Shown: piece after piece, positions 1-64,000 of the stretch
Layout of the letters: each line of letters opens with the position of its first letter
How positions within the stretch are numbered: position 1 is the first letter of the stretch
From: Rhodobacteraceae bacterium WFHF2C18
Lineage (GTDB): Bacteria; Pseudomonadota; Alphaproteobacteria; Rhodobacterales; Rhodobacteraceae
Length of the DNA stretch: 64,000 bases
Direction of reading: 5' to 3'
Assembly (NCBI GenBank): GCA_002166865.1
Contig: NHTQ01000001.1
Location: 248,001 to 312,000, forward strand
Notes under the pieces: generated by a model
Seen by the model: only the letters and a program-made list of their open reading frames with translations
Told to the model about the DNA's origin: nothing
Databases searched by the model: none
Translations under genes and position numbers: made by a program

Positions 1-1
1 G

Positions 2-1117
2 GTCGGGGCGGGCGACGTGATCGAGGTGCCCGAATCCGGCGGCACGGGGCGCTACCGGATCGACCGCGTGGAGCAGGCGGGCAATGCGCAGCGCCTGGAG
101 GCTGTGCGGATCGAACCCGAAAGCTACCACCCGGTGGAGACCGGGGATGAGCGGCCCGCCCCGCGCCCCTTCGCCGCGCCGGTGCCGGTCACGCCCTTCT
201 TCCTGGATCTGCCGCTTCTGACGGGCGAGGAAGTGCCGCACGCCCCGCACCTGGCGGTGACCGCCGATCCCTGGCCCGGCGCAGTGGCCGTCCATTCCGC
301 CGACAGCGATGCGGACTACCGCTTGAACCGGGTGCTTGCGGGGCGGGCGACCGTTGGCGTGACCCAGACCCCGCTGGCCTGGGCGGCGCCGGGGCTGTTC
401 GATCGCGGCGCGGGCCTTTATGTCAGGATGCTGAGCGGGACCCTGCAAAGCGTGGGCGACGATGCGCTTCTGGGCGGGGCCAACCTCTGCGCCGTGGGGG
501 ACGGCACGCCGGGGGGATGGGAGCTGTTCCAGTTCCGCGATGCCGATCTGGTGGGGCCGGAAACCTACGTGCTGCGCCACCGCCTGCGCGGGCAGCTGGG
601 CACCGAGGTGCCCCGAGGGCATGTCTGGCCGGCGGGCGCCTTCGTGGTTCGGATCGACGGGGCGCCCCAGCAGATCGCGTTGACCGAGGCGCAGCGCGGC
701 CTTGCACGGCACTACCGCGTCGGCCCCGCGGGCCGGCCGGTGGACGACCCGGTCCATGGTCACGCCGTGATCGCCTTCGAGGGCCTGGGGCTGCGACCCT
801 ACGCGCCGGTGCATCTTCGGGCCGCCCCGGCCGGCGGCGGCGATCTGCGCCTGAGCTGGATCCGCCGCACACGGATCGGCGGTGACCGCTGGGAAGTGCC
901 CGAGGTGCCATTGGGCGAGGAAAGCGAGCGTTACCTTGTGCGCGTCATGCAGGGCGACAGGGTGCTGCGCGAGACCATGGTGGAGGCACCGCAATGGACC
1001 TACAGCGCGGCGGCGCGGGCCGCCGATACCGCGGGCGGTGCGTGCGATGTGCATGTGGCGCAGGTTTCGGCGCTTTTCGGTCCCGGCGCCTTCGCCGGCA
1101 TTTCCCTGAGCGGCTGA
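2..1117 (+). CDS. GTA tail megatron / host-specificity protein (gp15), C-terminal part
   Basis: The frame is open at the left edge, so only the last 371 residues are present. The sequence matches what I know of the C-terminal region of the Rhodobacterales gene transfer agent gp15 (TIM-barrel megatron), the large baseplate-tip protein of the GTA particle. Recognisable features are a VGAGDVIEV-type beta-rich start, the YVLRHRLRGQLGT segment followed by a WPAGAFVV strand, and a final segment of receptor-binding-like beta structure ending GAFAGISLSG. It is normally the last structural gene of the GTA cluster, and no further GTA gene follows here, so the cluster ends at this stop codon. Family assignment is from memory of homologues, not from a search. 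Confidence 0.82.
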   Translation, partial: VGAGDVIEVPESGGTGRYRIDRVEQAGNAQRLEAVRIEPESYHPVETGDERPAPRPFAAPVPVTPFFLDLPLLTGEEVPHAPHLAVTADPWPGAVAVHSADSDADYRLNRVLAGRATVGVTQTPLAWAAPGLFDRGAGLYVRMLSGTLQSVGDDALLGGANLCAVGDGTPGGWELFQFRDADLVGPETYVLRHRLRGQLGTEVPRGHVWPAGAFVVRIDGAPQQIALTEAQRGLARHYRVGPAGRPVDDPVHGHAVIAFEGLGLRPYAPVHLRAAPAGGGDLRLSWIRRTRIGGDRWEVPEVPLGEESERYLVRVMQGDRVLRETMVEAPQWTYSAAARAADTAGGACDVHVAQVSALFGPGAFAGISLSG

Positions 1118-1126
1118 CCGGCCCGC

Positions 1127-1465
1127 TCAGCCGCGCGCGCACTCCACGCAGCGCGTCGCGCCGGGGTCGAGTTCCAGCCGCCCGGGCGCGATCGCCTCGC
1201 CGCAATCCTCGCAATAGCCGAACTCGCCCTCCTCCATCCGGGCGAGGGCGGCGCGCAGGCGCGTGCGCTCGGCCTCGCGGCGGACTTGGGTGGCCTTGGC
1301 CATGGCCTGGTTCTGAAGGGCGTCCTGCCGGCTGAGGCGCCCGATGGACTGCTGGTCGAGGTCCACGGTCTTCTGCCCGGACCTGCCCCGTTCGTCCGCG
1401 CCCTCAAGCTCTTTAAGGCGGGCTGCGATCAGGGCGCGGAAGCGGGCCTGCTCGGCGTCATTCAT
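1127..1465 (-). CDS. DksA/TraR family C4 zinc-finger protein
   Basis: A 112-residue protein with a helical coiled-coil N-terminal two thirds and a C-terminal C4 zinc finger (CEDC, 17 residues, then CVEC). This is the layout of DksA/TraR proteins, which insert into the RNA polymerase secondary channel and modulate initiation with ppGpp. It is shorter than E. coli DksA and closer to the small DksA-like proteins of alphaproteobacteria. I chose the ATG at 1465 because AAAGAGA lies about 8 nt upstream; a GTG at 1486 would add seven residues without a ribosome site. It converges on the GTA gene (10 nt gap) and is divergent from cysE, sharing an 84-bp intergenic region. Confidence 0.85.
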   Translation of the reverse strand: MNDAEQARFRALIAARLKELEGADERGRSGQKTVDLDQQSIGRLSRQDALQNQAMAKATQVRREAERTRLRAALARMEEGEFGYCEDCGEAIAPGRLELDPGATRCVECARG

Positions 1466-1549
1466 GGTCACGATCTCTTTGATCACGGCTTTGCATTTTG
1501 TGCGATCTGACTATCTGCTATAGTCAATCATAGCGGAAGGAGCATGCAA

Positions 1550-2365
1550 ATGGCCGAAACCCACGCGAAGCTGGCCGAGTTCGACCCTGTCTGGGCGCAG
1601 ATCCGGACAGAGGCCGAGGACGCCATCGCGCACGAGCCGCTGTTCGGCGGGCTGGTCCATTCCAGCATCCTGCACCACAAGACGATCGAATCGGCGCTGG
1701 CCTACCGCATCTCGCTGAAGCTGACCTCGACGGAGATGCCCGAGCAGATCCTGCGCGAGATCTGCGATGCCGCCTATGCGGCCGATGCTGATCTTGCCCT
1801 GGCTGCCCGGGCCGATATCGTCGCCGTGCACGACCGCGACCCGGCCTGCGACAGGTTCATCCAGCCGGTGCTTTTCTTCAAGGGCTTCCAGGCGTTGCAG
1901 GCCTACCGCGTGGCGCACTGGCTGTGGACCTCGGGGCGGCTGGACATGGCGCGCTTCTTCCAGATGCGCAGTTCCGAGGTTTTCGGCATCGACATCCACC
2001 CCGCCGCGAGGGTGGGCAAGGGGATCATGATCGACCACGCCCATTCGATCGTCATCGGCGAGACGGCGACGGTGGGCGACAACGTCTCGATGCTCCATTC
2101 GGTGACGCTGGGCGGCACCGGCAAGGAGGAAGAGGACCGCCACCCAAAGATCGGCAACGGCGTGCTGATCGGCGCGGGCGCCAAGGTGCTGGGCAACATC
2201 CGGGTGGGCGACTGCTCGCGCATCGCGGCCGGATCCGTTGTTCTGGAAGAGGTTCCGCCCTGCAAGACAGTGGCCGGGGTGCCGGCCAAGATCGTGGGCG
2301 AGGCGGGATGCGCGCAGCCCTCGGTCTCCATGGACCAGCTCCTGGGAACCAAGGGAACGCAGTAG
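1550..2365 (+). CDS. cysE: Serine O-acetyltransferase
   Basis: A 271-residue cytoplasmic enzyme that acetylates L-serine with acetyl-CoA to give O-acetylserine, the first step of cysteine synthesis. The N-terminal helical domain (to about residue 140) ends in the conserved FKGFQALQAYRVAHWLW segment. The C-terminal left-handed beta-helix has hexapeptide repeats (GIDIHPAARVGKGIMIDHA, GETATVGDNV, GNGVLIGAGAKVLGNI). The catalytic His-Asp pair lies in the IDIHP and DHAH region. AAGGAG is 7 nt before the ATG at 1550; the ATG at 1544 is only 1 nt from it, so 1550 is preferred. It supplies the acceptor for sulfide made by the cys cluster at 26.2-30.8 kb. Confidence 0.95.
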   Translation: MAETHAKLAEFDPVWAQIRTEAEDAIAHEPLFGGLVHSSILHHKTIESALAYRISLKLTSTEMPEQILREICDAAYAADADLALAARADIVAVHDRDPACDRFIQPVLFFKGFQALQAYRVAHWLWTSGRLDMARFFQMRSSEVFGIDIHPAARVGKGIMIDHAHSIVIGETATVGDNVSMLHSVTLGGTGKEEEDRHPKIGNGVLIGAGAKVLGNIRVGDCSRIAAGSVVLEEVPPCKTVAGVPAKIVGEAGCAQPSVSMDQLLGTKGTQ

Positions 2366-2393
2366 CGCGCGGTCCCTCCACCTTTCAGAAATG

Positions 2394-2423
2394 AGCCCCG
2401 CGAGAGCATGGCCCGCGGGGGCT
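2394..2423. terminator. Stem-loop between convergent cysE and pdhC
   Basis: AGCCCCGCG is followed after about 11 nt by CGCGGGGGCT. This gives a GC-rich stem with one bulged G between two convergent genes. On the plus strand a short T-containing stretch (TTGCCTTTC) follows. It probably serves both transcripts. Confidence 0.5.
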
Positions 2424-2438
2424 TGCCTTTCGCCGTCC

Positions 2439-3782
2439 TCAGGCCAGCATGACCATCGGGTTCTCCAGGTTCTCGACGATGTGCTGCAGGACTTCCGCGC
2501 CGAGCGCACCGTCGATGACCCGATGGTCCACGCTGAGCGTGACCGACATCATCGTGGCGGTCGTCACCTCGCCATCCTCGCCCACGACGGGTTTCTTCAC
2601 GCCCGTGCCGACGGCCAGAATGGCGCCATGCGGCGGATTGATGACGGCATCGAAGTTCTCGATCCCGTACATGCCCAGGTTGGAGACGGCGAAGGTGCCG
2701 CCCTGATACTCGTCGGGGCTGAGCTTGCGGTCGCGGGCGCGGGTCGCCAGGTCCTTCATCTCGGCGGACAGCGCCGAAAGCGATTTCATCTCGGCGTCCC
2801 GCAGCACCGGGGTGAAAAGCCCCCCTTCGACAGCCACGGCCACCGCCACGTCCGAGGGCTTGAGCTGCAGGATCCGGTCGCCGGCCCAGACCGCGTTGGC
2901 CGCCGGCACCGATTGCAGGGCGAGCGCGCAGGCCTTGATGATGAAATCGTTGACCGACAGTTTCAGGCCGCGCGATTCCAGCTGCTTGTTGAGCTGGCTG
3001 CGGAAGGCCAGCAACGCATCCAGCCTGATCTCGCGGCGGAGGTAGAAATGCGGGATGGTCTGCTTGGCCTCGGTCAGGCGGGCGGCGACGGTCTTGCGCA
3101 TGCCGTCGAGCTTGACCTCCTCGTAACTGCGGTCCGCGTACATGGCGGCCACCGCCTCGGCCGAGGGGCCGGCGGGCGCGGCGGCAGCGGCGGGACGAGG
3201 CTCCGGCTCTGCGGCCGGAGCGGCGGCCGGCGCGGTCTCGGGCCTGGCGGCCTCGACATCGGCCTTCACGATCCGCCCGCGCGGCCCCGATCCGGAGATC
3301 CTGGTGAGGTCCAGCCCCTTTTCGGCGGCGATCCGGCGGGCCAGCGGCGAGGCGAAGACGCGTTCGCCGCTTTCGTCGGTGGGCGCGGCGGGCGCCTTTG
3401 TCGGCGCGGGTTCGGGCCCCGCGCCCCGGCCATAGCCCGGCGCCGGCGCCGTCGCCTCGGAAGCCTCGGCCGGGGCGGCCTCGGCGGAGGCCGCGCGCGG
3501 CTTGGGTTCGGCGGCAGTCTCGATGTCGGCGGCGTCCTCGCCCTCCTCCAGCAGGACGGCGATGGGGGTGTTGACCTTGACCCCCTCGGTGCCTTCGTCG
3601 ACGAGGATCTTGCCGACGGTGCCTTCGTCCACCGCCTCGAATTCCATGGTGGCCTTGTCGGTCTCGATCTCGGCCAGAAGATCGCCGGCGGTGACCGCGT
3701 CACCCTCCTTCACCAGCCACTTGGCCAGGGTGCCCTCCTCCATGGTGGGCGAGAGGGCGGGCATGAGAATTTCGGTGGGCAT
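2439..3782 (-). CDS. pdhC: Pyruvate dehydrogenase complex E2, dihydrolipoamide acetyltransferase
   Basis: A 447-residue E2 core of the pyruvate dehydrogenase complex, which transfers acetyl from lipoamide to CoA. One lipoyl domain (residues 1-80, with modified Lys43 in the DKATME motif) is followed by an Ala/Pro-rich linker. Next comes a peripheral subunit-binding domain near residues 143-180 ([17 protein letters not shown]). The catalytic domain ends with [14 protein letters not shown], whose His near residue 420 is the active-site base. It is the last gene of a pdhA-pdhB-x-pdhC operon, and its ATG overlaps the preceding stop by 1 nt (TGATG). The lipoyl coding region is about 94% identical in DNA to that of pdhB. 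Confidence 0.95.
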
Positions 3783-4036
3783 CAGTCAACCTCCTCGACA
3801 AGAACCCGGTTCCACGGCGCCTTGACCCAGCCGCCGTCGATCCGGGCCGTGTAGGCCGCAAGGATCTGGGCAAGATTCCCGCGCAGCCAGTTCAGCCGGT
3901 CCGCCTCGGTCGCTGCGCCGCCGACTTCGTCGTCGACGAAATCGCGCGGCACCACCAGGCGGAACCGATGGTCGCCCGAGGGGCGCTGCAGCACGTAGGC
4001 GTCGCGGGACGCGTCGAACTCGAATTCCTCGCTCAT
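3782..4036 (-). CDS. Conserved small protein inside the pdh operon, function unknown
   Basis: An 84-residue acidic, soluble protein with no signal peptide or membrane segment. I do not recognise a named domain with confidence. Visible features are a short N-terminal beta-like part ([28 protein letters not shown]) and a helical middle ([22 protein letters not shown]), ending [15 protein letters not shown]. Its ATG overlaps the pdhB stop by 4 nt and its stop overlaps the pdhC ATG by 1 nt, so it is translationally coupled to both E1-beta and E2. This makes a role with the pyruvate dehydrogenase complex plausible, but that is inference from position only. Confidence 0.8.
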
Positions 4037-5445
4037 CGGTACGTCACCTTTTTGACGGCTTCCAGCACCTCCTCGACCGAGGTCAGCGCCAGGCGCTCAA
4101 GATTGGCCGCATAGGGCATCGGCACGTCCTTGCCGGTGCAGTTGATGACCGGGGCGTCGAGGTAATCGAAGGCCTGCTCCATCAGCACGGCCGAGATGTG
4201 ATTGCCGATCGAGGCGACGGGGAAGCCCTCCTCGATGGTCACGCAGCGGTTGGTCTTCATCACGCTGGCGACCACGGTGTCGGTGTCCATGGGGCGCAGC
4301 GTGCGCAGGTCGATCACCTCGGCCTCCACGCCGTCCTCGGCCAGTTTCTCGGCCGCCTCCATGGCGTAGGTCATGCCGATGCCGAAACTCACAAGCGTGA
4401 CGTCACCGCCCTCGCGCCAGACGCGGGCCTTGCCGAAGGGCACCGTGAAGTCGTCCATCACGGGCACCTCGAAGCTCTTGCCGTAAAGGATCTCGTTTTC
4501 CAGGAAGATCACCGGGTTGGGGTCGCGCACCGCGGTCTTGAACAGGCCCTTGTAGTCGGAGGCCGAATAGGGCTGGACGACCTTGAGCCCGGGGACATGG
4601 GCATACCAGGCGGCGTAGTCCTGGCTGTGCTGGGCACCCACCCGGGCCGCGGCGCCGTTGGGGCCGCGGAACACCATCGGGCAGCCCATCTGCCCGCCGG
4701 ACATGTAAAGCGTCTTGGCCGCCGAGTTGATGATCTGGTCGATCGCCTGCATGGCGAAGTTCCAGGTCATGAACTCCACGATGGGCCGCAGCCCGCCGAA
4801 GGCCGCGCCCACGCCGATCCCGGCGAAGCCGTGTTCGGTGATCGGCGTGTCGATGATGCGTTTGGCGCCGAATTCGTCAAGCAAGCCCTGCGTGATCTTG
4901 TAGGCGCCTTCGTATTCGGCCACTTCCTCGCCCATCAGGAAAACGCTCTCGTCGCGGCGCAACTCCTCGGCAATGGCGGCATTGAGCGCCTCGCGCACGG
5001 TCTGCGACTTGGTCTCGGTGTCCTCGGGCCAGTCAAGTTCGACCGTGGGCCCGTCCCGTCCCGCACTTGATGCGGGACCTCCCTGCGCCTTTGCCGGGGC
5101 CTTGTCCGTGCCGGGCTCCGGCTCGGGGGCCGGAGCGGGCTCGGACGACGCGGCCTCGGCCGGGGCCGCCATGTCGTCGGTGTCGATCTCGGCGGCGTCC
5201 TCGCCTTCCTCCAGCAGGACGGCGATGGGGGTGTTGACCTTGACCCCCTCGGTGCCTTCGTCGACGAGGATCCTGCCGACGGTGCCTTCGTCCACCGCCT
5301 CGAATTCCATGGTGGCCTTGTCGGTCTCGATCTCGGCGATGATGTCGCCGGAGGAGACCGTGTCACCTTCCTTCACCAGCCACTTGGCCAGGGTGCCCTC
5401 CTCCATGGTGGGCGAGAGGGCGGGCATGAGTACTTGGGTGGGCAT
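4033..5445 (-). CDS. pdhB: Pyruvate dehydrogenase E1 component, beta subunit with N-terminal lipoyl domain
   Basis: A 470-residue protein. Residues 1-80 form a lipoyl domain (Lys43 in DKATME). An acidic Ala/Pro/Glu linker follows to about residue 140, then a transketolase-like E1-beta domain ([34 protein letters not shown] to the C-terminus). The lipoyl domain on E1-beta is an alphaproteobacterial trait; most bacteria carry it only on E2. With pdhA it forms the thiamine-diphosphate-dependent E1 that decarboxylates pyruvate and reductively acetylates lipoamide. The linker contains a perfect DNA palindrome (5058-5078) read as coding sequence. It lies 15 nt downstream of pdhA and overlaps the next gene by 4 nt. 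Confidence 0.95.
5058..5078. repeat. Perfect 8-bp inverted repeat inside the pdhB linker
   Basis: GTCCCGCA, five bases CTTGA, then TGCGGGAC. The element is read in frame within the disordered linker between the lipoyl and E1-beta domains. Short palindromes of this form (GTCCCGCATCAAGTGCGGGAC) are dispersed in many alphaproteobacterial genomes, as far as I recall, so it may be a copy of a small mobile palindromic element. I did not find a second copy in this window by eye. Confidence 0.6.
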
Positions 5446-5460
5446 TGTCGTCGCTCCTGC

Positions 5461-6471
5461 TCAGGCGTTCTGCGGCGCCGCGTCGGCGTAGACGTCGGTC
5501 CAGAGTTCGGACTCGTCCGGTTCGGGGCTGTCCTTGGCGAACTCGGCCGCGTCGTTCACGATCTCCTTGATCTCCTTGTCGATGGCCTTGAGGTCGTCTT
5601 CGCTGGCGTGGTCGCCCTCCAGCAGCAATTCGCGGACGTTTTCGATCGCGTCCTTTTCCTCGCGCATCTTCTGGACCTCTTCGCGGGTCCGGTACTTGGC
5701 CGGGTCGGACATGGAATGCCCGCGATAGCGGTAGGTCTTGATCTCCAGGATGTAGGGCCCCTTGCCGGCGCGGCCGTGCTTGACCGCCTTCTCCCCGGCC
5801 TCCTTGACGGCGAGCACGTCCATGCCGTCCACCGCCTCGCCGGGGATACCGAAGGCCTCGCCGCGGGTGTAGAGATCGGGCGTTGAGGTCGAGCGCGTCT
5901 GCTCGGTGCCCATGGCGTACTTGTTGTTCTCGATGACGAAGACCACCGGCAGATCCCACAGGGCGGCCATGTTGAAGGTCTCGTAGACCTGGCCCTGGTT
6001 GGCGGCGCCGTCGCCGAAGTAGGTGAAGGTGACGCGGTCGGTCTCGTTGTACTTGTCGGCAAAGGCCAGCCCCGCCCCCAGCGGCACGTTGGCGCCGACG
6101 ATGCCGTGTCCGCCGTAGAAGTCCTTCTCGGTGGAGAACATGTGCATCGAGCCGCCCTTGCCGCGGGAATAGCCCCCCTCGCGGCCGGTCAGTTCGGCCA
6201 TGACACCCTTCGGGTCCATTCCGCAGGCCAGCATGTGGCCGTGGTCGCGGTAGGTGGTGATGCGCTTGTCGCCCTCCTCGGCAGCGGCTTCCAGGCCCAC
6301 CACGACTGCCTCCTGGCCGATGTAGAGGTGACAGAATCCGCCGATCAGGCCCATGCCGTAAAGCTGGCCGGCCTTTTCCTCGAATCGGCGTATCAGCAGC
6401 ATTTCCCGGTAGTATTTCTTGAGCTCTTCGGCGGAAATATTGGTTTTCTTTGTGCTTTTTCGGGCGGCCAT
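5461..6471 (-). CDS. pdhA: Pyruvate dehydrogenase E1 component, alpha subunit
   Basis: A 336-residue E1-alpha with the thiamine diphosphate binding motif beginning GDGAANQGQVYE and closing around ENNKYAMGT. Also present are the conserved GGSMHMFS and HGIVGANVPLGAGLAFA segments and the C-terminal YRYRGHSMSDPAKYRTREEV loop. Length and motifs are typical of alphaproteobacterial PDH E1-alpha. It is the first gene of the operon and is preceded by a perfect 10-bp inverted repeat (6496-6519), probably the regulatory site of the operon. The upstream neighbour, after 262 bp, is ftsB, an arrangement common in this order. Confidence 0.95.
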   Translation of the reverse strand: MAARKSTKKTNISAEELKKYYREMLLIRRFEEKAGQLYGMGLIGGFCHLYIGQEAVVVGLEAAAEEGDKRITTYRDHGHMLACGMDPKGVMAELTGREGGYSRGKGGSMHMFSTEKDFYGGHGIVGANVPLGAGLAFADKYNETDRVTFTYFGDGAANQGQVYETFNMAALWDLPVVFVIENNKYAMGTEQTRSTSTPDLYTRGEAFGIPGEAVDGMDVLAVKEAGEKAVKHGRAGKGPYILEIKTYRYRGHSMSDPAKYRTREEVQKMREEKDAIENVRELLLEGDHASEDDLKAIDKEIKEIVNDAAEFAKDSPEPDESELWTDVYADAAPQNA

Positions 6472-6495
6472 GGGTGCTGGGCTCCTCCGCTACGC

Positions 6496-6519
6496 AGATA
6501 GTTTAGCATTAAACTATCT
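6496..6519. promoter_or_regulatory. Perfect AT-rich palindrome upstream of pdhA
   Basis: AGATAGTTTA, four bases GCAT, then TAAACTATCT: a perfect 10-bp inverted repeat 24 bp before the pdhA ATG, in otherwise GC-rich DNA. Size, symmetry and position fit an operator for a dimeric repressor such as a MarR- or GntR-family protein. Which regulator binds cannot be read from the sequence. Confidence 0.7.
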
Positions 6520-6733
6520 CATACACCATTCTGCCCCACCTGACGAGGGTGAATTTGGCCGGGATCTTCGCGCCGGCGGCGTGGAGGCCCCGGCACGCGG
6601 CCGGGGCGGGGGGCGCCTGCAGCCGCGTCGGAGGTGGGTGACGGACGGAGCGCGAGCCGCTGCGACGCGACAAGGAGGCCGCCAAACCCGCCCGTTTTTC
6701 GGCACCGGCAGGCCCGGTTCGGCCCGGGCAGAT

Positions 6734-7033
6734 CTAGCGGATCACGATCTCGTCGGCCCGGATCAGGCCCAGAACGTCGCGCGCCTGCTCGTCCAGCAGG
6801 TCGAGATCCAGGTAGGCGTCCGACAGCCGCTTGGTCAGGTTCTCCATCCGCGCGACCTGCTGCTCCAGATCCGCGAGCTGCGCGCGCAGGGCGCGGTTCT
6901 CTGCCGTGATCTCGGCCCGGCGGAACAGCCCGTAGTCCCCCTGCACCGCGGCAAAGGTGAAATAGGCGCCAAGACCGAAGGCAATGGCGAAATAGACGAT
7001 GACGCCGAGGGCGGGGCGCTTGCGGATGGTCAT
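6734..7033 (-). CDS. ftsB: FtsB/DivIC-family septum formation initiator
   Basis: A 99-residue bitopic membrane protein. A short basic N-terminus (TIRKRP) precedes one transmembrane helix (about residues 9-29), then a periplasmic coiled coil (ITAENRALRAQLADLEQQVARMENLTKRL) and a short tail. This is the FtsB/DivIC pattern; these proteins bridge FtsQ and FtsL in the divisome. The DNA between it and pdhA (6472-6733) holds the palindrome at 6496-6519 and otherwise no gene I can support. It is divergent from aidB. The family assignment rests on length, topology and neighbourhood as well as sequence. Confidence 0.82.
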   Translation of the reverse strand: MTIRKRPALGVIVYFAIAFGLGAYFTFAAVQGDYGLFRRAEITAENRALRAQLADLEQQVARMENLTKRLSDAYLDLDLLDEQARDVLGLIRADEIVIR

Positions 7034-7162
7034 GCTGCTCTGTGCCTCTTGGGCCGTCTCTGGCGGGCGGCTCGGCGGAGATCATGACACAGCCGCACGG
7101 GGTTGTGAATCCCCTTTCGCGGTTCCGTGCGATGGCGCTAGATTGCGGGCAAGGAGGCCAGC

Positions 7163-8791
7163 ATGTCCCAGACCCCGCCGCGCAGCGACCTTGCCACCCA
7201 CGAGGTGACGAACCAGCCACCCGAGCCGGCCGCGGGCGATCTCTGGGCACAGGATCCGGCCCTTCAGTGCCACGCGCCGGCCGCCGGGGCGGATGCCGAC
7301 CACCTGGCCCGCTACGGCGCCCGCATGGGCAGCGCCGAGATGCGCCAGGCAGGGCGCGATGCCAACCACGCCCCGCCCGAGGCGGTGCTTTTCGATGCGG
7401 GCGGGCGGCGCCTGGACGAGGTGCGCTTCCATCCCGCCTACCATGAGCTGATGCGGGCGGGCACCGTCGCGGGCTACGCGGCCATCGCCTGGGAGGGCGC
7501 GGCGGGCGGCCATGCCACCCATGCCGCCATGGTCTATCTGACCGCCCAGGTCGAGCCCGGGGTCTGCTGCCCCATGACCATGACCTATGCTGCCGTGCCC
7601 GCGCTGAAGGCCGACGACGCGCTGTTCGACGCCTGGGTGCCCAAGCTGACGGCGCGGACCTACGACCCGGCGCCGAAGCCCCTGGCGCGCAAGGCGGGGG
7701 CAACCATGGGCATGGCCATGACCGAGAAGCAGGGCGGGTCCGACGTGCGGGCCAACACGACACAGGCCGCCCGCGACGGCGCGCACTACCGCCTGCGCGG
7801 GCACAAGTGGTTCTGTTCGGCGCCCATGTCAGACGGGTTCCTGACCCTGGCGCAGACCGGCGACGGGCTGACCTGCTTTCTGGTCCCGCGCTGGCTGGAC
7901 GGGGCGCGCAATCCGCTGCGCATCCAGCGGCTGAAGGACAAGCTGGGCAACCGTGCCAACGCCTCGGCCGAGATCGAGTACGACGGCACCCTCGCCCACC
8001 GTCTGGGCGAGGAAGGGGCCGGCGTGCGCACCATCATCGAGATGGTTCACCACACCCGGCTGGATACCGCCATGGCGCCGGCGGGGCTGATGCGCGCGGC
8101 GCTGGTCTATGCCCACCATTGGACCAGCCGGCGCACGGCCTTCCAGAAACGGCTCATCGACCAGCCGCTGATGCAGGCGGTCCTGGCCGACCTGGCGCTG
8201 GACTGGGAGGGCACGCTGGCCCTGGGGCTGCACGTGGCGCGGGCCTTCGACGGCCGCACGGAAGGCGAGCGCGCCTTCGCCCGCCTTGCCGTGGCGCTGG
8301 CCAAGTTCCTGGGCAACAAGCTCTGCCCCAACCTGGTCTACGAGGCGATGGAGGCCGTGGGCGGCATGGGCTACGTCGAGGACACGCCGATGCCGCTGCT
8401 CTACCGCGAGGCGCCGCTCAACTCGATCTGGGAAGGGTCCGGCAACGTGATCTGCCTGGACGTGCTGCGCACCCTGCGCCGCGCGCCGGAAGCGGGCGAG
8501 GCGCTGAGCGCCGAACTGGGCAAGGCGGCGGGGCAGGTGGCCGGTTTCGACGCCGCGCTCAAGCGGCACATGGCGCGGTGGCCGAAACTGCCGGACGAGG
8601 GCGAGGCCCGCTGGTACGTCGAAAGCCTGGCGACGCTCTTGACGGCGGCGGTGCTGATCCGCCAGGCGCCGGCGGCGGTGGCCGAGGGTTACGTTGCCAC
8701 CCGCTTGCGCGAGGATCGCGGCCGGCTGAGCGGGGCGGTCTCCGGGCTGGACACCGCGGCGATCCTGGCGCGGCTGGCGCCGGCCGGGTAG
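7163..8791 (+). CDS. aidB: AidB-type acyl-CoA dehydrogenase family protein
   Basis: A 542-residue flavoprotein of the acyl-CoA dehydrogenase superfamily, close in length to E. coli AidB (541 aa). AidB is a DNA-binding member of the family induced by alkylation damage. FAD-binding signatures are MAMTEKQGGSDVRANTT and HKWFCSAPMSDGFL. A C-terminal GGMGYVEDTPMPLLYREAPLNSIWEGSGN segment and the C-terminal extension are typical of AidB rather than of metabolic dehydrogenases. GGAGG stands 6 nt before the ATG. It is monocistronic, divergent from ftsB and convergent with the secretion genes. No Ada-type regulator is nearby, so alkylation inducibility is only inferred from the family. Confidence 0.88.
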   Translation: MSQTPPRSDLATHEVTNQPPEPAAGDLWAQDPALQCHAPAAGADADHLARYGARMGSAEMRQAGRDANHAPPEAVLFDAGGRRLDEVRFHPAYHELMRAGTVAGYAAIAWEGAAGGHATHAAMVYLTAQVEPGVCCPMTMTYAAVPALKADDALFDAWVPKLTARTYDPAPKPLARKAGATMGMAMTEKQGGSDVRANTTQAARDGAHYRLRGHKWFCSAPMSDGFLTLAQTGDGLTCFLVPRWLDGARNPLRIQRLKDKLGNRANASAEIEYDGTLAHRLGEEGAGVRTIIEMVHHTRLDTAMAPAGLMRAALVYAHHWTSRRTAFQKRLIDQPLMQAVLADLALDWEGTLALGLHVARAFDGRTEGERAFARLAVALAKFLGNKLCPNLVYEAMEAVGGMGYVEDTPMPLLYREAPLNSIWEGSGNVICLDVLRTLRRAPEAGEALSAELGKAAGQVAGFDAALKRHMARWPKLPDEGEARWYVESLATLLTAAVLIRQAPAAVAEGYVATRLREDRGRLSGAVSGLDTAAILARLAPAG

Positions 8792-8801
8792 GCGCGGCCC
8801 C

Positions 8802-10139
8802 TCATTGCTCGCGGAAGGCGCGGCTCATGCTGTCGCGGATCGGTTTCACCAGGTATTCGAAAAACGTGCGTTCCTGGCTCTGGATCATCACCTCCGCCGG
8901 CATGCCCGGCACCGGCGCGAAGGAGGAGACCCGGCTGTATTCCTCCGACGTCACGTCGATGTGCGCGACATAGACCTCGCGGGCGATGCCGTCCGACGTG
9001 TCCGTGACGGCGTCGGCCGAAAGGTAACTGACCCGTCCGTCCAGCACGGGCGTCGTGCGCTGGTTGAGCGCCGAAAGCCGGACCGTCGCCGGCTGTCCCA
9101 CGCGAACGCTGTCGATATCGGTGCGCGGCACCAGGGTCTCGATCTGCAGGGGCGCGTCGGAGGGCAGGATCTCGGCGATCGGTTTGCCGCTCTCGATGAC
9201 CCCGCCGGGGCTGTGGTAATGCAGGCGCACGACCGTCCCGCTGACGGGGGCCTTGACCGAGGCGCGTGCCAGGATGTCCTTGGCCTTGCGCGCCTTCTCG
9301 CGGACTGAGTCCAGCTCGGCCTGGATCGATTGCAACTCGTCCAGCGCGGTTTCGCGCCGGTCCGAGGTCAGCTTGTCGATCTCGAGTAGGTACTTGGTCC
9401 GGGTCCGCTCGATCTCTCCCAGTTCGGCCTTCAGGCGGGCGATGTGGCCCTCCGTCTCCAGAACGGCCCGCCGCACCGCGTTGTATTCCGGCCGCCGGAT
9501 CAGCCCACCGTCGAGAAGTTCGGCCTTGTCGGCCAGTTCCTCGTCCAGGTTGGCGGCGCGCGCCTCGTAGGATTCCAGCTGTTCACGGTATCCGCCGGCG
9601 CGCACGCCGAGCAGCTCGATACCGTTTTCCAGGATCGCCAGCTCGTTCTCCTTAAGACGGCGGGCCGACTCGAAGGTCAGTTTCTGGTCGGAAATGATCT
9701 GTGCCAGTTCGGCGTTGTCCTGCGCCATCTCCACGAGGTGTTCGGGGAACACGATTTCCTCGCCATCCTGGTGCTGGGTGCGCACGCGGGCCTCCATCGC
9801 TTCCAGCCGGGCCTGGCGCAACTTGAGTTCGCGCAGGTCCGCGGTGGCAGCCGTTTCGTCGAGCTGCACGATGGCATCCCCCTTTTTTACGCGGTCGCCT
9901 TCCGCGACCAGGATCGCCTCGATGATCCCGCCTTCCAGGTGCTGGACGATCTTGTTGCGGCCCGTGGCCACGAAGGACCCCTGGGAAATCACGGCCGCTG
10001 CAAGGGGGGCCTGGAAGGCCCAGGTGCCGAACCCCCCGAAGGCGATGATGAACAGAAGGATTCCGAAGATCGCGTGCTTTCGGATCGAGCGCGGCACGTC
10101 ATGGTGCCACTCCATGACTTCGACGGTCTCGGTCATCAT
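8802..10139 (-). CDS. HlyD-family type I secretion periplasmic adaptor
   Basis: A 445-residue membrane fusion protein. One N-terminal transmembrane helix (about residues 24-42) is followed by a split biotinyl/lipoyl-like motif (GSFVATGRNKIVQHLEGGIIEAILVAEGDRVKKGDAIVQLD). A long coiled coil runs over residues 100-290, and the C-terminal beta barrel contains ASVKAPVSGTVVRLHYHSPGGVIESGKPIAEI. It resembles the PrtE/AprE and LapC adaptors. It overlaps the upstream ABC gene by a few bases (ATGATGA), so the two are translated together. It would link the inner-membrane ABC exporter to an outer-membrane TolC-type channel that is not encoded in this window. Confidence 0.93.
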   Translation of the reverse strand: MMTETVEVMEWHHDVPRSIRKHAIFGILLFIIAFGGFGTWAFQAPLAAAVISQGSFVATGRNKIVQHLEGGIIEAILVAEGDRVKKGDAIVQLDETAATADLRELKLRQARLEAMEARVRTQHQDGEEIVFPEHLVEMAQDNAELAQIISDQKLTFESARRLKENELAILENGIELLGVRAGGYREQLESYEARAANLDEELADKAELLDGGLIRRPEYNAVRRAVLETEGHIARLKAELGEIERTRTKYLLEIDKLTSDRRETALDELQSIQAELDSVREKARKAKDILARASVKAPVSGTVVRLHYHSPGGVIESGKPIAEILPSDAPLQIETLVPRTDIDSVRVGQPATVRLSALNQRTTPVLDGRVSYLSADAVTDTSDGIAREVYVAHIDVTSEEYSRVSSFAPVPGMPAEVMIQSQERTFFEYLVKPIRDSMSRAFREQ

Positions 10140-12415
10140 TCCTTCTCCCCGTTTTCGGGCGGCGAACCACTGGTGCCGCCGACGCCTTTCTGTCCGCTCT
10201 TGCGGAACTCCGCGAGGCGCTGGAGGACCTGGTTGCGCTCGCCCAGCATCGTGATGTTGCCCTCCGACAGCATCATGATCTTGTCCACGGCACTGAGAAG
10301 CGTGGGTTTCTGGGTGATCACCACGACGGTGATCTTGTTGTTCCTGGCGTGTTCGATGGCACGAGCCAGCGCCGCATCGCCGGCCGCGTCGAGGTTCGAG
10401 TTGGGTTCGTCCAGCACCAGCAGGCGCGGATCCCCGAAGAACGCCCGCGCCAGCGCGATCCGTTGTTTCTGGCCGCCGGACAGCGGCGAACCGTCGGCGG
10501 CGACCATCGTCTCGTAGCCTTGGGGCAACGAGGCGATCATGTCGTGCACATCCGCCAGCACGGCGGCGCGATGGATCTGCTCATCGGTGGCGTCGTCGCG
10601 CATCCGCGCGATGTTCTGCTTGATCGTGCCGGGAAACAGCTGAACGTCCTGGGGCAGATAGCCGATGTTCTCGCCCAACTGGCGCGGATCCCAGTTGCGC
10701 AGGTCCATCAGGTCCAGCCGCACGCTGCCGGAGGTGGGCATGATCGACCCGACCAGCATCTTGCCCAGCGTCGTCTTGCCCGCCCCCGAGTTGCCGATCA
10801 CGGCCAGCGTGTCGCCCGGGGACAGCGAAAAGCTGATGGCGTTGAGCACGACCTGCTTGGTCCCGCCGGGAACATACAGCAGGCGGTCGACATCCAGCCG
10901 GCCCTCCGGCTGCGGCAGGCGCAGCCGTTCGAACTGCAGGCCCGAACGGGTCAGCAGGTTGGCAATCCGCCCGTAGGCCGACCGCGACAACAGGAAGGCG
11001 TTCCACCCCTCGATGGCGCCCTCCACGGGGGCCAGGGCGCGGCCGGCGATGATCGACGCGGCGATGACCATGCCGCCTGTGATCTCGCCCAGAATGGCGA
11101 GGTAGGCCCCCCAGCCCAGCATCGCGACCTGGGTCAAGAGGCGCACCCCGCGCGACAGCGTCGCGGTAATCACGTTGCGGTCCTGCGCGCGCACCTGCGA
11201 CGTCAGCGACGCGGCCGTGTCGCGCCCCCAGATCGATACCGCCTCGGGGATCATCGCCAGCGCGTTGATGATCTGGCTGTTTCGCGTCATGGAATCCAGG
11301 TGCAGATTGGCGCGCGATTGCGACTGGTTGGCCTCGGCAAAGGGCCGGGCCGTCATCCGCTGGTTTATCATCGCCAGCACCAGCAGGGCGACCGAGGTGC
11401 CCACCACGATGAAGCCCAGGTGCGGGTGCACGAGGAAGATGGCGAGCATGAAAAGCGGCGCGAAAGGCACGTCGAGAAAAGCCAGGAGTGTGCCGGAGGT
11501 GATGAAGCTGCGCACCTGCTGGAGATCCCCAAGGGCCTGGTATTCGCGGCCGTTGGAATGCAACGAGGCATGGGCTGCCGCGCTGAGGATCGGTTCGCCG
11601 AGCCGCGCCGACACTTCGACCGCCGTGCGCATCAGCATGAACCGGCGGACAGCGTCGAAAACGGCCTGAAGGATCACGGCGCCCGCGATGATGATGGTCA
11701 GCATGATGAGCGTATCGACCGAGCGGCTGGTCAGTACCCGGTCCGCGATCTGGAAGAGGTAGATCGGGATGGCCAGCACCAGAACGTTGGTGGCGCAGGT
11801 CATGAGCATCACGAACCCCATGTTGCGGCGCACCGCGGCCAGGGCTTCCTTCAGGCTCTCCTGGAAATTCTGCGGCCCGAGGCGACGGTGGAACTGGGCG
11901 CCGCCGCCACCGCCGCCGCCATCGCCGCCGCCGCTGCCGCCGCTCGGCGGGGCCGGACTGCCGCTTTGCGGGCTTTTGGGCTTGGTATTGATGCGCCCCT
12001 CGAGGGCGGGCCCGCCCAGCCCCTTGACCATCGGGTCCATGCGCGCGCGCCCCTTGTCGAATGTGCGGCCATCCGCCGTCCGATCGCCGGTATCCGGCCG
12101 GGCGCGGCCCTCGCGGGGCCGTTTGCCACCGGAGCGGCCGGCATCATCGTCATGGCGGCACTCCGGCCCGTTCGCGGCGGCGCCGCTTTCCACGGCGCCG
12201 TGGCAGGACGCGCAGGTGTCGGATTTCGGCATCAGCCGCAGGATGTCATTCAGGCCGGCGGTCTTCTCGCCAGTGGGTCGGTCACGCTCCGCCCCGGTCT
12301 CCGTTGCATTTGCCTCTGCCAGCGAGGCCGTCGCACGGACCTGCCACTCCTGCATCTCCGGGGTTTCTCCACGGTCCGTGACCTCCGGGGTCCTGGAATT
12401 GCGAAAGTCCTTCAA
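10136..12415 (-). CDS. Type I secretion ABC transporter (permease-ATPase) with long disordered N-terminus
   Basis: A 759-residue exporter. The six-helix transmembrane domain begins near residue 195 (MGFVMLMTCATNVLVLAIPIYLFQIADRVLTS, the PrtD-type start). The nucleotide-binding domain carries Walker A (GNSGAGKTT, about residues 536-544), the signature LSGGQKQRIALARA and Walker B LLVLDEPNSNLD. It has no C39 peptidase domain. The first 190 residues are unusual: low complexity, with a CASCH motif (Cys68, Cys71, His72) and a Gly-rich tract before the membrane domain. The TTG start at 12415 has GGGAG 7 nt upstream. It lies 19 nt after the repeat-protein gene and overlaps hlyD, so it probably exports the products encoded upstream. 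Confidence 0.92.
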   Translation of the reverse strand: MKDFRNSRTPEVTDRGETPEMQEWQVRATASLAEANATETGAERDRPTGEKTAGLNDILRLMPKSDTCASCHGAVESGAAANGPECRHDDDAGRSGGKRPREGRARPDTGDRTADGRTFDKGRARMDPMVKGLGGPALEGRINTKPKSPQSGSPAPPSGGSGGGDGGGGGGGAQFHRRLGPQNFQESLKEALAAVRRNMGFVMLMTCATNVLVLAIPIYLFQIADRVLTSRSVDTLIMLTIIIAGAVILQAVFDAVRRFMLMRTAVEVSARLGEPILSAAAHASLHSNGREYQALGDLQQVRSFITSGTLLAFLDVPFAPLFMLAIFLVHPHLGFIVVGTSVALLVLAMINQRMTARPFAEANQSQSRANLHLDSMTRNSQIINALAMIPEAVSIWGRDTAASLTSQVRAQDRNVITATLSRGVRLLTQVAMLGWGAYLAILGEITGGMVIAASIIAGRALAPVEGAIEGWNAFLLSRSAYGRIANLLTRSGLQFERLRLPQPEGRLDVDRLLYVPGGTKQVVLNAISFSLSPGDTLAVIGNSGAGKTTLGKMLVGSIMPTSGSVRLDLMDLRNWDPRQLGENIGYLPQDVQLFPGTIKQNIARMRDDATDEQIHRAAVLADVHDMIASLPQGYETMVAADGSPLSGGQKQRIALARAFFGDPRLLVLDEPNSNLDAAGDAALARAIEHARNNKITVVVITQKPTLLSAVDKIMMLSEGNITMLGERNQVLQRLAEFRKSGQKGVGGTSGSPPENGEKE

Positions 12416-12434
12416 CGTGGGTCTCCCTTGCCTG

Positions 12435-14405
12435 TCACGCCAGCATCGTTTGCATCACGTCGGAATGGGCCGCGCCGTCGGCGGTGACCGAGGCGCCGGC
12501 CTCCTGTCCCGTTTCCGTGCGGGGCTGGCCGGCCGCCATGTCGTCACTGAGAAATGCCACGGCCTCTGTCGCCAGGGCCTTGTCGGTATCCTGCACCAGC
12601 GTCACGTTGGGTGGCGGCGCGTCCTCGGACACCAGGTTGGCCTGGTGGAGGACCGCGTCGGAATAGACAGACCCGCCGGCCATGACCACCGACTCGATCC
12701 CCGCATCGGTCAGCCCCGCGACGTTCACCGCGGCGTTACTGCCCGTCTCGGTCTGTTGCCCCGCGGCTCCTGGCGAGGTGCCGACCAGGTCGCCATCGGA
12801 CAGAACGTTGATCTGGGTGACCGAGTGCATCTTGATCAGGTCGCCGGTGATATGAAGCACGTTCAATCCCTCCGCCCCCTCGAACGCGGGATGCGACAGG
12901 AACCCCGAAAGGTTGGGCGCGTCCGGGTCGAACTTGTCCAGCACGTCGCGCAAGCCATCGGTCAGGCTCGTCAACTGGTCGCTGGCGGTGTGCGTGATCG
13001 AGGCCAGGTTCATCGCCGCGTTGCCCGAGGTTGCCGCGAGACCCTCCGCGGTGTCGTTGGACGGCGTCTGCCCGGAACCGGCTTGAACGCCCGTGGCGAG
13101 GACGTCCTCGTCGGCCAGCACGTTGGTCTGGGAGACGAGGTATTGCGTGGTCATGTCACCCTCGACGATGATGAGGTCGAAGGTCATCCCGCCCGAGAAG
13201 AGCGATTCGGCGTTGATCAGCTCGTTCTCGCCGGTCGAGATCCATGACTCCCACCCCGAAATGGACGTGCTCAGCGTGTCCTCGTCGCCGACGAAGTTGA
13301 TCTGCTCGGTCCAGCTGTAGTTGATGAGGTCGCCGGTCAGGGTCGTGACGTTCACGAAGGGCGTGTTGCCGGTCGTCGTGCCGAGGTCCGGGCCCTCCAC
13401 CACGCTCGGCCGGTCGGAAAACGCGGCCTGGTTGAGCATGGTGTTGTCGCTCTGCGCTTGCGCCGCGTCGTCGCGCATCACGTTGACCTGGCTGATCACG
13501 TCCAGGCTCACGACATCGCCGCGCACCGCGATCACCGGCGCGTCCACGCCGCTCGACACGGCCGAGACCTGGTTCTGGGCGAGGTTGCCGCCGGTCAGCA
13601 GCGTGTGCGGGGCGGCTTTGCTTCCGGCGGAGAAGTCATCGGGACCGTCCCGGTCCCGTTCGGGCAATTCAGGCAGCATCGATTGCCAGTCGGGCATCTC
13701 GGACGCCGACGCGCCGTTCACGGTGATCCCGTCGGCGTCGGCGCCCCGCGCGAAGGTGACATCCGCCGCCGGCAGCGCCTCGGCTGCCTCTTCTGAGGCC
13801 CGTGAGACCGCCCCCACGAGATCCCGCGCTTCCGCGGTGGTGGTGCCGGCGGGCGCCGCGAAGGGGGACAGGTCGAGCACCTGGAGCGCCTCGGCCTGCT
13901 GGGTCGCGTGAGCGGTCAATTGTTCCTGCAGGTTGGCCCAGGCGTTGGCCAGCGCGTCGGAGGTGTTCAGGCTGTCGCGGTCGAAGAGGATGTTCTGCTG
14001 GATCGTGAATTCGGCGACAGAGCCCGGCGCGAAAGAAAGCATCGGCGGTATCACGCCGCCCGGCGCGCCCGGATCCGGCAGGGCAACCGCCGCCGTGTCG
14101 GGCGGGACCGCGGCGTCCCCGACAGGTTGGGACGGTTGCGGCACGGGGCTTCTGTCGGGCGCCTGCAGGTCGGGATCGGCGAAGCGCGGGGCGTAGGCGT
14201 CGGCATCGTTCACGCGCGGGTCGTAGCCCTCGGGCCCGTAATCGGCTTCATGCTCTCGGGCCGCTGCGCGGATTTCTTCGAGTTTCTGTTCGTCGCGGCC
14301 GTGTTCGAAGCTTTCGTATTCCTGTCTTCCGCGGACGGCTTCGGTGATCAATTGGAACAGGCCGATGAAAAAGGCGATGGATTCTGTGATCTTGTCCAAG
14401 AACAT
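12435..14405 (-). CDS. Large acidic repeat protein, predicted type I secretion substrate
   Basis: A 656-residue protein that matches no named domain I know. The N-terminus (MFLDKITESIAFFIGLF) has an amphipathic or hydrophobic helix but no Sec signal peptide. About six divergent modules follow the pattern GD-x(5-9)-Q-x-N-[VIFL]-x(2)-[DE]-x-D. Examples are GDVVSLDVISQVNV, GDLINYSWTEQINF, GDMTTQYLVSQTNVLADED and GDLIKMHSVTQINVLSDGD. The composition is rich in Asp, Ala, Gly and Thr and lacks Cys. Absence of a signal peptide, acidity and position directly before the ABC-HlyD pair suggest export by that system. It is not a classical RTX protein, because no GGxGxDxUx nonapeptides are visible. Function unknown. 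Confidence 0.85.
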   Translation of the reverse strand: MFLDKITESIAFFIGLFQLITEAVRGRQEYESFEHGRDEQKLEEIRAAAREHEADYGPEGYDPRVNDADAYAPRFADPDLQAPDRSPVPQPSQPVGDAAVPPDTAAVALPDPGAPGGVIPPMLSFAPGSVAEFTIQQNILFDRDSLNTSDALANAWANLQEQLTAHATQQAEALQVLDLSPFAAPAGTTTAEARDLVGAVSRASEEAAEALPAADVTFARGADADGITVNGASASEMPDWQSMLPELPERDRDGPDDFSAGSKAAPHTLLTGGNLAQNQVSAVSSGVDAPVIAVRGDVVSLDVISQVNVMRDDAAQAQSDNTMLNQAAFSDRPSVVEGPDLGTTTGNTPFVNVTTLTGDLINYSWTEQINFVGDEDTLSTSISGWESWISTGENELINAESLFSGGMTFDLIIVEGDMTTQYLVSQTNVLADEDVLATGVQAGSGQTPSNDTAEGLAATSGNAAMNLASITHTASDQLTSLTDGLRDVLDKFDPDAPNLSGFLSHPAFEGAEGLNVLHITGDLIKMHSVTQINVLSDGDLVGTSPGAAGQQTETGSNAAVNVAGLTDAGIESVVMAGGSVYSDAVLHQANLVSEDAPPPNVTLVQDTDKALATEAVAFLSDDMAAGQPRTETGQEAGASVTADGAAHSDVMQTMLA

Positions 14406-14453
14406 GGCGCTAGTACTCCGTTCGCCTGGAGCGCCCAGGAGAGGCCAAGGGAG

Positions 14454-14478
14454 GCTCGCGCGGCCCTGCCGCGCGAGC
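14454..14478. promoter_or_regulatory. Perfect 11-bp stem-loop between the two predicted secreted-protein genes
   Basis: GCTCGCGCGGC, loop CCT, GCCGCGCGAGC. It lies in the 112-bp gap between the stop of the upstream gene (14518) and the start of the downstream one (14405). In the direction of these genes no U tract follows. It therefore looks like an mRNA-stabilising or partial-termination hairpin rather than a full terminator; a T-rich run is present only on the plus-strand side. Confidence 0.6.
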
Positions 14479-14517
14479 TGTTCTTTTTCGAAGCGTCAGA
14501 TTGCTCTGACCGAGCGG

Positions 14518-15924
14518 TCACGCCGTGGCGTCGTCCTCGCCGGTCATCGAGTAGTTGGACGTCAGGTTCTGGCCCACGGTGGTCATGTCGACCGTGTTGC
14601 CCAGGACGTTGGCGCCCATGGTGATCGACTGGTTGAACGCCGTGGTCTCCAGCATGGCATCCGCGGAGGCCGAGGAACTGCCGGTGACGAACCCGTCGTC
14701 GCCGTTGTGCGACCCCCAGACGCCGCCGTGGCCGCCGTCGCCGCCGGGACCGCCGTGCGAGTTGCCGGCCTCACCGCCGATAACCTCGAGGTTCGTATCG
14801 CCCACGCCGGTTTCGCCTCCGTGGGCCTTGCCCGAGCCCCCGGCGGTTTGCGTCATGCCACCGGTCTCACCGACGTTGCCCCCTTTGGCATCTGCCACCG
14901 CATCGTCCGTAATACCGATGCCACCGCCCTGCGCCGCCGAAGCGGCTGCCGCGATGGCCTGCGCGGCGTCGCCGCCTTCCAGGAAGTCCAGCAGACCCAG
15001 ATCAAACCCGTCTTCGGTAGCGATTGCATCCGCGTCCGCCTCGGACTTGGCGAGGCCGGCGCCAATAGCTGCGTTCAAGGCAGATCCGTCTGCCCCACCG
15101 CCTTCACCGCCTTCGAGGTGGCCGTCAGTAACGCCACCGTCACCCGACTCGGCGTTGCCGCTCGCCGCCTCGCCGCCGATGGCAGCGCCCAGCGCCTTGC
15201 CGCCGACCGACGCGGCGTCGCCGCCGCCGCTGCCGCTGCCGCCGTCCGATTCGATGCCTTCTTTCGCCCATGCGTTGCCGCCATTGGCATTGCCGTTCTG
15301 GTGGAAGCCGGAACCGCCGTTGGTGACATCGGGATCCTTCAGCGTGTCGTTGTCGACGAGCTTGTTGTTCATGATGTTGACGGTGCCAACATCATTGCCC
15401 TCGCCGGTCAGCGCGCCGTTGAGGAGGTCATCGACGTTGATGTCGTCGCCGACGTCGTAGTGCATGTCGCCGTCCGCCATCAGCACGTCACCGATCGCCG
15501 ACCCGCCGGAGACGTCGATGTCGGCGAAGTCGTCATCGGTCGGCACGTAGCCTTCCATGTCCAAATCCACGTCCACGTCCACGTCGGTGTCGGTGGTGTG
15601 GTGGCTCTCCGACGTGTTGTTGTTGGTGTTGGTGTCGCGGTTGGTGTTGGTGTTGGTGTTTTCGTCGGTGTCCTTGTTCGTATTGGTATTCCTGTTTCCG
15701 TTGGTATTGTCGTTCTCGCTGGCATTGCCGTTCAGGTTCAGGTTGCCGTTACCGTTCAGGTTCAGGCTTTCTTGGTGCTGACCTTGGTATTGGTCCTGCC
15801 ATTGATCCTGGTCCTGCCATTGATCCTGGTCCTGCGATTGCGATTGATCGTCGTTGTCCTCGTTGATGGTCACGGAATTGTCCTGGATCCATCCGTAACC
15901 GTTATGTTGGTTCTTGATAACCAT
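14518..15924 (-). CDS. Asn/Asp/Gly-rich low-complexity protein, predicted type I secretion substrate
   Basis: A 468-residue protein with three compositional zones. Residues 10-110 are Gln/Asp- then Asn/Thr-rich (repeats of QDQDQW, LNGNGN, NTNTN and TDTDVDVDVDLD). Residues 110-200 are acidic. Residues 200-440 are Gly/Ala-rich (GGSGSGGGDAASVGG, GGPGGDGGHGG). The C-terminus (NQSITMGANVLGNTVDMTTVGQNLTSNYSMTGEDDATA) is less biased and may hold an uncleaved secretion signal. There is no Sec signal peptide. The ATG at 15924 has AGAAGGAA 8 nt upstream, better than the longer frame from 15966. It is the first gene of the block that ends with the ABC-HlyD exporter. Function unknown; a surface-layer or matrix role is inference. 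Confidence 0.82.
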   Translation of the reverse strand: MVIKNQHNGYGWIQDNSVTINEDNDDQSQSQDQDQWQDQDQWQDQYQGQHQESLNLNGNGNLNLNGNASENDNTNGNRNTNTNKDTDENTNTNTNRDTNTNNNTSESHHTTDTDVDVDVDLDMEGYVPTDDDFADIDVSGGSAIGDVLMADGDMHYDVGDDINVDDLLNGALTGEGNDVGTVNIMNNKLVDNDTLKDPDVTNGGSGFHQNGNANGGNAWAKEGIESDGGSGSGGGDAASVGGKALGAAIGGEAASGNAESGDGGVTDGHLEGGEGGGADGSALNAAIGAGLAKSEADADAIATEDGFDLGLLDFLEGGDAAQAIAAAASAAQGGGIGITDDAVADAKGGNVGETGGMTQTAGGSGKAHGGETGVGDTNLEVIGGEAGNSHGGPGGDGGHGGVWGSHNGDDGFVTGSSSASADAMLETTAFNQSITMGANVLGNTVDMTTVGQNLTSNYSMTGEDDATA

Positions 15925-16187
15925 GGTAGAACTTCCTTCTCTTTCGAAGGCCCGTTCGACCGCCACTCTTGTTTAAGGCGGACATGATTCGGGCCGTTGG
16001 TTTTGGCCGGGCGATTGCACCCGGCCGGTGAGCCGGCCAGGCCGATCCGTCGGGGTCCGGGACCTGGCCGGGCGCCTTGGGACAAGCGCGGACTTCAGGA
16101 TGAGGCCAGAAGGCGATCGAAAATAGCTCCCAGAAAGATCAACAGAAGCCGGCGCGCGTAAGCCCATGACAAGACCAGAAAAAACCG

Positions 16188-16221
16188 TTTTGCTCGGGCA
16201 AAAAGACATATTCTTGCCCGA
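16188..16221. promoter_or_regulatory. Overlapping inverted repeats upstream of the secreted-protein genes
   Basis: TCGGGCAA (16194-16201), 12 bases, TTGCCCGA (16214-16221) form a perfect 8-bp inverted repeat of operator size. It overlaps TTTTGC-TCGG-GCAAAA (16188-16203). The region is about 265 bp before the 15924 start codon and 610 bp before the LuxR-type regulator. It is a candidate binding site for that regulator or another dimeric factor. Confidence 0.5.
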
Positions 16222-16445
16222 TTCAATGCAGTCTTTACGGTTTATGTCGGGTGTGGATATCGCCGGCGGGTATCTAGATCCCGTCTGCGCGCGCGGACGG
16301 CGTGGCCGAAGAGCGCCGATAGCAATCTTTTTCTTTTCAGGGCGTTAATGCTCAAGTTTCCGCAACGGAAACTAACCGTTTTCGCTAAAACGTTAACAAT
16401 TCGATTAGCTAAGCATTTTGTGAATCCCTCACGGGATAAACTGTG

Positions 16446-16451
16446 TATAAT
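16446..16451 (+). promoter_or_regulatory. Candidate -10 element
   Basis: A perfect TATAAT in the AT-rich stretch upstream of the LuxR-type gene. A matching -35 is not obvious: TTGTGA at 16418 is 22 bp away. If used, it would give a leader of about 375 nt before the ATG at 16833. Confidence 0.35.
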
Positions 16452-16832
16452 ATTGCTCAGTCGGTCACTTTCCCGACATTTTCCAAGCCCCGCCTGCAGG
16501 GCGGCGGAAAACCGGGAAAGCGCCGCCGACAAACGCAAGGTTGAAACGGGATACATGCAGGACAGGGGGCCACCGGCAGAAGATCTGCCCGCGCCGAACG
16601 GTCGATCCTGCAACCCACGAGACGAAAGGAAAGGTGGAAGGGCACCATCCGGGCGGCTCGGTTCGATGGATCACATCATCGAAAACGGGAGCAGCGGGGA
16701 TTTGGGCACCGATGATCCGACCCGGGGCCGGATGCATTGACGAACAACAATGATCCCGCAATCCGGCGCTGTTACTTTGCAAAGTTGAATTGGCGAACCG
16801 ACGCTTGGTTTCTATTTTGGGGGGCTACTGTC

Positions 16833-17486
16833 ATGGCTGGCGTCTACATTAATATCATCGGGCACGGGCTGACCGTGTCGAATAAATGCGCAGAGGCGAT
16901 CAAGCTCGAATTCCCGAGCGTGGAGGTCAATCGGGCGGACGACCCCGACCTGTTGCCCAGTTCCGGCGATGGCGTGGTCAAGCTTGCGCTCGTCGAGGAA
17001 GAAATGGTCGAGGACGACATCGATCTTGACGTGCTCGAAAGCATGTCCGCGAAATGCATCGCCCTGGCCTACAACGACAAGTCGGTGGCGCTGCGCTTTT
17101 TCGATCATGTCAGCGAGCGCGAGGCGTTTTCACGGTTCGGCTTTCTGCCCATGAACCTGCGGTACGACTGCTGGGTCTCTATGCTGCGCCTTCTGTTTCT
17201 GGGGCACGGGTGCGTTCCGCAGGACCTGATGAAGCTCGGCGGACACAAGCCGCCGCTCGATCACAAGCTCATCAAGACCCGGCCAAAGCCGCGACTCACC
17301 CCGCGCGAGCGCGAGATCCTGGCCCTGGTGGCGCGCGGAAAACAGAACAAGCTGATCGCCGGGGAACTCGCCCTGTCCGAGCATACGGTCAAACTCCACA
17401 TGCATCACATCATCAAGAAGCTCGGCGTGCGCAACCGGACGGAGGCAGCCGGGATATACCTTTCCAATCCGCGGGGATCGGCCTGA
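16833..17486 (+). CDS. LuxR-family transcriptional regulator (CsgD-like layout)
   Basis: A 217-residue DNA-binding regulator. The C-terminal GerE/LuxR helix-turn-helix spans about residues 148-210 (LTPREREILALVARGKQNKLIAGELALSEHTVKLHMHHIIKKLGVRNRTEA). The N-terminal 130 residues resemble a receiver fold but lack a clear acidic pocket and phospho-acceptor, and there is no autoinducer-binding domain. This is the arrangement of CsgD/VpsT-like regulators of surface structures. I prefer the ATG at 16833, preceded by a G-rich stretch; a TTG at 16737 would add 32 unlike residues. It faces away from the predicted secreted-protein genes across the intergenic region and overlaps the next gene (TGATG). 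Confidence 0.85.
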   Translation: MAGVYINIIGHGLTVSNKCAEAIKLEFPSVEVNRADDPDLLPSSGDGVVKLALVEEEMVEDDIDLDVLESMSAKCIALAYNDKSVALRFFDHVSEREAFSRFGFLPMNLRYDCWVSMLRLLFLGHGCVPQDLMKLGGHKPPLDHKLIKTRPKPRLTPREREILALVARGKQNKLIAGELALSEHTVKLHMHHIIKKLGVRNRTEAAGIYLSNPRGSA

Positions 17487-17983
17487 TGGCAGACACGCTC
17501 GACCAGCGTTTCTCGGACTTGCTGGGGCTGGTGGGGCGGTTGAACTATACTTGGACGAACACCGAAAGCCTGCTGATTCACCTCATTGCCGGCCTCGCGC
17601 GGACCGACACCGAAACGGCGCTGGTGATCTTTCTGACGCTCAACACCACGCGCGCCCGCGTCGAACTGGTGAAACGGCTTGCCAAGCTCGAACGCGCCGA
17701 GCCGGAGCTGCGCAGCCGCATCCTGACGGCCATGCGCGACATGATGCGTCACTCCGCGCTGCGGAACAGGTACAATCACTGCATATATTCCTTCGACCAG
17801 GACTCCGGCACCGCACGGACCATCCTGATGCGCATCGCCGACCGGCAGGACGAACTGAAGATCGGCCAGATGTCGGATATCGACGACCGGGCCATCGCCC
17901 AGATCGAAGAGGCGATCGCGAAGCTGGACGAGGCCAACCGCACCATTTGGCAGATCGTTCTCGATTACGACTTTCCCACGTGA
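17486..17983 (+). CDS. Small helical protein with HEPN-like R-x4-H motif
   Basis: A 165-residue, probably all-helical soluble protein whose ATG overlaps the LuxR-type stop codon, so it is translationally coupled to the regulator. I do not recognise a named family. It contains RNRYNH (Arg93 to His98), which fits the R-x4-6-H motif, with a polar residue after Arg, of HEPN domains found in many RNases and in toxin or defence proteins. An amphipathic N-terminal helix (RFSDLLGLVGRLNYTWTNTESLLIHLIAGLA) fits a HEPN-type four-helix bundle. Catalytic RNase activity is not shown; many HEPN-like proteins are non-enzymatic. A role as a partner or modulator of the regulator is inference. Confidence 0.75.
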   Translation: MADTLDQRFSDLLGLVGRLNYTWTNTESLLIHLIAGLARTDTETALVIFLTLNTTRARVELVKRLAKLERAEPELRSRILTAMRDMMRHSALRNRYNHCIYSFDQDSGTARTILMRIADRQDELKIGQMSDIDDRAIAQIEEAIAKLDEANRTIWQIVLDYDFPT

Positions 17984-18020
17984 AACCGGGTCCCCTCCGG
18001 CGGTGCGGCCGGTGCCCAGC

Positions 18021-18896
18021 CTACTTGGCCAGCTTGCGCAGGCGCTTGAACAGGCTCGATGTGTCCCAGCGGCCGCCGCCCATGTTCTGGACGTCCTTGT
18101 AGAACTGGTCCACCAGCGCCGTGACGGGCAGGGTGGCGCCGTTTTCATCCGCGGTCTGCAGGCAGATCCCGAGGTCCTTGCGCATCCAGTCCACCGCGAA
18201 GCCGTGGTCGAAATGATCGTCCAGCATGGTCTCGTAGCGATTCTCCATCTGCCAGGATCCGGCCGCGCCCTGGCTGATGACCTCGACCACCGCGCGGCCG
18301 TCCAGCCCGGCCTCCTCGGCGAAGTGCAGCGCCTCGGACAGGCCCTGGACAAGCCCGGCGATGGCGATCTGGTTGCACATCTTGGTCATCTGTCCCGCGC
18401 CCGAGCCGCCGATGCGGCGGCACATCTTGGCGTAGGTCTGCATCACGGGTTCGGCGGCCTCGTAGGCCGCGGCATCGCCGCCGCACATGATCGAAAGCTG
18501 GCCGTTCTCGGCCCCGGCCTGCCCGCCCGAGATCGGCGCATCGACGAAGCCGAGGCCCTTTTCGCGCGCCGCCTCGGAAAGCTCGGCCGTCACCCGCGCC
18601 GAGACGGTGGTGTGGTCAACGAAGATCGCCCCGGGCGCCATCCCGGCAAAGGCGCCGTCCTCGCCCAGGCAGACGCTGCGCAGGTCGTCGTCGTTGCCAA
18701 CGCAGGCCATCACGAAAGCGGCCCCCTCGGCGGCCTCGCGCGGGGTCGGGGCGCTGTGCCCGCCGTGCGTTTCGGTCCAGGCCGCGGCCTTGGACTGCGT
18801 GCGATTGTAGACGCAGACGTCGTGGCCCGCGGCTTGCAGGTGCCCGGCCATCGGGTAGCCCATCACGCCAAGGCCCAGGAATGCCAGTTTCGCCAT
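18021..18896 (-). CDS. NAD(P)-dependent beta-hydroxyacid dehydrogenase (HIBADH / tartronate semialdehyde reductase family)
   Basis: A 291-residue oxidoreductase. The Rossmann motif GLGVMGYPMAGHL (residues 7-19) is followed by the NR of VYNRTQSKA, which usually indicates NADP preference. The substrate loop is FVDAPISGGQAGAENG, and the catalytic Lys lies in GAGQMTKMCNQ. Length and motifs fit 3-hydroxyisobutyrate dehydrogenase, 2-hydroxy-3-oxopropionate reductase or glyoxylate/succinic semialdehyde reductases. The substrate cannot be settled from sequence alone. It appears monocistronic, convergent with the HEPN-like gene and divergent from the penicillin acylase family gene. Confidence 0.88.
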   Translation of the reverse strand: MAKLAFLGLGVMGYPMAGHLQAAGHDVCVYNRTQSKAAAWTETHGGHSAPTPREAAEGAAFVMACVGNDDDLRSVCLGEDGAFAGMAPGAIFVDHTTVSARVTAELSEAAREKGLGFVDAPISGGQAGAENGQLSIMCGGDAAAYEAAEPVMQTYAKMCRRIGGSGAGQMTKMCNQIAIAGLVQGLSEALHFAEEAGLDGRAVVEVISQGAAGSWQMENRYETMLDDHFDHGFAVDWMRKDLGICLQTADENGATLPVTALVDQFYKDVQNMGGGRWDTSSLFKRLRKLAK

Positions 18897-18978
18897 CGGT
18901 CCCTCCCTTCGGATTGTCTCGCCCGGAATTTCTGACTATCCCGGGCCCGGATGCAAGGCGAAACCGGGGGCGCGCGGC

Positions 18979-21444
18979 ATGGCGGGGATCTTGAAGTGGC
19001 TGCTGCGGATCGCGGGGGGGCTTGCGGTGCTGGCGGTCGTGGCCGTGGCCGGGCTCTACCTGCTGCTGTCGCGGTCGCTGCCGGAGTACGACAAGACGGC
19101 CCGCGTGGCGCAGTTGAAGCGCCCGGTCGAGATCGTGCGCGACAACGCCAACATCCCCCATGTCTTCGGCGAGGGGGAGGCCGCGACCTTCTTCGGACTG
19201 GGGTACGCCCACGCCCAGGACCGGTTGTGGCAGATGACCACGCTGCGCCGGACGGTGCAGGGCCGCCTGTCCGAGGTCTTCGGGCCGCGCACCGTGGAAA
19301 TCGACAAGATCATGCGGCGATTGGATCTCTACGCGCTCTCGCGGGCTTCGGTCGCCGCGCAGGACGCATCGACGCGGGCCGCGCTCGAGGCCTACGCCGC
19401 GGGCGTCAATGCCCGCCTGTCCGAAATCAACGAGAAGGCCCTGGGACGCGGCGCGCCGGAGATGTTCCTTTTCAACGCGCCGATCGCGCCCTGGCAGCCC
19501 GCCGATTCCATTGCCATCGTCAAGCTGATGGCGGTGCGGCTGTCGGCGCACCTGCAAGAGGAGGTCCTGCGCGCCCGTGCCTCGCTGGCCCTGGAGGACG
19601 AGGCCCGGCTGGCCGACCTCATGCCCGAGGCCCCGGGCAACGGCATCGCGGCGCTGCCGGACTATGCCGCGCGCTTCCCCGGCGCGACCTGGGCAGCGGC
19701 GCCGGACCGGCCCCCCCGCGATCCGCTGTCGCCCTTCGCCCCGCGCGGCCGGGCGGGCGCCTCCAACGCCTGGGCGGCGGCGCCGGCGCGCGCGGCCGCG
19801 GGGGGCACGCTTCTGGCCAATGACCCCCACCTGGGCTTCTCCGCCCCGGCGATCTGGTACCTGGCGCGACTGGAGCTTGACGGCGGCGGGGTGATCGGCG
19901 GAACCATCCCCGGCGTGCCGGTCGTGCTGACGGGGAGATCGGCCGATCTGGGCTGGGGCATCACCTCGTCCTACCTCGACGATCAGGACGTCTACATCGA
20001 GAAGCTCAACCCCGACGACCCGGCCGAATACCTGACGCCGGAGGGGTACAAGCCCTTCCGGACCGAACGCTCGATCATCCGCATCAAGGGGCAGGATCCG
20101 ATCACCCTGACCCTGCGGTGGACGGAAAACGGCCCGGTCCTGCCGGGATCGCACTACGATCTGGGCACCGTGACACCCAAGGGGCACGTGGCATCGCTGG
20201 CCTGGACCGTGCTGACCGATGCCGACACCACGCTGAGCGCGGCCATGGAGCTGATGCGCGCCGACAGCGTGGAGGAGGCGCTGGCAGCCGGGCAAGGCTA
20301 CGTGGGCCCCTCGCAGAACCTGACGGTGGCCGATTCCCAGACCATCGCGCTCAAGACGGTCGGGGCCATGCCGCGCCGCCATGCCCGGCACGAGACACGC
20401 GGCCGCCGCCCCAGCCGTGGCTGGATCGAGAAGAACCGCTGGCAGGGCCTGAGCCCCTATTCGGCCAACCCCGAATTCGTGGCGCCCGCCGGCGGCATCC
20501 TGGGCAACACCAACAACAAGACGGTGGACCGGCCCTTCCCCCTGCACGTGAGCTATCACTGGGGCGACACGCAGCGCATCAACCGCTGGCGCCGGCTGAT
20601 GCAGAACCGCGAGGTGCATACCCGCGACAGTTTCATCGAGGCACAGCTTGATACCGTCAGTTTCACCGCGCGCTCCCTGCTGCCGCTGATCGGGGCCGAC
20701 CTGTGGTTCACCGGCGAGGCGGCGCCCGAGGGCACGCCCGAACGCCAGCGCCAGCGCGCCCTGACGCTGCTGTCGAACTGGAACGGCGAGATGAACGAAC
20801 ACCTGCCCGAGCCGCTGATCTACGCTGCCTGGCTGCGGGCGCTACAGGATCGCCTGATCCGCGATGAATTGGGGCCGCTGGCCGACGCCTTCACCCACCC
20901 CGAACCGGTCTTCATCGAGCGCGTCTTCCGCGACGTGGACGGCGCAGCGGCCTGGTGCGACGTCAAGCAGTCATCGCCGCGCGAAACCTGCACCGAGATC
21001 GCGCGCCTCGCGCTGGACGACGCCATCGTCTGGATCAACGAGGAGTATGGCACCGCGCTGGAAAGCCTGCGATGGGGCGATGCGCACCAGGCCACCCACG
21101 ACCATCAGGTGCTTGGCGATGTGCCGGTGCTGCGCTACTTCGTCAATATCCGCCAGTCCACCTCGGGCGGCGACAACACGCTGCTGCGCGGGCGCACAAA
21201 GGGCACCGGCGCCGATCCCTTCCTGAACGTGCACGGCGCGGGGTACCGCGGGGTCTATGATTTCGCCGATCCCGACAGTTCCGTCTTCGTCATCTCGACG
21301 GGGCAATCCGGGCACTTCCTGTCGCGCTACTACGACGACATGGCGCAGCTCTGGCGGCGGGGGGAATACATCCCGATGTCGCTGGACCCCGAACTGGCGC
21401 GGGCGGCCGCCGTCGGCGTCACGCGGTTGCAGCCCGAAAACTAG
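18979..21444 (+). CDS. Penicillin acylase family protein (Ntn hydrolase)
   Basis: An 821-residue periplasmic Ntn hydrolase precursor. The N-terminal hydrophobic helix (LKWLLRIAGGLAVLAVVAVAGLYLLL) is a signal or membrane anchor. An A-chain of about 240 residues follows, then the autocatalytic cleavage and nucleophile site in GRAGASNAWAAA, where Ser would become the N-terminal nucleophile of the B-chain. The B-chain continues with GGTLLANDPHLGFSAP and GRSADLGWGIT, typical of the family. Relatives hydrolyse penicillins, cephalosporins or N-acyl-homoserine lactones (quorum quenching); which applies here cannot be told. Two cysteines (WCDVKQSSPRETC) near residues 656-668 may form a disulfide. Confidence 0.92.
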   Translation: MAGILKWLLRIAGGLAVLAVVAVAGLYLLLSRSLPEYDKTARVAQLKRPVEIVRDNANIPHVFGEGEAATFFGLGYAHAQDRLWQMTTLRRTVQGRLSEVFGPRTVEIDKIMRRLDLYALSRASVAAQDASTRAALEAYAAGVNARLSEINEKALGRGAPEMFLFNAPIAPWQPADSIAIVKLMAVRLSAHLQEEVLRARASLALEDEARLADLMPEAPGNGIAALPDYAARFPGATWAAAPDRPPRDPLSPFAPRGRAGASNAWAAAPARAAAGGTLLANDPHLGFSAPAIWYLARLELDGGGVIGGTIPGVPVVLTGRSADLGWGITSSYLDDQDVYIEKLNPDDPAEYLTPEGYKPFRTERSIIRIKGQDPITLTLRWTENGPVLPGSHYDLGTVTPKGHVASLAWTVLTDADTTLSAAMELMRADSVEEALAAGQGYVGPSQNLTVADSQTIALKTVGAMPRRHARHETRGRRPSRGWIEKNRWQGLSPYSANPEFVAPAGGILGNTNNKTVDRPFPLHVSYHWGDTQRINRWRRLMQNREVHTRDSFIEAQLDTVSFTARSLLPLIGADLWFTGEAAPEGTPERQRQRALTLLSNWNGEMNEHLPEPLIYAAWLRALQDRLIRDELGPLADAFTHPEPVFIERVFRDVDGAAAWCDVKQSSPRETCTEIARLALDDAIVWINEEYGTALESLRWGDAHQATHDHQVLGDVPVLRYFVNIRQSTSGGDNTLLRGRTKGTGADPFLNVHGAGYRGVYDFADPDSSVFVISTGQSGHFLSRYYDDMAQLWRRGEYIPMSLDPELARAAAVGVTRLQPEN

Positions 21445-21460
21445 CAGCCCGACGCGCGGA

Positions 21461-21483
21461 CGCCGGCCCGAAAGGGGCCGGCG
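21461..21483. terminator. Stem-loop between convergent acylase and response regulator genes
   Basis: CGCCGGCCC, loop GAAAG, GGGCCGGCG: a perfect 9-bp stem between convergent genes at 21444 and 21511. No strong T tract follows on either side, so termination efficiency is uncertain. Confidence 0.5.
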
Positions 21484-21510
21484 CAGATTGCAGGGCCGGG
21501 GCGGACCGGA

Positions 21511-22527
21511 TCAGGAACCGGCCTGCTCGCGGCCCTTGGTCGGGGCCTCCATCCGGTCGAAAATGCGGTTCGCTTCCTCGTTCACGGGGGGCAGCTTGCC
21601 GCCCTGGTCGGCGTGCGCCGCCTTGATCTCCTTTTTCAGGAGCGACAGCGCGTCGGGTGCTGTCAGGACCCGGCGGTCCGAGATGGCGCGCACGTCCAGC
21701 GTGACCTGGCCCGCGGCCGTCTGGCCACCTTCGTGGTGGTGCAGCTTGAACCGGTCGTGCAGCCGCGCCTGCAGCAGCCGGGGAACGATACGGTTGCGCA
21801 CGATCGTCACGCAGACGAAGCGGCCGTGCCCGATGTAGGAGGTGATGAGCCCCCGCTTGGGGATCGACTCGGTGATCACGGCCGCGGCGGCGCGCACCAG
21901 TGCCAGCATTTCCTTGCGGCGAGCCTGGTGGCAGAGATCGTCGAAACCCCGGATCTGGACCGAGACGAGGCTCATGGCGTAGATGCCTTCGCCCATCTTC
22001 AGCAGCTTGTTCTCAAGGTAATAGTAATCGAACAGCCCCTCGACGTCGGAAAAGCTCGGCACCTCGCCGGGGTCGAAGCGGTCCTCGTCCTCGGGCGCGT
22101 CCTGCAGCAGCGATTGCAGCGCCTCGCGGCTGGCCGATTCGCGGGCGGTCGACTCCACCAGCAGCATGGCCATGCGCATGCGCGCCTCCAGTTCGACCAC
22201 GTCCAGCGGTTTCTTGAGGTAGTCTGTCGCCCCCGCCTCGAAGGCGGCGGGCATGTGCTCCTTGGCCTCCGAAGAGGTGATCATGATGATCGGCGCAGTG
22301 CGGCAGTCGCGGCGTTCCCGCAGGGCCCGGCATAGTTCTATGCCGTCCATGCCGGTCATCTTGATGTCCAGCAGGAAACAATCGAAGGGGACATCCTGAT
22401 CATCGACCATCTGGAGGGCGTCTTCGGCCGAATACGCGGTGGAGATGTCCCGGTAGCCCATCGTGCCGAGATACTCCTCGAGCATTTCGACAAGAAGATG
22501 ATCGTCATCGACAAGAAGAATCCGCAT
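21511..22527 (-). CDS. Response regulator with degenerate GGDEF-like output domain
   Basis: A 338-residue protein. The N-terminal receiver (residues 1-120) has the acidic pocket DDD, phospho-acceptor Asp in FLLDIKMTGMDG, Thr/Ser switch in IMITSSEAKEH and Lys in YLKKPLD. The C-terminal region (about 185-300) has the outline of a GGDEF domain, but the active-site loop reads IGHGRFVCV instead of GGDEF, so diguanylate cyclase activity is unlikely. The start at ATG 22527 gives a receiver beginning MRILLVDDD; the longer frame to 22668 lacks a family match. No histidine kinase is adjacent (orphan regulator). A CtrA-like box lies 33 bp upstream. Confidence 0.87.
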   Translation of the reverse strand: MRILLVDDDHLLVEMLEEYLGTMGYRDISTAYSAEDALQMVDDQDVPFDCFLLDIKMTGMDGIELCRALRERRDCRTAPIIMITSSEAKEHMPAAFEAGATDYLKKPLDVVELEARMRMAMLLVESTARESASREALQSLLQDAPEDEDRFDPGEVPSFSDVEGLFDYYYLENKLLKMGEGIYAMSLVSVQIRGFDDLCHQARRKEMLALVRAAAAVITESIPKRGLITSYIGHGRFVCVTIVRNRIVPRLLQARLHDRFKLHHHEGGQTAAGQVTLDVRAISDRRVLTAPDALSLLKKEIKAAHADQGGKLPPVNEEANRIFDRMEAPTKGREQAGS

Positions 22528-22559
22528 TTTTTCGTCCCGTGCTACGATTGCCTCGTTCG

Positions 22560-22575
22560 TTAACCAAGGGCTAAC
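22560..22575. promoter_or_regulatory. Candidate CtrA binding site
   Basis: TTAA, seven bases CCAAGGG, CTAAC. It differs at one position from the alphaproteobacterial CtrA consensus TTAA-N7-TTAAC and lies 33 bp before the response regulator start codon. Read on the minus strand it is TTAG-N7-TTAAC, equally close. Confidence 0.45.
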
Positions 22576-22726
22576 GCCAGAACCGTACACGCAAAAGGCG
22601 AAAATGCGGCGAAATCGCGGCGCCGACGATTTTCGATCCAGTCGGCAAGATCCCGCAACCCTGTCCAAGCCACCGTTCGGCCACGATTTTCCATCCGGGA
22701 TGCCGGGAAATCGGCCCCGTTATCCC

Positions 22727-23326
22727 TTATTCGGGATATGGCTTGCGTGCCACGAAATCGATCAGGGCCGACCAGCCCGCGTGCCCGGTGCCCTCGCGAA
22801 TCTCGCGCTCGTAGGCCCGGCATTCCAGGATCTCCCAGCCTGCGAAATCGGCGTGTAACTGGGCCTCGGTATACATGTTCTCGGGGTAGGGCGGGCCGCC
22901 GGTGCCGTAGTCCACCTGGCGCGGCGTATAGCCGTGCAGAAGGATCAGGCCGCCGGGCTTCACGCTCTGCTTCATCCCCTCGAAAAGGGCGGGGCGCGCC
23001 TCGGGCCCCACGAACTGGATGAAGATGCCCACGACCAGATCGAAGGTCTCGGCCCAGTCGTGTTCCAGCACGTCGACCTCGCGGAACTCGACGCTGACCC
23101 CGGCCTCGTCAGCCAGGGCCCTGGCCTTGCGCAGGGCCGAGGGGGCGTATTCCAGCGCCGTCACCTTCAGGCCCTTGCGCGCCATGAAGACCGAATTCCG
23201 CCCCTCGCCGTCGGCCACCGCCAGCGCGGTCTGGCCGGGGCGCAGCAGATCCGCGTGCTCCACGAGGAAGCGGGCGGGCTCGCGCCCGAAGAGATAGTCT
23301 GGGGTGCTGTAGCGTTCCTCCCACAT
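22727..23326 (-). CDS. SAM-dependent methyltransferase, class I (TehB-like)
   Basis: A 199-residue Rossmann-fold methyltransferase. It begins MWEERYSTPDYLFGREPARFL, the usual start of the TehB/thiopurine methyltransferase-like group. Motif I is AVADGEGRNS (residues 36-45), followed by an acidic end of beta-2 (ALEYAPSAL) and DVLEHDW. Substrate unknown; relatives act on tellurite, thiols or small metabolites. It lies 94 nt upstream of infC on the same strand, so the two could be cotranscribed. The DNA upstream (22528-22726) holds only the CtrA-like box and no gene. Confidence 0.85.
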   Translation of the reverse strand: MWEERYSTPDYLFGREPARFLVEHADLLRPGQTALAVADGEGRNSVFMARKGLKVTALEYAPSALRKARALADEAGVSVEFREVDVLEHDWAETFDLVVGIFIQFVGPEARPALFEGMKQSVKPGGLILLHGYTPRQVDYGTGGPPYPENMYTEAQLHADFAGWEILECRAYEREIREGTGHAGWSALIDFVARKPYPE

Positions 23327-23419
23327 CGGAAGATCTGCCTCGTCGGGGTCGTATGGCGCGCGGGCCGCGCGGAAAGGCCGTACGGGCCGTACCGGGCGGC
23401 GGGGCGGTTGCGGTCCGGC

Positions 23420-23965
23420 CTACTTGGTGGTGGGCGCGATCACCATGATCATCTGGCGGCCTTCCATCTTGGGCATGTTCTCGACCTTGCCCAGGTCGCC
23501 CACGTCCTCGGCCACCCGCTTGAGCAGCTCGCGGCCCAGGTCCTGGTGCGCCATTTCGCGGCCGCGAAACCGCAGCGTGACCTTCACCTTGTCGCCTTTT
23601 TCGAGGAACTTCAGCACGTTGCGCATCTTGACGTCGTAGTCATGCGTGTCGGTGTTGGGGCGGAACTTCACCTCCTTCACCTCGATGACCTTCTGCTTCT
23701 TGCGCGCCTCGGACTCGCGTTTCTGCTGTTCGTACTTGAACTTGCCGTAGTCCATGACCTTACAGACCGGGGGATTGGCGTTCGGCGAGATCTCGACGAG
23801 GTCCAGTCCGTGCTGTTCAGCCAACTCCATCCCCTTGGAGGGGGGAACGACACCAACGTTGTCACCGTCAGGGCCGATCAGGCGGATCTCTTGGGCGCGG
23901 ATGCGATCGTTGACGCGGGGGCCGGTATCGCGCGTGGGCGGCGCGTTGTGTGGTCTGCGGGCTAT
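23420..23965 (-). CDS. infC: Translation initiation factor IF-3 (apparent AUA start)
   Basis: A 181-residue IF-3. The N-domain begins [33 protein letters not shown], the linker [31 protein letters not shown] is lysine-rich, and the C-domain binds the 30S subunit. The family normally starts just before ARRPHNAP; here that codon is ATA, with AAGGAA 7 nt upstream at 23973-23978. Rare start codons (AUU, AUC, AUA) are known for infC because IF-3 rejects them, which gives autoregulation. An upstream ATG at 24022 would add 19 residues that do not look like IF-3 and skips the ribosome site, so I place the start at 23965. Confidence 0.9.
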
Positions 23966-24169
23966 GGCTTTGTTCCTTCGGTCGTTGGAAAAGTTGAAGC
24001 AGAAAAGTAACCTTGGCGGCAAACCGATTCAAGCCGCAAAATCGCGGGACAGGAACCGTTTGAGCCCGTATTCTGTTGGGACACAGGCGGTGCGGCCCGC
24101 CCGGTCCTCGGGCCGGGAAAAGGCCGCGCCGGCAGCCCTGAAACGGTTCCGAGACAAAGGGGACATGCG

Positions 24170-25249
24170 ATGCGAAATCTGATCTGGATCCTGGTGGCGG
24201 CCATCGTGCTGGTCGGCGGGTACATGCTCTTCACCGGCACGACGGTGGACGAGATCGCCGATAGCGTCGGCCAGGCCACCGACGAGATCGCGGCGCCCGA
24301 CGTGCTGGAGGATGCCGAGACCACCGCCGGCGCCCCGGCCGAGCAGACCGACGCGCAGACCGAGGCACCCGCCGAAACGGCCGCCGAGGAAGAGGCCGAG
24401 GCCGCCGAAGCCGAACAGGCGGCCGAAGGCGACGCGGAGACGGCTGCCGGCGAGGACGCGACGGCCGAAAGCGCCCAGGACGCCGCCGAAGCGGCCGAGG
24501 GGGTCGTCGAGGAGACCGCCGAGGCTGCCGAGGAAGCGGTCGATGCCGCCACCGACGCCGCCGAGGAGGCCGCCGACACCGCCACCGAGGCCGCGGAGGA
24601 GGCCGCCGACACCGCCGAGAGCGTGCTGGAGGAGGCCACGGACGCGCCGGAGTCGACCGAGGGCGCGCAGACGGACGCGGCCCCCGCGCAGCCCGAGGCC
24701 GATGCCGCCACGGACGGGGAGGCAACGGCGCCCGAGGCGGATACGGCGGCGGATGGCGACGTGGCGCAGGAGGCCATCGGAGAGGTGAGCGACGCGCCCG
24801 CCACGAGCGAGGCCGAGACCACCGGAGAGGGCGCGGCCTCGACCGCGGAAACCGACAGCGCTGCCGCAACCGAGACGGAGGCGGAGGCCACCGGTGCCGA
24901 TGCCGCCACGGAGGAGGCGGCGGGAGCGGAAACCCCGCCGGCCGAGACCGAGGCCGAGGCGGGCGCGGAGGCGACGGACGCCGAAACCGCCACCGAGGGC
25001 GACGGCGGAACCCAGCCCGCGGCCCCGGAAACCGAGGCGGAGACCGGTGCCGAGGCGGCCGCACCCGACCCGCCGGCGGAGCTGACGGTGGAGGGCTTCG
25101 ACATGGGCGCGGCCGAGAAGATGATCGCGGAGTCCGACCTGGGCGATATGCGCAAGGCGTTGCTCACCGACCTGCTGAAGAAGGCGCAGGACGACCCCGA
25201 GCAACTGGGCAATGCGCTGCAGTCGGTCCGCGAGGCGTTGGATCTCTGA
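24170..25249 (+). CDS. Membrane-anchored Ala/Glu/Thr-rich acidic protein
   Basis: A 359-residue protein. One N-terminal transmembrane helix (about residues 4-22, LIWILVAAIVLVGGYMLF) precedes about 270 residues of acidic low complexity (runs of EAAEEA, TEAEA and DAATDAAEEAADTA). A more ordered C-terminus (LTVEGFDMGAAEKMIAESDLGDMRKALLTDLLKKAQDDPEQLGNALQSVREALDL) looks like a short helical domain. The acidic part should be extended or helical in the periplasm. AAGGGG lies 7 nt before the ATG. I know no defined function; a spacer linking the inner membrane to a C-terminal interaction module is inference. Large open frames on the opposite strand are mirrors of the repeats. Confidence 0.85.
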   Translation: MRNLIWILVAAIVLVGGYMLFTGTTVDEIADSVGQATDEIAAPDVLEDAETTAGAPAEQTDAQTEAPAETAAEEEAEAAEAEQAAEGDAETAAGEDATAESAQDAAEAAEGVVEETAEAAEEAVDAATDAAEEAADTATEAAEEAADTAESVLEEATDAPESTEGAQTDAAPAQPEADAATDGEATAPEADTAADGDVAQEAIGEVSDAPATSEAETTGEGAASTAETDSAAATETEAEATGADAATEEAAGAETPPAETEAEAGAEATDAETATEGDGGTQPAAPETEAETGAEAAAPDPPAELTVEGFDMGAAEKMIAESDLGDMRKALLTDLLKKAQDDPEQLGNALQSVREALDL

Positions 25250-25272
25250 TCACGCGGCCGTGAGACGAGAAA

Positions 25273-25300
25273 GCCCCGCGCCGGCATTCCGGCACGGGGC
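25273..25300. terminator. Stem-loop terminator between convergent genes
   Basis: GCCCCG-CG-CCGG, loop CATT, CCGG-CA-CGGGGC: a 10-bp stem with one internal loop, between the acidic protein gene (ending 25249) and fpr (ending 25325). It probably acts in both directions. Confidence 0.6.
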
Positions 25301-25324
25301 CATTCGTGCGTCACTTGCCGCAGC

Positions 25325-26173
25325 TCAGTCGAGGAACGCCTTCTCGACGACGTATTCCTTGGGGTCCGAATTCGCGCCTTCGCGCAGGCCGTATTCCTCC
25401 AGCATCTCCTTGAGTTCGAGGTTGAAGGCCAGGTTGCCGCAGACCATCGCGCGGTCGGTCTCGGGGCTCAGCGGTGCGACGCCGAGGTCCTCGAACACCT
25501 CGCCCGAGCGCATCAAGTCGGTAATGCGGCCCATCTTCGGGCTCTGCTCGCGCGTGGTGGTGGGGTAGTAGCGCAGCTTTTCGTGGAAGCCCTCGCCGAT
25601 CAGTTCCTCAAGCAATTCGTCCTGCCGGATGGAGTCGATGAGTTCGCGCCCGTACTGCAACTCGCCCAGCTCGCGGCAGGTGTGGGTGACGATCACCTCG
25701 TCGTAGTCCTCGTAGGTCTGCGGATCCCGCAGCAGCGAGGCGAAGGGCGCGATCCCGGTGCCCGTCGCGAAGAACCAGATCCGCTTGCCCGGCAGCAGGG
25801 CGTCGTGCACCAGCGTACCGACGGGCTTGGGCCGCAGGATGATCTGGTCGCCGGGCTGGATGTGCTGCAGCCGGCTGGTGAGCGGCCCGTCGGGCACCTT
25901 GATCGAATAGAATTCCAGCTCCTCGTCCCAGGCGGGGGAGGCGATGGAATAGGCGCGCAGCAGCGGCTTCTGCTTGCCGGTCTTGGGATCAGCGTCGCCC
26001 ATCAGCCCCAGCATCACGAACTCGCCCGAGCGGAACCGCAGCGATTGCGGCCGGGTCACGCGGAAGGAAAACAGACGATCGGTATAGTGGGTGACCTCGG
26101 TCACCGTCTGCGCGTCGGGCAGGGTGGGGGTCTTGACGGCCTGGGCTTCGGTCACGGTCTTGATCTCGTTCAT
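25325..26173 (-). CDS. fpr: Ferredoxin--NADP reductase
   Basis: A 282-residue FAD enzyme that exchanges electrons between NADP(H) and ferredoxin or flavodoxin. The FAD-binding motif RAYSIAS and the NADP-binding segment GTGIAPFASLLRDP are present, as are MVCGN and the C-terminal end VEKAFLD typical of bacterial-type (subclass I) FPR. It could feed electrons to the sulfite reductase encoded 1.2 kb away, although the two are separate units. AGGAG precedes the ATG at 26173. A 7-bp hairpin (26184-26202) lies just upstream of the ribosome site. Confidence 0.93.
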   Translation of the reverse strand: MNEIKTVTEAQAVKTPTLPDAQTVTEVTHYTDRLFSFRVTRPQSLRFRSGEFVMLGLMGDADPKTGKQKPLLRAYSIASPAWDEELEFYSIKVPDGPLTSRLQHIQPGDQIILRPKPVGTLVHDALLPGKRIWFFATGTGIAPFASLLRDPQTYEDYDEVIVTHTCRELGELQYGRELIDSIRQDELLEELIGEGFHEKLRYYPTTTREQSPKMGRITDLMRSGEVFEDLGVAPLSPETDRAMVCGNLAFNLELKEMLEEYGLREGANSDPKEYVVEKAFLD

Positions 26174-26183
26174 TGCTCCTGTC

Positions 26184-26202
26184 GCCGGTTCGTTAAACCG
26201 GC
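26184..26202. promoter_or_regulatory. Inverted repeat immediately upstream of the fpr ribosome site
   Basis: GCCGGTT, CGTTA, AACCGGC: a perfect 7-bp inverted repeat starting 11 bp before the fpr start codon. It could be an operator, or a hairpin in the mRNA leader that affects translation. Confidence 0.45.
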
Positions 26203-26243
26203 ACCTTTAACTAATCTTTGATCTGGGTCAGGTGAAGGGCGGC

Positions 26244-26651
26244 CTATCCGCGCAGCCGCGCCTGGTAGTCATGCGCGGCCCATTCGGCCCGGGCCAGCCA
26301 CTGCTCCTGGGGCTGGCGGGCGGCGAGGTCGTCGGGGATCTCCACCTCGTCGAACCCCGCGCGGCGCGCCATCGCGTATTGATCGGCGATGACATGGCCG
26401 CGCGCCCGCAGCCGGCCGGCGTAGCCCATCAGCCGCAGCAACCGCGCGATGGTGAAGCCGCGCCCGTCCGCGAAGCTGGGGAAATCCACGCGGATCAGCG
26501 CCAGCCCCCCCAGCCGGCCGGCGAGCCCGGCCGGATCGGTATCCGAGGGCAGATCCACCGCCCTGGTCCCGGCGCCCATCTCGTCCAGCGGCGCGACGGG
26601 GCCGGTCCAGTCGTCGGGGGCAAAGCCCCTGTCGGTCACGATCACGCTCAT
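26244..26651 (-). CDS. DUF934 family protein of the sulfite reduction cluster
   Basis: A 135-residue soluble protein beginning MSVIVTDRGFAPDDW. Recognisable features are the LALIRVDFPSFADGRGFTIARLLR segment and RARGHVIADQYAMARRAGFDEVEI, which are typical of DUF934 proteins found beside nitrite/sulfite reductase and cysH. Biochemical function is unknown; context indicates a role in assimilatory sulfate reduction. The ATG at 26651 overlaps the cysH stop by 4 nt (ATGA). The frame extends to 26702 but that part lies inside cysH. It is the last gene of the cluster. Confidence 0.88.
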   Translation of the reverse strand: MSVIVTDRGFAPDDWTGPVAPLDEMGAGTRAVDLPSDTDPAGLAGRLGGLALIRVDFPSFADGRGFTIARLLRLMGYAGRLRARGHVIADQYAMARRAGFDEVEIPDDLAARQPQEQWLARAEWAAHDYQARLRG

Positions 26652-27382
26652 GCGTCTTCTCCTTTCCGCATCACCCTGCCGCCGGCAAAGTGGATGCCGC
26701 ACTCGGTTTTTTCCCGGTCGCGCCAGCGTCCGGCGCGGGGATCCTCGCCCGGGGCCACGCGGGTGGTGCAGGGCATGCAGCCGATCGAGGGGTAGCCCTG
26801 CCGCACCAGCGGGTGCCGGGGCAGGCGGTTTTCCTCCATGTAGGTCTGCAGGTCCTCGCGCCGCCAGTGGGCCAGCGGATTGACCTTGATGCGCCCGGTC
26901 CTTTCCTCGACCTCGAAGAAATCGAGCGTGGCGCGCGTGTCGCTCTGGAACCGCTTGCGCCCGGTGATCCAGCCGTCGAAGCCCGCGAGCGCGCGGGCCA
27001 GCGGCCGCGTCTTGCGCAGGGCGCAGCAGGCATCGGGTGCCCGGGCGTGAAGCGTGCCGTCGGGATCGGCCTCGGCCAGGTCGCGGGGCTCGGCGTGCAC
27101 GATGCGCATATCGCGCAGGTTCAGCCGCTCGGCCAGTTCCTGCTGATAGACCAGCGTTTCGGCGAAGAGCATCCGGGTGTCGATGAAGATCACCGGGGTG
27201 GCGGGATGGGTGACCGCGACCATGTGCAGCAGCACCACCGATTCCGCCCCGAAGCTGGAGACCAGCGCCAGCGCGCCCGCCTGCGGGTCGCGCAGCGCAC
27301 CGTCCAGCACCGCCGGCGCGGAGTGGTGGCGGTAGCGGGCATTCAGATCGGCCACCCGGTCTGTCAGTTCACTGTGCGGCAT
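26648..27382 (-). CDS. cysH: Phosphoadenylyl/adenylyl-sulfate reductase
   Basis: A 244-residue thioredoxin- or glutathione-dependent reductase that converts activated sulfate to sulfite. The catalytic Cys lies in the KTECGIH motif near the C-terminus. The cysteine pairs in PDACCALRKTRP and SIGCMPCTTRV indicate a [4Fe-4S] cluster. This places it with the bacterial APS-reducing type rather than the cluster-free E. coli PAPS reductase. The PP-loop-like start is LVSSFGAESVVLLHM. The ATG at 27382 lies 14 nt inside the end of cysI with GAGG 9 nt upstream, so translation is coupled. Confidence 0.93.
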   Translation of the reverse strand: MPHSELTDRVADLNARYRHHSAPAVLDGALRDPQAGALALVSSFGAESVVLLHMVAVTHPATPVIFIDTRMLFAETLVYQQELAERLNLRDMRIVHAEPRDLAEADPDGTLHARAPDACCALRKTRPLARALAGFDGWITGRKRFQSDTRATLDFFEVEERTGRIKVNPLAHWRREDLQTYMEENRLPRHPLVRQGYPSIGCMPCTTRVAPGEDPRAGRWRDREKTECGIHFAGGRVMRKGEDA

Positions 27383-29036
27383 GGGCCTGCGCCTCCTCGT
27401 AGAGCGCCGCCTTGAAGGGCGCCATGCCCAGCCGGCGGTAGCACTGCAGGAAGGTTTCCCCGGCGCTCTCGCGGTGTTCGAGGTAGGCGAGCACCAGACG
27501 TTCGATCGCCGGCACGATCTTGTCGGCCGAAAAGCCCGGGCCGGTGCGCGTGCCCACCTCCGCTGTCTCGGTGCCGTCGCCGCCCAGGGTGATCTGGTAG
27601 TTCTCCACGCCCGCGCGGTCCAGCCCCAGGATGCCGATGTGGCCCACATGGTGATGCCCGCAGGCGTTGATGCAGCCCGAGATCTTGATCTTCATGTCGC
27701 CGATGTCGTGTTCGAGCTTGAGCTCTTCGAAGCGGGTGGCGATCTGCTGCGCGATGGGGATGGAGCGCGCGGTGGCCAGCGCGCAGTAGTCCATGCCGGG
27801 GCAGGCGATGATGTCGGAGATGAGCCCGATGTTGGCGGTGGCCAGGCCGGCCTCTTTCAGCGCGGCATGGACATCCGGCAGGTCGGACTTGTGGACATGC
27901 GGCAGGATCACGTTCTGCTCGTGGCTGATGCGCAGCTCGTCGTGGCCGTAGCGTTCGGCCAGGTCGGCCAGCACGCGCATCTGGTCGGCCGTCGCATCGC
28001 CCGGCGTGGCGCCCTGCGCCTTCAGGCTGACCTGCACGATGGCATGGCCCGGCGCGCGGTGCGCCGCCAGGTTGGTGTCGGCCCAGGACCGGAACACGGG
28101 ATCGGCGGCATAGGCGGCATCGAAGGCGTCCGTGGGGGCCTGGCGGATGGCCGGCGGGGCGAAGGCCGCGCGGATACCCGCCAGAAGATCCTGATCGACG
28201 CCCGTGAAGGTGGGGCGCAGCGTGGCGAAGCGCGCTTCCACGCGGGCGCGGATCTCGTCGATGCCGTGTTCGTGCACCGTGATCTTGATCCGGCTCTTGA
28301 ACTTGTTGTCGCGCCGGCCCAGCAGGTTCCAGACGCCGACGACGGCCTCCAGATAGGGCAGCAGGTCGCCCTCGGGCAGGAAGTCGCGGATGACCTTGCC
28401 GATCATCGGGGTGCGGCCCAGCCCGCCGCCCACGATCACCTCGAAGCCCGGCGCGCCGTCGCGCGTGACCATGCGCAGGCCGATGTCATGGGCGCGGGTG
28501 ACGGCGCGGTCGTTGGGCGAGCCGGTGATGGCGATCTTGAACTTGCGCGGCAGGAACTGGAACTCGGGGTGGTCGGTGGACCACTGCCGGATGAGTTCGG
28601 CCACGGGGCGCGGATCGGCGATCTCGTCGGCCGCGGCCCCCGCGAAATGGTCGGCGGTGACGTTGCGGATGGTGTTGCCGGAGGTCTGGATGGCGTGCAT
28701 GTCCACCTCGGCCAGGGCATCCAGCATGTCGGGCACATCGCGCAGCCGCGGCCAGTTGAACTGGATGTTCTGGCGCGTGGTGAAATGGCCGTAGCCCTTG
28801 TCCCAGCGTTCGGCGATATGGGCCAGCTGGCGCATCTGGGCCGAAGACAGCGTGCCGTAGGGAATGGCCACCCGCAGCATGTAGGCGTGCAGTTGCAGGT
28901 AGAGCCCGTTCATGAGCCTGAGCGGCTTGAACTCCTCTTCGGTCAGGTGGCCCGCGATGCGGCGCTCCACCTGGGCGCGGAACTGGCGGTTCCGTTCGGC
29001 CACGAAGGCGGCGTCGAAATCGGTGTAGTCGTACAT
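27369..29036 (-). CDS. cysI: Nitrite/sulfite reductase hemoprotein (siroheme, 4Fe-4S)
   Basis: A 555-residue enzyme that reduces sulfite to sulfide by six electrons. The two cysteine motifs that hold the [4Fe-4S]-siroheme centre are CPGMDYC and GCINACGHH. The duplicated ferrodoxin-like half-domains are visible (YGHFTTRQNIQFNWP early, HDELRISHEQNVILP later). Siroheme is supplied by cysG two genes upstream. No flavoprotein CysJ is present, so the donor is probably ferredoxin or a separate reductase. The ATG at 29036 has AGGAG 7 nt upstream; the cluster order cysG-DUF2849-cysI-cysH-DUF934 is standard in this order. Confidence 0.93.
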   Translation of the reverse strand: MYDYTDFDAAFVAERNRQFRAQVERRIAGHLTEEEFKPLRLMNGLYLQLHAYMLRVAIPYGTLSSAQMRQLAHIAERWDKGYGHFTTRQNIQFNWPRLRDVPDMLDALAEVDMHAIQTSGNTIRNVTADHFAGAAADEIADPRPVAELIRQWSTDHPEFQFLPRKFKIAITGSPNDRAVTRAHDIGLRMVTRDGAPGFEVIVGGGLGRTPMIGKVIRDFLPEGDLLPYLEAVVGVWNLLGRRDNKFKSRIKITVHEHGIDEIRARVEARFATLRPTFTGVDQDLLAGIRAAFAPPAIRQAPTDAFDAAYAADPVFRSWADTNLAAHRAPGHAIVQVSLKAQGATPGDATADQMRVLADLAERYGHDELRISHEQNVILPHVHKSDLPDVHAALKEAGLATANIGLISDIIACPGMDYCALATARSIPIAQQIATRFEELKLEHDIGDMKIKISGCINACGHHHVGHIGILGLDRAGVENYQITLGGDGTETAEVGTRTGPGFSADKIVPAIERLVLAYLEHRESAGETFLQCYRRLGMAPFKAALYEEAQAHAAQ

Positions 29037-29095
29037 CACTCGCTCCTGTGGGCGGGTTCGGGGGCGCACGTGGCGGGGTCCGGGGCGGCCCCGGA

Positions 29096-29407
29096 TCAGG
29101 TCCGGGGCGGGGGTGGTGCCTGCTTGCCGTGGAGGTAGTTGGAGGGGCCGGTGCGGCGGAACTCCTCGCGGAAATGGGTGGGTTCGAGACCCGCGGGGCC
29201 GGGCCGGGCATCGGCCAGATAGGCGCCCACCACCACGTCCGGCTGGCCCTGCGCGTCAAGCAGGCGGATCTGGGCATGGGCCTCGTCGGTGATGAGCTCG
29301 GCGTCTTCCAGCCGGCGGCTCCAGCGGTCCTCGGCGGTGAGATAGACCACGTCGCCCTCCAGCAGGGCATTGGCGGTCACGACCTTGGGGGTGAATTCGC
29401 GGGGCAT
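29096..29407 (-). CDS. DUF2849 family protein between cysG and cysI
   Basis: A 103-residue protein beginning MPREFTPKVVTANALLEGDVVYLTAED, followed by WSRRLEDAELITDEAHAQIRLLDAQ. This is the pattern of DUF2849, a small family found almost only next to sulfite reductase genes in alphaproteobacteria. Function unknown. Its ATG follows the cysG stop by 1 nt. An in-frame extension to 29467 lies within cysG and lacks family similarity. Context suggests an accessory role in siroheme delivery or reductase assembly, which is inference. Confidence 0.87.
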   Translation of the reverse strand: MPREFTPKVVTANALLEGDVVYLTAEDRWSRRLEDAELITDEAHAQIRLLDAQGQPDVVVGAYLADARPGPAGLEPTHFREEFRRTGPSNYLHGKQAPPPPRT

Positions 29408-29408
29408 G

Positions 29409-30806
29409 TCAGGCGCGCTCCTGTGCTGTGATATGCGCCGGCGCGGTTTGCGCGGCGCGGGGGGCAAGGCCGTAGAAGGTCAGCGCCGGGCCGGTCATCT
29501 CGGCCCGGTCCAGGTCGGCCGGCATCTGCTCAAGCGTGGTGGCCAGCACCCGCTGATCGGGGCGCGCGGCGTTCTCCACCACCGTGACCGGCGTGGCGCG
29601 GTCGGCGCCGTGCATGATCAGCCGGCCCTGGATGAAGCGCGCGGATTTCTTGCCCATGTAGATCGCCGCCACCTCGCCGGGGCGGGCGAGCGCGCGCCAG
29701 TCGTGATCGGCGAATCCCTGCATGTCGTGGCCGGTCAGCAGGCGCACCGAGGAATTGCGCGCCCGTTTCGTCAGGCTCTGGCCGATCGCCGCGACGCTGG
29801 CCGAGGCGGCGGTGATGCCGGGGACGACGTGCCAGCCCAGGCCGGCGGCCGCCACCGCCGCGATCTCGTCGTCCAGCCGGCCGAAGACGGTGGGATCGCC
29901 GCCCTTGAGGCGGACCACCTGCGCACCGTCACGCGCGTGCCGGACGAGCAGATCGTTGATCGCGTCCTGGCTCATGGCCGGGCCGTAGCCCTGTTTGCCG
30001 GCCTCGATCATCACCGCTTCGCGGCGGGCGAGTTCCAGGATCTCCGGCGTGACCAGCCGGTCGAATATCACCACATCCGCCGTATCCAGCGCCTTGCGCG
30101 CCTTCAGAGTCAGCAGTTCGGGATCGCCCGGTCCGGCGCCGACAAAGGCGACATGGCCCGCGCCGTCCGGCGCGTGGCGGTGCCGTGCCAGCAGGTCTTC
30201 AAGGGTGGCCTGCACGGCGTCCTCGCCACCGGAGTCCATCGCGCGGGGGCCCGCCGCGAAATAGTAGTCGGCCCAGAAGTCCCGCCGGCGGCGCCCGAAT
30301 GGCAGCACCTCCGCCGCCTTGCGGAACGCCTTGCCGATGCGGGCGAGCGTCCCGAGGGTGGCGGGCAGCCGCGCCTCCAGATCCGCCTTGATCGCGCGGG
30401 CCAGCACGGGCGCGGCGCCCTCGGTGCCGATGGCCACGGTGACCGGGTCACGATCGACGATGGCGGGGGTGATGAACTGGCTGTCGCCAAGGTTGTCCAC
30501 GATGTTGACCAGCGCCCCGTCGGCGCGGGCGATGGCGGCGGTGCGCGCATCCTCCTGCGCGTCCTCGTCGGCGGCGTAGAACAGGGCCGCGCAGAGCGTG
30601 TCGCCGGGCGCCAGGGCGCGGCGGTGCAGGGTCAGCCGGCCCGCGGCGGCCCAGTCCGCGATCTCGGGCGCGGGGCGGGGGGCATGCACCGTGATGCGCG
30701 CCCGGGTCTTGAGCAGCAGGCGCAGCTTGGCCAGCGCGGCCTCGCCCCCGCCGGACAGCACGACGCGCCGGCCCTCCATCGCCAGGAATATCGGAAAGTG
30801 TTCCAT
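29409..30806 (-). CDS. cysG: Siroheme synthase (multifunctional)
   Basis: A 465-residue protein that makes siroheme from uroporphyrinogen III. The N-terminal precorrin-2 dehydrogenase/ferrochelatase domain has the NAD motif VVLSGGGEAALAKLRLL. The C-terminal SUMT methyltransferase domain starts near residue 222 (VGAGPGDPELLTLKARKAL) and has RLKGGDPTVFGR and VVPGITAASA. I place the start at the ATG at 30806 (MEHFPIF), which has AAGGCGG at good spacing; the ATG two codons earlier sits directly on that sequence. It is the first gene of the cluster, divergent from an Lrp-type regulator across about 146 bp. Confidence 0.94.
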   Translation of the reverse strand: MEHFPIFLAMEGRRVVLSGGGEAALAKLRLLLKTRARITVHAPRPAPEIADWAAAGRLTLHRRALAPGDTLCAALFYAADEDAQEDARTAAIARADGALVNIVDNLGDSQFITPAIVDRDPVTVAIGTEGAAPVLARAIKADLEARLPATLGTLARIGKAFRKAAEVLPFGRRRRDFWADYYFAAGPRAMDSGGEDAVQATLEDLLARHRHAPDGAGHVAFVGAGPGDPELLTLKARKALDTADVVIFDRLVTPEILELARREAVMIEAGKQGYGPAMSQDAINDLLVRHARDGAQVVRLKGGDPTVFGRLDDEIAAVAAAGLGWHVVPGITAASASVAAIGQSLTKRARNSSVRLLTGHDMQGFADHDWRALARPGEVAAIYMGKKSARFIQGRLIMHGADRATPVTVVENAARPDQRVLATTLEQMPADLDRAEMTGPALTFYGLAPRAAQTAPAHITAQERA

Positions 30807-30838
30807 GGCCATCCGCCTTGCATTCCGTTTGACTTGCC

Positions 30839-30860
30839 GGGAAATATAGAAAATATTCCC
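30839..30860. promoter_or_regulatory. Candidate Lrp-type operator in the cysG/lrp divergent region
   Basis: GGGAA, 12 A/T-rich bases, TTCCC: dyad symmetry with an A/T-rich centre, the usual form of Lrp/AsnC sites. It lies 33 bp before the cysG start and 93 bp before the regulator start, where a local autoregulator would be expected to bind. Confidence 0.5.
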
Positions 30861-30952
30861 AATATAGCGCCATACGCCGCGCAAAATAAGAACGTATGTT
30901 CCGGTCGGCGATGGATCATGCGGGACCGTCCCAGCGAGAAGGAAAATCACGA

Positions 30953-31414
30953 ATGTCTGTTCGCCTTGACGATCTGGACCGGAAGATTCTCATCCAGCTG
31001 CAGGAGGACGGCGGCCAGTCCCTGGACGAGATCGCCAAGAAGGTGGGCAGTTCCAAGACCCCCGTCTGGAACCGGATTCGCAAGATGCGCGAGGCCGGCG
31101 TGATCCGCGGCCAGACCTTCCTGCTGGATCCCGAGGCCCTGGGGTTCGAGGCGTGCTTCTTCGTCCTGATCCGCACGTCGGAGCACGACGCCGACTGGCA
31201 GGGCCGGTTCCTGCAGGCCCTGCGCGACCGCCCCGAGGTGCAGGAGGCGCACCGCCTGGCCGGCGACATCGACTACGTGCTGAAGGTGCGGGTGCCCAAT
31301 GCGCGCGCCTATGACGCCTTCTACCAGGCGCTGATTTCGGAGGTGAAGGTGCACAATGTCACCGCGCTTCTGTCGATGGAGGAGATCAAGTCCACCACCG
31401 CGCTGCCGCTGTGA
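30953..31414 (+). CDS. Lrp/AsnC family transcriptional regulator
   Basis: A 153-residue regulator. The N-terminal winged helix-turn-helix (LDDLDRKILIQLQEDGGQSLDEIAKKVGSSKTPVWNRIRKMREAGVI) is followed by a RAM ligand-binding domain (FFVLIRTSEHDADWQGRFLQALRDRPEVQEAHRLAGDIDYVLKVRV). AAGGA precedes the ATG at 30953. It is divergent from the cysG-cysH cluster, and I infer that it controls that cluster and itself, possibly sensing a sulfur amino acid. It ends 3 bp before the tpiA stop on the other strand. Confidence 0.92.
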   Translation: MSVRLDDLDRKILIQLQEDGGQSLDEIAKKVGSSKTPVWNRIRKMREAGVIRGQTFLLDPEALGFEACFFVLIRTSEHDADWQGRFLQALRDRPEVQEAHRLAGDIDYVLKVRVPNARAYDAFYQALISEVKVHNVTALLSMEEIKSTTALPL

Positions 31415-31417
31415 GCT

Positions 31418-32170
<753 letters not shown>

Positions 32171-32276
32171 GACTGCCCCTTCTGTTATCCAGGGGCGTTA
32201 TCGCGCGCGAGCGCAGCCATTTCAAGGGCATCGGGCCTGCTTCGGGATTATCGTGGCGACGCCGCGGACGCGGGGC

Positions 32277-32627
32277 CTACATTCCCTCGAACTTGATCGA
32301 CTCGCCGCAGCCGCAGGCCTCGGTCACGTTGGGGTTCCTGAACTTGAATCCCGATTCCAGTAACGCGACCTCGTAGTCGATCTCGGTCCCGAACAGGAAC
32401 ATCTGGGCCATCGGCGCGATCATCACGCGCGCGCCGTCCTGTTCGACCACCTCGTCGTTGGGATCGACCTCCTGCACGTAGTCCATGGTGTATTCCATGC
32501 CAGCGCATCCGCCCTTCTTGACGCCGATGCGCAGCCCCTTCGTGCCGCCCTGATCCATCAGTTTGGCGATCTGTTTTGCGGCGGCGGGGGTCATTGTCAC
32601 CGCCTGCTTTCCGGGAATGCCGAACAT
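32277..32627 (-). CDS. A-type iron-sulfur carrier (HesB/IscA/ErpA family)
   Basis: A 116-residue protein with the three conserved cysteines of A-type carriers: one in KKGGCAGMEYTM and two in ACGCGES near the C-terminus. It accepts or delivers Fe-S clusters to apoproteins. The N-terminus (VTMTPAAAKQIAKLMDQGG) is typical. Whether it is the IscA, SufA or ErpA type cannot be decided here; no isc or suf operon surrounds it. A DUF59 Fe-S assembly protein lies 1.6 kb away on the same strand. Confidence 0.9.
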   Translation of the reverse strand: MFGIPGKQAVTMTPAAAKQIAKLMDQGGTKGLRIGVKKGGCAGMEYTMDYVQEVDPNDEVVEQDGARVMIAPMAQMFLFGTEIDYEVALLESGFKFRNPNVTEACGCGESIKFEGM

Positions 32628-32657
32628 CGCGATCCACCCTTTGTTTCCATGACCAAC

Positions 32658-33416
32658 CTAGGATCCGATCGCCCCGATCTCAAGCCGTGGCAGCACGCTC
32701 AGCAATCCGGCGGTCGCCTGCGCCGCCGCGATTGCCCAGCCGAAAGAGGCCAGCGTGCCGATGACGACGTATTCGGTGGCCTTGCGGTCGCCGGAAATGG
32801 TGCCGAACCGCAGGATCGACTTGGCGGCGACAAGAAAGCCGATGGCGCCGAACTGGCCCGACAGGATCAGGACGAAAATGAGCAGCCGTTCCAGGTACCC
32901 GATGGTCCGGCCGCCGCCGGGCAGGCCCGCCGTGTCGCCCGCGCCGGTGTTGGTCTCGCGCGGTGTCAGGCTGTGGTCGGCCATCAGCGTCTGGATCGCG
33001 AAATCCCCCGCCCGCAAGCTCAGGACGAGGCCCGCCGCCAGCGCCATGCCCGCCAGGATCGCCGCGGACAGGCCGGGCAGCCAGGTCGCGATGGCGCCCG
33101 CTTGCCACAGCGACGGGGCATGGGCCGCGACGGCCGCAAGCGTTGCCAGGTGCGCCGCCTGATCGGCGAGGAAGGACAGGAGCCCGCGGAAGTTGCCGTA
33201 GGCCTTGACGCAGTCGATCGCCACATGCGCGGCGGCCAGCAGCAGAAGCTCGGCCGAGGCGACCGTTCCGAGCGCCGCCTGCGCGGTCAGCAGGACGATC
33301 ACGCCGTGCAGCAGCATCACGCCGGGCCGCCGCTTGTTGGCATTCATCCAGTCCGGTTGGAAGACGAAGTCGGCCAGGGTGTGCGCCAGAAGCAGGGCGA
33401 TGAAGGTCTCGATCAT
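32658..33416 (-). CDS. DUF3307 family membrane protein
   Basis: A 252-residue integral membrane protein beginning MIETFIALLLAHTLADFVFQPDWMN, the DUF3307 signature. About seven hydrophobic segments are visible (examples: VMLLHGVIVLLTAQAAL, WLPGLSAAILAGMALAAGLVL, LLIFVLILSGQFGAIGFLVAA). Function unknown. It is regularly found beside a SatD-like protein, and such a gene precedes it here on the same strand (68 nt apart). GGAG lies 6 nt before the ATG at 33416. Confidence 0.85.
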   Translation of the reverse strand: MIETFIALLLAHTLADFVFQPDWMNANKRRPGVMLLHGVIVLLTAQAALGTVASAELLLLAAAHVAIDCVKAYGNFRGLLSFLADQAAHLATLAAVAAHAPSLWQAGAIATWLPGLSAAILAGMALAAGLVLSLRAGDFAIQTLMADHSLTPRETNTGAGDTAGLPGGGRTIGYLERLLIFVLILSGQFGAIGFLVAAKSILRFGTISGDRKATEYVVIGTLASFGWAIAAAQATAGLLSVLPRLEIGAIGS

Positions 33417-33483
33417 CCGGCGCTCCGATGCGGATGCAGGGTATAAGCCTTGTTTCGCCAGAAAGAAAGTGGATAGACTTGCA

Positions 33484-34128
33484 TCACTCCCCCTCGACCA
33501 GCTCAAGCGCGTCCGCGATGGCGGGGTATCCGGCGCCCCAGAGGGATTGATCCACGGCTTGACGGGACACGCCCAGGCGTTCTGCCGCCACCCGGCGCGG
33601 GCCCGACCCCGGTGGCAGCATCAGCGATACCGCCTGCGCCTGGGTCGCGGTCCAGCCTTGCGAAATGTGATCGGCAAGGCGGAAGACCGCGTTGAGCGGA
33701 CCACCGCCGGCATGGGCCAGGAGGACCCGGCCTGTCAGGTTTTCCAGAAGGCGGCCCGAGGCATTGAAGGCCTCGCCATGCGCGCTGTTGAGGTCGTCAT
33801 CTGGGTCTTCGGGCAAGTGACCTTCGCCCGCCGCGGCGGCGATACGGGATCGGACCGGCGGCGCGCGCATCATCAGCCGGGCCTGGGTGTACAGCGTTGC
33901 GCGCAGAGCAAGGGCCGGCTTGTCGAAGGCCATCTGCCAGCCGTCGCCGCCGCGGCGCGCGAAGCGGTCCCCCGTGGTGACGGCGGCTTCGGTTCGATCA
34001 CGCTCACTGTGGTGCCAGCCGGAAATTTCCCGGGCAAGCTCGCCCAGCAGTTCGAACGTGTCGTCGAGCATCGCCGACGACATGTCGGACGATCCCACGA
34101 TATCCCCTGTGAGGACGGCAAGGCGCAT
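33484..34128 (-). CDS. SatD-like protein with C-terminal helix-turn-helix
   Basis: A 214-residue protein starting MRLAVLTGDIVGSSDMSS, matching the SatD family start (nucleotide-cyclase-like fold, GDIVGS motif). The middle contains TGDRFARRGGDGWQMAFDKP, and the C-terminus SGPRRVAAERLGVSRQAVDQSLW reads as a helix-turn-helix. It is paired with the DUF3307 membrane protein downstream. Function unknown; the DNA-binding tail suggests a cytoplasmic regulator for the membrane partner. I prefer the ATG at 34128 to a TTG two codons upstream, although neither has a clear ribosome site. Repeated GCAAG/CTTGC half-sites cover its start (34131-34164). Confidence 0.75.
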   Translation of the reverse strand: MRLAVLTGDIVGSSDMSSAMLDDTFELLGELAREISGWHHSERDRTEAAVTTGDRFARRGGDGWQMAFDKPALALRATLYTQARLMMRAPPVRSRIAAAAGEGHLPEDPDDDLNSAHGEAFNASGRLLENLTGRVLLAHAGGGPLNAVFRLADHISQGWTATQAQAVSLMLPPGSGPRRVAAERLGVSRQAVDQSLWGAGYPAIADALELVEGE

Positions 34129-34130
34129 GA

Positions 34131-34164
34131 GCAAGCTTTAACACTTGCTTCCTTGAATTGCAAG
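34131..34164. promoter_or_regulatory. Three alternating GCAAG / CTTGC half-sites upstream of the SatD-like gene
   Basis: GCAAG at 34131, CTTGC at 34144 and GCAAG at 34160 form two overlapping inverted repeats with 8- and 11-bp spacers. They lie immediately before the SatD-like start codon, as expected for an autoregulatory operator. Confidence 0.45.
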
Positions 34165-34177
34165 CGAAAAGGCTTTC

Positions 34178-34540
34178 TTACATGAAGCCCAGTTCGAGCC
34201 GTGCCTCGTCGGTCATCATGTCCATGCCCCAGGGCGGATCCCAGACAAGGAACACGTCGACCTGTTTGACCCCCGGGGTGGGCTCGATCGCCTCGGCCAC
34301 CCAGCCCGGCATCTCGCCGGCGACGGGGCAGCCCGGCGCGGTCAGGGTCATGATGACCTTGACCTCGTTTTCGTCGTTGATCTCGATGGTGTAGATCAGG
34401 CCCAGATCGTAGATGTTGACCGGGATCTCCGGGTCGTAGACCGACCGGCACGCCTCGACGATCTGGTCATAGAGGGGATGATCGGTGCTGGAGGGCGCGA
34501 TCAGCGGCGCGCCTTCTACGGGATCGGGACTCTGCGTCAT
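34178..34540 (-). CDS. DUF59/MIP18 family Fe-S assembly protein (SufT-like)
   Basis: A 120-residue soluble protein of the DUF59 family. The core reads SVYDPEIPVNIYDLGLIYTIEI, followed by MTLTAPGCPVAGEMPGWV with the conserved Cys, and VWDPPWGMDMMTDEARLELGF at the end. Family members (SufT, PaaD, MIP18) help mature Fe-S proteins. In this order the gene usually belongs to the suf operon; here it stands alone, about 50 bp before the SatD-like gene. Role as a SufT-like maturation factor is inferred from the family. Confidence 0.9.
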   Translation of the reverse strand: MTQSPDPVEGAPLIAPSSTDHPLYDQIVEACRSVYDPEIPVNIYDLGLIYTIEINDENEVKVIMTLTAPGCPVAGEMPGWVAEAIEPTPGVKQVDVFLVWDPPWGMDMMTDEARLELGFM

Positions 34541-34682
34541 GTCGCCACCTGCGTTCTATCCTGAGCGAACATATAAGTTTTCTGGCACTCTCCGTCCAGA
34601 GGGCTATCGGCCTGCCGGCGCGATCCCGCGGCCGACGACTTTGCCGGATGCGGCCCGGCAGGGCAGGGCGCGATCGGGCGCG

Positions 34683-36110
34683 TCACACCTTGCTCTTGCT
34701 CTTGGACGTGGTTGTCTTGCGGCGGCGGATCGGGGCGGGGCGCACCTGGCTTTCGATCTGGTCGTAGAGCCGCCCCGCGATGTTCTTGTCGGTGGATTTC
34801 TCGATCCCCTCGAAGCCCGGCGAGGAGTTCACCTCCAGGACCTTGGGGCCGGCTTCCGAGCGCAGCAGGTCCACCCCGGCCATGTTCAAATCGAAGGCCT
34901 TGGCGGCACGGAGCGCCGTCTCGCGTTCCTCACGGGTGATGCGCACCGACTTGGCCGACCCGCCACGATGCAGGTTGGAGCGGAAATCGCCCTCCGCGCC
35001 GGTGCGCTTCATCGCGGCGACCACCTTGTTGCCCACCACGAGGCAGCGGATGTCCTCGCCCGCGGCTTCCTTCACGAAATCCTGCACCAGGAAATTGGCC
35101 TTGAGCCCGCGGAAGGCGTCGATCACCGACTCCGCCGCCTTCTTCGTCTCGGCCAGCACGACGCCCTTGCCCTGCGTGGATTCCAGCAGTTTCACGATCA
35201 GCGGCGCGGTCCCCACCAGCCCGATCAGGTTTCCGGTGTCCTTGGGGCTGGCGGCGAAGGCGGTGTTGGGCATGCCGACGCGCGCGCGCGCCATGAGCTG
35301 ATGGGCATAGAGCTTGTCCCGGCTGGCCGAGATCCCGTGGGAGGGGTTCACGCAGTAGGTGCCGATGGTTTCGAACTGCCGCACGATGGCGGTGCCGTAG
35401 GGCGTGATGGAGGCGCCGATCCGGGGGATGACCGCGTCGAAGCGCGGCAGGCGCTTGCCGTCGTAGTGCACCTCGGGCGCCATGGCGTTGATCGCCATGT
35501 AGCAGCGCGTGGTGTTGATGACCTCCACCGTGTGCCCGCGCTTCTCGCCCTCCTCCACCAGGCGGCGGGTGGAATAGTTGTCCTCGCGGCTGAGCACGGC
35601 GATGCGCAGGTCGCGGTTGGGCTGTGCCTGGCGCATCTTGGCGGTGTGATAGACATCATAGCTCAGTTCCGGCTGCAGGAAGCGGTCGGTCGCGACGATC
35701 GTGATGTGATCCTTCAGCGCCTGCCGGCCCAGCAGCATCCGGCTGGTCATGGTGGAGCGGTTGGTCAGCGTCAGCTCGATCGGCCAGCTGTCGCCGTTCA
35801 CGGACAGGGTGCTTTCGATGACATAGCGCAACTCGCGTTCGCCGTTGGAACTGGCCACCTCGCGCCGGTCCAGGATGGGGGCCGAGCAGGGAATGATCAG
35901 GTCGTCGCGACCCGGAATCGGGTGCACGGTGAAACGCACCTTGGGCTTGGAGGCCGGCCCGAAGGTCTCGATGTCGAAGGCATGCAGGGCCGAGGTGCGC
36001 GCCCCGGTGTCCACTTTCGCCCGCAGCGCGGGAACGCCGAGATCGGGCAGCGATATCCACTCCTCCCATCCGAATTGCAGGGTCTGCGATTCTTCGTCGG
36101 GAGTGGTCAT
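34683..36110 (-). CDS. rimK: Fused retropepsin-like (RimB-type) and RimK ATP-grasp ligase
   Basis: A 475-residue two-domain protein. Residues 1-150 match the 'ATP-dependent zinc protease' family (retropepsin-like; [16 protein letters not shown] with the Asp-Thr-Gly motif, and [10 protein letters not shown]). Residues 165-455 are a RimK-type ATP-grasp ligase ([87 protein letters not shown]). RimK adds glutamate to ribosomal protein S6; in other bacteria a separate RimB protease accompanies it. The C-terminal tail is basic ([14 protein letters not shown]). GGAGG lies upstream of the ATG at 36110. Divergent from tgt. Confidence 0.9.
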
Positions 36111-36178
36111 CGGCGCTGCCTCCTTGGCATTCGTCGGGAATCGTCCGATATGGAACGATCGGCAAACATGGGGTTCAG

Positions 36179-37309
36179 ATGACAGCATCATTCGGCTTCA
36201 AACTCAAGGCCACCGACGGCCGGGCCCGCCTGGGCGAGATCGAGACGCCACGGGGCCGAATCCGCACCCCGGCCTTCATGCCCGTGGGCACCGCCGGCAC
36301 CGTCAAGGCGATGCTGCCCGAAAGCGTGGCCGCCACCGGTGCCGACATCGTGCTTGGCAATACCTATCACCTCATGCTGCGCCCCGGTGCCGAGCGGGTG
36401 GCGCGGTTGGGCGGCTTGCACGCCTTCATGAACTGGCGGCGCCCGATCCTGACGGACTCCGGCGGGTTCCAGGTGATGAGCCTGGCCGGGCTGCGGAAGC
36501 TGACCGAGAAGGGGGTCACCTTCAAGAGCCATATCGACGGCGCCCGCTTCGAGCTTACCCCCGAACGGTCGATGGAGATCCAGCGCCTGCTGGGCTCGGA
36601 CATCGTGATGTGCTTCGACGAATGCCCCGCGCTGCCCGCCGACACCGCCGAGGTGGCCCGCGCCATGCGGCTGTCCATGCGCTGGGCCGAACGCTCCAGG
36701 GCGGCCTTCGGCGAGCCGACGGGGCCCGCGCTGTTCGGCATCCAGCAGGGCGGCCTGGACCGCGACCTGCGCGCCGAAAGCGCCGAGCGGCTGCGCGAGA
36801 TCGGCTTCGAGGGCTACGCGGTGGGCGGGCTGGCCGTCGGCGAGGGCCAGGCGGCGATGTTCGGGGTGCTGGACTACGCGCCCCAGATGCTGCCGGCCGA
36901 CAAGCCGCGCTACCTGATGGGCGTGGGCAAGCCCGACGACATCGTGGGCGCGGTGAAACGCGGCATCGACATGATGGACTGCGTCCTGCCCACCCGGTCG
37001 GGCCGGACGGGTCAGGCCTTCACCCGGCGCGGGGTGGTGAACCTCAAGAACGCGCGCCACGCCGACGACCCCCGGCCGCTGGACGCGGGCTGCGCCTGCC
37101 CGGCCTGCCGCGGCTATTCGCGCGCCTACCTGCACCACGTCTTGCGCGCGGGCGAGATGATCTCGGGCATGCTGCTGACCTGGCACAACCTGCAATACTA
37201 CCAGGACCTGATGGCGGAGATGTGCGCGGCCATCGCCGCGGGGCGGTTCGAGGCGTTCGAGGCCGGCTTTCACGAAACCCGCGCGGCGGGGGACATCGCG
37301 CCGACCTAA
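36179..37309 (+). CDS. tgt: tRNA-guanine transglycosylase (queuine tRNA-ribosyltransferase)
   Basis: A 376-residue enzyme that exchanges guanine-34 for preQ1 in tRNAs with GUN anticodons. The TIM-barrel motifs are [12 protein letters not shown] (catalytic Asp), [35 protein letters not shown] and [18 protein letters not shown]. The zinc site is [16 protein letters not shown] (three Cys, one His). The length is standard. No queuosine synthesis genes are adjacent. A stem-loop follows at 37356-37380. Confidence 0.96.
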
Positions 37310-37355
37310 GCCGGGAGACGGCCCGCACGCCGCCTGCGCGGCCTGGTCGGTGCCC

Positions 37356-37380
37356 GCCGGCCGGGAAGATCCCCGCCGGC
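37356..37380. terminator. Stem-loop after tgt
   Basis: GCCGGC-C-GGG, loop AAGAT, CCC-C-GCCGGC: a stem of nine pairs with one C-C mismatch, between tgt and the convergent FkbM remnant. No T tract follows, so its strength is uncertain. Confidence 0.45.
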
Positions 37381-37388
37381 CCGTAGGA

Positions 37389-37850
37389 TCACTTGAGCCG
37401 CTCGAAGACGACGATGTCGGCGGCCGAGTGCTTCTGGTGGTAGAAGAACCCCTGCCGGTGCATGCCCTCGAAGGTCCGGCGGATGCCCTCGCCGCCGTAG
37501 ACGCGGGTGTGCAGCTCCATCATCACGTGCCTGACCCCGCTCAGGTCCGAACTGCCGAAAAGGTCCGCCTCGCCGCCCTCGATGTCGCAGGCGATCACGT
37601 CCGGTCGGTGCTCCGCGACAAGCTCGGAAAGACGCACCGCCGGCACGTCGCAGACCGGCCCGTCGTGCCCGTCGGGTCGTGCCAGCGACGACGACCAGAA
37701 CGGGTCGGTGACATAGAAGGGGAGCGTGCCACCCGGCGGCGCGGGCGCGTCCCCGGGCAGTGCGACCGCGTTGATTACCTGCGCCGTGCCTATGTCGCTG
37801 ATTAGCTCCAGCAGCCGCGCCGGGCTTGAGAATGCGGCTCGGCAACCTTT
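37389..37850 (-). pseudogene. 5'-truncated FkbM family methyltransferase remnant
   Basis: The reading frame ends with about 150 residues that look like the C-terminal two thirds of an FkbM SAM-dependent methyltransferase. These include VINAVALPG followed by LPFYVTDPFWSSSL, then DVPAVRLSEL, VIACDIEGGEADLF, VMMELH and the end HSAADIVVFERLK. The N-terminal glycine-rich SAM-binding segment expected before this is missing. Upstream codons (to 38024, antisense to the lon start) do not look like protein, and no ribosome site is apparent. I read it as a decayed gene cut off by, or displaced against, lon. A short functional protein cannot be excluded. Confidence 0.6.
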
Positions 37851-38011
37851 GGCGATGCCGGCCCTTGCCGGCACCGTCGCCTGCGGGCATTGTGGGCGGA
37901 ACGAGGTTGAAACGGGGCCGGGACAGCCCCACTTTAACCATCTGAAAACGGAGAGGGCCGTGGCCGCCGCCAGAGGGGCCGGCGCCCTCTTGCCAAGAAC
38001 AGGATACGAGC

Positions 38012-40420
38012 ATGCCAGAAACACTCAACGCATCCTACCCCGTGCTGCCGCTGCGCGACATCGTGGTCTTTCCCCACATGATCGTGCCGCTTTTCGTGGG
38101 TCGCGACAAATCGGTCCGCGCGCTCGAGGAAGTGATGCAGGACGACAAGCAGATCCTGCTGTCTAGCCAGATGGACGCAACCGAGGACGAGCCCACCCCC
38201 GAGGGCATCTACCGCACCGGCGTCCTGGCCAATGTGCTGCAGCTTCTCAAGCTGCCAGACGGCACCGTGAAGGTGCTGGTGGAAGGCGTGAAGCGGGTGC
38301 ACATCACCGAGTACGTGGAAAACGCGGACTTCTTCGAGGCGCGCATCGAGGACCTGGCCGAAATGCCGGGCGACGCCGCGACCATCGAGGCGCTTCTGCG
38401 CACCGTGGGCGACGAGTTCGAGCGCTACGCCAAGGTCAAGAAGAACATCCCCGAAGAGGCGCTGACCGCCGTGGCCGAAAGCGACGAGCCCGCCAAGCTG
38501 GCGGATCTGGTCGCGGGCCATCTGGGCATCGAGGTCGCCCAGAAGCAGGAACTTCTGGAGACGTTGAGCGTCAGCGAACGGCTGGAGAAGGTCTATGGCC
38601 TGATGCAGGGCGAGATGAGCGTCCTGCAGGTCGAGAAGAAGATCAAGACGCGCGTCAAGTCCCAGATGGAGAAGACGCAGCGCGAGTATTACCTGAATGA
38701 GCAGATGAAGGCCATTCAGAAGGAACTCGGCGACGGCGAGGACGGCGAGGGCGAAATCGCCGAACTCGAACAGAAGATCGAGGAAACCAAGCTGTCCAAG
38801 GAGGCCCGCGAGAAGGCGGAGGCCGAGCTCAAGAAGCTCAAGAACATGAGCCCGATGAGCGCCGAGGCGACGGTCGTGCGCAACTACCTGGACTGGATCC
38901 TCTCGATCCCCTGGGGCAAGAAGAGCCGCGTGAAGAAGGACCTGGGCCGCGCCGAAAAGATCCTCGACGACGACCACTACGGCCTGGAAAAGGTCAAGGA
39001 GCGGATCGTCGAATACCTGGCCGTGCAGCAGCGCAGCAAGAAGCTGAAGGGGCCGATCCTGTGCCTCGTCGGCCCGCCGGGCGTTGGCAAGACCTCGCTG
39101 GGCGAGTCGGTGGCGCGTGCCACGGGCCGCGAGTTCATCCGCATCTCGCTGGGCGGCGTGCGCGATGAATCGGAAATCCGCGGCCACCGCCGGACCTACA
39201 TCGGCTCGATGCCGGGCAAGATCATCCAGGCGCTGAAGAAGGCCAAGACGACGAACCCGCTGATCCTGCTCGACGAGATCGACAAGATGGGGCAGGACTT
39301 CCGCGGGGATCCGGCCTCGGCCATGCTGGAGGTGCTCGATCCCGAGCAGAACGCGACCTTCGTCGATCACTACCTTGAGGTGGAATACGACCTCAGCAAC
39401 GTGATGTTCCTGACCACGGCGAATTCCTACACCATGCCGGAGCCGCTGAAGGACCGGATGGAGATCATCCCGCTGGCGGGCTACACCGAGGACGAGAAGC
39501 GCGAGATCGCCAAGCAGCACCTGTTGCCCAAGCAGATCAAGAACCACGGCCTGAAGAAGGGCGAGTTCGAGATCACGGATGCCGCGCTGACCGAGATCAT
39601 CCGCACCTACACCCGCGAGGCGGGCGTGCGGAACCTGGAGCGCGAGATCGCCAAGGTGGTGCGCAAGGCGGTGACCATGATCGTCAAGCGCGAGGCCGAG
39701 GCGGTGACCGTCACGCCGGAGAACCTGGACGACTTCCTGGGCGTCAAGAAGTTCAAGTACGGCCTGGCCGAGGAACGCGACCAGGTGGGCGTGGTCACGG
39801 GGCTGGCCTATACCAGCGTCGGTGGCGAGCTTCTCAACATCGAGGCGCTGCGCCTGCCCGGCAAGGGCCGGATGAAAACGACCGGCACGCTGGGCGACGT
39901 GATGAAGGAATCCATCGACGCCGCCAGTTCCTACGTGCGCTCCATCGCGCCCGAGATCGGGGTGAAGCCGCCGCGCTTCGAGAAGTGGGACATCCACGTC
40001 CACGTGCCCGAGGGCGCCACGCCCAAGGACGGGCCGAGCGCGGGTCTGGCGATGGTGACCTCCATCGTCTCGGTGCTGACCGGGATCCCGGTGCGCAAGG
40101 ACATCGCGATGACCGGCGAGGTCACGCTGCGCGGCAATGCCCTGCCGATCGGCGGGCTGAAGGAGAAGCTGCTGGCGGCGCTTCGGGGCGGGATCAAGAC
40201 GGTGCTGATCCCCGAGGAGAACGAGAAGGATCTCAAGGAGATCCCCGACAACGTCAAGGAGGGGCTCACCATCATCCCGGTGGCCCATGTTCGCGACGTG
40301 CTCGATCATGCGCTGGTGCGCCAGCCCGAGCCGGTCGAATGGGACGAGGCGGCCGAGGAGGCCGCCGCGGCCGAAGCCGCGCTCAAGGACAGCGAAGGGC
40401 AGGCCGCCACGGCGCACTGA
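38012..40420 (+). CDS. lon: ATP-dependent protease La (Lon)
   Basis: An 802-residue AAA+ serine protease that degrades misfolded and regulatory proteins in the cytoplasm. The N-domain starts [20 protein letters not shown] and is followed by a long coiled coil (to about 300). The AAA+ module has Walker [10 protein letters not shown] (near residue 354) and Walker [11 protein letters not shown]. The protease domain has Ser676 in [11 protein letters not shown] and Lys near 719 in [13 protein letters not shown]. Length is standard. It ends in a strong intrinsic terminator at 40444-40474. Confidence 0.97.
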
Positions 40421-40443
40421 CCCGTCCGCTATCGCGAAAGAGA

Positions 40444-40474
40444 AACGCGGCGCAGCCCCTGCGCCGCGTTTTTT
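40444..40474 (+). terminator. Rho-independent terminator of lon
   Basis: AACGCGGCGCAG, loop CCC, CTGCGCCGCGTT, followed by TTTT. The perfect 12-bp stem with a T run starts 24 bp after the lon stop and is the clearest terminator in the window. Confidence 0.92.
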
Positions 40475-40600
40475 GTGCCCGTGCGGCGCTTCGCGGTCCG
40501 GTGCGGTGAACGCGCGGCTGGAAACGACGGGCCTCACAGGTTAGGCTTGTCCCCGGCACGGCGCAGACCGGCAGGCAACAGACCGATACGAGGCCAGCAG

Positions 40601-41056
40601 ATGACCACCCGCAAGACCACGCCAACAACGGCCAAGGCGCCGCGCAAGACCACGGCGCCGGCGCGGACCACCCCCGCGCCGAAGACCACCACGGCCAAGC
40701 CCAAGACCGCCGCGGCCGGCGCCAAGGCCGCGCCGGCGCCCAAGGTGGTCAGCGAGACCGCGCCGGTCGTCTCCGCCCCCGACCTCAAGAAGAAGGAGCT
40801 GCTGGATCGCGTGGTCGAACGCTCGGGCGTGAAGAAGAAATTCGCCAAACCCGTCGTCGAGGCCATGATGGACGTCCTTGGCGAAGCCATCGCCGAGGGC
40901 CGCGAGATGAACCTGCAGCCCCTGGGCAAGGTCAAGCACCAGCGCACCAAGGACATGGCGAAGGCGCGCGTGACGGTGGCCAAGATCCGGCAGAACAAAA
41001 GTGCCGCCCCGGCCCTGGATAAGGCAAAAGATAAGGTTGCAGACGGGGCCGAGTGA
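40601..41056 (+). CDS. HU-family DNA-binding protein with histone-H1-like N-terminal tail
   Basis: A 151-residue nucleoid protein. Residues 1-55 are rich in Thr, Ala, Lys and Pro (RKTTPTTAKAPRKTTAPARTT), like eukaryotic H1 tails. Residues 60-130 fold as HU (KKKELLDRVVERSGVKKKFAKPVVEAMMDVLGEAIAEGREMNLQPLGKVKHQR). The C-terminus is Lys/Ala-rich. The HU arm sequence is shortened compared with classical HU. It would bend or compact DNA. GAGG lies about 9 nt before the ATG at 40601. A candidate promoter for the following tRNA overlaps its stop. Confidence 0.87.
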   Translation: MTTRKTTPTTAKAPRKTTAPARTTPAPKTTTAKPKTAAAGAKAAPAPKVVSETAPVVSAPDLKKKELLDRVVERSGVKKKFAKPVVEAMMDVLGEAIAEGREMNLQPLGKVKHQRTKDMAKARVTVAKIRQNKSAAPALDKAKDKVADGAE

Positions 41057-41065
41057 CGCTAAATA
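41037..41065 (+). promoter_or_regulatory. Candidate promoter of tRNA-Val(CAC)
   Basis: TTGCAG (41037-41042), 17 bp, TAAATA (41060-41065), ending 10 bp before the tRNA. It overlaps the end of the HU-like gene. Confidence 0.5.
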
Positions 41066-41075
41066 GCGCGCCAGT

Positions 41076-41150
41076 GGGTGATTAGCTCAGTGGTAGAGCG
41101 CTTCGTTCACATCGAAGATGTCAGAAGTTCGAATCTTCTATCACCCACCA
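41076..41150 (+). tRNA. tRNA-Val (anticodon CAC)
   Basis: A 75-nt cloverleaf. The acceptor is GGGTGAT/ATCACCC, the D arm GCTCAGTGGTAGAGC, and the anticodon stem CTTCG/CGAAG with loop TTCACAT. The T arm is AGAAG-TTCGAAT-CTTCT, and CCA is encoded at the 3' end. Anticodon CAC reads GUG. Confidence 0.95.
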
Positions 41151-41188
41151 TTGCCACCATTTTTTTTCGACGTGACGGGGCGGCACGG

Positions 41189-41764
41189 ATGAGCGGCCTG
41201 CCCGAACTCTGGATCCTGCGTCACGGCCAGACCGAATGGAACGCCGAGGAACGCCTGCAGGGCCGCCTGGACAGTCCCCTGACGCCCCTGGGCCTGCGAC
41301 AGGCGCGCGCGCAGGGCGCGATCCTGCGCCGGGTCTTGCCGGGCCACGCTCGCGTTCTGTGCAGTCCGGCGTCGCGCGCCTGGCGGACGGCCAAGATCGC
41401 GCTGGCCGACCTGGCGCTGCGGCCCGAGCCCGCCCCGGCGCTGCAGGAAATCGACCTGGGTCGCTGGCAGGGCCGGACCGTGGCCGAGATCCGGGGCGAG
41501 AACCCGCATCTTCCGGCCGACGACCCCCACCTGTGGAAATTCGACGCCCCGGGCGGCGAAAGCCTGCCGCAGATGGAAGCGCGGCTGAAGGATCTTCTGC
41601 ACGTGCTGACGGGGCCGACGGTGCTGGTCACGCACGGCGTCACCTCGCGCGTGCTGCGCTGCTTGGCCCTTGGGCGGCCGGGGCGGGAGCTGTCACAGAT
41701 GCCGGGCGGGCAGGGGGTGGTGCACCACCTGTGGGACGGCCGGGCACGCGTCCTGCAGCCGTGA
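41189..41764 (+). CDS. Histidine phosphatase family protein (phosphoglycerate mutase-like)
   Basis: A 191-residue protein of the branch-1 histidine phosphatase superfamily. The phospho-accepting His lies in WILRHGQTEWN near the N-terminus, the acid in EIDLGRWQGRT, and the second His in VTHGVTSRVLRC. Family members dephosphorylate sugar phosphates, nucleotides or cobalamin precursors; the substrate here is unknown. I start at ATG 41189 (MSGLPELW); the frame is open back into the tRNA but that part is not protein. It lies 38 nt after tRNA-Val. Confidence 0.88.
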   Translation: MSGLPELWILRHGQTEWNAEERLQGRLDSPLTPLGLRQARAQGAILRRVLPGHARVLCSPASRAWRTAKIALADLALRPEPAPALQEIDLGRWQGRTVAEIRGENPHLPADDPHLWKFDAPGGESLPQMEARLKDLLHVLTGPTVLVTHGVTSRVLRCLALGRPGRELSQMPGGQGVVHHLWDGRARVLQP

Positions 41765-41794
41765 TCAGATTCGAATCGCCCGGGGCGCCCGGCG

Positions 41795-41926
41795 TCACAT
41801 CGATGGCATCATCATCTGCAGCCGGTCCAGCCAGTCGGCGCCGCCCGCGGCCCAGAGAACCAGTGCCGGCAACACGATCAGAAAGCCGGTGACGAGCAAC
41901 ATCGCGCTGAAGAAGCCCTTGAACAT
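41795..41926 (-). CDS. Small single-span membrane protein (43 aa)
   Basis: An open frame of 43 residues with a strong ribosome site: AAGGAGGTG is centred about 6-7 nt before the ATG at 41926. The sequence begins MFKGFFSAM, then has one hydrophobic helix (about residues 9-27, LLVTGFLIVLPALVLWAAG) and a short tail DWLDRLQMMMPSM. The predicted topology is a basic cytoplasmic start with one membrane span. I recognise no family. It occupies the 311-bp gap between the phosphatase and tRNA-Val(TAC). The Shine-Dalgarno sequence and helix support it; short length limits certainty. Confidence 0.6.
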   Translation of the reverse strand: MFKGFFSAMLLVTGFLIVLPALVLWAAGGADWLDRLQMMMPSM

Positions 41927-42075
41927 CCACACCTCCTTGCCTTGCGCGGCAAGAGATAGGCCGCTGGTGGAACCGGGCCATCGCGGCGGCCTACATGCGC
42001 CAACCTGTCGCAGGTGATCCCGCGGCCCGGAGGGCCTTGCACGCCCGCGCCGGGCTGGGTAAGACCGCCGTCACC

Positions 42076-42151
<76 letters not shown>

Positions 42152-42164
42152 CCCCGTCACCGTC

Positions 42165-45100
42165 TCAGGCGCCCGGCGCCGCTGCGGCCCGCCGGTTGCC
42201 CGCGCCACGCCGGCCGCGGAACAGCCGCGCGAACAGGCCGCGGCGCAGGCGCTCGCCCAGCATGAGCATCGCCGGCGTGACCACCAGGGTCAGGACCGTG
42301 GCCACCACCAGCCCGCCGGCGATGGCCGAACTCAGTTCGGTCCACCACTGGGTGGAGGGCGCGCCGTAGACGATCTCGCGGCGCAGGAAGTCGATGTTCA
42401 CGCCCACCACCATGGGCATGAGGCCCAGAACCGTGGTCACGGTGGTCAGGACCACCGGCCGCAGGCGCTGCGCGCCGGTCCGCAGGGCGGCTTCGCGCGG
42501 CGGCATCCCCTCGGCCCGCAGCGCGTTGTAAGTGTCGATCAGCACGATGTTGTTATTGACCACGATGCCCGCCAGCGCGATCACCCCGATCCCGCCCATC
42601 ACCACGCCGAAGGGCCGGCCCGTGACCAGCAGGCCGAGCAGAACGCCCGCGATCGAGAAGACGATGGCGCTCATCACCACGAAGGCCTGGTAGAAGCTGT
42701 TGAACTGCGTCACCAGGATCAGCGTCATCAGGAAGATCGCCGCGATGAAGGCCCGGGTCAGGAACTGGGTAGCCGCCCGCTGGTCCTCGGCCTCGCCGGC
42801 AAAGGACCAGGCCACGTCGGCGGGCAGGTCCGCCTCGGCCAAGGCTGCGCGCAGCGCCTCGATCTGGGCGCTGACCAGGCGTTCGGGGGCCACGTCGGCG
42901 GCCACGGTCGAAATGCGGCGTTGGTCGATGCGGGTGATCTCGCCCGAGCGCGGGACCGGCTCGAAGGTCACGAAATGCGCCACCGGCACCAACCCGCGGG
43001 AGGTGGGCACGCGCAGGTTCCGCAATTCCTCCAGCGTGCGGTCGCCGGACGGAAACCGCACCCGGATGTCCACCGCGCCCTCGGCATCGTCGGGGCGGTA
43101 ATCGGCCACCGTGATCCCCTGGGTCAGAAGCTGCACCGCCTGCCCCAGAAGGGTCACGTCCGCCCCGGCGCGGGCCGCCTCGGACCGGTCGAGGGCCACC
43201 CGCCACTCGACGCCGGGCAGGGGCCGGGAATCGGTGACGTCGGTGAAGCCGCCGATTTCCTCCATGCGGGTCAGGGCCGTCTCGATCACCTTGTCGCGGT
43301 CGGCGCGGTCGGGCCCGGCGATCTCCAGCCGGACGGGCTTGCCCTGGCCGGGGCCGTGCTGCTGGCTTTGCACCTGGACCTCGATGCCGGGTATGTCGGC
43401 CATGTCCCGGCGAATGCGCTCGGCGATCTGCGCGGCGGGGGCGCGCCTGTCCCAGTCGGTCAGTTCCAGCTGGATGGTGCCGATCACCTCGGCGTCCTGC
43501 TGGCGCGTGGACCCGGAGCGGGCGTAGACGCTGGCGATCCCCGCGCCGTCCAGCAGGCGCGTCTCGACCCGCCGCACCAGGGTGTCCTTCTCGAAGATCG
43601 AGAAATTGTCCCGCGCCCGGATCTGCACCTGCATGAAATCGGGCTCGACCTCGGGGAAGAAGGAGACCCCGTGCCCGAAGCTGCCGTATCCCATGAAGGC
43701 GAAACCCAGTCCGAGGATCGCCAGAACCACCGTGCGCCCCGGCCGCAGGATGGCCCATTCCAGCATCCGCGCATAACGCCCCGCCGGTCCCGGCGCGTCG
43801 CGGGGATCGCCGCGTTCGGCGGCGTGGATCTGCGCCCTCTCGCGGGCGCCGTGGGGCTGGCGACGGCCGATGATCCCGCCCAGCACGGGAATGAAGATCA
43901 GCGCCATGAACAGCGCGGCGGTCAAGGTCCCGATCACCGTGATGGGCAGGTATTTCATGAACTCGCCCACGGTGCCCGACCAGAACAGCAGCGGGAAGAA
44001 GACCGACAGCGTCGTGGCCGTGGAGGCGATGATGGGCCAGGCCATGCGCTTGGCCGCGGCGGCATAGGCCCGGCGCGGCGGGGCGCCCGCCTGCAGGTGG
44101 CGGTCGGCCAGTTCCACGCTGACGATCGCCCCGTCCACCAGCATCCCCACCACCAGGATGAGGCTGAACAGCACCACGATGTTCATCGTGTGCCCCATGA
44201 AGTAGAGCGCGGCCACGCCGGCCAGGAAGGCGCCGGGAATGGCCAGCCCCACCAGCGCCGAAGCGCGCAGCCCCAGCGCCCAGACCACCACGATCATCAC
44301 CAGCACCACCGCGGCGATGACGTTGGATTGCAGGTCGGAGAGGATGGTTTTCACCTGCTCGCTTTCGTCCTGCATGTAGTTCACGCGCACCGTCCCGGGC
44401 CAGTCGGCCCGCGCCGCCGCGATGGTCGCGCGCACGGCCGCCACGGTCTCGATGATGTTGGCGCCCACGCGTTTCTTCACCTCCAGCGCCAGGGCCGGCT
44501 GTCCGTTGATCCGCGCGAAGCCCGTGGGATCCTCGAAGGTCCGGCGCACGGTGGCCACGTCCGCGAAGGTGACCACGGTGTCGCCGCGCACCTTCACCGG
44601 CAGTTCCATCACGTCCTCCAGGTCTTCAATCAGGCCGGGCACCTTGAGGACGATCCGGCCCGCCGCGTTCTCGATCGCGCCGGCGGCGATCAGCCGGTTG
44701 TTGCGGCTGATCTGGCCGATGAGTTCGTCGAAGGTGATGTTGTAGGTCTCGAAAACGGTGGGATCGATCAGGACTTCCAGCAGTTCCTCGCGCGAGCCGC
44801 CGATGTCCACTTCCAGCACCCCGCGCAGGCTTTCCAGCCGGTCCTGGAGGTCGCGGGCAAGGCTGTTGAGGGTGCGCTCGGGCACGGGGCCGGACAGGAC
44901 GGCCGTGAGGATTGGGAAAAGGGCGGTGTTGATCTCGGTCACGACCGGTTCGCGGGCGTCCTCGGGCAGGTCGTTGCGCGCCTTGTCCACCGCCTCGCGG
45001 ACCTTGTCGAGCGCGGCCTCGGAGTCGAAGCCGGGTTCGAATTCCAGCTGGATGCTGGCATAGCCCTCGGCGGCGGTCGCGGTCATCTCGTCCAGACCGG

Positions 45101-45326
45101 TCAGGGCGGCCAGTTCCGTCTCCAGCGGCTCGACCAGGAGCCGCTCGGCGTCTTCGGGCGCGATTCCTTCCAGTCCGACGCTGACATAGACCACCGGGAT
45201 CGGCACCTCGGGCGCGCTTTCCTTGGGGATCGCGGCGTAGGTGGCAGCGCCGACGCCGAGGATTACCACCAGCAGGAGCGCCACCACCCGCGAGCGGGCG
45301 AAGGCGGCGTCGATCAGCCGGCTCAT
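42165..45326 (-). CDS. RND-family efflux transporter permease subunit
   Basis: A 1053-residue inner-membrane proton antiporter of the AcrB/MexF type, with twelve transmembrane helices and two large periplasmic loops. The TM4 proton-relay Asp lies in LVVGMLVDGAIVSVELADRHL. Motifs of the N-terminal half are RVVALLLVVILGVGAATYAAIPKESAPEVPIP and DEMTATAAEGYASIQLEFEPG. The C-terminal half has VMGGIGVIALAGIVVNNNIVLIDTYN and GAQRLRPVVLTTVTTVLGLMPM. Substrate unknown. It overlaps the adaptor gene by 4 nt. No TolC gene is present. Confidence 0.93.
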   Translation of the reverse strand: MSRLIDAAFARSRVVALLLVVILGVGAATYAAIPKESAPEVPIPVVYVSVGLEGIAPEDAERLLVEPLETELAALTGLDEMTATAAEGYASIQLEFEPGFDSEAALDKVREAVDKARNDLPEDAREPVVTEINTALFPILTAVLSGPVPERTLNSLARDLQDRLESLRGVLEVDIGGSREELLEVLIDPTVFETYNITFDELIGQISRNNRLIAAGAIENAAGRIVLKVPGLIEDLEDVMELPVKVRGDTVVTFADVATVRRTFEDPTGFARINGQPALALEVKKRVGANIIETVAAVRATIAAARADWPGTVRVNYMQDESEQVKTILSDLQSNVIAAVVLVMIVVVWALGLRASALVGLAIPGAFLAGVAALYFMGHTMNIVVLFSLILVVGMLVDGAIVSVELADRHLQAGAPPRRAYAAAAKRMAWPIIASTATTLSVFFPLLFWSGTVGEFMKYLPITVIGTLTAALFMALIFIPVLGGIIGRRQPHGARERAQIHAAERGDPRDAPGPAGRYARMLEWAILRPGRTVVLAILGLGFAFMGYGSFGHGVSFFPEVEPDFMQVQIRARDNFSIFEKDTLVRRVETRLLDGAGIASVYARSGSTRQQDAEVIGTIQLELTDWDRRAPAAQIAERIRRDMADIPGIEVQVQSQQHGPGQGKPVRLEIAGPDRADRDKVIETALTRMEEIGGFTDVTDSRPLPGVEWRVALDRSEAARAGADVTLLGQAVQLLTQGITVADYRPDDAEGAVDIRVRFPSGDRTLEELRNLRVPTSRGLVPVAHFVTFEPVPRSGEITRIDQRRISTVAADVAPERLVSAQIEALRAALAEADLPADVAWSFAGEAEDQRAATQFLTRAFIAAIFLMTLILVTQFNSFYQAFVVMSAIVFSIAGVLLGLLVTGRPFGVVMGGIGVIALAGIVVNNNIVLIDTYNALRAEGMPPREAALRTGAQRLRPVVLTTVTTVLGLMPMVVGVNIDFLRREIVYGAPSTQWWTELSSAIAGGLVVATVLTLVVTPAMLMLGERLRRGLFARLFRGRRGAGNRRAAAAPGA

Positions 45327-46483
45327 TGCGCCGCCTCGCCGGCGGGGGCGGCCTGCGGGGCCAGGGCGCCCTGCGCGGGGCGGGGGCGCACCGCCTCCCC
45401 GCCCGAGACGAAGCCCTGGCCGACGGTGATGAGCCGCAGGCGGTCGGGCAGGCCGCTGACCCAGATGCCCTCGGTGCCCGCGCGTTCCACGGTGACGGGA
45501 TGGAAGACGACCCGCGAGTCCGCGTCGACGGCCTTGACGCCCAGTTGCCCGTCGGTGCCCAGGGACAGGATCGCCGGCGAGATGAAATGCGCCTTCAGCT
45601 CGCCGGTGGGGATGCGCACCTGCGCGGACAGGCCGGCGGCCAGATCGCCCTCGGGATTGGCGACCTCGATCTCGGCGCGGAAGGTGCGCGTCTGCGGGTC
45701 GGCATCGGCCCCGACGAAGCGGACCGTGCCCGCGCGCTCCTGCCCGGTGATGAAGGTGACTGTCGCGGGCTGGCCTGCCTCGATGCGCGCGATCGCCTGC
45801 TGGGGCACCCGGATGGCCACGGTCAGGGGGTGGCTGTCCAGCACCGTCCCGACCTGCGTGCCGGCCTGGACGAATTCCCCCTTGTCGATGGACAGCGCAT
45901 CCAGACGCCCGGCGAAGGGCGCGCGGATCTCGGCATTGCCGAGCGCCTCCTCGGCCCGGGTCACCGCGGCCTCGGCGGCGGCGAGCGTGGCGCGGGCGGC
46001 GGCCACGCGGTCAACGGTGGCCACCCCCCGCTCCAGCAGGGTCTGGGCATTGTCGAATTCCCGCCGTGCGCGCAGGTATTCCTCCTGCGCGCGTTCCAGC
46101 TGCGCCGTGGGCTCGCGGGTGTCCAGCCTGGCGATCAGCGCGTCCTGCTCCAGCCAGGCCCCCTTGTCCGCGGCCAATTCCCGCACGGTGCCCGAGGCCT
46201 CGGCGCGCACCGCGGTGCGCCGGTCCGGTTCGGCCTGGCCCTCGGCAGTGAAAAGCTGCGTTATGGCGCGTGCCTCGCTTTCGCGGACGGCCACGGCGAC
46301 GGCCTCGACAGCCTTCTGCCCGGCGGTTTCTTCGCGCGCCTCCTCGGCGGGGAAGACGAAGCCGCTGGCCATCCAAAGAGCCAGCGCCGCGGCCAGCGCG
46401 CCGGAGACCCATTTCGACCGCGACGCGCCCGGTTCGGACTCGAACGCCAGGGTGCTTCGCTGATCCTTGCCCGGGCTGTTCAT
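45323..46483 (-). CDS. RND efflux periplasmic adaptor (membrane fusion protein)
   Basis: A 386-residue adaptor. An N-terminal membrane anchor (about residues 24-45, WVSGALAAALALWMASGFVFP) is followed by a lipoyl-like half (RAEASGTVRELAADKGAWLEQDALIARLD). An alpha-hairpin with TLLERGVATVDRVAAARATLAAAEAAVTRAEEAL comes next, then the second half APFAGRLDALSIDKGEFVQAGTQVG and beta-barrel domains. It works with the permease encoded directly downstream (4-nt overlap). The start at 46483 has AAGGGG 8 nt upstream; the frame is open far upstream, but that DNA is the PhoD-like gene on the other strand. Confidence 0.9.
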   Translation of the reverse strand: MNSPGKDQRSTLAFESEPGASRSKWVSGALAAALALWMASGFVFPAEEAREETAGQKAVEAVAVAVRESEARAITQLFTAEGQAEPDRRTAVRAEASGTVRELAADKGAWLEQDALIARLDTREPTAQLERAQEEYLRARREFDNAQTLLERGVATVDRVAAARATLAAAEAAVTRAEEALGNAEIRAPFAGRLDALSIDKGEFVQAGTQVGTVLDSHPLTVAIRVPQQAIARIEAGQPATVTFITGQERAGTVRFVGADADPQTRTFRAEIEVANPEGDLAAGLSAQVRIPTGELKAHFISPAILSLGTDGQLGVKAVDADSRVVFHPVTVERAGTEGIWVSGLPDRLRLITVGQGFVSGGEAVRPRPAQGALAPQAAPAGEAAQ

Positions 46484-46717
46484 CGAAAAGACCCCTTCGC
46501 CCGCGGGACGCGGGCCCTGTGGCCGCCGCGCGGATGCGCCGGCGCCCCCTGTTCCTCCTGGATCGCTGGCGCAACGGCCATTGCGGCCCCTTTCCCCCGG
46601 TCTCGCCCCCTTCTTACCGTGACACGGCGGATTTTCAACGGCGCGTCTGCGCGCACCCGGCGCTTTACGCCGCGGTCGGCTCGGGATACCCCCACGCCAC
46701 CGGCAGGGAGGTATCGG

Positions 46718-48187
46718 GTGACGCGGGGCGCGGGGCAACAACCGGACATCACGGCGGGGCCGGAAGGGGACGGCGGCCTTGGCCCGTTGCTCTACCTCGG
46801 CGGGGCGGGGCCCGAGGGGCTGGCGCTTTCCGTCATCGTCGTCCGGCCCGAGTCGGCGCCCGCCCCGCGAATCGCGGGGCCGGACGGTGCCTGCACCGTC
46901 ACCTGCATCCGGCATTTGGCGGGGCGGCGGATCTGGCGCGCGGCCTTCACCCTCGGACCGGGGCAGGCGGGCTACCGCGTCGACGGCACCTTCTACCCGG
47001 TGGCCGCTGACATGACCGGCGACCTGCGGATCGCCTTCGTGTCGTGCAACGGGCAGGAAACGGCCGATCTGCACCGCAGCCCCGCGGATCGGAACCGGCT
47101 CTGGGCCAGGATGGCGCGGCAGCACGCAGCGGCGCCCTTCAACCTGCTGTTGCAGGGCGGCGACCAGATCTATGCCGACGAGGTGCTGGACGCCGATCCC
47201 GTGCTGCGCCGGTGGCGCGAGGGCCGGGCCGACGCCCAGGCGCCGCTGTCGTGCGCGGCGCGCGCCGATCTGGCGGCCAAGCTGGAACGCGCCTTCCTGG
47301 AACGCTATCTGCACACCCTTGGCCAGCCCGAAACGGCCTGGTTGATGGCGCGGGTGCCCAGCCTGGCCATCTGGGACGACCACGACATCTGCGACGGCTG
47401 GGGCTCGCTCGCCCCGGGACAACTGCGGGCCGATGTCGGGCGGCTGCTCTTCGCCACGGCGCGGGCGGGCTATCTGATGTTTCAGGCCGGCACCGCGCCG
47501 GATGCGGTGCCGCGGCTGGCGCTGGACCGAACCGGCGAAAGCCTGGGCTGGCACTTGGCGCTGCCGGATCTGGACGTGATCGCGCCCGATCTGCGCTCCG
47601 AGCGGCGGCCCGACCGGGTGATGGGCGCGAACGGCTGGCAGGGGTTGGAGGCGGCTTTGGCCGGGGCCCGGGCGCCGCGCACGCTGCTTTTGTCCAGCGT
47701 GCCCGCGCTCGGCCCGCGTCTGTCGCTGATCGAGGCGGTGCTGCACCTCGTTCCCGGCGCGCAGAAGTACGAGGACGACCTGCGCGACCAATGGCAAAGC
47801 CGGGCGCACCGCCGCGAATGGCGGCGTTTCCTGCGGTTGCTGGCCGATCACCACGCCGCGGGCCACGCGACCACGGTGATTTCCGGCGAGATCCACCTGG
47901 CCACGCGCGGCACGCTGGACGTGCCGCCGGCGCCGCTGCACCAACTGGTTGCCTCGGGCATCACCCATCCGGCGCCGCCACGGGCCTGGGCGCGGGCGCT
48001 CGGCGCCCTGGCGCGGATCGGCGAGTCGCCGTTGCCGGGGCACGGCATCCGCCTGCGCCCCCTGCCGGGGCGGCGCGGTATCTACCGGGCCGAGCGCAAC
48101 TACCTTGTCCTCGCCCGGCGGTCGGGGTCCTGGCAGGCCTGGTGGGAGCTGGAGGAAAGCGGCGCCACCCCCGCCCTGACCATCTGA
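46718..48187 (+). CDS. PhoD-like metallophosphatase / alkaline phosphatase D family
   Basis: A 489-residue protein with the metal-binding pattern of PhoD-like phosphatases. The motifs are IAFVSCNGQE, LLQGGDQIYADEV, LAIWDDHDICDGWGS (Asp-Asp-His-Asp), and VISGEIHLATRG near the C-terminus. There is no signal peptide and no Tat motif, so it may be cytoplasmic, unlike secreted PhoD. GTG at 46718 is chosen because GGGAGG lies 6 nt upstream; the frame is open much further but overlaps the efflux adaptor. The catalytic fold is clear, but the substrate (phosphodiester or other) is not known. It is divergent from the efflux operon with 234 bp between. Confidence 0.82.
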   Translation: MTRGAGQQPDITAGPEGDGGLGPLLYLGGAGPEGLALSVIVVRPESAPAPRIAGPDGACTVTCIRHLAGRRIWRAAFTLGPGQAGYRVDGTFYPVAADMTGDLRIAFVSCNGQETADLHRSPADRNRLWARMARQHAAAPFNLLLQGGDQIYADEVLDADPVLRRWREGRADAQAPLSCAARADLAAKLERAFLERYLHTLGQPETAWLMARVPSLAIWDDHDICDGWGSLAPGQLRADVGRLLFATARAGYLMFQAGTAPDAVPRLALDRTGESLGWHLALPDLDVIAPDLRSERRPDRVMGANGWQGLEAALAGARAPRTLLLSSVPALGPRLSLIEAVLHLVPGAQKYEDDLRDQWQSRAHRREWRRFLRLLADHHAAGHATTVISGEIHLATRGTLDVPPAPLHQLVASGITHPAPPRAWARALGALARIGESPLPGHGIRLRPLPGRRGIYRAERNYLVLARRSGSWQAWWELEESGATPALTI

Positions 48188-48259
48188 CGCGGGCCGCCGC
48201 GGGCCTGCGGCGATGGCATTCGGGACCTTCCCTGCGGCGGGCATTCTCGACTCCGTCTG

Positions 48260-48274
48260 TTAACCATACGTTGA
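48260..48274. promoter_or_regulatory. Weak candidate CtrA site upstream of the GNAT gene
   Basis: TTAA, seven bases CCATACG, TTGA: one mismatch to TTAA-N7-TTAA, 46 bp before the start of the broken acyltransferase gene. Confidence 0.3.
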
Positions 48275-48320
48275 AGACGACCGGCCCGGCGGGCGAACGG
48301 GCGGCACGACGGAACGGGCG

Positions 48321-48847
48321 ATGCGCAACTCACGGGATCTGATCCCCGTGGGCGGGGAATACCTAGGCGCGCTGGCAGAGGCCGGCATCGAGGTCGAGAT
48401 GATCGCGGACTTCATGGAGGCCGAGCAATTGACCCGGGAAATGGGCAAGGACGCGCTGACGCCCAAGCTGTCGGGCGGGTTCAACGATTACACCGAGGAA
48501 AGCGGTTTCTGGCTGTTGATGAAGGAAAACGGCACGCATGTCGCATCGGTCGCCTCGCGTTTCGACAACGTGGGTCGCGAATCGATGGGCGGATCCATGA
48601 TCCGCACCATGCGCCGGCACTACGCCCACGAGGCCGGCCAGACGATCCTGGATTCACCGATGCGCTCCCGCCCGGATTTTACGGGCGCATGGCCTATATC
48701 GGCGAGCTTTACGTGCGGCCCGAGCGGCGCGGCTCGCGGCAGAAACTTCGCTATTTCATCTTGTTGCTGCATACCTGCATCGCCGCGAAATGGCCGGTGG
48801 ACGGGATCTACGCCATGACGCGCGCTCATTCGAGAGCCTGTGAATAA
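48321..48847 (+). pseudogene. GNAT-like acyltransferase, frameshifted
   Basis: The first frame gives about 110 good residues (VGGEYLGALAEAGIEVEMIADFMEAEQLTREMG ... TMRRHYAHEAGQTILD). After position 48650 it turns into unlikely sequence. In the -1 frame the protein continues convincingly as FTDALPPGFYGRMAYIGELYVRPERRGSRQKLRYFILLLHTCIAAKWPVDGIYAMTRAHSRACE, ending at 48847. YIGELYVRPERRG is the acetyl-CoA-binding beta4-alpha3 region of GNAT enzymes. A single missing base in CTGGATTC (near 48651) explains it. The end overlaps the convergent XRE gene by about 20 bp, so the 3' end may also be shortened. Sequencing error or programmed frameshift remain possible. Confidence 0.75.
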
Positions 48848-49554
48848 TTCAGAACGTACTCGTTGCCGTCCTGGTCGTGCACCGGCAGCAGCAGCCGCTT
48901 GTACTCGAACCGCAACGGGAAACTGTGGCCGGGCAGGGTGACGTCGATCTTCTCGATCGACAGCTTGGGATCGCCGCGCCTCGTTTCCACATGGGCCAGC
49001 TTGACGTTTTCGCACAGCTTTTCGTCGAAGGTCGACAGCAGGTAGCGCAGATGGTCGGCCGTCTCCACCCCGAGGGAGACGCAGGCCAGGCTCTGCGGGC
49101 CCACGCGATAGGGTTCGGGCAGCGCCGCCTCGGGGTCGGGCGCGTGGTAGAGGTCGACATGCTCCGACAGCCGGTCGAAGTTGGACAGAAGCCCGTCCTG
49201 CTGGTGCCACCATGTCAGCACATCGTCCAGAAGTGGCCGCGTCCCGCGCCGGGCCAGCTTGCGGTGCGCCTCGTGGGTGACCGAGGACAGGATCCGCTCG
49301 GCATGGGCCGAGATCACCCGGTCGTCGATCGGGCCGCCGGCCAACGCGATCTGATCGTCCAGGCCCGCCAGCTGGTTCGGCGTAAGCCCGAGGGCCGAAC
49401 AGATCTTGACGACGGTCGAATAGCCCGGATCGCTCTTGCCCGCCAAAAGATTGGAGATATAGCGTTCGCCCTGGCCGATTGCCAACGAGAGGCTGCGGTA
49501 ATCGTAGCCGGCCTCGTGAATGTGACTGCGTAGCCTGTCGTGGAACTCGGACAT
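48826..49554 (-). CDS. XRE-family helix-turn-helix regulator with C-terminal sensory-like domain
   Basis: A 242-residue regulator. The helix-turn-helix at residues 5-65 (YDYRSLSLAIGQGERYISNLLAGKSDPGYSTVVKICSALGLTPNQLAG) is of the Cro/C1 type. Residues 80-120 are helical, and residues 120-242 form a mixed alpha/beta region I do not recognise (a PAS-like fold is possible). An inverted repeat with GGGGA/TCCCC arms lies 33 bp upstream, consistent with autoregulation. It converges on the broken acyltransferase gene and overlaps its end. The two may once have formed a functional pair, but that is inference. Confidence 0.83.
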   Translation of the reverse strand: MSEFHDRLRSHIHEAGYDYRSLSLAIGQGERYISNLLAGKSDPGYSTVVKICSALGLTPNQLAGLDDQIALAGGPIDDRVISAHAERILSSVTHEAHRKLARRGTRPLLDDVLTWWHQQDGLLSNFDRLSEHVDLYHAPDPEAALPEPYRVGPQSLACVSLGVETADHLRYLLSTFDEKLCENVKLAHVETRRGDPKLSIEKIDVTLPGHSFPLRFEYKRLLLPVHDQDGNEYVLNYSQALE

Positions 49555-49586
49555 CGGATCACTTGAACGTTGTCGCCCATCCTTTT

Positions 49587-49607
49587 TTGGGGACTTGCTA
49601 TCCCCAA
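49587..49607. promoter_or_regulatory. Operator-like inverted repeat upstream of the XRE regulator
   Basis: TTGGGGA, seven bases CTTGCTA, TCCCCAA: a perfect 7-bp inverted repeat, 33-53 bp before the regulator start codon. This is the form and position typical of Cro/C1-type autoregulatory sites. Confidence 0.6.
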
Positions 49608-49734
49608 TACCCGCTTCAATGGTGCTGCGTCAAATGGCGCTTGCACCTGACGCTGAGTTGCATCTTTTGACGTGCGCTGAAAGTCGGGAAAGCGTGACCA
49701 TGAAAGAAAGTGTGGTTTTCGCCGCGGCGGATGC

Positions 49735-49763
49735 TTGACGGGACCCCGGCCGCGTCATAAGAA
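49735..49763 (+). promoter_or_regulatory. Candidate promoter of the tRNA-Asp pair
   Basis: TTGACG (49735-49740), 17 bp, TAAGAA (49758-49763), about 30 bp before the first tRNA-Asp. Confidence 0.4.
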
Positions 49764-49793
49764 GCGCATCACGCCGAGGGATCGGCGCAGCAC

Positions 49794-49870
49794 GCGGTTG
49801 TAGCTCAGTTGGTTAGAGTGCCGGCCTGTCACGCCGGAGGTCGCGGGTTCGAGCCCCGTCAACCGCGCCA
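49794..49870 (+). tRNA. tRNA-Asp (anticodon GTC), copy 1
   Basis: A 77-nt cloverleaf. The acceptor is GCGGTTG/CAACCGC, the anticodon stem CCGGC/GCCGG with loop CTGTCAC, and the T arm contains TTCGAGC. The discriminator is G and CCA is encoded. It is identical to copy 2, 33 bp downstream. Confidence 0.95.
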
Positions 49871-49903
49871 CCGCTGCTCCCGGATCCCGTCGAACGCGTT
49901 CGC

Positions 49904-49980
49904 GCGGTTGTAGCTCAGTTGGTTAGAGTGCCGGCCTGTCACGCCGGAGGTCGCGGGTTCGAGCCCCGTCAACCGCGCCA
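49904..49980 (+). tRNA. tRNA-Asp (anticodon GTC), copy 2
   Basis: Identical in all 77 positions to copy 1, separated from it by 33 bp. The two are probably cotranscribed and arose by tandem duplication. Confidence 0.95.
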
Positions 49981-50005
49981 CGCTTCCCCCGCATTCGGAG
50001 GTCCC

Positions 50006-50233
50006 ATGTGCCCAGCCCTGAGCAACCTGCCGTGGATGCTGGTGGCCGTGCTTTGCGCGACTCTGGGGCTGGCGCCGTTCCACCCCGAACCGCACATCTG
50101 GGAAAAGCTCAAGTTGCTGGCCGCCGGCGACCTGGTGCGGCCGATAGACTGGCTCGATCTGGGCCTGCACGGGCTGCCGTGGGCGCTGGCACTGGCCAAG
50201 CTGGCCTGCATGATCAGCCGAAAAACGCCTTGA
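50006..50233 (+). CDS. Small inner-membrane protein (75 aa)
   Basis: A 75-residue protein with two hydrophobic segments (LPWMLVAVLCATLGLAPF and [17 protein letters not shown]) separated by FHPEPHIWEKLKLLAAGDLVRPIDWLDLG. The PF-PEPHxWEK-L-LxAG pattern is shared by a small family common in Rhodobacterales and often labelled 'RND transporter' in databases, as far as I recall; nothing here shows transport activity. GGAGG stands 4 nt before the ATG. It follows the second tRNA-Asp by 25 bp and overlaps the end of the convergent hydrolase by about 20 bp. Confidence 0.75.
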   Translation: MCPALSNLPWMLVAVLCATLGLAPFHPEPHIWEKLKLLAAGDLVRPIDWLDLGLHGLPWALALAKLACMISRKTP

Positions 50234-51077
50234 GCGCCGCCGTCGTCGCCCCGGGCGCGGTGTCGGGAAAGAAGTGGCCCCCCGGGATCGCCCCGGCCTG
50301 CACCTCGCGGCATTTCCCGGCCCAGGTCCCGGCGACGTCATAGGCGCGTGCCATTACCCCGTCCGCCCCGTACAGGACGAGGGTGGGGCAGGCGATGCGC
50401 GCCTCGGCATCGGCGGCATCGTCTGCGAAATCATGGGTCAGCGTCGCGCGGTAGTCGTTGCACATGCCCCGGATGACCTCGGGGTCGCGCCAGGCCGCGC
50501 GATAGGCGGCCAGCTGCGCGGCGTCGAAATCGGCCAGCCGCGCCCCGCCCCAGCCCAGCAGGCAGGCCTCGAAGAAGTGGTCCGGGTCACGGCCGATCAT
50601 GCGTTCGGGGAAGGGCTCGGGCTGCGCCAGGAAGAACCAGTGGTAGTAGGCCCGCGCCACGTCGCGGTGCAGGTCCGACAGCAGGGTGTGCGTGGGCACG
50701 ATGTCCATCACGCACAGGCGGGTCACGCTCCGGGGGGCGTCGAGTGCCAGCCGATGCGCCACGCGCCCGCCCCGGTCGTGGCCTGCCACGGCGAAACGAT
50801 CGTATCCCAGATGCGCCATCAGGGCCGTCAGGTCGCCGGCCATCTCGCGGAAGCTGTAGGCCGCGACCGGACCGGGCTTCGCGCTTTCGCCGTAACCGCG
50901 CAGGTCCGGGGCGACGACGGTATGCGACCGTGCCAGCTCAGGCGCGATTCGTGCCCACATCGCCCGGGTCTGCGGGAAGCCGTGCAGCAGTGCCAGCGGC
51001 GGACCGGCCCCGCCGATGGACCACGCGATCCCGGTGCCACCGATTTCCGCCCGATGATCCGAGAACCCGGGGATCAT
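50214..51077 (-). CDS. Alpha/beta hydrolase, haloacetate (fluoroacetate) dehalogenase-like
   Basis: A 287-residue alpha/beta hydrolase. The nucleophile motif is [11 protein letters not shown], so the nucleophile is Asp, as in dehalogenases, not Ser. The HG motif is [12 protein letters not shown]. The segment [17 protein letters not shown] contains the His-Trp pair that stabilises halide in fluoroacetate dehalogenases, and the catalytic His lies in [11 protein letters not shown]. Substrate preference for haloacetates is inferred from these motifs. The ATG at 51077 overlaps the M20 peptidase stop by 4 nt, so the two form a coupled pair. A longer open frame upstream lies within that peptidase. 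Confidence 0.87.
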
Positions 51078-52444
51078 GCCAGCGCGTCGAGGATCCTGGC
51101 CCAGGACCGGATGCCGCGGTGGAAGCTTTCCATGTCGTATTTCTCGTTGGGGGAATGGATGGCGTCGTCCTCCTTGCCGAAGCCGATCAGCATCGCGTCG
51201 GTGCCCAGGATGTTCTTGAAATGCCCCGCGATGGGGATCGACCCGCCGCTGCCCACATAGGCCGCCGGTTCCGGCCATTCCTCCGACAATGCCCTGCGCG
51301 CGGCTTCGAAGGCGGGCGCGTCGGTGGACATCACCGAGGCGGCGCTGGCGCCGTGGTCGGTGAACTCCACGCTGCAATCGGGCGGCAGGCGGTCGCGCAC
51401 GAATTGCCGGAATGCCGCGCGCAGGCGCAGCGGATCCTGCCCCTGCACCAGCCGGAAACTGACCTTGGCGCTGGCCTTGGCCGGCAGCACCGTCTTGAAG
51501 CCCGCGCCGGTATAGCCGCCCTGGATCCCGTTCACCTCGGCCGTGGGGCGCGACCACAGCATTTCCAGCGGCGTGCGGTCGGCCTCGCCGGCGGGATGGG
51601 CAAGCCCGACCTCGCCCAGGAACGCGGCGTGATCGAACGCCAGCCCGGCCCATTGCGCGCGCACCGCCTCGTCAAGCTCGGGGATCCCATCGTAGAATCC
51701 CGGCACCGCCACCCGGCCGCGGTCGTCGTGCAGGTCGGACAGGATCCGCGCCAGCACCCGGATCGGGTTCATCGCCAGCCCCCCGTAGAGGCCCGAGTGC
51801 AGGTCCTTGTCCGGGCCGGTGATCGTCAGCTCCTCGCCCAGAAGACCGCGCAGCATCGTGACGATGGCGGGCGTGCGCGACTGGAACAGGCCGGTATCGC
51901 AGATCAGCGCGACATCGGCGCGCAGTTCTTCGGTGTTCTCCTTCAGGAAGGGCACCAGCGAGGGCGAGCCCGATTCCTCCTCCCCCTCGAAAAAGAAGGT
52001 GATCCGGCAAGGCAGGCTGCCGGTCACGTCCTTGTAGGCGCGACAGGCCTCGACGAATGTCATCAGTTGGCCCTTGTCGTCGCTTGCGCCGCGGCCGCGG
52101 ATCACCTCGCCCTGCGGCGTGGGTTCGACCGCCGGGTCGAAGGGGGCGCGCTCCCACAGGTCAAGCGGATCGGCCGGCTGCACGTCGTAATGGCCGTAGA
52201 ACAGCAGGTGCGGCCCGGTGCCCGCGACATGGCCCACGACCATGGGATGCCCCGGCGTGTCGCGCTTTTCGGCCGCGATCCCGAGGTCCTGCAGGTCGGA
52301 GACCAGCCAGTCGGCCGCCGCCTGGCAATGGTCGGCATAGGCCGGATCGGTCGAGATCGACGGGATCCGCAAAAGCTGCAGCAGCCGCTCGGTCGCGGCG
52401 GGCATCTGCTCGTCGATCCGGTTCAGGACGGCATCGAGGGACAT
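51074..52444 (-). CDS. M20 family dipeptidase/metallopeptidase
   Basis: A 456-residue dizinc peptidase. Metal ligands are visible in [12 protein letters not shown] (His and Asp), [10 protein letters not shown] (bridging Asp), [12 protein letters not shown] (catalytic Glu pair) and the late HSPNEKYD. The dimerisation insert spans about residues 200-350. Relatives cleave dipeptides or related amides such as carnosine. GGGAGGGG precedes the ATG at 52444. It is the first gene of a two-gene unit with the dehalogenase-like hydrolase and is divergent from hemA across 222 bp that contain an FNR-type box. Confidence 0.92.
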
Positions 52445-52511
52445 GTCCCCTCCCTTGTTGAACTGTCTGGCAGCGGCGAAGGTAACAGGCGCCGCCGGGC
52501 TGTCCAGCCGC

Positions 52512-52525
52512 TTGACATGGGTCAA
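52512..52525. promoter_or_regulatory. FNR/FnrL-type binding site upstream of hemA
   Basis: TTGAC-ATGG-GTCAA is a perfect palindrome matching the TTGA-N6-TCAA form bound by FNR-type oxygen sensors (FnrL in Rhodobacter). It lies 142 bp before the hemA start and 68 bp before the divergent peptidase. FnrL control of hemA is established in R. sphaeroides, which supports this reading. Confidence 0.7.
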
Positions 52526-52666
52526 TGTTCCCGGGGGCGTCAAATTGTAGCCTGTTGCGTGAAAGGCGCGCCATCTATATCCATCGGGGATAATGAATAT
52601 ATGGCGTACAAGCGCCAGCCGCCGAGCGATGCGCGGGGGCGGGGGGACGGCCAAGGAGGGAGACAC

Positions 52667-53890
52667 GTGGACTACACCGCCAAGCTGGACGAGGCCATTG
52701 CAAGGCTGCACGACGAAGGCCGCTATCGCACCTTCATCGACATCGAGCGCAAGCAGGGCCAGTTCCCGCACGCCAACTGGCGGCGGCCCGACGGCACCGA
52801 GCAGCCGATCACCGTGTGGTGCGGCAACGACTACCTGGGCATGGGGCAACACCCCGTCGTTCTCGGCGCGATGCACGAGGCGATCGAGGCCACGGGCGCG
52901 GGTTCGGGCGGCACGCGTAACATCTCCGGCACCACCATATATCACAAGCGGCTGGAGGCCGAACTGGCCGATCTGCACGGCAAGGAGGCGGCGCTGCTGT
53001 TCACCAGTGCCTACATTGCCAACGACGCCACGCTGAGCACGCTGCCCAAGCTGTTTCCCGGCCTCATCATCTATTCCGACGAACTCAACCATGCCTCGAT
53101 GATCGAGGGCGTGCGCCGCAACGGCGGCGCCAAGCGCGTGTTCCGCCACAACGACGTCGAGCACCTGCGCGAATTGCTGGCCGCCGACGACCCGGACGCG
53201 CCCAAGCTGATCGCCTTCGAATCCGTCTATTCGATGGACGGCGATTTCGGACCGATCGAGGCGATCTGCGACCTGGCGGACGAGTTCGGCGCGCTGACCT
53301 ATATCGACGAGGTACATGCCGTGGGCATGTACGGCCCGCGCGGCGCCGGCGTGTGCGAGCGCGACCGGCTGATGCACCGGCTGGACATCATCAACGGCAC
53401 GCTGGCCAAGGCCTATGGCGTGATGGGCGGCTACATCGCGGCGAGCGCGAAAATGTGCGACGCCGTGCGCTCTTACGCGCCGGGTTTCATCTTCACCACG
53501 TCCCTGCCGCCGGCGGTGGCCGCTGGCGCTGCCGCCAGTGTCGCGCATCTCAAGCGCGACCAGGCCCTGCGCGAGCGGCACCAAACGCAGGCCAAGATCC
53601 TCAAGACCCGGCTCAAGGGCATGGGGCTACCGCTGATCGACCACGGTAGCCATATCGTGCCTGTCATCGTCGGGGATCCCGTGCACACCAAGCAGTTGTC
53701 GGACATGCTGCTGGAAGGACACGGGATCTATGTTCAGCCCATCAATTTCCCCACCGTTCCACGCGGGACCGAGCGGCTGCGCTTCACGCCATCGCCGGTG
53801 CACGGGCCGCGGGAAATGGATGCGCTCGTGCATGCGATGGACGCACTCTGGAGCCATTGCGCGCTGAATCGTGCCGAAATGACGGGCTGA
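52667..53890 (+). CDS. hemA: 5-aminolevulinate synthase
   Basis: A 407-residue PLP enzyme condensing glycine and succinyl-CoA, the first committed step of tetrapyrrole synthesis in alphaproteobacteria. The PLP lysine is Lys248 in [13 protein letters not shown]. Other motifs are [48 protein letters not shown] and [17 protein letters not shown]. The start is GTG at 52667 with AAGGAGG 7 nt upstream, giving the family-typical (M)[10 protein letters not shown] start; the longer open frame upstream is non-coding. An FNR-type site upstream suggests oxygen control. Confidence 0.96.
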
Positions 53891-54004
53891 GCGCCGCGAA
53901 GGTGCAATGAATCTTGCGATGTGTTAATCTGATGCCAACAACAGGGCAGGGTCCGACTCGAATCGGGGCTTTCGGGCGGAAACATGATCTGAGGGGCAGG
54001 TCGC

Positions 54005-55291
54005 ATGATAGGGCGCCGTTTTTCGCGCAAGAGTGAGGTCGATGAACTTGAACCCCGCGGGTTCGATGATTTCGAGCTTCGGCTGGGAGATCTCATGCGC
54101 GGCGAGCGCGCCACCCTGGGAAAGTCGCTGCTCGACGTCGAGCGCGAGTTGCGGATCAAGGCCGCCTATGTCGCGGCGATCGAGAACACCGATCCCGATG
54201 CATTCGACACGCCCGGCTTCATTCCCGGGTACGTGCGCTCCTACGCGCGCTACCTCGGCATGGACCCGGACAAGGCGTTCCGCGCCTTCTGCGCGGAGTC
54301 GGGTTTTTCCATTTCCCACGGCATGGCCGCCGAGGCCTCCTCGATCCGCAAGCCGGATCTGCCGCCTGCGCGCGCCGCACGGCAGACCGATCCGCTGGCC
54401 ATGCCCAACACGCCCTTTGCGCCGCAGAATGACGGCCTGCTCGCACGGGTGGAACCCGGTGCCATCGGCTCGGCGCTTGTGCTCGTGGCGCTGATCGGCG
54501 CCATCGGCTACGGCGGCTGGGCCGTCCTGACCGAGGTGCAGCGCGTTCAGGTCGCCCCGGTCGAGAACACGCCGGCCGTCCTGTCGGACCTCGATCCGCT
54601 TGACGGGGCCACCGGCGAGGCACCGCAGGACATGGCGCAAGCCGGGAACGCGGCCGCCGGTCCCGGCCGGGACGACCGGCTTGACCGGCTCTACCGGCCC
54701 GAAGCGCTGGACGTGCCCGTCATGGTCGCGCGGGACGCCCCGATTTCCACCCTCGACCCGGCGCAGATGGGGACGCTGCGGCCCGAACTGCCGCAGGCCG
54801 ATCGCAACAGCCCCGCGCCGGTGCGCACTGCCGCCGCGCCCCCCGACGTCGCCGGCATCGACACCGGCCCGGAGACGGTGGCATCGCAGAACGCGGACAG
54901 CGGGGCGGCAGAGGCGCCCCCCAGCCCGCAGGTGGTGGCCGAACCCCCACCCGACGTGCGCATGGTTGCCGTGCGGCCCGCTTGGGTGCGGGTGCGTGCC
55001 GCGGACGGCACCGTGATCTACGAGGGCATCATGAACGCCGGCGACAGCTACGACGTGCCCGAAACCGAAGAGGCCCCGGAGGTGCGCGTGGGCGAATCGG
55101 GTGCAATCTATTTCTCGGTCAACGGCCGGCACTACGGGCCGGCCGGGCCGCGCGGCGCCGTGACCTCGGGGCTGAAGCTGGCCGCCGCCAGCCTGACCGA
55201 GACCTACACGGTGGCCGATCCCACCAAGGACCGCGATCTTCTGCGCTACGTGGCCGAACTGGCGCCGTCGGCCGAGGCCGGGCAGGAGTGA
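54005..55291 (+). CDS. RodZ-like membrane protein (HTH_25, one TM, DUF4115)
   Basis: A 428-residue protein. The cytoplasmic helix-turn-helix at about residues 25-100 (LGDLMRGERATLGKSLLDVERELRIKAAYVAAIENTDPDAF, PGFIPGYVRSYARYLGMD) is of the RodZ type. One transmembrane helix lies near 158-178 (IGSALVLVALIGAIGYGGWAVL). A Pro/Ala-rich periplasmic linker follows, then a C-terminal DUF4115 beta domain (RPAWVRVRAADGTVIYEGIMNAGDSYDVPE). RodZ links MreB to the elongasome in rods; alphaproteobacterial homologues are less studied. It is followed by ispG after 78 bp; RodZ-ispG adjacency is common in bacteria. Confidence 0.88.
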   Translation: MIGRRFSRKSEVDELEPRGFDDFELRLGDLMRGERATLGKSLLDVERELRIKAAYVAAIENTDPDAFDTPGFIPGYVRSYARYLGMDPDKAFRAFCAESGFSISHGMAAEASSIRKPDLPPARAARQTDPLAMPNTPFAPQNDGLLARVEPGAIGSALVLVALIGAIGYGGWAVLTEVQRVQVAPVENTPAVLSDLDPLDGATGEAPQDMAQAGNAAAGPGRDDRLDRLYRPEALDVPVMVARDAPISTLDPAQMGTLRPELPQADRNSPAPVRTAAAPPDVAGIDTGPETVASQNADSGAAEAPPSPQVVAEPPPDVRMVAVRPAWVRVRAADGTVIYEGIMNAGDSYDVPETEEAPEVRVGESGAIYFSVNGRHYGPAGPRGAVTSGLKLAAASLTETYTVADPTKDRDLLRYVAELAPSAEAGQE

Positions 55292-55369
55292 TCGCCCGGC
55301 CGATTGCCGGAAGCCGCCAGAAGCCCTATCTACCGCGGTGAAAGCCAAGACAAGCCCCGAGGATGCGCG

Positions 55370-56500
55370 ATGTCGCTGAACCATGTCCGCCCCTGGCGGA
55401 ACATCTACCGCCGCGAAAGCCGCCAGATCCATGTGGGCAACGTGCCCGTGGGCGGTGGCGCCCCGATCAGCGTGCAGACCATGACCAACACCGACACCAC
55501 CGATGTTGCCGGCACGGTGGCGCAGGTGCAGGCCGCCGCCGAGGCCGGCGCGGATATCGTCCGCGTTTCGGTGCCGGACGAGGCGAGCGCGCGCGCCTTG
55601 AAGGAGATCGTGCGCGAAAGCCCGGTGCCGATCGTGGCCGACATCCATTTCCACTACCGCCGCGGGATCGAGGCGGCCGAGGCCGGCGCGGCCTGCCTGC
55701 GCATCAACCCCGGCAACATCGGCAGCGCGGATCGCGTGCGCGAGGTGATCGCGGCCGCGCGCGACCACGGCTGTTCCATGCGCATCGGCGTCAACGCCGG
55801 CAGCCTGGAACGGCACCTGCTGGAAAAATACGGCGAGCCGTGCCCCGAGGCGATGGTGGAATCCGGGCTGGAGCATATCCGCATCCTGCAGGACAATGAT
55901 TTCCACGAGTTCAAGATTTCCGTGAAGGCCTCGGACGTCTTCCTTGCCGCCGCTGCCTACCAGGGCATCGCCGAGGCCACCGACGCCCCCATTCACCTTG
56001 GCATCACCGAGGCCGGCGGGCTGACGGCCGGCACGATCAAGAGCGCGATCGGCCTGGGGAACCTTCTGTGGATGGGCATCGGCGACACGCTGCGCGTGAG
56101 CCTCTCGGCCGATCCGGTCGAAGAGGTCAAGGTCGGCTACGAGATCCTCAAGGCGCTCGGCCTGCGCCACCGCGGCGTGAACATCATCTCGTGCCCGTCC
56201 TGCGCGCGGCAGGGCTTCGACGTGATCAAGACCGTCGAGATCCTTGAGGAGCGGCTCGAACACATCAAGACGCCCATGAGCCTCAGCATCATCGGCTGCG
56301 TGGTCAACGGGCCCGGCGAGGCGCTGATGACCGACGTGGGGTTCACGGGCGGTGGCGCGGGCGCCGGCATGGTCTACCTGGCGGGCAAGGCCAGCCACAA
56401 GATGACCAACGACGAGATGATCGAGCATATCGTCGAACAGGTCGAGAAACGCGCCGCCGAGATCGAGGCCGGCGCGGCCGAGCGCCCGGCCGCGGAATAG
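55370..56500 (+). CDS. ispG: 4-hydroxy-3-methylbut-2-enyl diphosphate synthase
   Basis: A 376-residue [4Fe-4S] enzyme of the non-mevalonate isoprenoid pathway. It converts 2-C-methyl-D-erythritol 2,4-cyclodiphosphate to HMBPP. The TIM-barrel part starts [21 protein letters not shown] and contains [22 protein letters not shown] and GITEAGG. Cluster cysteines lie in [10 protein letters not shown] and [11 protein letters not shown]. The ATG at 55370 gives [12 protein letters not shown]; the frame is open 22 codons further upstream. It is likely cotranscribed with the RodZ-like gene. Confidence 0.95.
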
Positions 56501-56522
56501 CCGCCAGGCCCCTGTGCGCGGT

Positions 56523-57035
56523 TTACTCCGCCAGGTACCGCCGCAGAACAACCGGCGGGATATGTCCGCGCAGCATCATCGTGGGAAAGACGTAAGAGGG
56601 CGCCATGTCCAGTTCCAGCGCGGCGGCGAGGTCCGGCCGGGCGGCCATGTCAATGCGCGTGACGCGCAGGTCATGGGCCGCCGCCAGGTCGCGCAACTCT
56701 GCCTCGGCCCGCGCGCAGGCGGGGCAGTCCGGGGCGGTGAAGAAGGCGATGGTCCGGCCGGCATCGCGCGGGCCGAACCCCGGCAGGCCCGGCGCGAACA
56801 GCTTCGCCGCCTGCGCCTCGATCCGGGCCAGGTCGCTGGCGATCTCTGCCGCATAGGGACTGGGTTGCGCCGCGGCGCCGTCCCGCGGCAGCAACTCGGG
56901 CACCGTCAAAAGCACCTCGCGGATCTCGTGGCCCAGGATCCGGCGGTCCGCCGGGTCCAGGTCGGTGAAATCCGTGTCGGCGGCAGCGGGCACGGCCGTC
57001 AGCACAAGCCAGAAAAGGACGCGCCGCGCCGTCAT
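56523..57035 (-). CDS. Periplasmic thioredoxin-fold protein with CPAC motif
   Basis: A 170-residue exported protein with signal peptide (MTARRVLFWLVLTAVPAAA, cleavage near 19-20). A thioredoxin-like core contains FFTAPDCPACARAEAEL (CPAC) and a cis-Pro region MAPSYVFPTMMLRGHIPPVVLRRYL. It is shorter than DsbA and seems to lack most of the helical insert, so it is closer to DsbC/DsbG- or TlpA-like redox proteins of unknown role. Its ATG overlaps the stop of the upstream DsbA-family gene by 4 nt, and both share the EIRxxLLxxPE segment near the N-terminus, suggesting that the second gene is a diverged partner. Confidence 0.8.
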   Translation of the reverse strand: MTARRVLFWLVLTAVPAAADTDFTDLDPADRRILGHEIREVLLTVPELLPRDGAAAQPSPYAAEIASDLARIEAQAAKLFAPGLPGFGPRDAGRTIAFFTAPDCPACARAEAELRDLAAAHDLRVTRIDMAARPDLAAALELDMAPSYVFPTMMLRGHIPPVVLRRYLAE

Positions 57036-57784
57036 TCGCCGCCGCGGACCTCGGCGACCACGCGCTGCATCTCGTCCAGCGGCACGTAGCCGCGCAGCAT
57101 CTCGTCCTCAAGGATGAACGACGGCGTGCCGGAAATGCCCAGCTTCTGCGCCAGCGCCATGTTCTCGCGGATCACCTCGCTCACCGCAGCACTGTCCATG
57201 TGATCTGTGATCGGCTGCGGGTCGAGCCCCAGCCCCTCGGCCATCCGGGTCAGCGCGGTCTGGTTGATCTCGCCGGTGTAGTTCATCAACGCGTCATGCA
57301 CCTGCTTGTAGGCCGCATCGCCCGCTTGCTGCAGGGTGGCGATGGCGAACCGCGATGCCATCGTCGACTGATCGCCGAGAATGGGGAATTCCTTGACGAT
57401 GTACTTGATCTCCCCGTCGAATTCCAGAAGGTCGCGAACCTCCGGGTGGGCCCGCCGGCAATAGCCGCAGCGGTAGTCCATGAACTCCACCAGCGTCACG
57501 TTGCCCTCGGGGTTGCCACCGACCCAGGAATGCCCGTCCTCGAAGATGGCACCGGCATTGGCCGCGATCAGCTCGCTGTCGGCCTGCGCCTGCTGGGCCG
57601 CCTGGCGCTTTTCGAGGACCGCGACCGCCTCCATGATGACCTCGGGGTTTTCCAGCAGGTAGCTGCGGATCTCGGCGCGCAGGGCCTCGCGCTCGGCGGG
57701 GCTCATGTTCTCCAGGTCGATGGCCTGCGCGGGCAGGGCAAGGGTCAGCGCCGCGGCCAGCGCGGGCAGAAGGGACGTTTTCAT
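57032..57784 (-). CDS. DsbA-family thiol-disulfide oxidoreductase (ScsC/Com1-like)
   Basis: A 250-residue periplasmic protein. A signal peptide (MKTSLLPALAAALTLALPAQA) is followed by a helical N-terminal segment (EREALRAEIRSYLLENPEVIMEAVAVLEKRQ) typical of ScsC/Com1-like oligomerisation. The DsbA fold has VEFMDYRCGYCRRAHPEV (CGYC) and a cis-Pro in GISGTPSFIL. It catalyses disulfide formation or isomerisation in exported proteins. GGAG precedes the ATG at 57784, 4 nt after the M48 protease stop. It forms an operon of three exported protein genes. Confidence 0.9.
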   Translation of the reverse strand: MKTSLLPALAAALTLALPAQAIDLENMSPAEREALRAEIRSYLLENPEVIMEAVAVLEKRQAAQQAQADSELIAANAGAIFEDGHSWVGGNPEGNVTLVEFMDYRCGYCRRAHPEVRDLLEFDGEIKYIVKEFPILGDQSTMASRFAIATLQQAGDAAYKQVHDALMNYTGEINQTALTRMAEGLGLDPQPITDHMDSAAVSEVIRENMALAQKLGISGTPSFILEDEMLRGYVPLDEMQRVVAEVRGGE

Positions 57785-57788
57785 CAAG

Positions 57789-59114
57789 TCATCTCCGTTT
57801 TTCGGCGGCTTTCGCCGCGGATAACACATCCTGCGCCCGGCGCCAGCCGTTCGATCCGCGCGGCAGCATGTCCGAGGCACGCTGCGCGTGGATCCCGGCA
57901 TCCTCCAGCCGGCCCATGACGGCGTAGCGCTCGGCGGTGACGAGCGAGGCCATGCCCTTTTGCCCCTGCTTGGCGTAGGTCACGGCCAGGTCGCGCATCA
58001 CCCGTGCGTCGCGCCCGTCGCGGGCCCGGGATTTTTCCAGGTAGCGCTGCGCCTTGCCAATCTGGCCATCGGCCATCAGCGCCCGCCCGTAGGCGCCCAG
58101 GATCAGCGCGTTGTCGGGGGCCAGTTGCGCGGCGCGCGCGTAGGTGGCCACCGCCGCCTTGAAGTTGCGGCTTTCGATCAGGATCTGTCCCTTGAGGTCG
58201 CGCAGGAAGGGATCGTTCGACCGCCGGGCGATGGCGCCGTCGATGGCGCGTAGCGCCTTGGCCGTCTGCGAGCGGCGGTGGTGCGCCACGGCCTGCCGCA
58301 TCAGCTTGATGTCGGCATGTCCCGTCTCGCCGGCTCGGGTCAGCGTCCAGCGCGGCGACCGCTGAAAGGCCGAGAGCTTGCCCTTGGCGCGGAAGAACCA
58401 GTAATCGGCCTGCGGATCGGCCCGCGCCTTGTCGGCATGGGCGTCGGCCAGCCGCTTGATGACGCGGTAGCGGTCGGCCGACAGCGGGTGGGTCCGGGCG
58501 TAGGGGTCCTGGCGCCACCGCGACAGGACCTCCTGGTCGCGGAAGATGTCCATGACCTGGACCGCGCCCTGGGGGTCCACGCCCGCTTGGGCAAGATACC
58601 GCAGGCCGGTCTGGTCGGCGGCGTTCTCCTCGGCCCGGGTGTGGGCGAAGAACATCCGCTGCGCCGCGCTCTGCACCCCGAGCGCCGCACCCGCGGCGGC
58701 CTCGCCCGAACCTGCGGCCAGCGCCGCCGCGGCGGCCAGCGCCGCGCCCACGCCGGCGGCGGTGCGGGCGTTGCGCGCCGCCACGGGGCGGCGGGTCAGG
58801 TGCCCGTTGGTGATATGCGCGGCCTCGTGCGCGATGACCGACTGAAGCATCGCCGCGGTCTTCATCTTGAGCAGCAGGCCGGAGTGGATGAAGATATGGT
58901 TGCGGTCCACCACGAAGGCGTTGAGCGACCGGTCGTCGATCACCAGGATGTCCACCCGGGCCGGGCTGAGCCCCGCGGCGGTGAGAATCGGCTCGGCCAG
59001 GCGCTTGAGCGCGTGTTCGATATCCGGATCCCGCAGGAGCGTCAGGGCACGGCCCGGCGCGGCCAGCGTCAGCGCCAGGAGCGCGGCAAGAACGACAAGT
59101 CGGAGAAGCTGCAT
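57789..59114 (-). CDS. M48 family metalloprotease with TPR repeats (BepA-like)
   Basis: A 441-residue periplasmic zinc protease. A signal peptide (QLLRLVVLAALLALTLAAPGRA) is followed by the zinc site HEAAH near residue 97 with the third ligand in RAEENAADQTGLRYLA. Residues 280-430 contain tetratricopeptide-like helices (FLRDLKGQILIESRNFKAAVATYARAAQLAPDNALIL). This architecture matches BepA/YfgC, an outer-membrane protein quality-control protease that acts with the Bam machinery. The operon partners (thiol oxidoreductases) fit envelope protein folding. It is divergent from the aminotransferase gene. Confidence 0.92.
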   Translation of the reverse strand: MQLLRLVVLAALLALTLAAPGRALTLLRDPDIEHALKRLAEPILTAAGLSPARVDILVIDDRSLNAFVVDRNHIFIHSGLLLKMKTAAMLQSVIAHEAAHITNGHLTRRPVAARNARTAAGVGAALAAAAALAAGSGEAAAGAALGVQSAAQRMFFAHTRAEENAADQTGLRYLAQAGVDPQGAVQVMDIFRDQEVLSRWRQDPYARTHPLSADRYRVIKRLADAHADKARADPQADYWFFRAKGKLSAFQRSPRWTLTRAGETGHADIKLMRQAVAHHRRSQTAKALRAIDGAIARRSNDPFLRDLKGQILIESRNFKAAVATYARAAQLAPDNALILGAYGRALMADGQIGKAQRYLEKSRARDGRDARVMRDLAVTYAKQGQKGMASLVTAERYAVMGRLEDAGIHAQRASDMLPRGSNGWRRAQDVLSAAKAAEKRR

Positions 59115-59177
59115 TGACGGCGGCGCGCTTTGCGAGTGAAACCTTGGGCGTGTCCGGCGCAGTCTAGGAAGAAAACC

Positions 59178-60323
59178 ATGCGGAACTCAACCCGATCCCA
59201 GGTCGCTCCCTTCATCGTGATGGATGTGATGGAGGCCGCCCGCCGCGCCGAGGCGCAGGGCCGCCGCATCATCCACATGGAGGTCGGCCAGCCCGGCACC
59301 CCGGCGCCGGCCGGCGCCCGGGCCGCGCTCAGCCGCGCCATGCAGGCCGACCCGCTGGGATACACCGTCGCCCTGGGCCTGCCCGACCTGCGCGCGCGGA
59401 TCGCGAAACTCTATGCCGACTGGTATGATGTGGACCTCTCGCCCGGCCGGGTCGTGGTCACCGCCGGTTCGTCCGGGGCCTTCATCCTGGCCTTCACCGC
59501 GCTTTTCGACGCGGGCGATCGGGTGGGGATCGGCGCGCCGGGCTATCCCAGTTATCGCCAGATCCTCAAGGCGCTCGACCTGGTACCGGTGGACATCGAG
59601 ACGACGGCGGAAAACCGCCTGCAACCGGTGCCGGCCGACATCTCGGCGCGCGGGCTGCAGGGGCTGATGGTGGCCAGCCCGGCGAATCCCACCGGCACCA
59701 TGCTGGGCCGCGACGACATGGACGGGCTGATCGGTGCGGCGCGGGATCACGGCGCGGCCTTCATCAGCGACGAGATCTACCACGGCATCGAATACGAGGC
59801 GAAGGCGGTCACCGCGCTGGAACTCAGCGACGAGGCCTATGTCATCAACTCCTTTTCCAAATACTTCTCGATGACCGGCTGGCGCGTCGGCTGGATGGTC
59901 GTCCCCGAAGAGCACGTGCGCGTGATCGAGCGATTGGCGCAGAACCTCTTCATCTGTCCCCCCCATGCCAGCCAGGCCGCCGCCCTGGCCGCGATGGACT
60001 GCACCGAGGAGCTCGAGGCCAACATGGCCGTCTACCGCGCCAACCGGCAACTCATGCTGGAGGGCCTGCCCGCCGCCGGCTTCGACCGGATCGCGCCGCC
60101 CGACGGGGCCTTCTACGTCTATGCCGATGTCAGCCACCTGACCGACGACAGCCGTGCCTTCGCCCGCGAGATCCTGGACAAGGCCGGCGTGGCCGTCACG
60201 CCGGGGCTGGACTTCGATCCTGCCCGGGGCCACGGCACGCTGCGCTTTTCCTACGCGCGCAGCACCGCCGATATCGAGGAGGGGCTCGAGCGGCTGGCGC
60301 GCTTCATGGCGGCGCGCGGATAA
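59178..60323 (+). CDS. Class I/II pyridoxal-phosphate aminotransferase
   Basis: A 381-residue fold-type I PLP enzyme. The PLP lysine lies in NSFSKYFSMTGWRVGWMV near residue 235. Other motifs are HMEVGQPGTPAP, YPSYRQILKALD, SPANPTGTML and ISDEIYHGIEY. The amino donor and acceptor are not evident; relatives include aspartate and aromatic aminotransferases. The ATG at 59178 has AGGAA upstream. It is not obviously in an operon with amiC, which starts 89 bp later, although they share direction. Confidence 0.9.
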   Translation: MRNSTRSQVAPFIVMDVMEAARRAEAQGRRIIHMEVGQPGTPAPAGARAALSRAMQADPLGYTVALGLPDLRARIAKLYADWYDVDLSPGRVVVTAGSSGAFILAFTALFDAGDRVGIGAPGYPSYRQILKALDLVPVDIETTAENRLQPVPADISARGLQGLMVASPANPTGTMLGRDDMDGLIGAARDHGAAFISDEIYHGIEYEAKAVTALELSDEAYVINSFSKYFSMTGWRVGWMVVPEEHVRVIERLAQNLFICPPHASQAAALAAMDCTEELEANMAVYRANRQLMLEGLPAAGFDRIAPPDGAFYVYADVSHLTDDSRAFAREILDKAGVAVTPGLDFDPARGHGTLRFSYARSTADIEEGLERLARFMAARG

Positions 60324-60412
60324 GGCCGGCGGCGGCGCGCGCGCCCCGTGCATCGCGCGCCGATCTGGTGTAGTCTGGCGCCAAGCAAGAACCGACCACG
60401 GCAGGCGAGCAG

Positions 60413-61627
60413 ATGATCCGGATCCTTTTGACGCTCTTGTTGGGCGTGGCGGCCCTTCCGGCCGCCGCGCAGGAATTCAGCGGGCTGGCGCGGCTGGATC
60501 CCGCGCAGAGCCGCGTCGTCGATGCCGGCGACGGCCTGCTGATCGACCTGCACCTGTCGCAGGGCGTGCCCTACCGGGTTTTCACGCTGGAGGCGCCCCC
60601 GCGGCTGGTGCTGGATTTCCGCGAGGTCGACTGGCAGGGCGTCGAGGCCGCCGCGCTGGACCGAAGCGAGATCGCCACGGGGCTGCGCGTCGGCGGACTG
60701 CGCCCGGGGTGGTCGCGCATGGTGGTGGATCTGGCCGGCCCCTATGCCCTGGACCGGGCGGGCCTGGACATCGACCCGGCCAGCGGCGCGGCGCACTTGC
60801 GCGTGGCCCTGGCCCCCACCGACGCCGAGAGTTTCGCCGCCGCGTCGGGCGCGCCGGACCGGCCCGGCTGGGACCGGGCGCCGCGGGCGCAAGCCCAGCC
60901 CCGGGCCCGGGACAGCGGGGCGGGGCGCATGGTGGTGGTGCTCGATCCCGGCCACGGCGGTATCGATCCCGGCGCCGAGCGGGAGGGGGTCAACGAAAAG
61001 ACGCTGATGTTGCGCTTTGCCCGGGAACTGAAGGAGGAACTGGTCCGCGCCGGGGGCTTCGAGGTGGTCCTGACGCGCGAGGACGACAGTTTCGTCTCGC
61101 TGGAACGCCGGGTGGCCATCGCGCACCGCGTGGGCGCCGATCTGTTCCTGTCGCTGCATGCCGATGCGCTCAGCCAGGGCCGCGCGCACGGCGCGACCGT
61201 CTACACCCTGTCCGACAGCGCCTCGGACGCGGCCTCGGCCGCACTGGCCGAGCGGCACAATCGCGCCGACATGCTGGCGGGCATCGACCTGTCGGGCAAG
61301 GATGACGTGGTCGCCGACGTGTTGATGGATCTGGCCCGGCTCGAAACCCGGCCGCGGGCCGAGCGGCTGTCGCAGGCGATCCGGACGGGCATCGCCGAGG
61401 CGGGCCTGCCGCTGCATGGCCGTCCGCTGCGGGCGGCGGGGTTCTCGGTGCTGAAATCGCCCGACATTCCCTCGGTCCTGCTGGAACTGGGCTTCCTGTC
61501 CAGTGACCGCGACCGCGAGAACCTGACCGACCCGGCCTGGCGGGCGCGGATGGCGCGCGGGTTGCGCAAGGCGCTGCAGGCCTGGCGCGCGGCCGATGCC
61601 GCCGCGGCCGAGCTGGTGCGCAAGTGA
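60413..61627 (+). CDS. amiC: N-acetylmuramoyl-L-alanine amidase (AmiC type)
   Basis: A 404-residue periplasmic cell-wall hydrolase that splits daughter cells. A signal peptide (IRILLTLLLGVAALPAAAQ) is followed by an AMIN domain (residues 30-135, septal peptidoglycan targeting), a short linker and an Amidase_3 domain (residues 170-400). Zinc ligands appear in VLDPGHGGIDPGA (His), VNEKTLML (Glu) and LSLHADAL (His), with the catalytic Glu in LLELGFLS. It lies 105 bp before the PBP1A gene, as in other Rhodobacterales; both act on peptidoglycan. Confidence 0.93.
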   Translation: MIRILLTLLLGVAALPAAAQEFSGLARLDPAQSRVVDAGDGLLIDLHLSQGVPYRVFTLEAPPRLVLDFREVDWQGVEAAALDRSEIATGLRVGGLRPGWSRMVVDLAGPYALDRAGLDIDPASGAAHLRVALAPTDAESFAAASGAPDRPGWDRAPRAQAQPRARDSGAGRMVVVLDPGHGGIDPGAEREGVNEKTLMLRFARELKEELVRAGGFEVVLTREDDSFVSLERRVAIAHRVGADLFLSLHADALSQGRAHGATVYTLSDSASDAASAALAERHNRADMLAGIDLSGKDDVVADVLMDLARLETRPRAERLSQAIRTGIAEAGLPLHGRPLRAAGFSVLKSPDIPSVLLELGFLSSDRDRENLTDPAWRARMARGLRKALQAWRAADAAAAELVRK

Positions 61628-61732
61628 CGCGGGCGGCCATTGGCGGAAAGCAGCGCAGTCCCGCGATGGCGGGGTTTTGACGGCATCACCCGGGATGCCT
61701 ATATGGGGTCCACACAGCGAGCGGGGGCACCG

Positions 61733-64000
61733 GTGCTCAGAGCAATCCTTACCTTTTTCGGCACGATCTTCAGCCTGATTACCCTCGGGCTGGGCGTGAT
61801 CGCGCTGAGCATCGCGGCGGTGTTCCACATCTACGGCCAGGACCTGCCCAGCCACGAGTCCCTGGCCAATTACACCCCCCCGACGATCAGCCGCATCTAT
61901 TCGCAGGAGGGCCGGATCATCGACGAGTTCGCCCGCGAGCGGCGGCTCTTCACCCCGGCCGAGGATATCCCCGATCTGGTCAAGCAGGCCTTCATCTCGG
62001 CCGAGGACAAGAATTTCTACCAGCATTCGGGCTATGACGCGCGCGGCATCGCGGCCGCCATCGTCGAGGCGATCCGCACCCGCGGGGAAACGGTGCGCGG
62101 TGCCTCCACGATCACCCAGCAGGTGATGAAGAACTTCCTGCTCTCCGGCGACCGCCGGATCGAGCGCAAGATCAAGGAGATCATCCTGGCCACCCGCATC
62201 GAGGAGACGCTGGACAAGGAGGCGATCCTCGAACTCTACCTCAACGAGATCTTTCTGGGCCAGAATTCCTACGGCGTGACCGCCGCCGCGCAGACCTATT
62301 TCAACAAGAGCCTGCGCGCGTTGGCGCCGCACGAGGCCGCCTTCCTGGCCTCCATGCCCAAGGCGCCCAGCAATTTCCACCCCGTCCGCAATACCCAGCG
62401 GCTGCGGGACCGGCGCGATTTCGTTCTGGAGGAGATGTTCGAGAACGGCTACCTCGACCGCGCCACCTACGAGGCCGAGGTCGAGAAACCGGTCCGCTCC
62501 GTTCAGCAGGGCGATTTCCCGCCGTTCTCGGCCGATCTGCCCCCCCGCGACTACTTCACCGACGAGATCCGCCGCCAGCTCAGCCGCGATTTCGGCGAGG
62601 GCGAATTCTTCTCGGGCGGCTACAGCGTGCGTGCCACGATCGACCCCGGCATGCAGGACGTCGCCGCCGTGGCCCTGCGCCGCCAGCTGGAGGACTACGA
62701 CCGCGGGCGCGGCAAGTGGCGCGGCACGGGCGAGTCGCTGCCCGCCGAGGCCCTCGAAAGCGAAGACGCCTGGCGCGCCGCGCTGGCCGAGGCCGAGGTC
62801 GCCCGCGACATCACGCTGGATGGCGAATGGCTGCCCGCCGTCGTTCTGGACATCGAGGCGCAGCAGATGCGCCTCGGGATCGAGGGCGTGGCAGAGGGCG
62901 AGGACACGCCTCACGCCGTCCCGCGCGAGGATATCGCCTGGCTGCCCGGCGACTTCTTCGAGACCTTCGAGGTCGGTGAGGTCGTCCACGTACGCCGCGT
63001 CACCGACGAGGCAGGGAACTTCCTGCGCTGGACCCTGCGCCAGGTGCCCGAGGTGCAGGGCGGCTTCGTCGCGATGGACGTGGAAACGGGCCGCGTGATC
63101 GCCATGCAGGGCGGTTTTTCCTACCAGGATTCGGTCTTCAACCGCGCCACGCAGGCCGAACGGCAACCGGGCTCCTCCTTCAAGCCCTTCGTCTATGCCG
63201 CCGCGTTGGACTCGGGCTATTCACCTGCCACCATCGTGGTGGACGCCCCGATCGAGATCGACACGCCCCAGGGTCTCTGGCGGCCGCGCAACGCCTCGAA
63301 CAAGTTCTACGGGCCCACGCCCCTGCGCACCGGCATCGAACGCTCGCGGAACCTGATGACCATCCGGCTGGCGCAGGAAGTTGGCATGGACGTGGTGGCG
63401 AATTACGCTGAAAGGTTCGGCGTCTACGACGACATGGGCGGTTTCCTGGCGAACGCGCTCGGGTCCGACGAGACCACGCTTTACCGCATGGTGTCGGCCT
63501 ATGCGATGTTCGCCAACGGCGGCGAGCGGGTGGAGCCCACGCTGGTGGACCGGGTGCAGGACCGCTACGGCCGCACCGTCTATCGCCACGATCAACGCGA
63601 CTGCGTGGATTGCGCCGATCCCGCCATCCCCAAGACGCGGGGCCCCTGGATCGTCTCGGACCGGCGGCAGGTGATGGATTCCATCACCGCCTACCAGCTC
63701 ACCTCGATGATGCAGGGGGTCGTGGACCGCGGCACCGCGTCGGGCCACGTTGATCTGCCCGTCCCCGTGGCCGGCAAGACCGGCACTACCAACGACGCCC
63801 GCGATGTCTGGTTCGTGGGCTTCACCAGCACAATCGCCGCGGGCTGCTACATCGGCCACGACCAGCCGCGCGGGCTGGGCCGCGGGGCTTATGGCGCCTC
63901 GATGTGCGGGCCCGTGTTCCAGGAGTTCATGCAGCAAGCCGTCACGAAATACGGCGGCGGCGCGTTCGACGTGCCCCCGGGCGGACGCTTCATCAAGATC
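61733..64000 (+). CDS. mrcA: Penicillin-binding protein 1A, N-terminal 756 residues (runs off the window)
   Basis: The frame is open from GTG 61733 to the right edge without a stop, so the C-terminus is missing. An N-terminal transmembrane helix (ILTFFGTIFSLITLGLGVIALSIAAVFHIYG) is followed by a GT51 glycosyltransferase domain (catalytic Glu in AFISAEDKNFYQHSGYD, and GASTITQQVMKN). An OB-like insert comes next, then a transpeptidase domain with SxxK in QPGSSFKPFVYAAA, SRN in IERSRNLMTIRLAQ, and KTGTTND. It builds and crosslinks peptidoglycan. GGGGG lies 5 nt before the GTG; an in-frame ATG at 61703 without a ribosome site would add ten residues. Confidence 0.94.
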   Translation, partial: MLRAILTFFGTIFSLITLGLGVIALSIAAVFHIYGQDLPSHESLANYTPPTISRIYSQEGRIIDEFARERRLFTPAEDIPDLVKQAFISAEDKNFYQHSGYDARGIAAAIVEAIRTRGETVRGASTITQQVMKNFLLSGDRRIERKIKEIILATRIEETLDKEAILELYLNEIFLGQNSYGVTAAAQTYFNKSLRALAPHEAAFLASMPKAPSNFHPVRNTQRLRDRRDFVLEEMFENGYLDRATYEAEVEKPVRSVQQGDFPPFSADLPPRDYFTDEIRRQLSRDFGEGEFFSGGYSVRATIDPGMQDVAAVALRRQLEDYDRGRGKWRGTGESLPAEALESEDAWRAALAEAEVARDITLDGEWLPAVVLDIEAQQMRLGIEGVAEGEDTPHAVPREDIAWLPGDFFETFEVGEVVHVRRVTDEAGNFLRWTLRQVPEVQGGFVAMDVETGRVIAMQGGFSYQDSVFNRATQAERQPGSSFKPFVYAAALDSGYSPATIVVDAPIEIDTPQGLWRPRNASNKFYGPTPLRTGIERSRNLMTIRLAQEVGMDVVANYAERFGVYDDMGGFLANALGSDETTLYRMVSAYAMFANGGERVEPTLVDRVQDRYGRTVYRHDQRDCVDCADPAIPKTRGPWIVSDRRQVMDSITAYQLTSMMQGVVDRGTASGHVDLPVPVAGKTGTTNDARDVWFVGFTSTIAAGCYIGHDQPRGLGRGAYGASMCGPVFQEFMQQAVTKYGGGAFDVPPGGRFIKI

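What the first reader, a model, noticed from the sequence alone, without database searches (positions are those of the whole stretch)
6496..6519. Perfect 10-bp operator-like palindrome controlling the pdh operon
AGATAGTTTA-GCAT-TAAACTATCT is the strongest dyad in the first 15 kb and lies 24 bp before the pdhA ATG, overlapping the likely promoter or leader. Enterobacterial PdhR sites have a different form, so another regulator is likely.
Basis: partly seen in the sequence, partly recalled or inferred. Interest (0 to 1): 0.5.

Follow-up and report, generated by a model that had tools for sequence, protein, structure and literature searches.

The report
Conserved control site for pyruvate dehydrogenase
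A perfect DNA palindrome in front of the pyruvate dehydrogenase genes is a real control site conserved across a bacterial family, shared with two other pyruvate-related genes, and its presence tracks one unassigned MarR-type regulator gene that probably reads it.

Summary
The palindrome is real and lies 24 bp before pdhA. Its core, TAGTTTA-N4-TAAACTA, occurs three times in the genome at <=1 mismatch, none at two: before pdhA, lpdA (E3) and maeB (malic enzyme). Of 76 exact sites read across the family, 72 precede these genes. Upstream of pdhA, 101 of 111 family genomes examined keep it within 4 mismatches. Its variation fits a protein-bound DNA dyad, not an RNA hairpin. A conserved -10-like box abuts it, so repression at the core promoter is likely (inferred).

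LacI and TetR candidates fail. One MarR-family gene tracks the site: in >=90% complete genomes both 90, site only 0, gene only 2, neither 7; a second MarR-family gene shows no link, an Lrp gene a weaker one. Binding is unproven, independent co-losses are few, and other regulator families were not screened.

Prior art: a 2015 R. sphaeroides network gave a GTT-N6-8-AAC motif at pdh and malic enzyme to LacI-type RSP_1663/CceR. My data argue that the N8 form has another, MarR-type reader.

The parts
6496..6519 (.). 24-bp operator-like palindrome, 10-bp arms around GCAT
   Evidence: the full dyad is unique in the genome
6499..6516 (.). conserved 18-bp core TAGTTTA-N4-TAAACTA
6518..6523 (-). putative -10 box TATGAG abutting the core (inferred)
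   Evidence: conserved T-A-x-x-A-G-A block in 98 aligned upstream regions and in 45 PdhA regions
6541..6546 (-). putative -35 box TCGTCA, 17-bp spacer (inferred, weak)
   Evidence: conserved CTCGC-like block
6482..6488 (-). Shine-Dalgarno-like GGAGGAG between operator and pdhA start
   Evidence: read
5461..6471 (-). pdhA, pyruvate dehydrogenase E1 alpha
   Evidence: TIGR03182 513 bits, cut-off 394
4033..5445 (-). pdhB, E1 beta with an N-terminal lipoyl-like stretch (named by eye)
   Evidence: translation; no family scan was run on it
2439..3782 (-). pdhC, E2 acetyltransferase (named by eye)
   Evidence: translation; no family scan was run on it

Best explanation
The palindrome is the operator of a small, dedicated pyruvate-node regulon of this Rhodobacteraceae-type family: pdhABC (here), lpdA (G000:C1:871954) and maeB (G000:C7:8150). 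A dimer of a MarR-family protein (G000:C6:358868-359308, 147 aa, beside ubiG) most likely binds the 18-bp core, which overlaps the start region of the promoter, and blocks transcription. A metabolite of the malate-pyruvate-acetyl-CoA node would release it, so that the three units are induced together. Shown: the site, its conservation, its three targets, its DNA-type variation, its place close to the start codon, and its co-occurrence with this MarR gene. Inferred: that this protein binds it, that it represses, and the kind of ligand.
For: Three sites in the own genome at <=1 mismatch, at pdhA, lpdA and maeB; 72 of 76 exact sites read in the family precede one of these three genes, and so do 18 of 18 sites read in named genomes, of 24 found. 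pdhA upstream footprint: 101 of 111 within 4 mismatches. Mismatch symmetry of a DNA dyad. A -10-like block abuts the core. MarR gene: mutual best matches in own genome, G136 and G090; co-occurrence in >=90% complete genomes 90 both, 0 site only, 2 gene only, 7 neither, Fisher p 2.4e-9; the PetP-like MarR control gives 89/1/9/0, p = 1. Near-invariant recognition helix and wing, MarR fold with DNA-bound MarR, MftR and FabT among its nearest solved structures. RedB of R. capsulatus represses maeB2, pdhB and lpdA1, all indirectly (PMC9603517, passages), as an intermediate regulator would explain.
Against: No binding or expression data. On the PdhA tree only 3 independent pairs rest on starred branches, and the sign test cannot reach significance. 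An Lrp-like control is also associated, more weakly (84/6/4/5, p 6.5e-4), so shared divergence of the site-less genomes contributes. G020 and G101 have the gene but no site by the mismatch rule. The MarR gene has no such site near it: one relaxed match in 80 loci. CRP/FNR, XRE, GntR, ArsR and IclR regulators were not screened. 4 of 76 exact sites lie elsewhere.
Confidence: 0.62

Rival explanations
1. The site is read by the LacI-family regulator CceR (RSP_1663 of R. sphaeroides), for which GTT-N8-AAC would be a spacing variant of its GTT-N6-AAC site.
For: Imam et al. 2015 predicted RSP_1663 for malic enzyme, PdhAB and other genes through [A/G/T]GTT-N6-8-AAC[A/C/T] (PMC4344238, passages). MaeB is lower in a P. 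denitrificans cceR mutant (PMC11323563, passages).
Against: The own genome's only LacI has a 75% ortholog in site-less G048 but only about 26-27% relatives in site-bearing G136 and G090. At most three exact sites per genome, at pdhA, lpdA and maeB in 72 of 76 cases, not at the glycolytic targets named for RSP_1663. A LacI-adjacent dyad in G120 is a different, N6 form, GTTAGCGCTAAC. That the own LacI is the CceR ortholog was not tested.
Confidence: 0.13
2. The site is read by a regulator of another family that I did not screen (CRP/FNR, XRE, GntR, ArsR, IclR or other).
For: Only LacI, TetR and MarR families were searched for, plus one Lrp-like gene; the TTTA-N4-TAAA core would also suit other dimeric helix-turn-helix proteins.
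Against: It would have to share the presence pattern that the MarR gene shows by coincidence.
Confidence: 0.2
3. The dyad works as an RNA hairpin in the pdhA leader.
For: It lies just upstream of the Shine-Dalgarno-like GGAGGAG and could form a 10-bp stem.
Against: Letters, not only pairing, are conserved. In 98 sense-strand sites, C-A breaks are about as common as U-G wobbles at pair 6/13 (14 and 16), and A-C exceeds G-U at pair 8/11 (56 and 7) and C-A exceeds U-G at pair 9/10 (18 and 8); pair 2/17 leans the other way (12 G-T, 5 A-C).
Confidence: 0.03

Closest known systems
Predicted RSP_1663 (CceR) regulon of R. sphaeroides, clusters 15 and 36 (Imam et al. 2015, PMC4344238; passages seen)
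   Same: GTT-N6-8-AAC inverted repeat; malic enzyme and PdhAB among the predicted targets
   Different: There one LacI-family regulator for two spacer classes and many glycolytic and TCA genes; here only the N8 class, three targets, and a LacI reader contradicted by gene presence
PdhR of gamma-proteobacteria (GntR family)
   Same: Dedicated control of pyruvate dehydrogenase genes; PMC5343134 (passages) says that in Enterobacteriales, Vibrionales and other lineages it solely controls aceEF-lpdA
   Different: Other protein family and other site shape (site shape recalled); here malic enzyme belongs to the set and the genes are in three separate places
MarR-family repressors with known DNA complexes (MarR, MftR, FabT)
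   Same: Winged-helix fold of the candidate; dyad operator close to the promoter
   Different: No NCBIfam equivalog reaches its cut-off (best 27.1 bits against 230); targets here are central pyruvate metabolism
RedB (CRP/FNR family) of R. capsulatus
   Same: Changes expression of maeB2, pdhB and lpdA1 (PMC9603517, abstract and passages)
   Different: These effects are indirect, and its motif is non-palindromic, 12 bp (PMC9603854, passages)

Membership tests
MarR family (candidate reader) | MarR-type winged-helix domain by profile | tested here: met
   MarR_2 40.8 bits, cut-off 27; MarR 30.1 bits, cut-off 24.6
MarR family (candidate reader) | MarR fold with recognition helix, wing and long flanking helices | tested here: met
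   Model of the Roseovarius gahaiensis ortholog, pLDDT 91, pTM 0.79 (five models 91 to 55); nearest solved structures are MarR-family proteins
MarR family (candidate reader) | Binds a dyad operator as a dimer | not testable with these tools
   Only co-occurrence with the dyad is shown
MarR family (candidate reader) | Released or changed by a small ligand or oxidation | not testable with these tools
   none
CceR/LacI operator | Ortholog of the own genome's LacI in the site-bearing genomes used as filters | tested here: not met
   No ortholog among the LacI matches of G136 and G090; a 75% ortholog in site-less G048
TetR operator | A TetR gene in the site-bearing genomes used as filters | tested here: not met
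   0 TetR_N matches in G090, 97% complete
PdhR (GntR) operator | Odd-spaced GGT-N3-ACC dyad (recalled) | tested here: not met
   Aligned sites show GTT-N8-AAC with an even centre
PdhR (GntR) operator | A GntR-family PdhR ortholog in the genome | not tested
   no search was run

The most novel reading that the evidence does not exclude
A conserved but unassigned MarR-family protein is the dedicated regulator of pyruvate dehydrogenase, its E3 and malic enzyme in this Rhodobacteraceae-type family, a counterpart of PdhR from another protein family, and the published GTT-N6-8-AAC motif of RSP_1663/CceR merges the sites of two unrelated regulators.
Probability: 0.58. Interest if true: 0.62.

Novelty: new member of a known kind. 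Interest (0 to 1): 0.5.

Why it matters
In my searches (open papers only) I found no dedicated regulator for the flux from malate and pyruvate into acetyl-CoA in this family, which includes Ruegeria, Roseovarius, Leisingera and Phaeobacter. A three-unit regulon with one named candidate is a compact, testable model, and it would split a published regulon prediction into two.

Tried and rejected
LacI as reader: the own genome's only LacI has no ortholog among the LacI matches of site-bearing G136 and G090 and has one in site-less G048. TetR: none in G090. PetP-like MarR (L229): lacking in site-bearing G090, present in all 9 site-less genomes that are >=90% complete. Lrp-like L247: lacking in 6 of 90 site-bearing complete genomes, so a worse fit. 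RedB: non-palindromic motif and indirect effects. A regulator next to the targets: ORFs around maeB (L084, L058, L032), around lpdA and pdhA (L088, L092) and around pdhA in the window were read by eye and none looked like one. A site at the MarR gene: one relaxed match in 80 loci, far from it. RNA hairpin: against it, mismatch symmetry.

Papers: ten searches. A search for the two half-sites held 145 papers; of the 20 listed titles none concerned this family. Passages were seen of PMC9603517 (also its abstract), PMC9603854, PMC11323563, PMC5507952, PMC5343134 and PMC4344238; the rest are listings only. The CceR/AkgR paper of 2015 is not held.

In it I added that 2 of 380 genomes outside the family have the 20-bp form, with 3 of 385 for the reversed control, and that G540 seems to be the same genome as G128.

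Full report
OBSERVATION. The window holds AGATAGTTTA-GCAT-TAAACTATCT at 6496-6519. pdhA is on the minus strand (5461-6471), so 24 bp separate the dyad from the ATG; GGAGGAG (6482-6488) lies between. In order-1 Markov copies of this 68% GC window, AT-rich perfect dyads with arms >=10 did not occur in 20 simulations. By arm length a GC-rich 11-bp dyad at 14454-14478 is longer, so 'strongest in the first 15 kb' is not exact.

REGULON. In the own genome (3.36 Mb, 12 contigs) the full dyad is unique. The 18-bp core has three places at <=1 mismatch and none at two: pdhA, C1:871954 and C7:8150. Three more places have three mismatches, where the reversed control has 10 in all up to three mismatches, so those are noise. 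The two further places lie just upstream of lpdA (dihydrolipoyl dehydrogenase, TIGR01350 557.7 bits, cut-off 408.8) and maeB (malic enzyme domains plus the start of a phosphotransacetylase domain). Of 149 genomes of the same family 69 have the exact core; the reversed control matches in one; no genome has more than three (whose list of places was cut). Of the 76 sites that were listed and read, own included, 36 precede PdhA, 25 MaeB and 11 Lpd, and 4 lie elsewhere (L008, L013, L036, L061). In ten named records the relaxed motif TNGTTYA-N4-TRAACNA occurs 1 to 4 times, 24 places in all; the 18 that were read all lie at PdhA, MaeB or Lpd (G540 has the same coordinates as G128 and seems to be the same genome; the reversed control matches in one of ten). 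In 385 genomes of the class the 20-bp form ATAGTTTA-N4-TAAACTAT occurs in 4 of the 5 genomes of this family and in 2 of 380 others, and the reversed control in 3 of 385, so outside the family it is at noise level.

FOOTPRINT. I aligned upstream regions for 111 of the 135 genomes that have PdhA at E<=1e-120. The set is those with loci at hand plus those lacking an exact site, so it is not random. Best core match: 0 mismatches 43, 1 27, 2 19, 3 9, 4 3, 5 or more 10. Over 98 of these (<=4 mismatches and 1-60 bp from the start; 13 left out) the letters GTT and AAC are nearly invariant (98 to 100% each), T6 and A13 vary to C and G, the centre is mostly CG, and the most frequent distance to the start is 27 bp (25 of 98). 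A T-A-x-x-A-G-A block abuts the core and a CTCGC-like block lies further up; in the window these read TATGAG (6518-6523) and TCGTCA (6541-6546), 17 bp apart. If this is the promoter, the operator covers the transcription start, the place of a repressor (inferred). For lpdA and maeB the upstream blocks are different or weak. In 98 sense-strand sites, breaks that RNA would not tolerate are about as common as wobbles or commoner (pair 6/13: 14 C-A, 16 T-G; pair 8/11: 56 A-C, 7 G-T; pair 9/10: 18 C-A, 8 T-G); pair 2/17 leans the other way (5 A-C, 12 G-T). This speaks for a DNA element.

WHICH REGULATOR. I used two reduced site-bearing genomes as filters: G136 (exact maeB site; one-mismatch pdhA site) and G090 (exact pdhA site). 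LacI: the own genome has one match; the LacI genes L201 of G136 and L199 of G090 are 26% and 27% identical to it, L209 of G090 fell below the 38% listing limit, whereas site-less G048 has a 75% ortholog. TetR: 0 in G090, 4 in G136. MarR: 27 matches in the own genome, 5 in G136, 2 in G090; one trio of mutual best matches of 147-148 aa, 47-57% identical. In the own genome it lies between ubiG and a carbon-nitrogen hydrolase gene; in G136 it is beside ubiG, in G090 beside the hydrolase.

CO-OCCURRENCE. Over 149 family genomes 128 have a match to the own MarR protein at E<=1e-15 and 21 do not (20 printed; the last, G127, by subtraction). I counted G008 as lacking it, because its only match is a 37% paralog, and G101 (49%) and G147 (a fragment at a contig edge) as having it. 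Against the pdhA sites (<=4 mismatches = site): all 111 genomes 97 both, 4 site only, 2 gene only, 8 neither, Fisher p 4.7e-8; in genomes >=90% complete, G136 added, 90/0/2/7, p 2.4e-9. The four 'site only' genomes (G033, G068, G078, G096) are 74-83% complete. The two 'gene only' genomes are G020, whose upstream region keeps GTTCA-N4-TGAAC, and G101, whose protein differs in recognition helix and wing and which has a degenerate dyad 179 bp upstream. Controls on the same genomes: PetP-like MarR 89/1/9/0, p = 1; Lrp-like 84/6/4/5, p = 6.5e-4 (nine of the 29 genomes lacking the Lrp-like gene were inferred by subtraction). So the link is not a general trait of the site-less genomes, though shared divergence contributes. 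Of 14 genomes without PdhA at E<=1e-120, 9 also lack the MarR gene.

INDEPENDENCE. On a PdhA tree of 70 rows (quick method, 3 of 67 inner branches starred) lack of the site needs 6 changes and lack of the gene 5. G109 next to the own genome, G029 next to G148 and G048 next to G079 lack both, while these neighbours have both. On starred branches there are 3 independent pairs; over random pairings the gene goes the same way in 2.8 on average (2.5 if G020 is called site-less) and never the other way; the sign test cannot reach 0.05 with so few (G033, G096, G078, G147 and G008 left out as incomplete; G020 counted as having a site in the first run). Suggestive, not proof.

THE CANDIDATE. MarR_2 40.8 bits, cut-off 27; no NCBIfam equivalog near its cut-off. 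AlphaFold model of the Roseovarius gahaiensis ortholog: pLDDT 91, pTM 0.79 (five models 91 to 55); nearest solved structures are MarR-family, among them DNA-bound MarR, MftR and FabT. In 38 orthologs the helix HVTRGAMTNTL and the wing H-RPDWDDARRK are nearly invariant. A ubiG motif lies on the opposite strand in 73 of 80 loci and a hydrolase motif on the same strand in 48 of 80.

PRIOR WORK. Imam et al. 2015 (PMC4344238, passages) predicted that LacI-type RSP_1663 regulates malic enzyme, PdhAB, Mdh, PckA, succinate dehydrogenase, Zwf and others through [A/G/T]GTT-N6-8-AAC[A/C/T], in two clusters that differ in spacer. The palindrome here is an N8 form, so a version of this motif at pdh and malic enzyme is already in print as a prediction. 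In G120 a perfect N6 dyad, GTTAGCGCTAAC, lies near a LacI gene (L194:1739), and a poorer one near the own LacI (L197:1695), which fits N6 as the LacI form (inferred). In P. denitrificans a cceR mutant has less MaeB (PMC11323563, passages). In R. capsulatus RedB represses maeB2, pdhB and lpdA1, all indirectly (PMC9603517, passages). I did not test whether R. sphaeroides, R. capsulatus or P. denitrificans carry these sites.

VERDICT. The site is real, conserved and regulatory in character (high confidence). A pdh-lpd-mae regulon is well supported by position. That the MarR protein reads it is the best single hypothesis (about 0.6). Repression and a pyruvate-node ligand are inference.

Noticed in passing
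8802-15966: HlyD-like and ABC-transporter-like genes (type I secretion, named by eye) beside long ORFs very rich in Asn, Asp and Gly.
   Followed up: no
40443-40471 and 14454-14478: Longer GC-rich perfect dyads (13- and 11-bp arms), perhaps terminators.
   Followed up: no
family genomes G017, G047, G054, G066, G071, G094, G102, G122, G127: 9 of 14 genomes without PdhA at E<=1e-120 also lack the MarR gene.
   Followed up: partly
L008:1501-1518, L013:1501-1518, L036:3001-3018, L061:3001-3018: Four exact cores that do not precede PdhA, MaeB or Lpd; L008 is near a threonine-dehydratase-like gene, the others beside unrelated ORFs.
   Followed up: partly
G539:C42:17462-17479 and 17605-17622 (record of Puniceibacterium sediminis): Two relaxed sites 143 bp apart, not read.
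   Followed up: no
L194:1739 and L197:1695: GTT-N6-AAC dyads near LacI genes, perfect in L194 and 10 of 14 in L197, perhaps sites of the LacI regulator itself.
   Followed up: partly
4033-5445 and 2439-3782: pdhB begins with a lipoyl-like stretch nearly identical to that of the E2 gene (read by eye).
   Followed up: no
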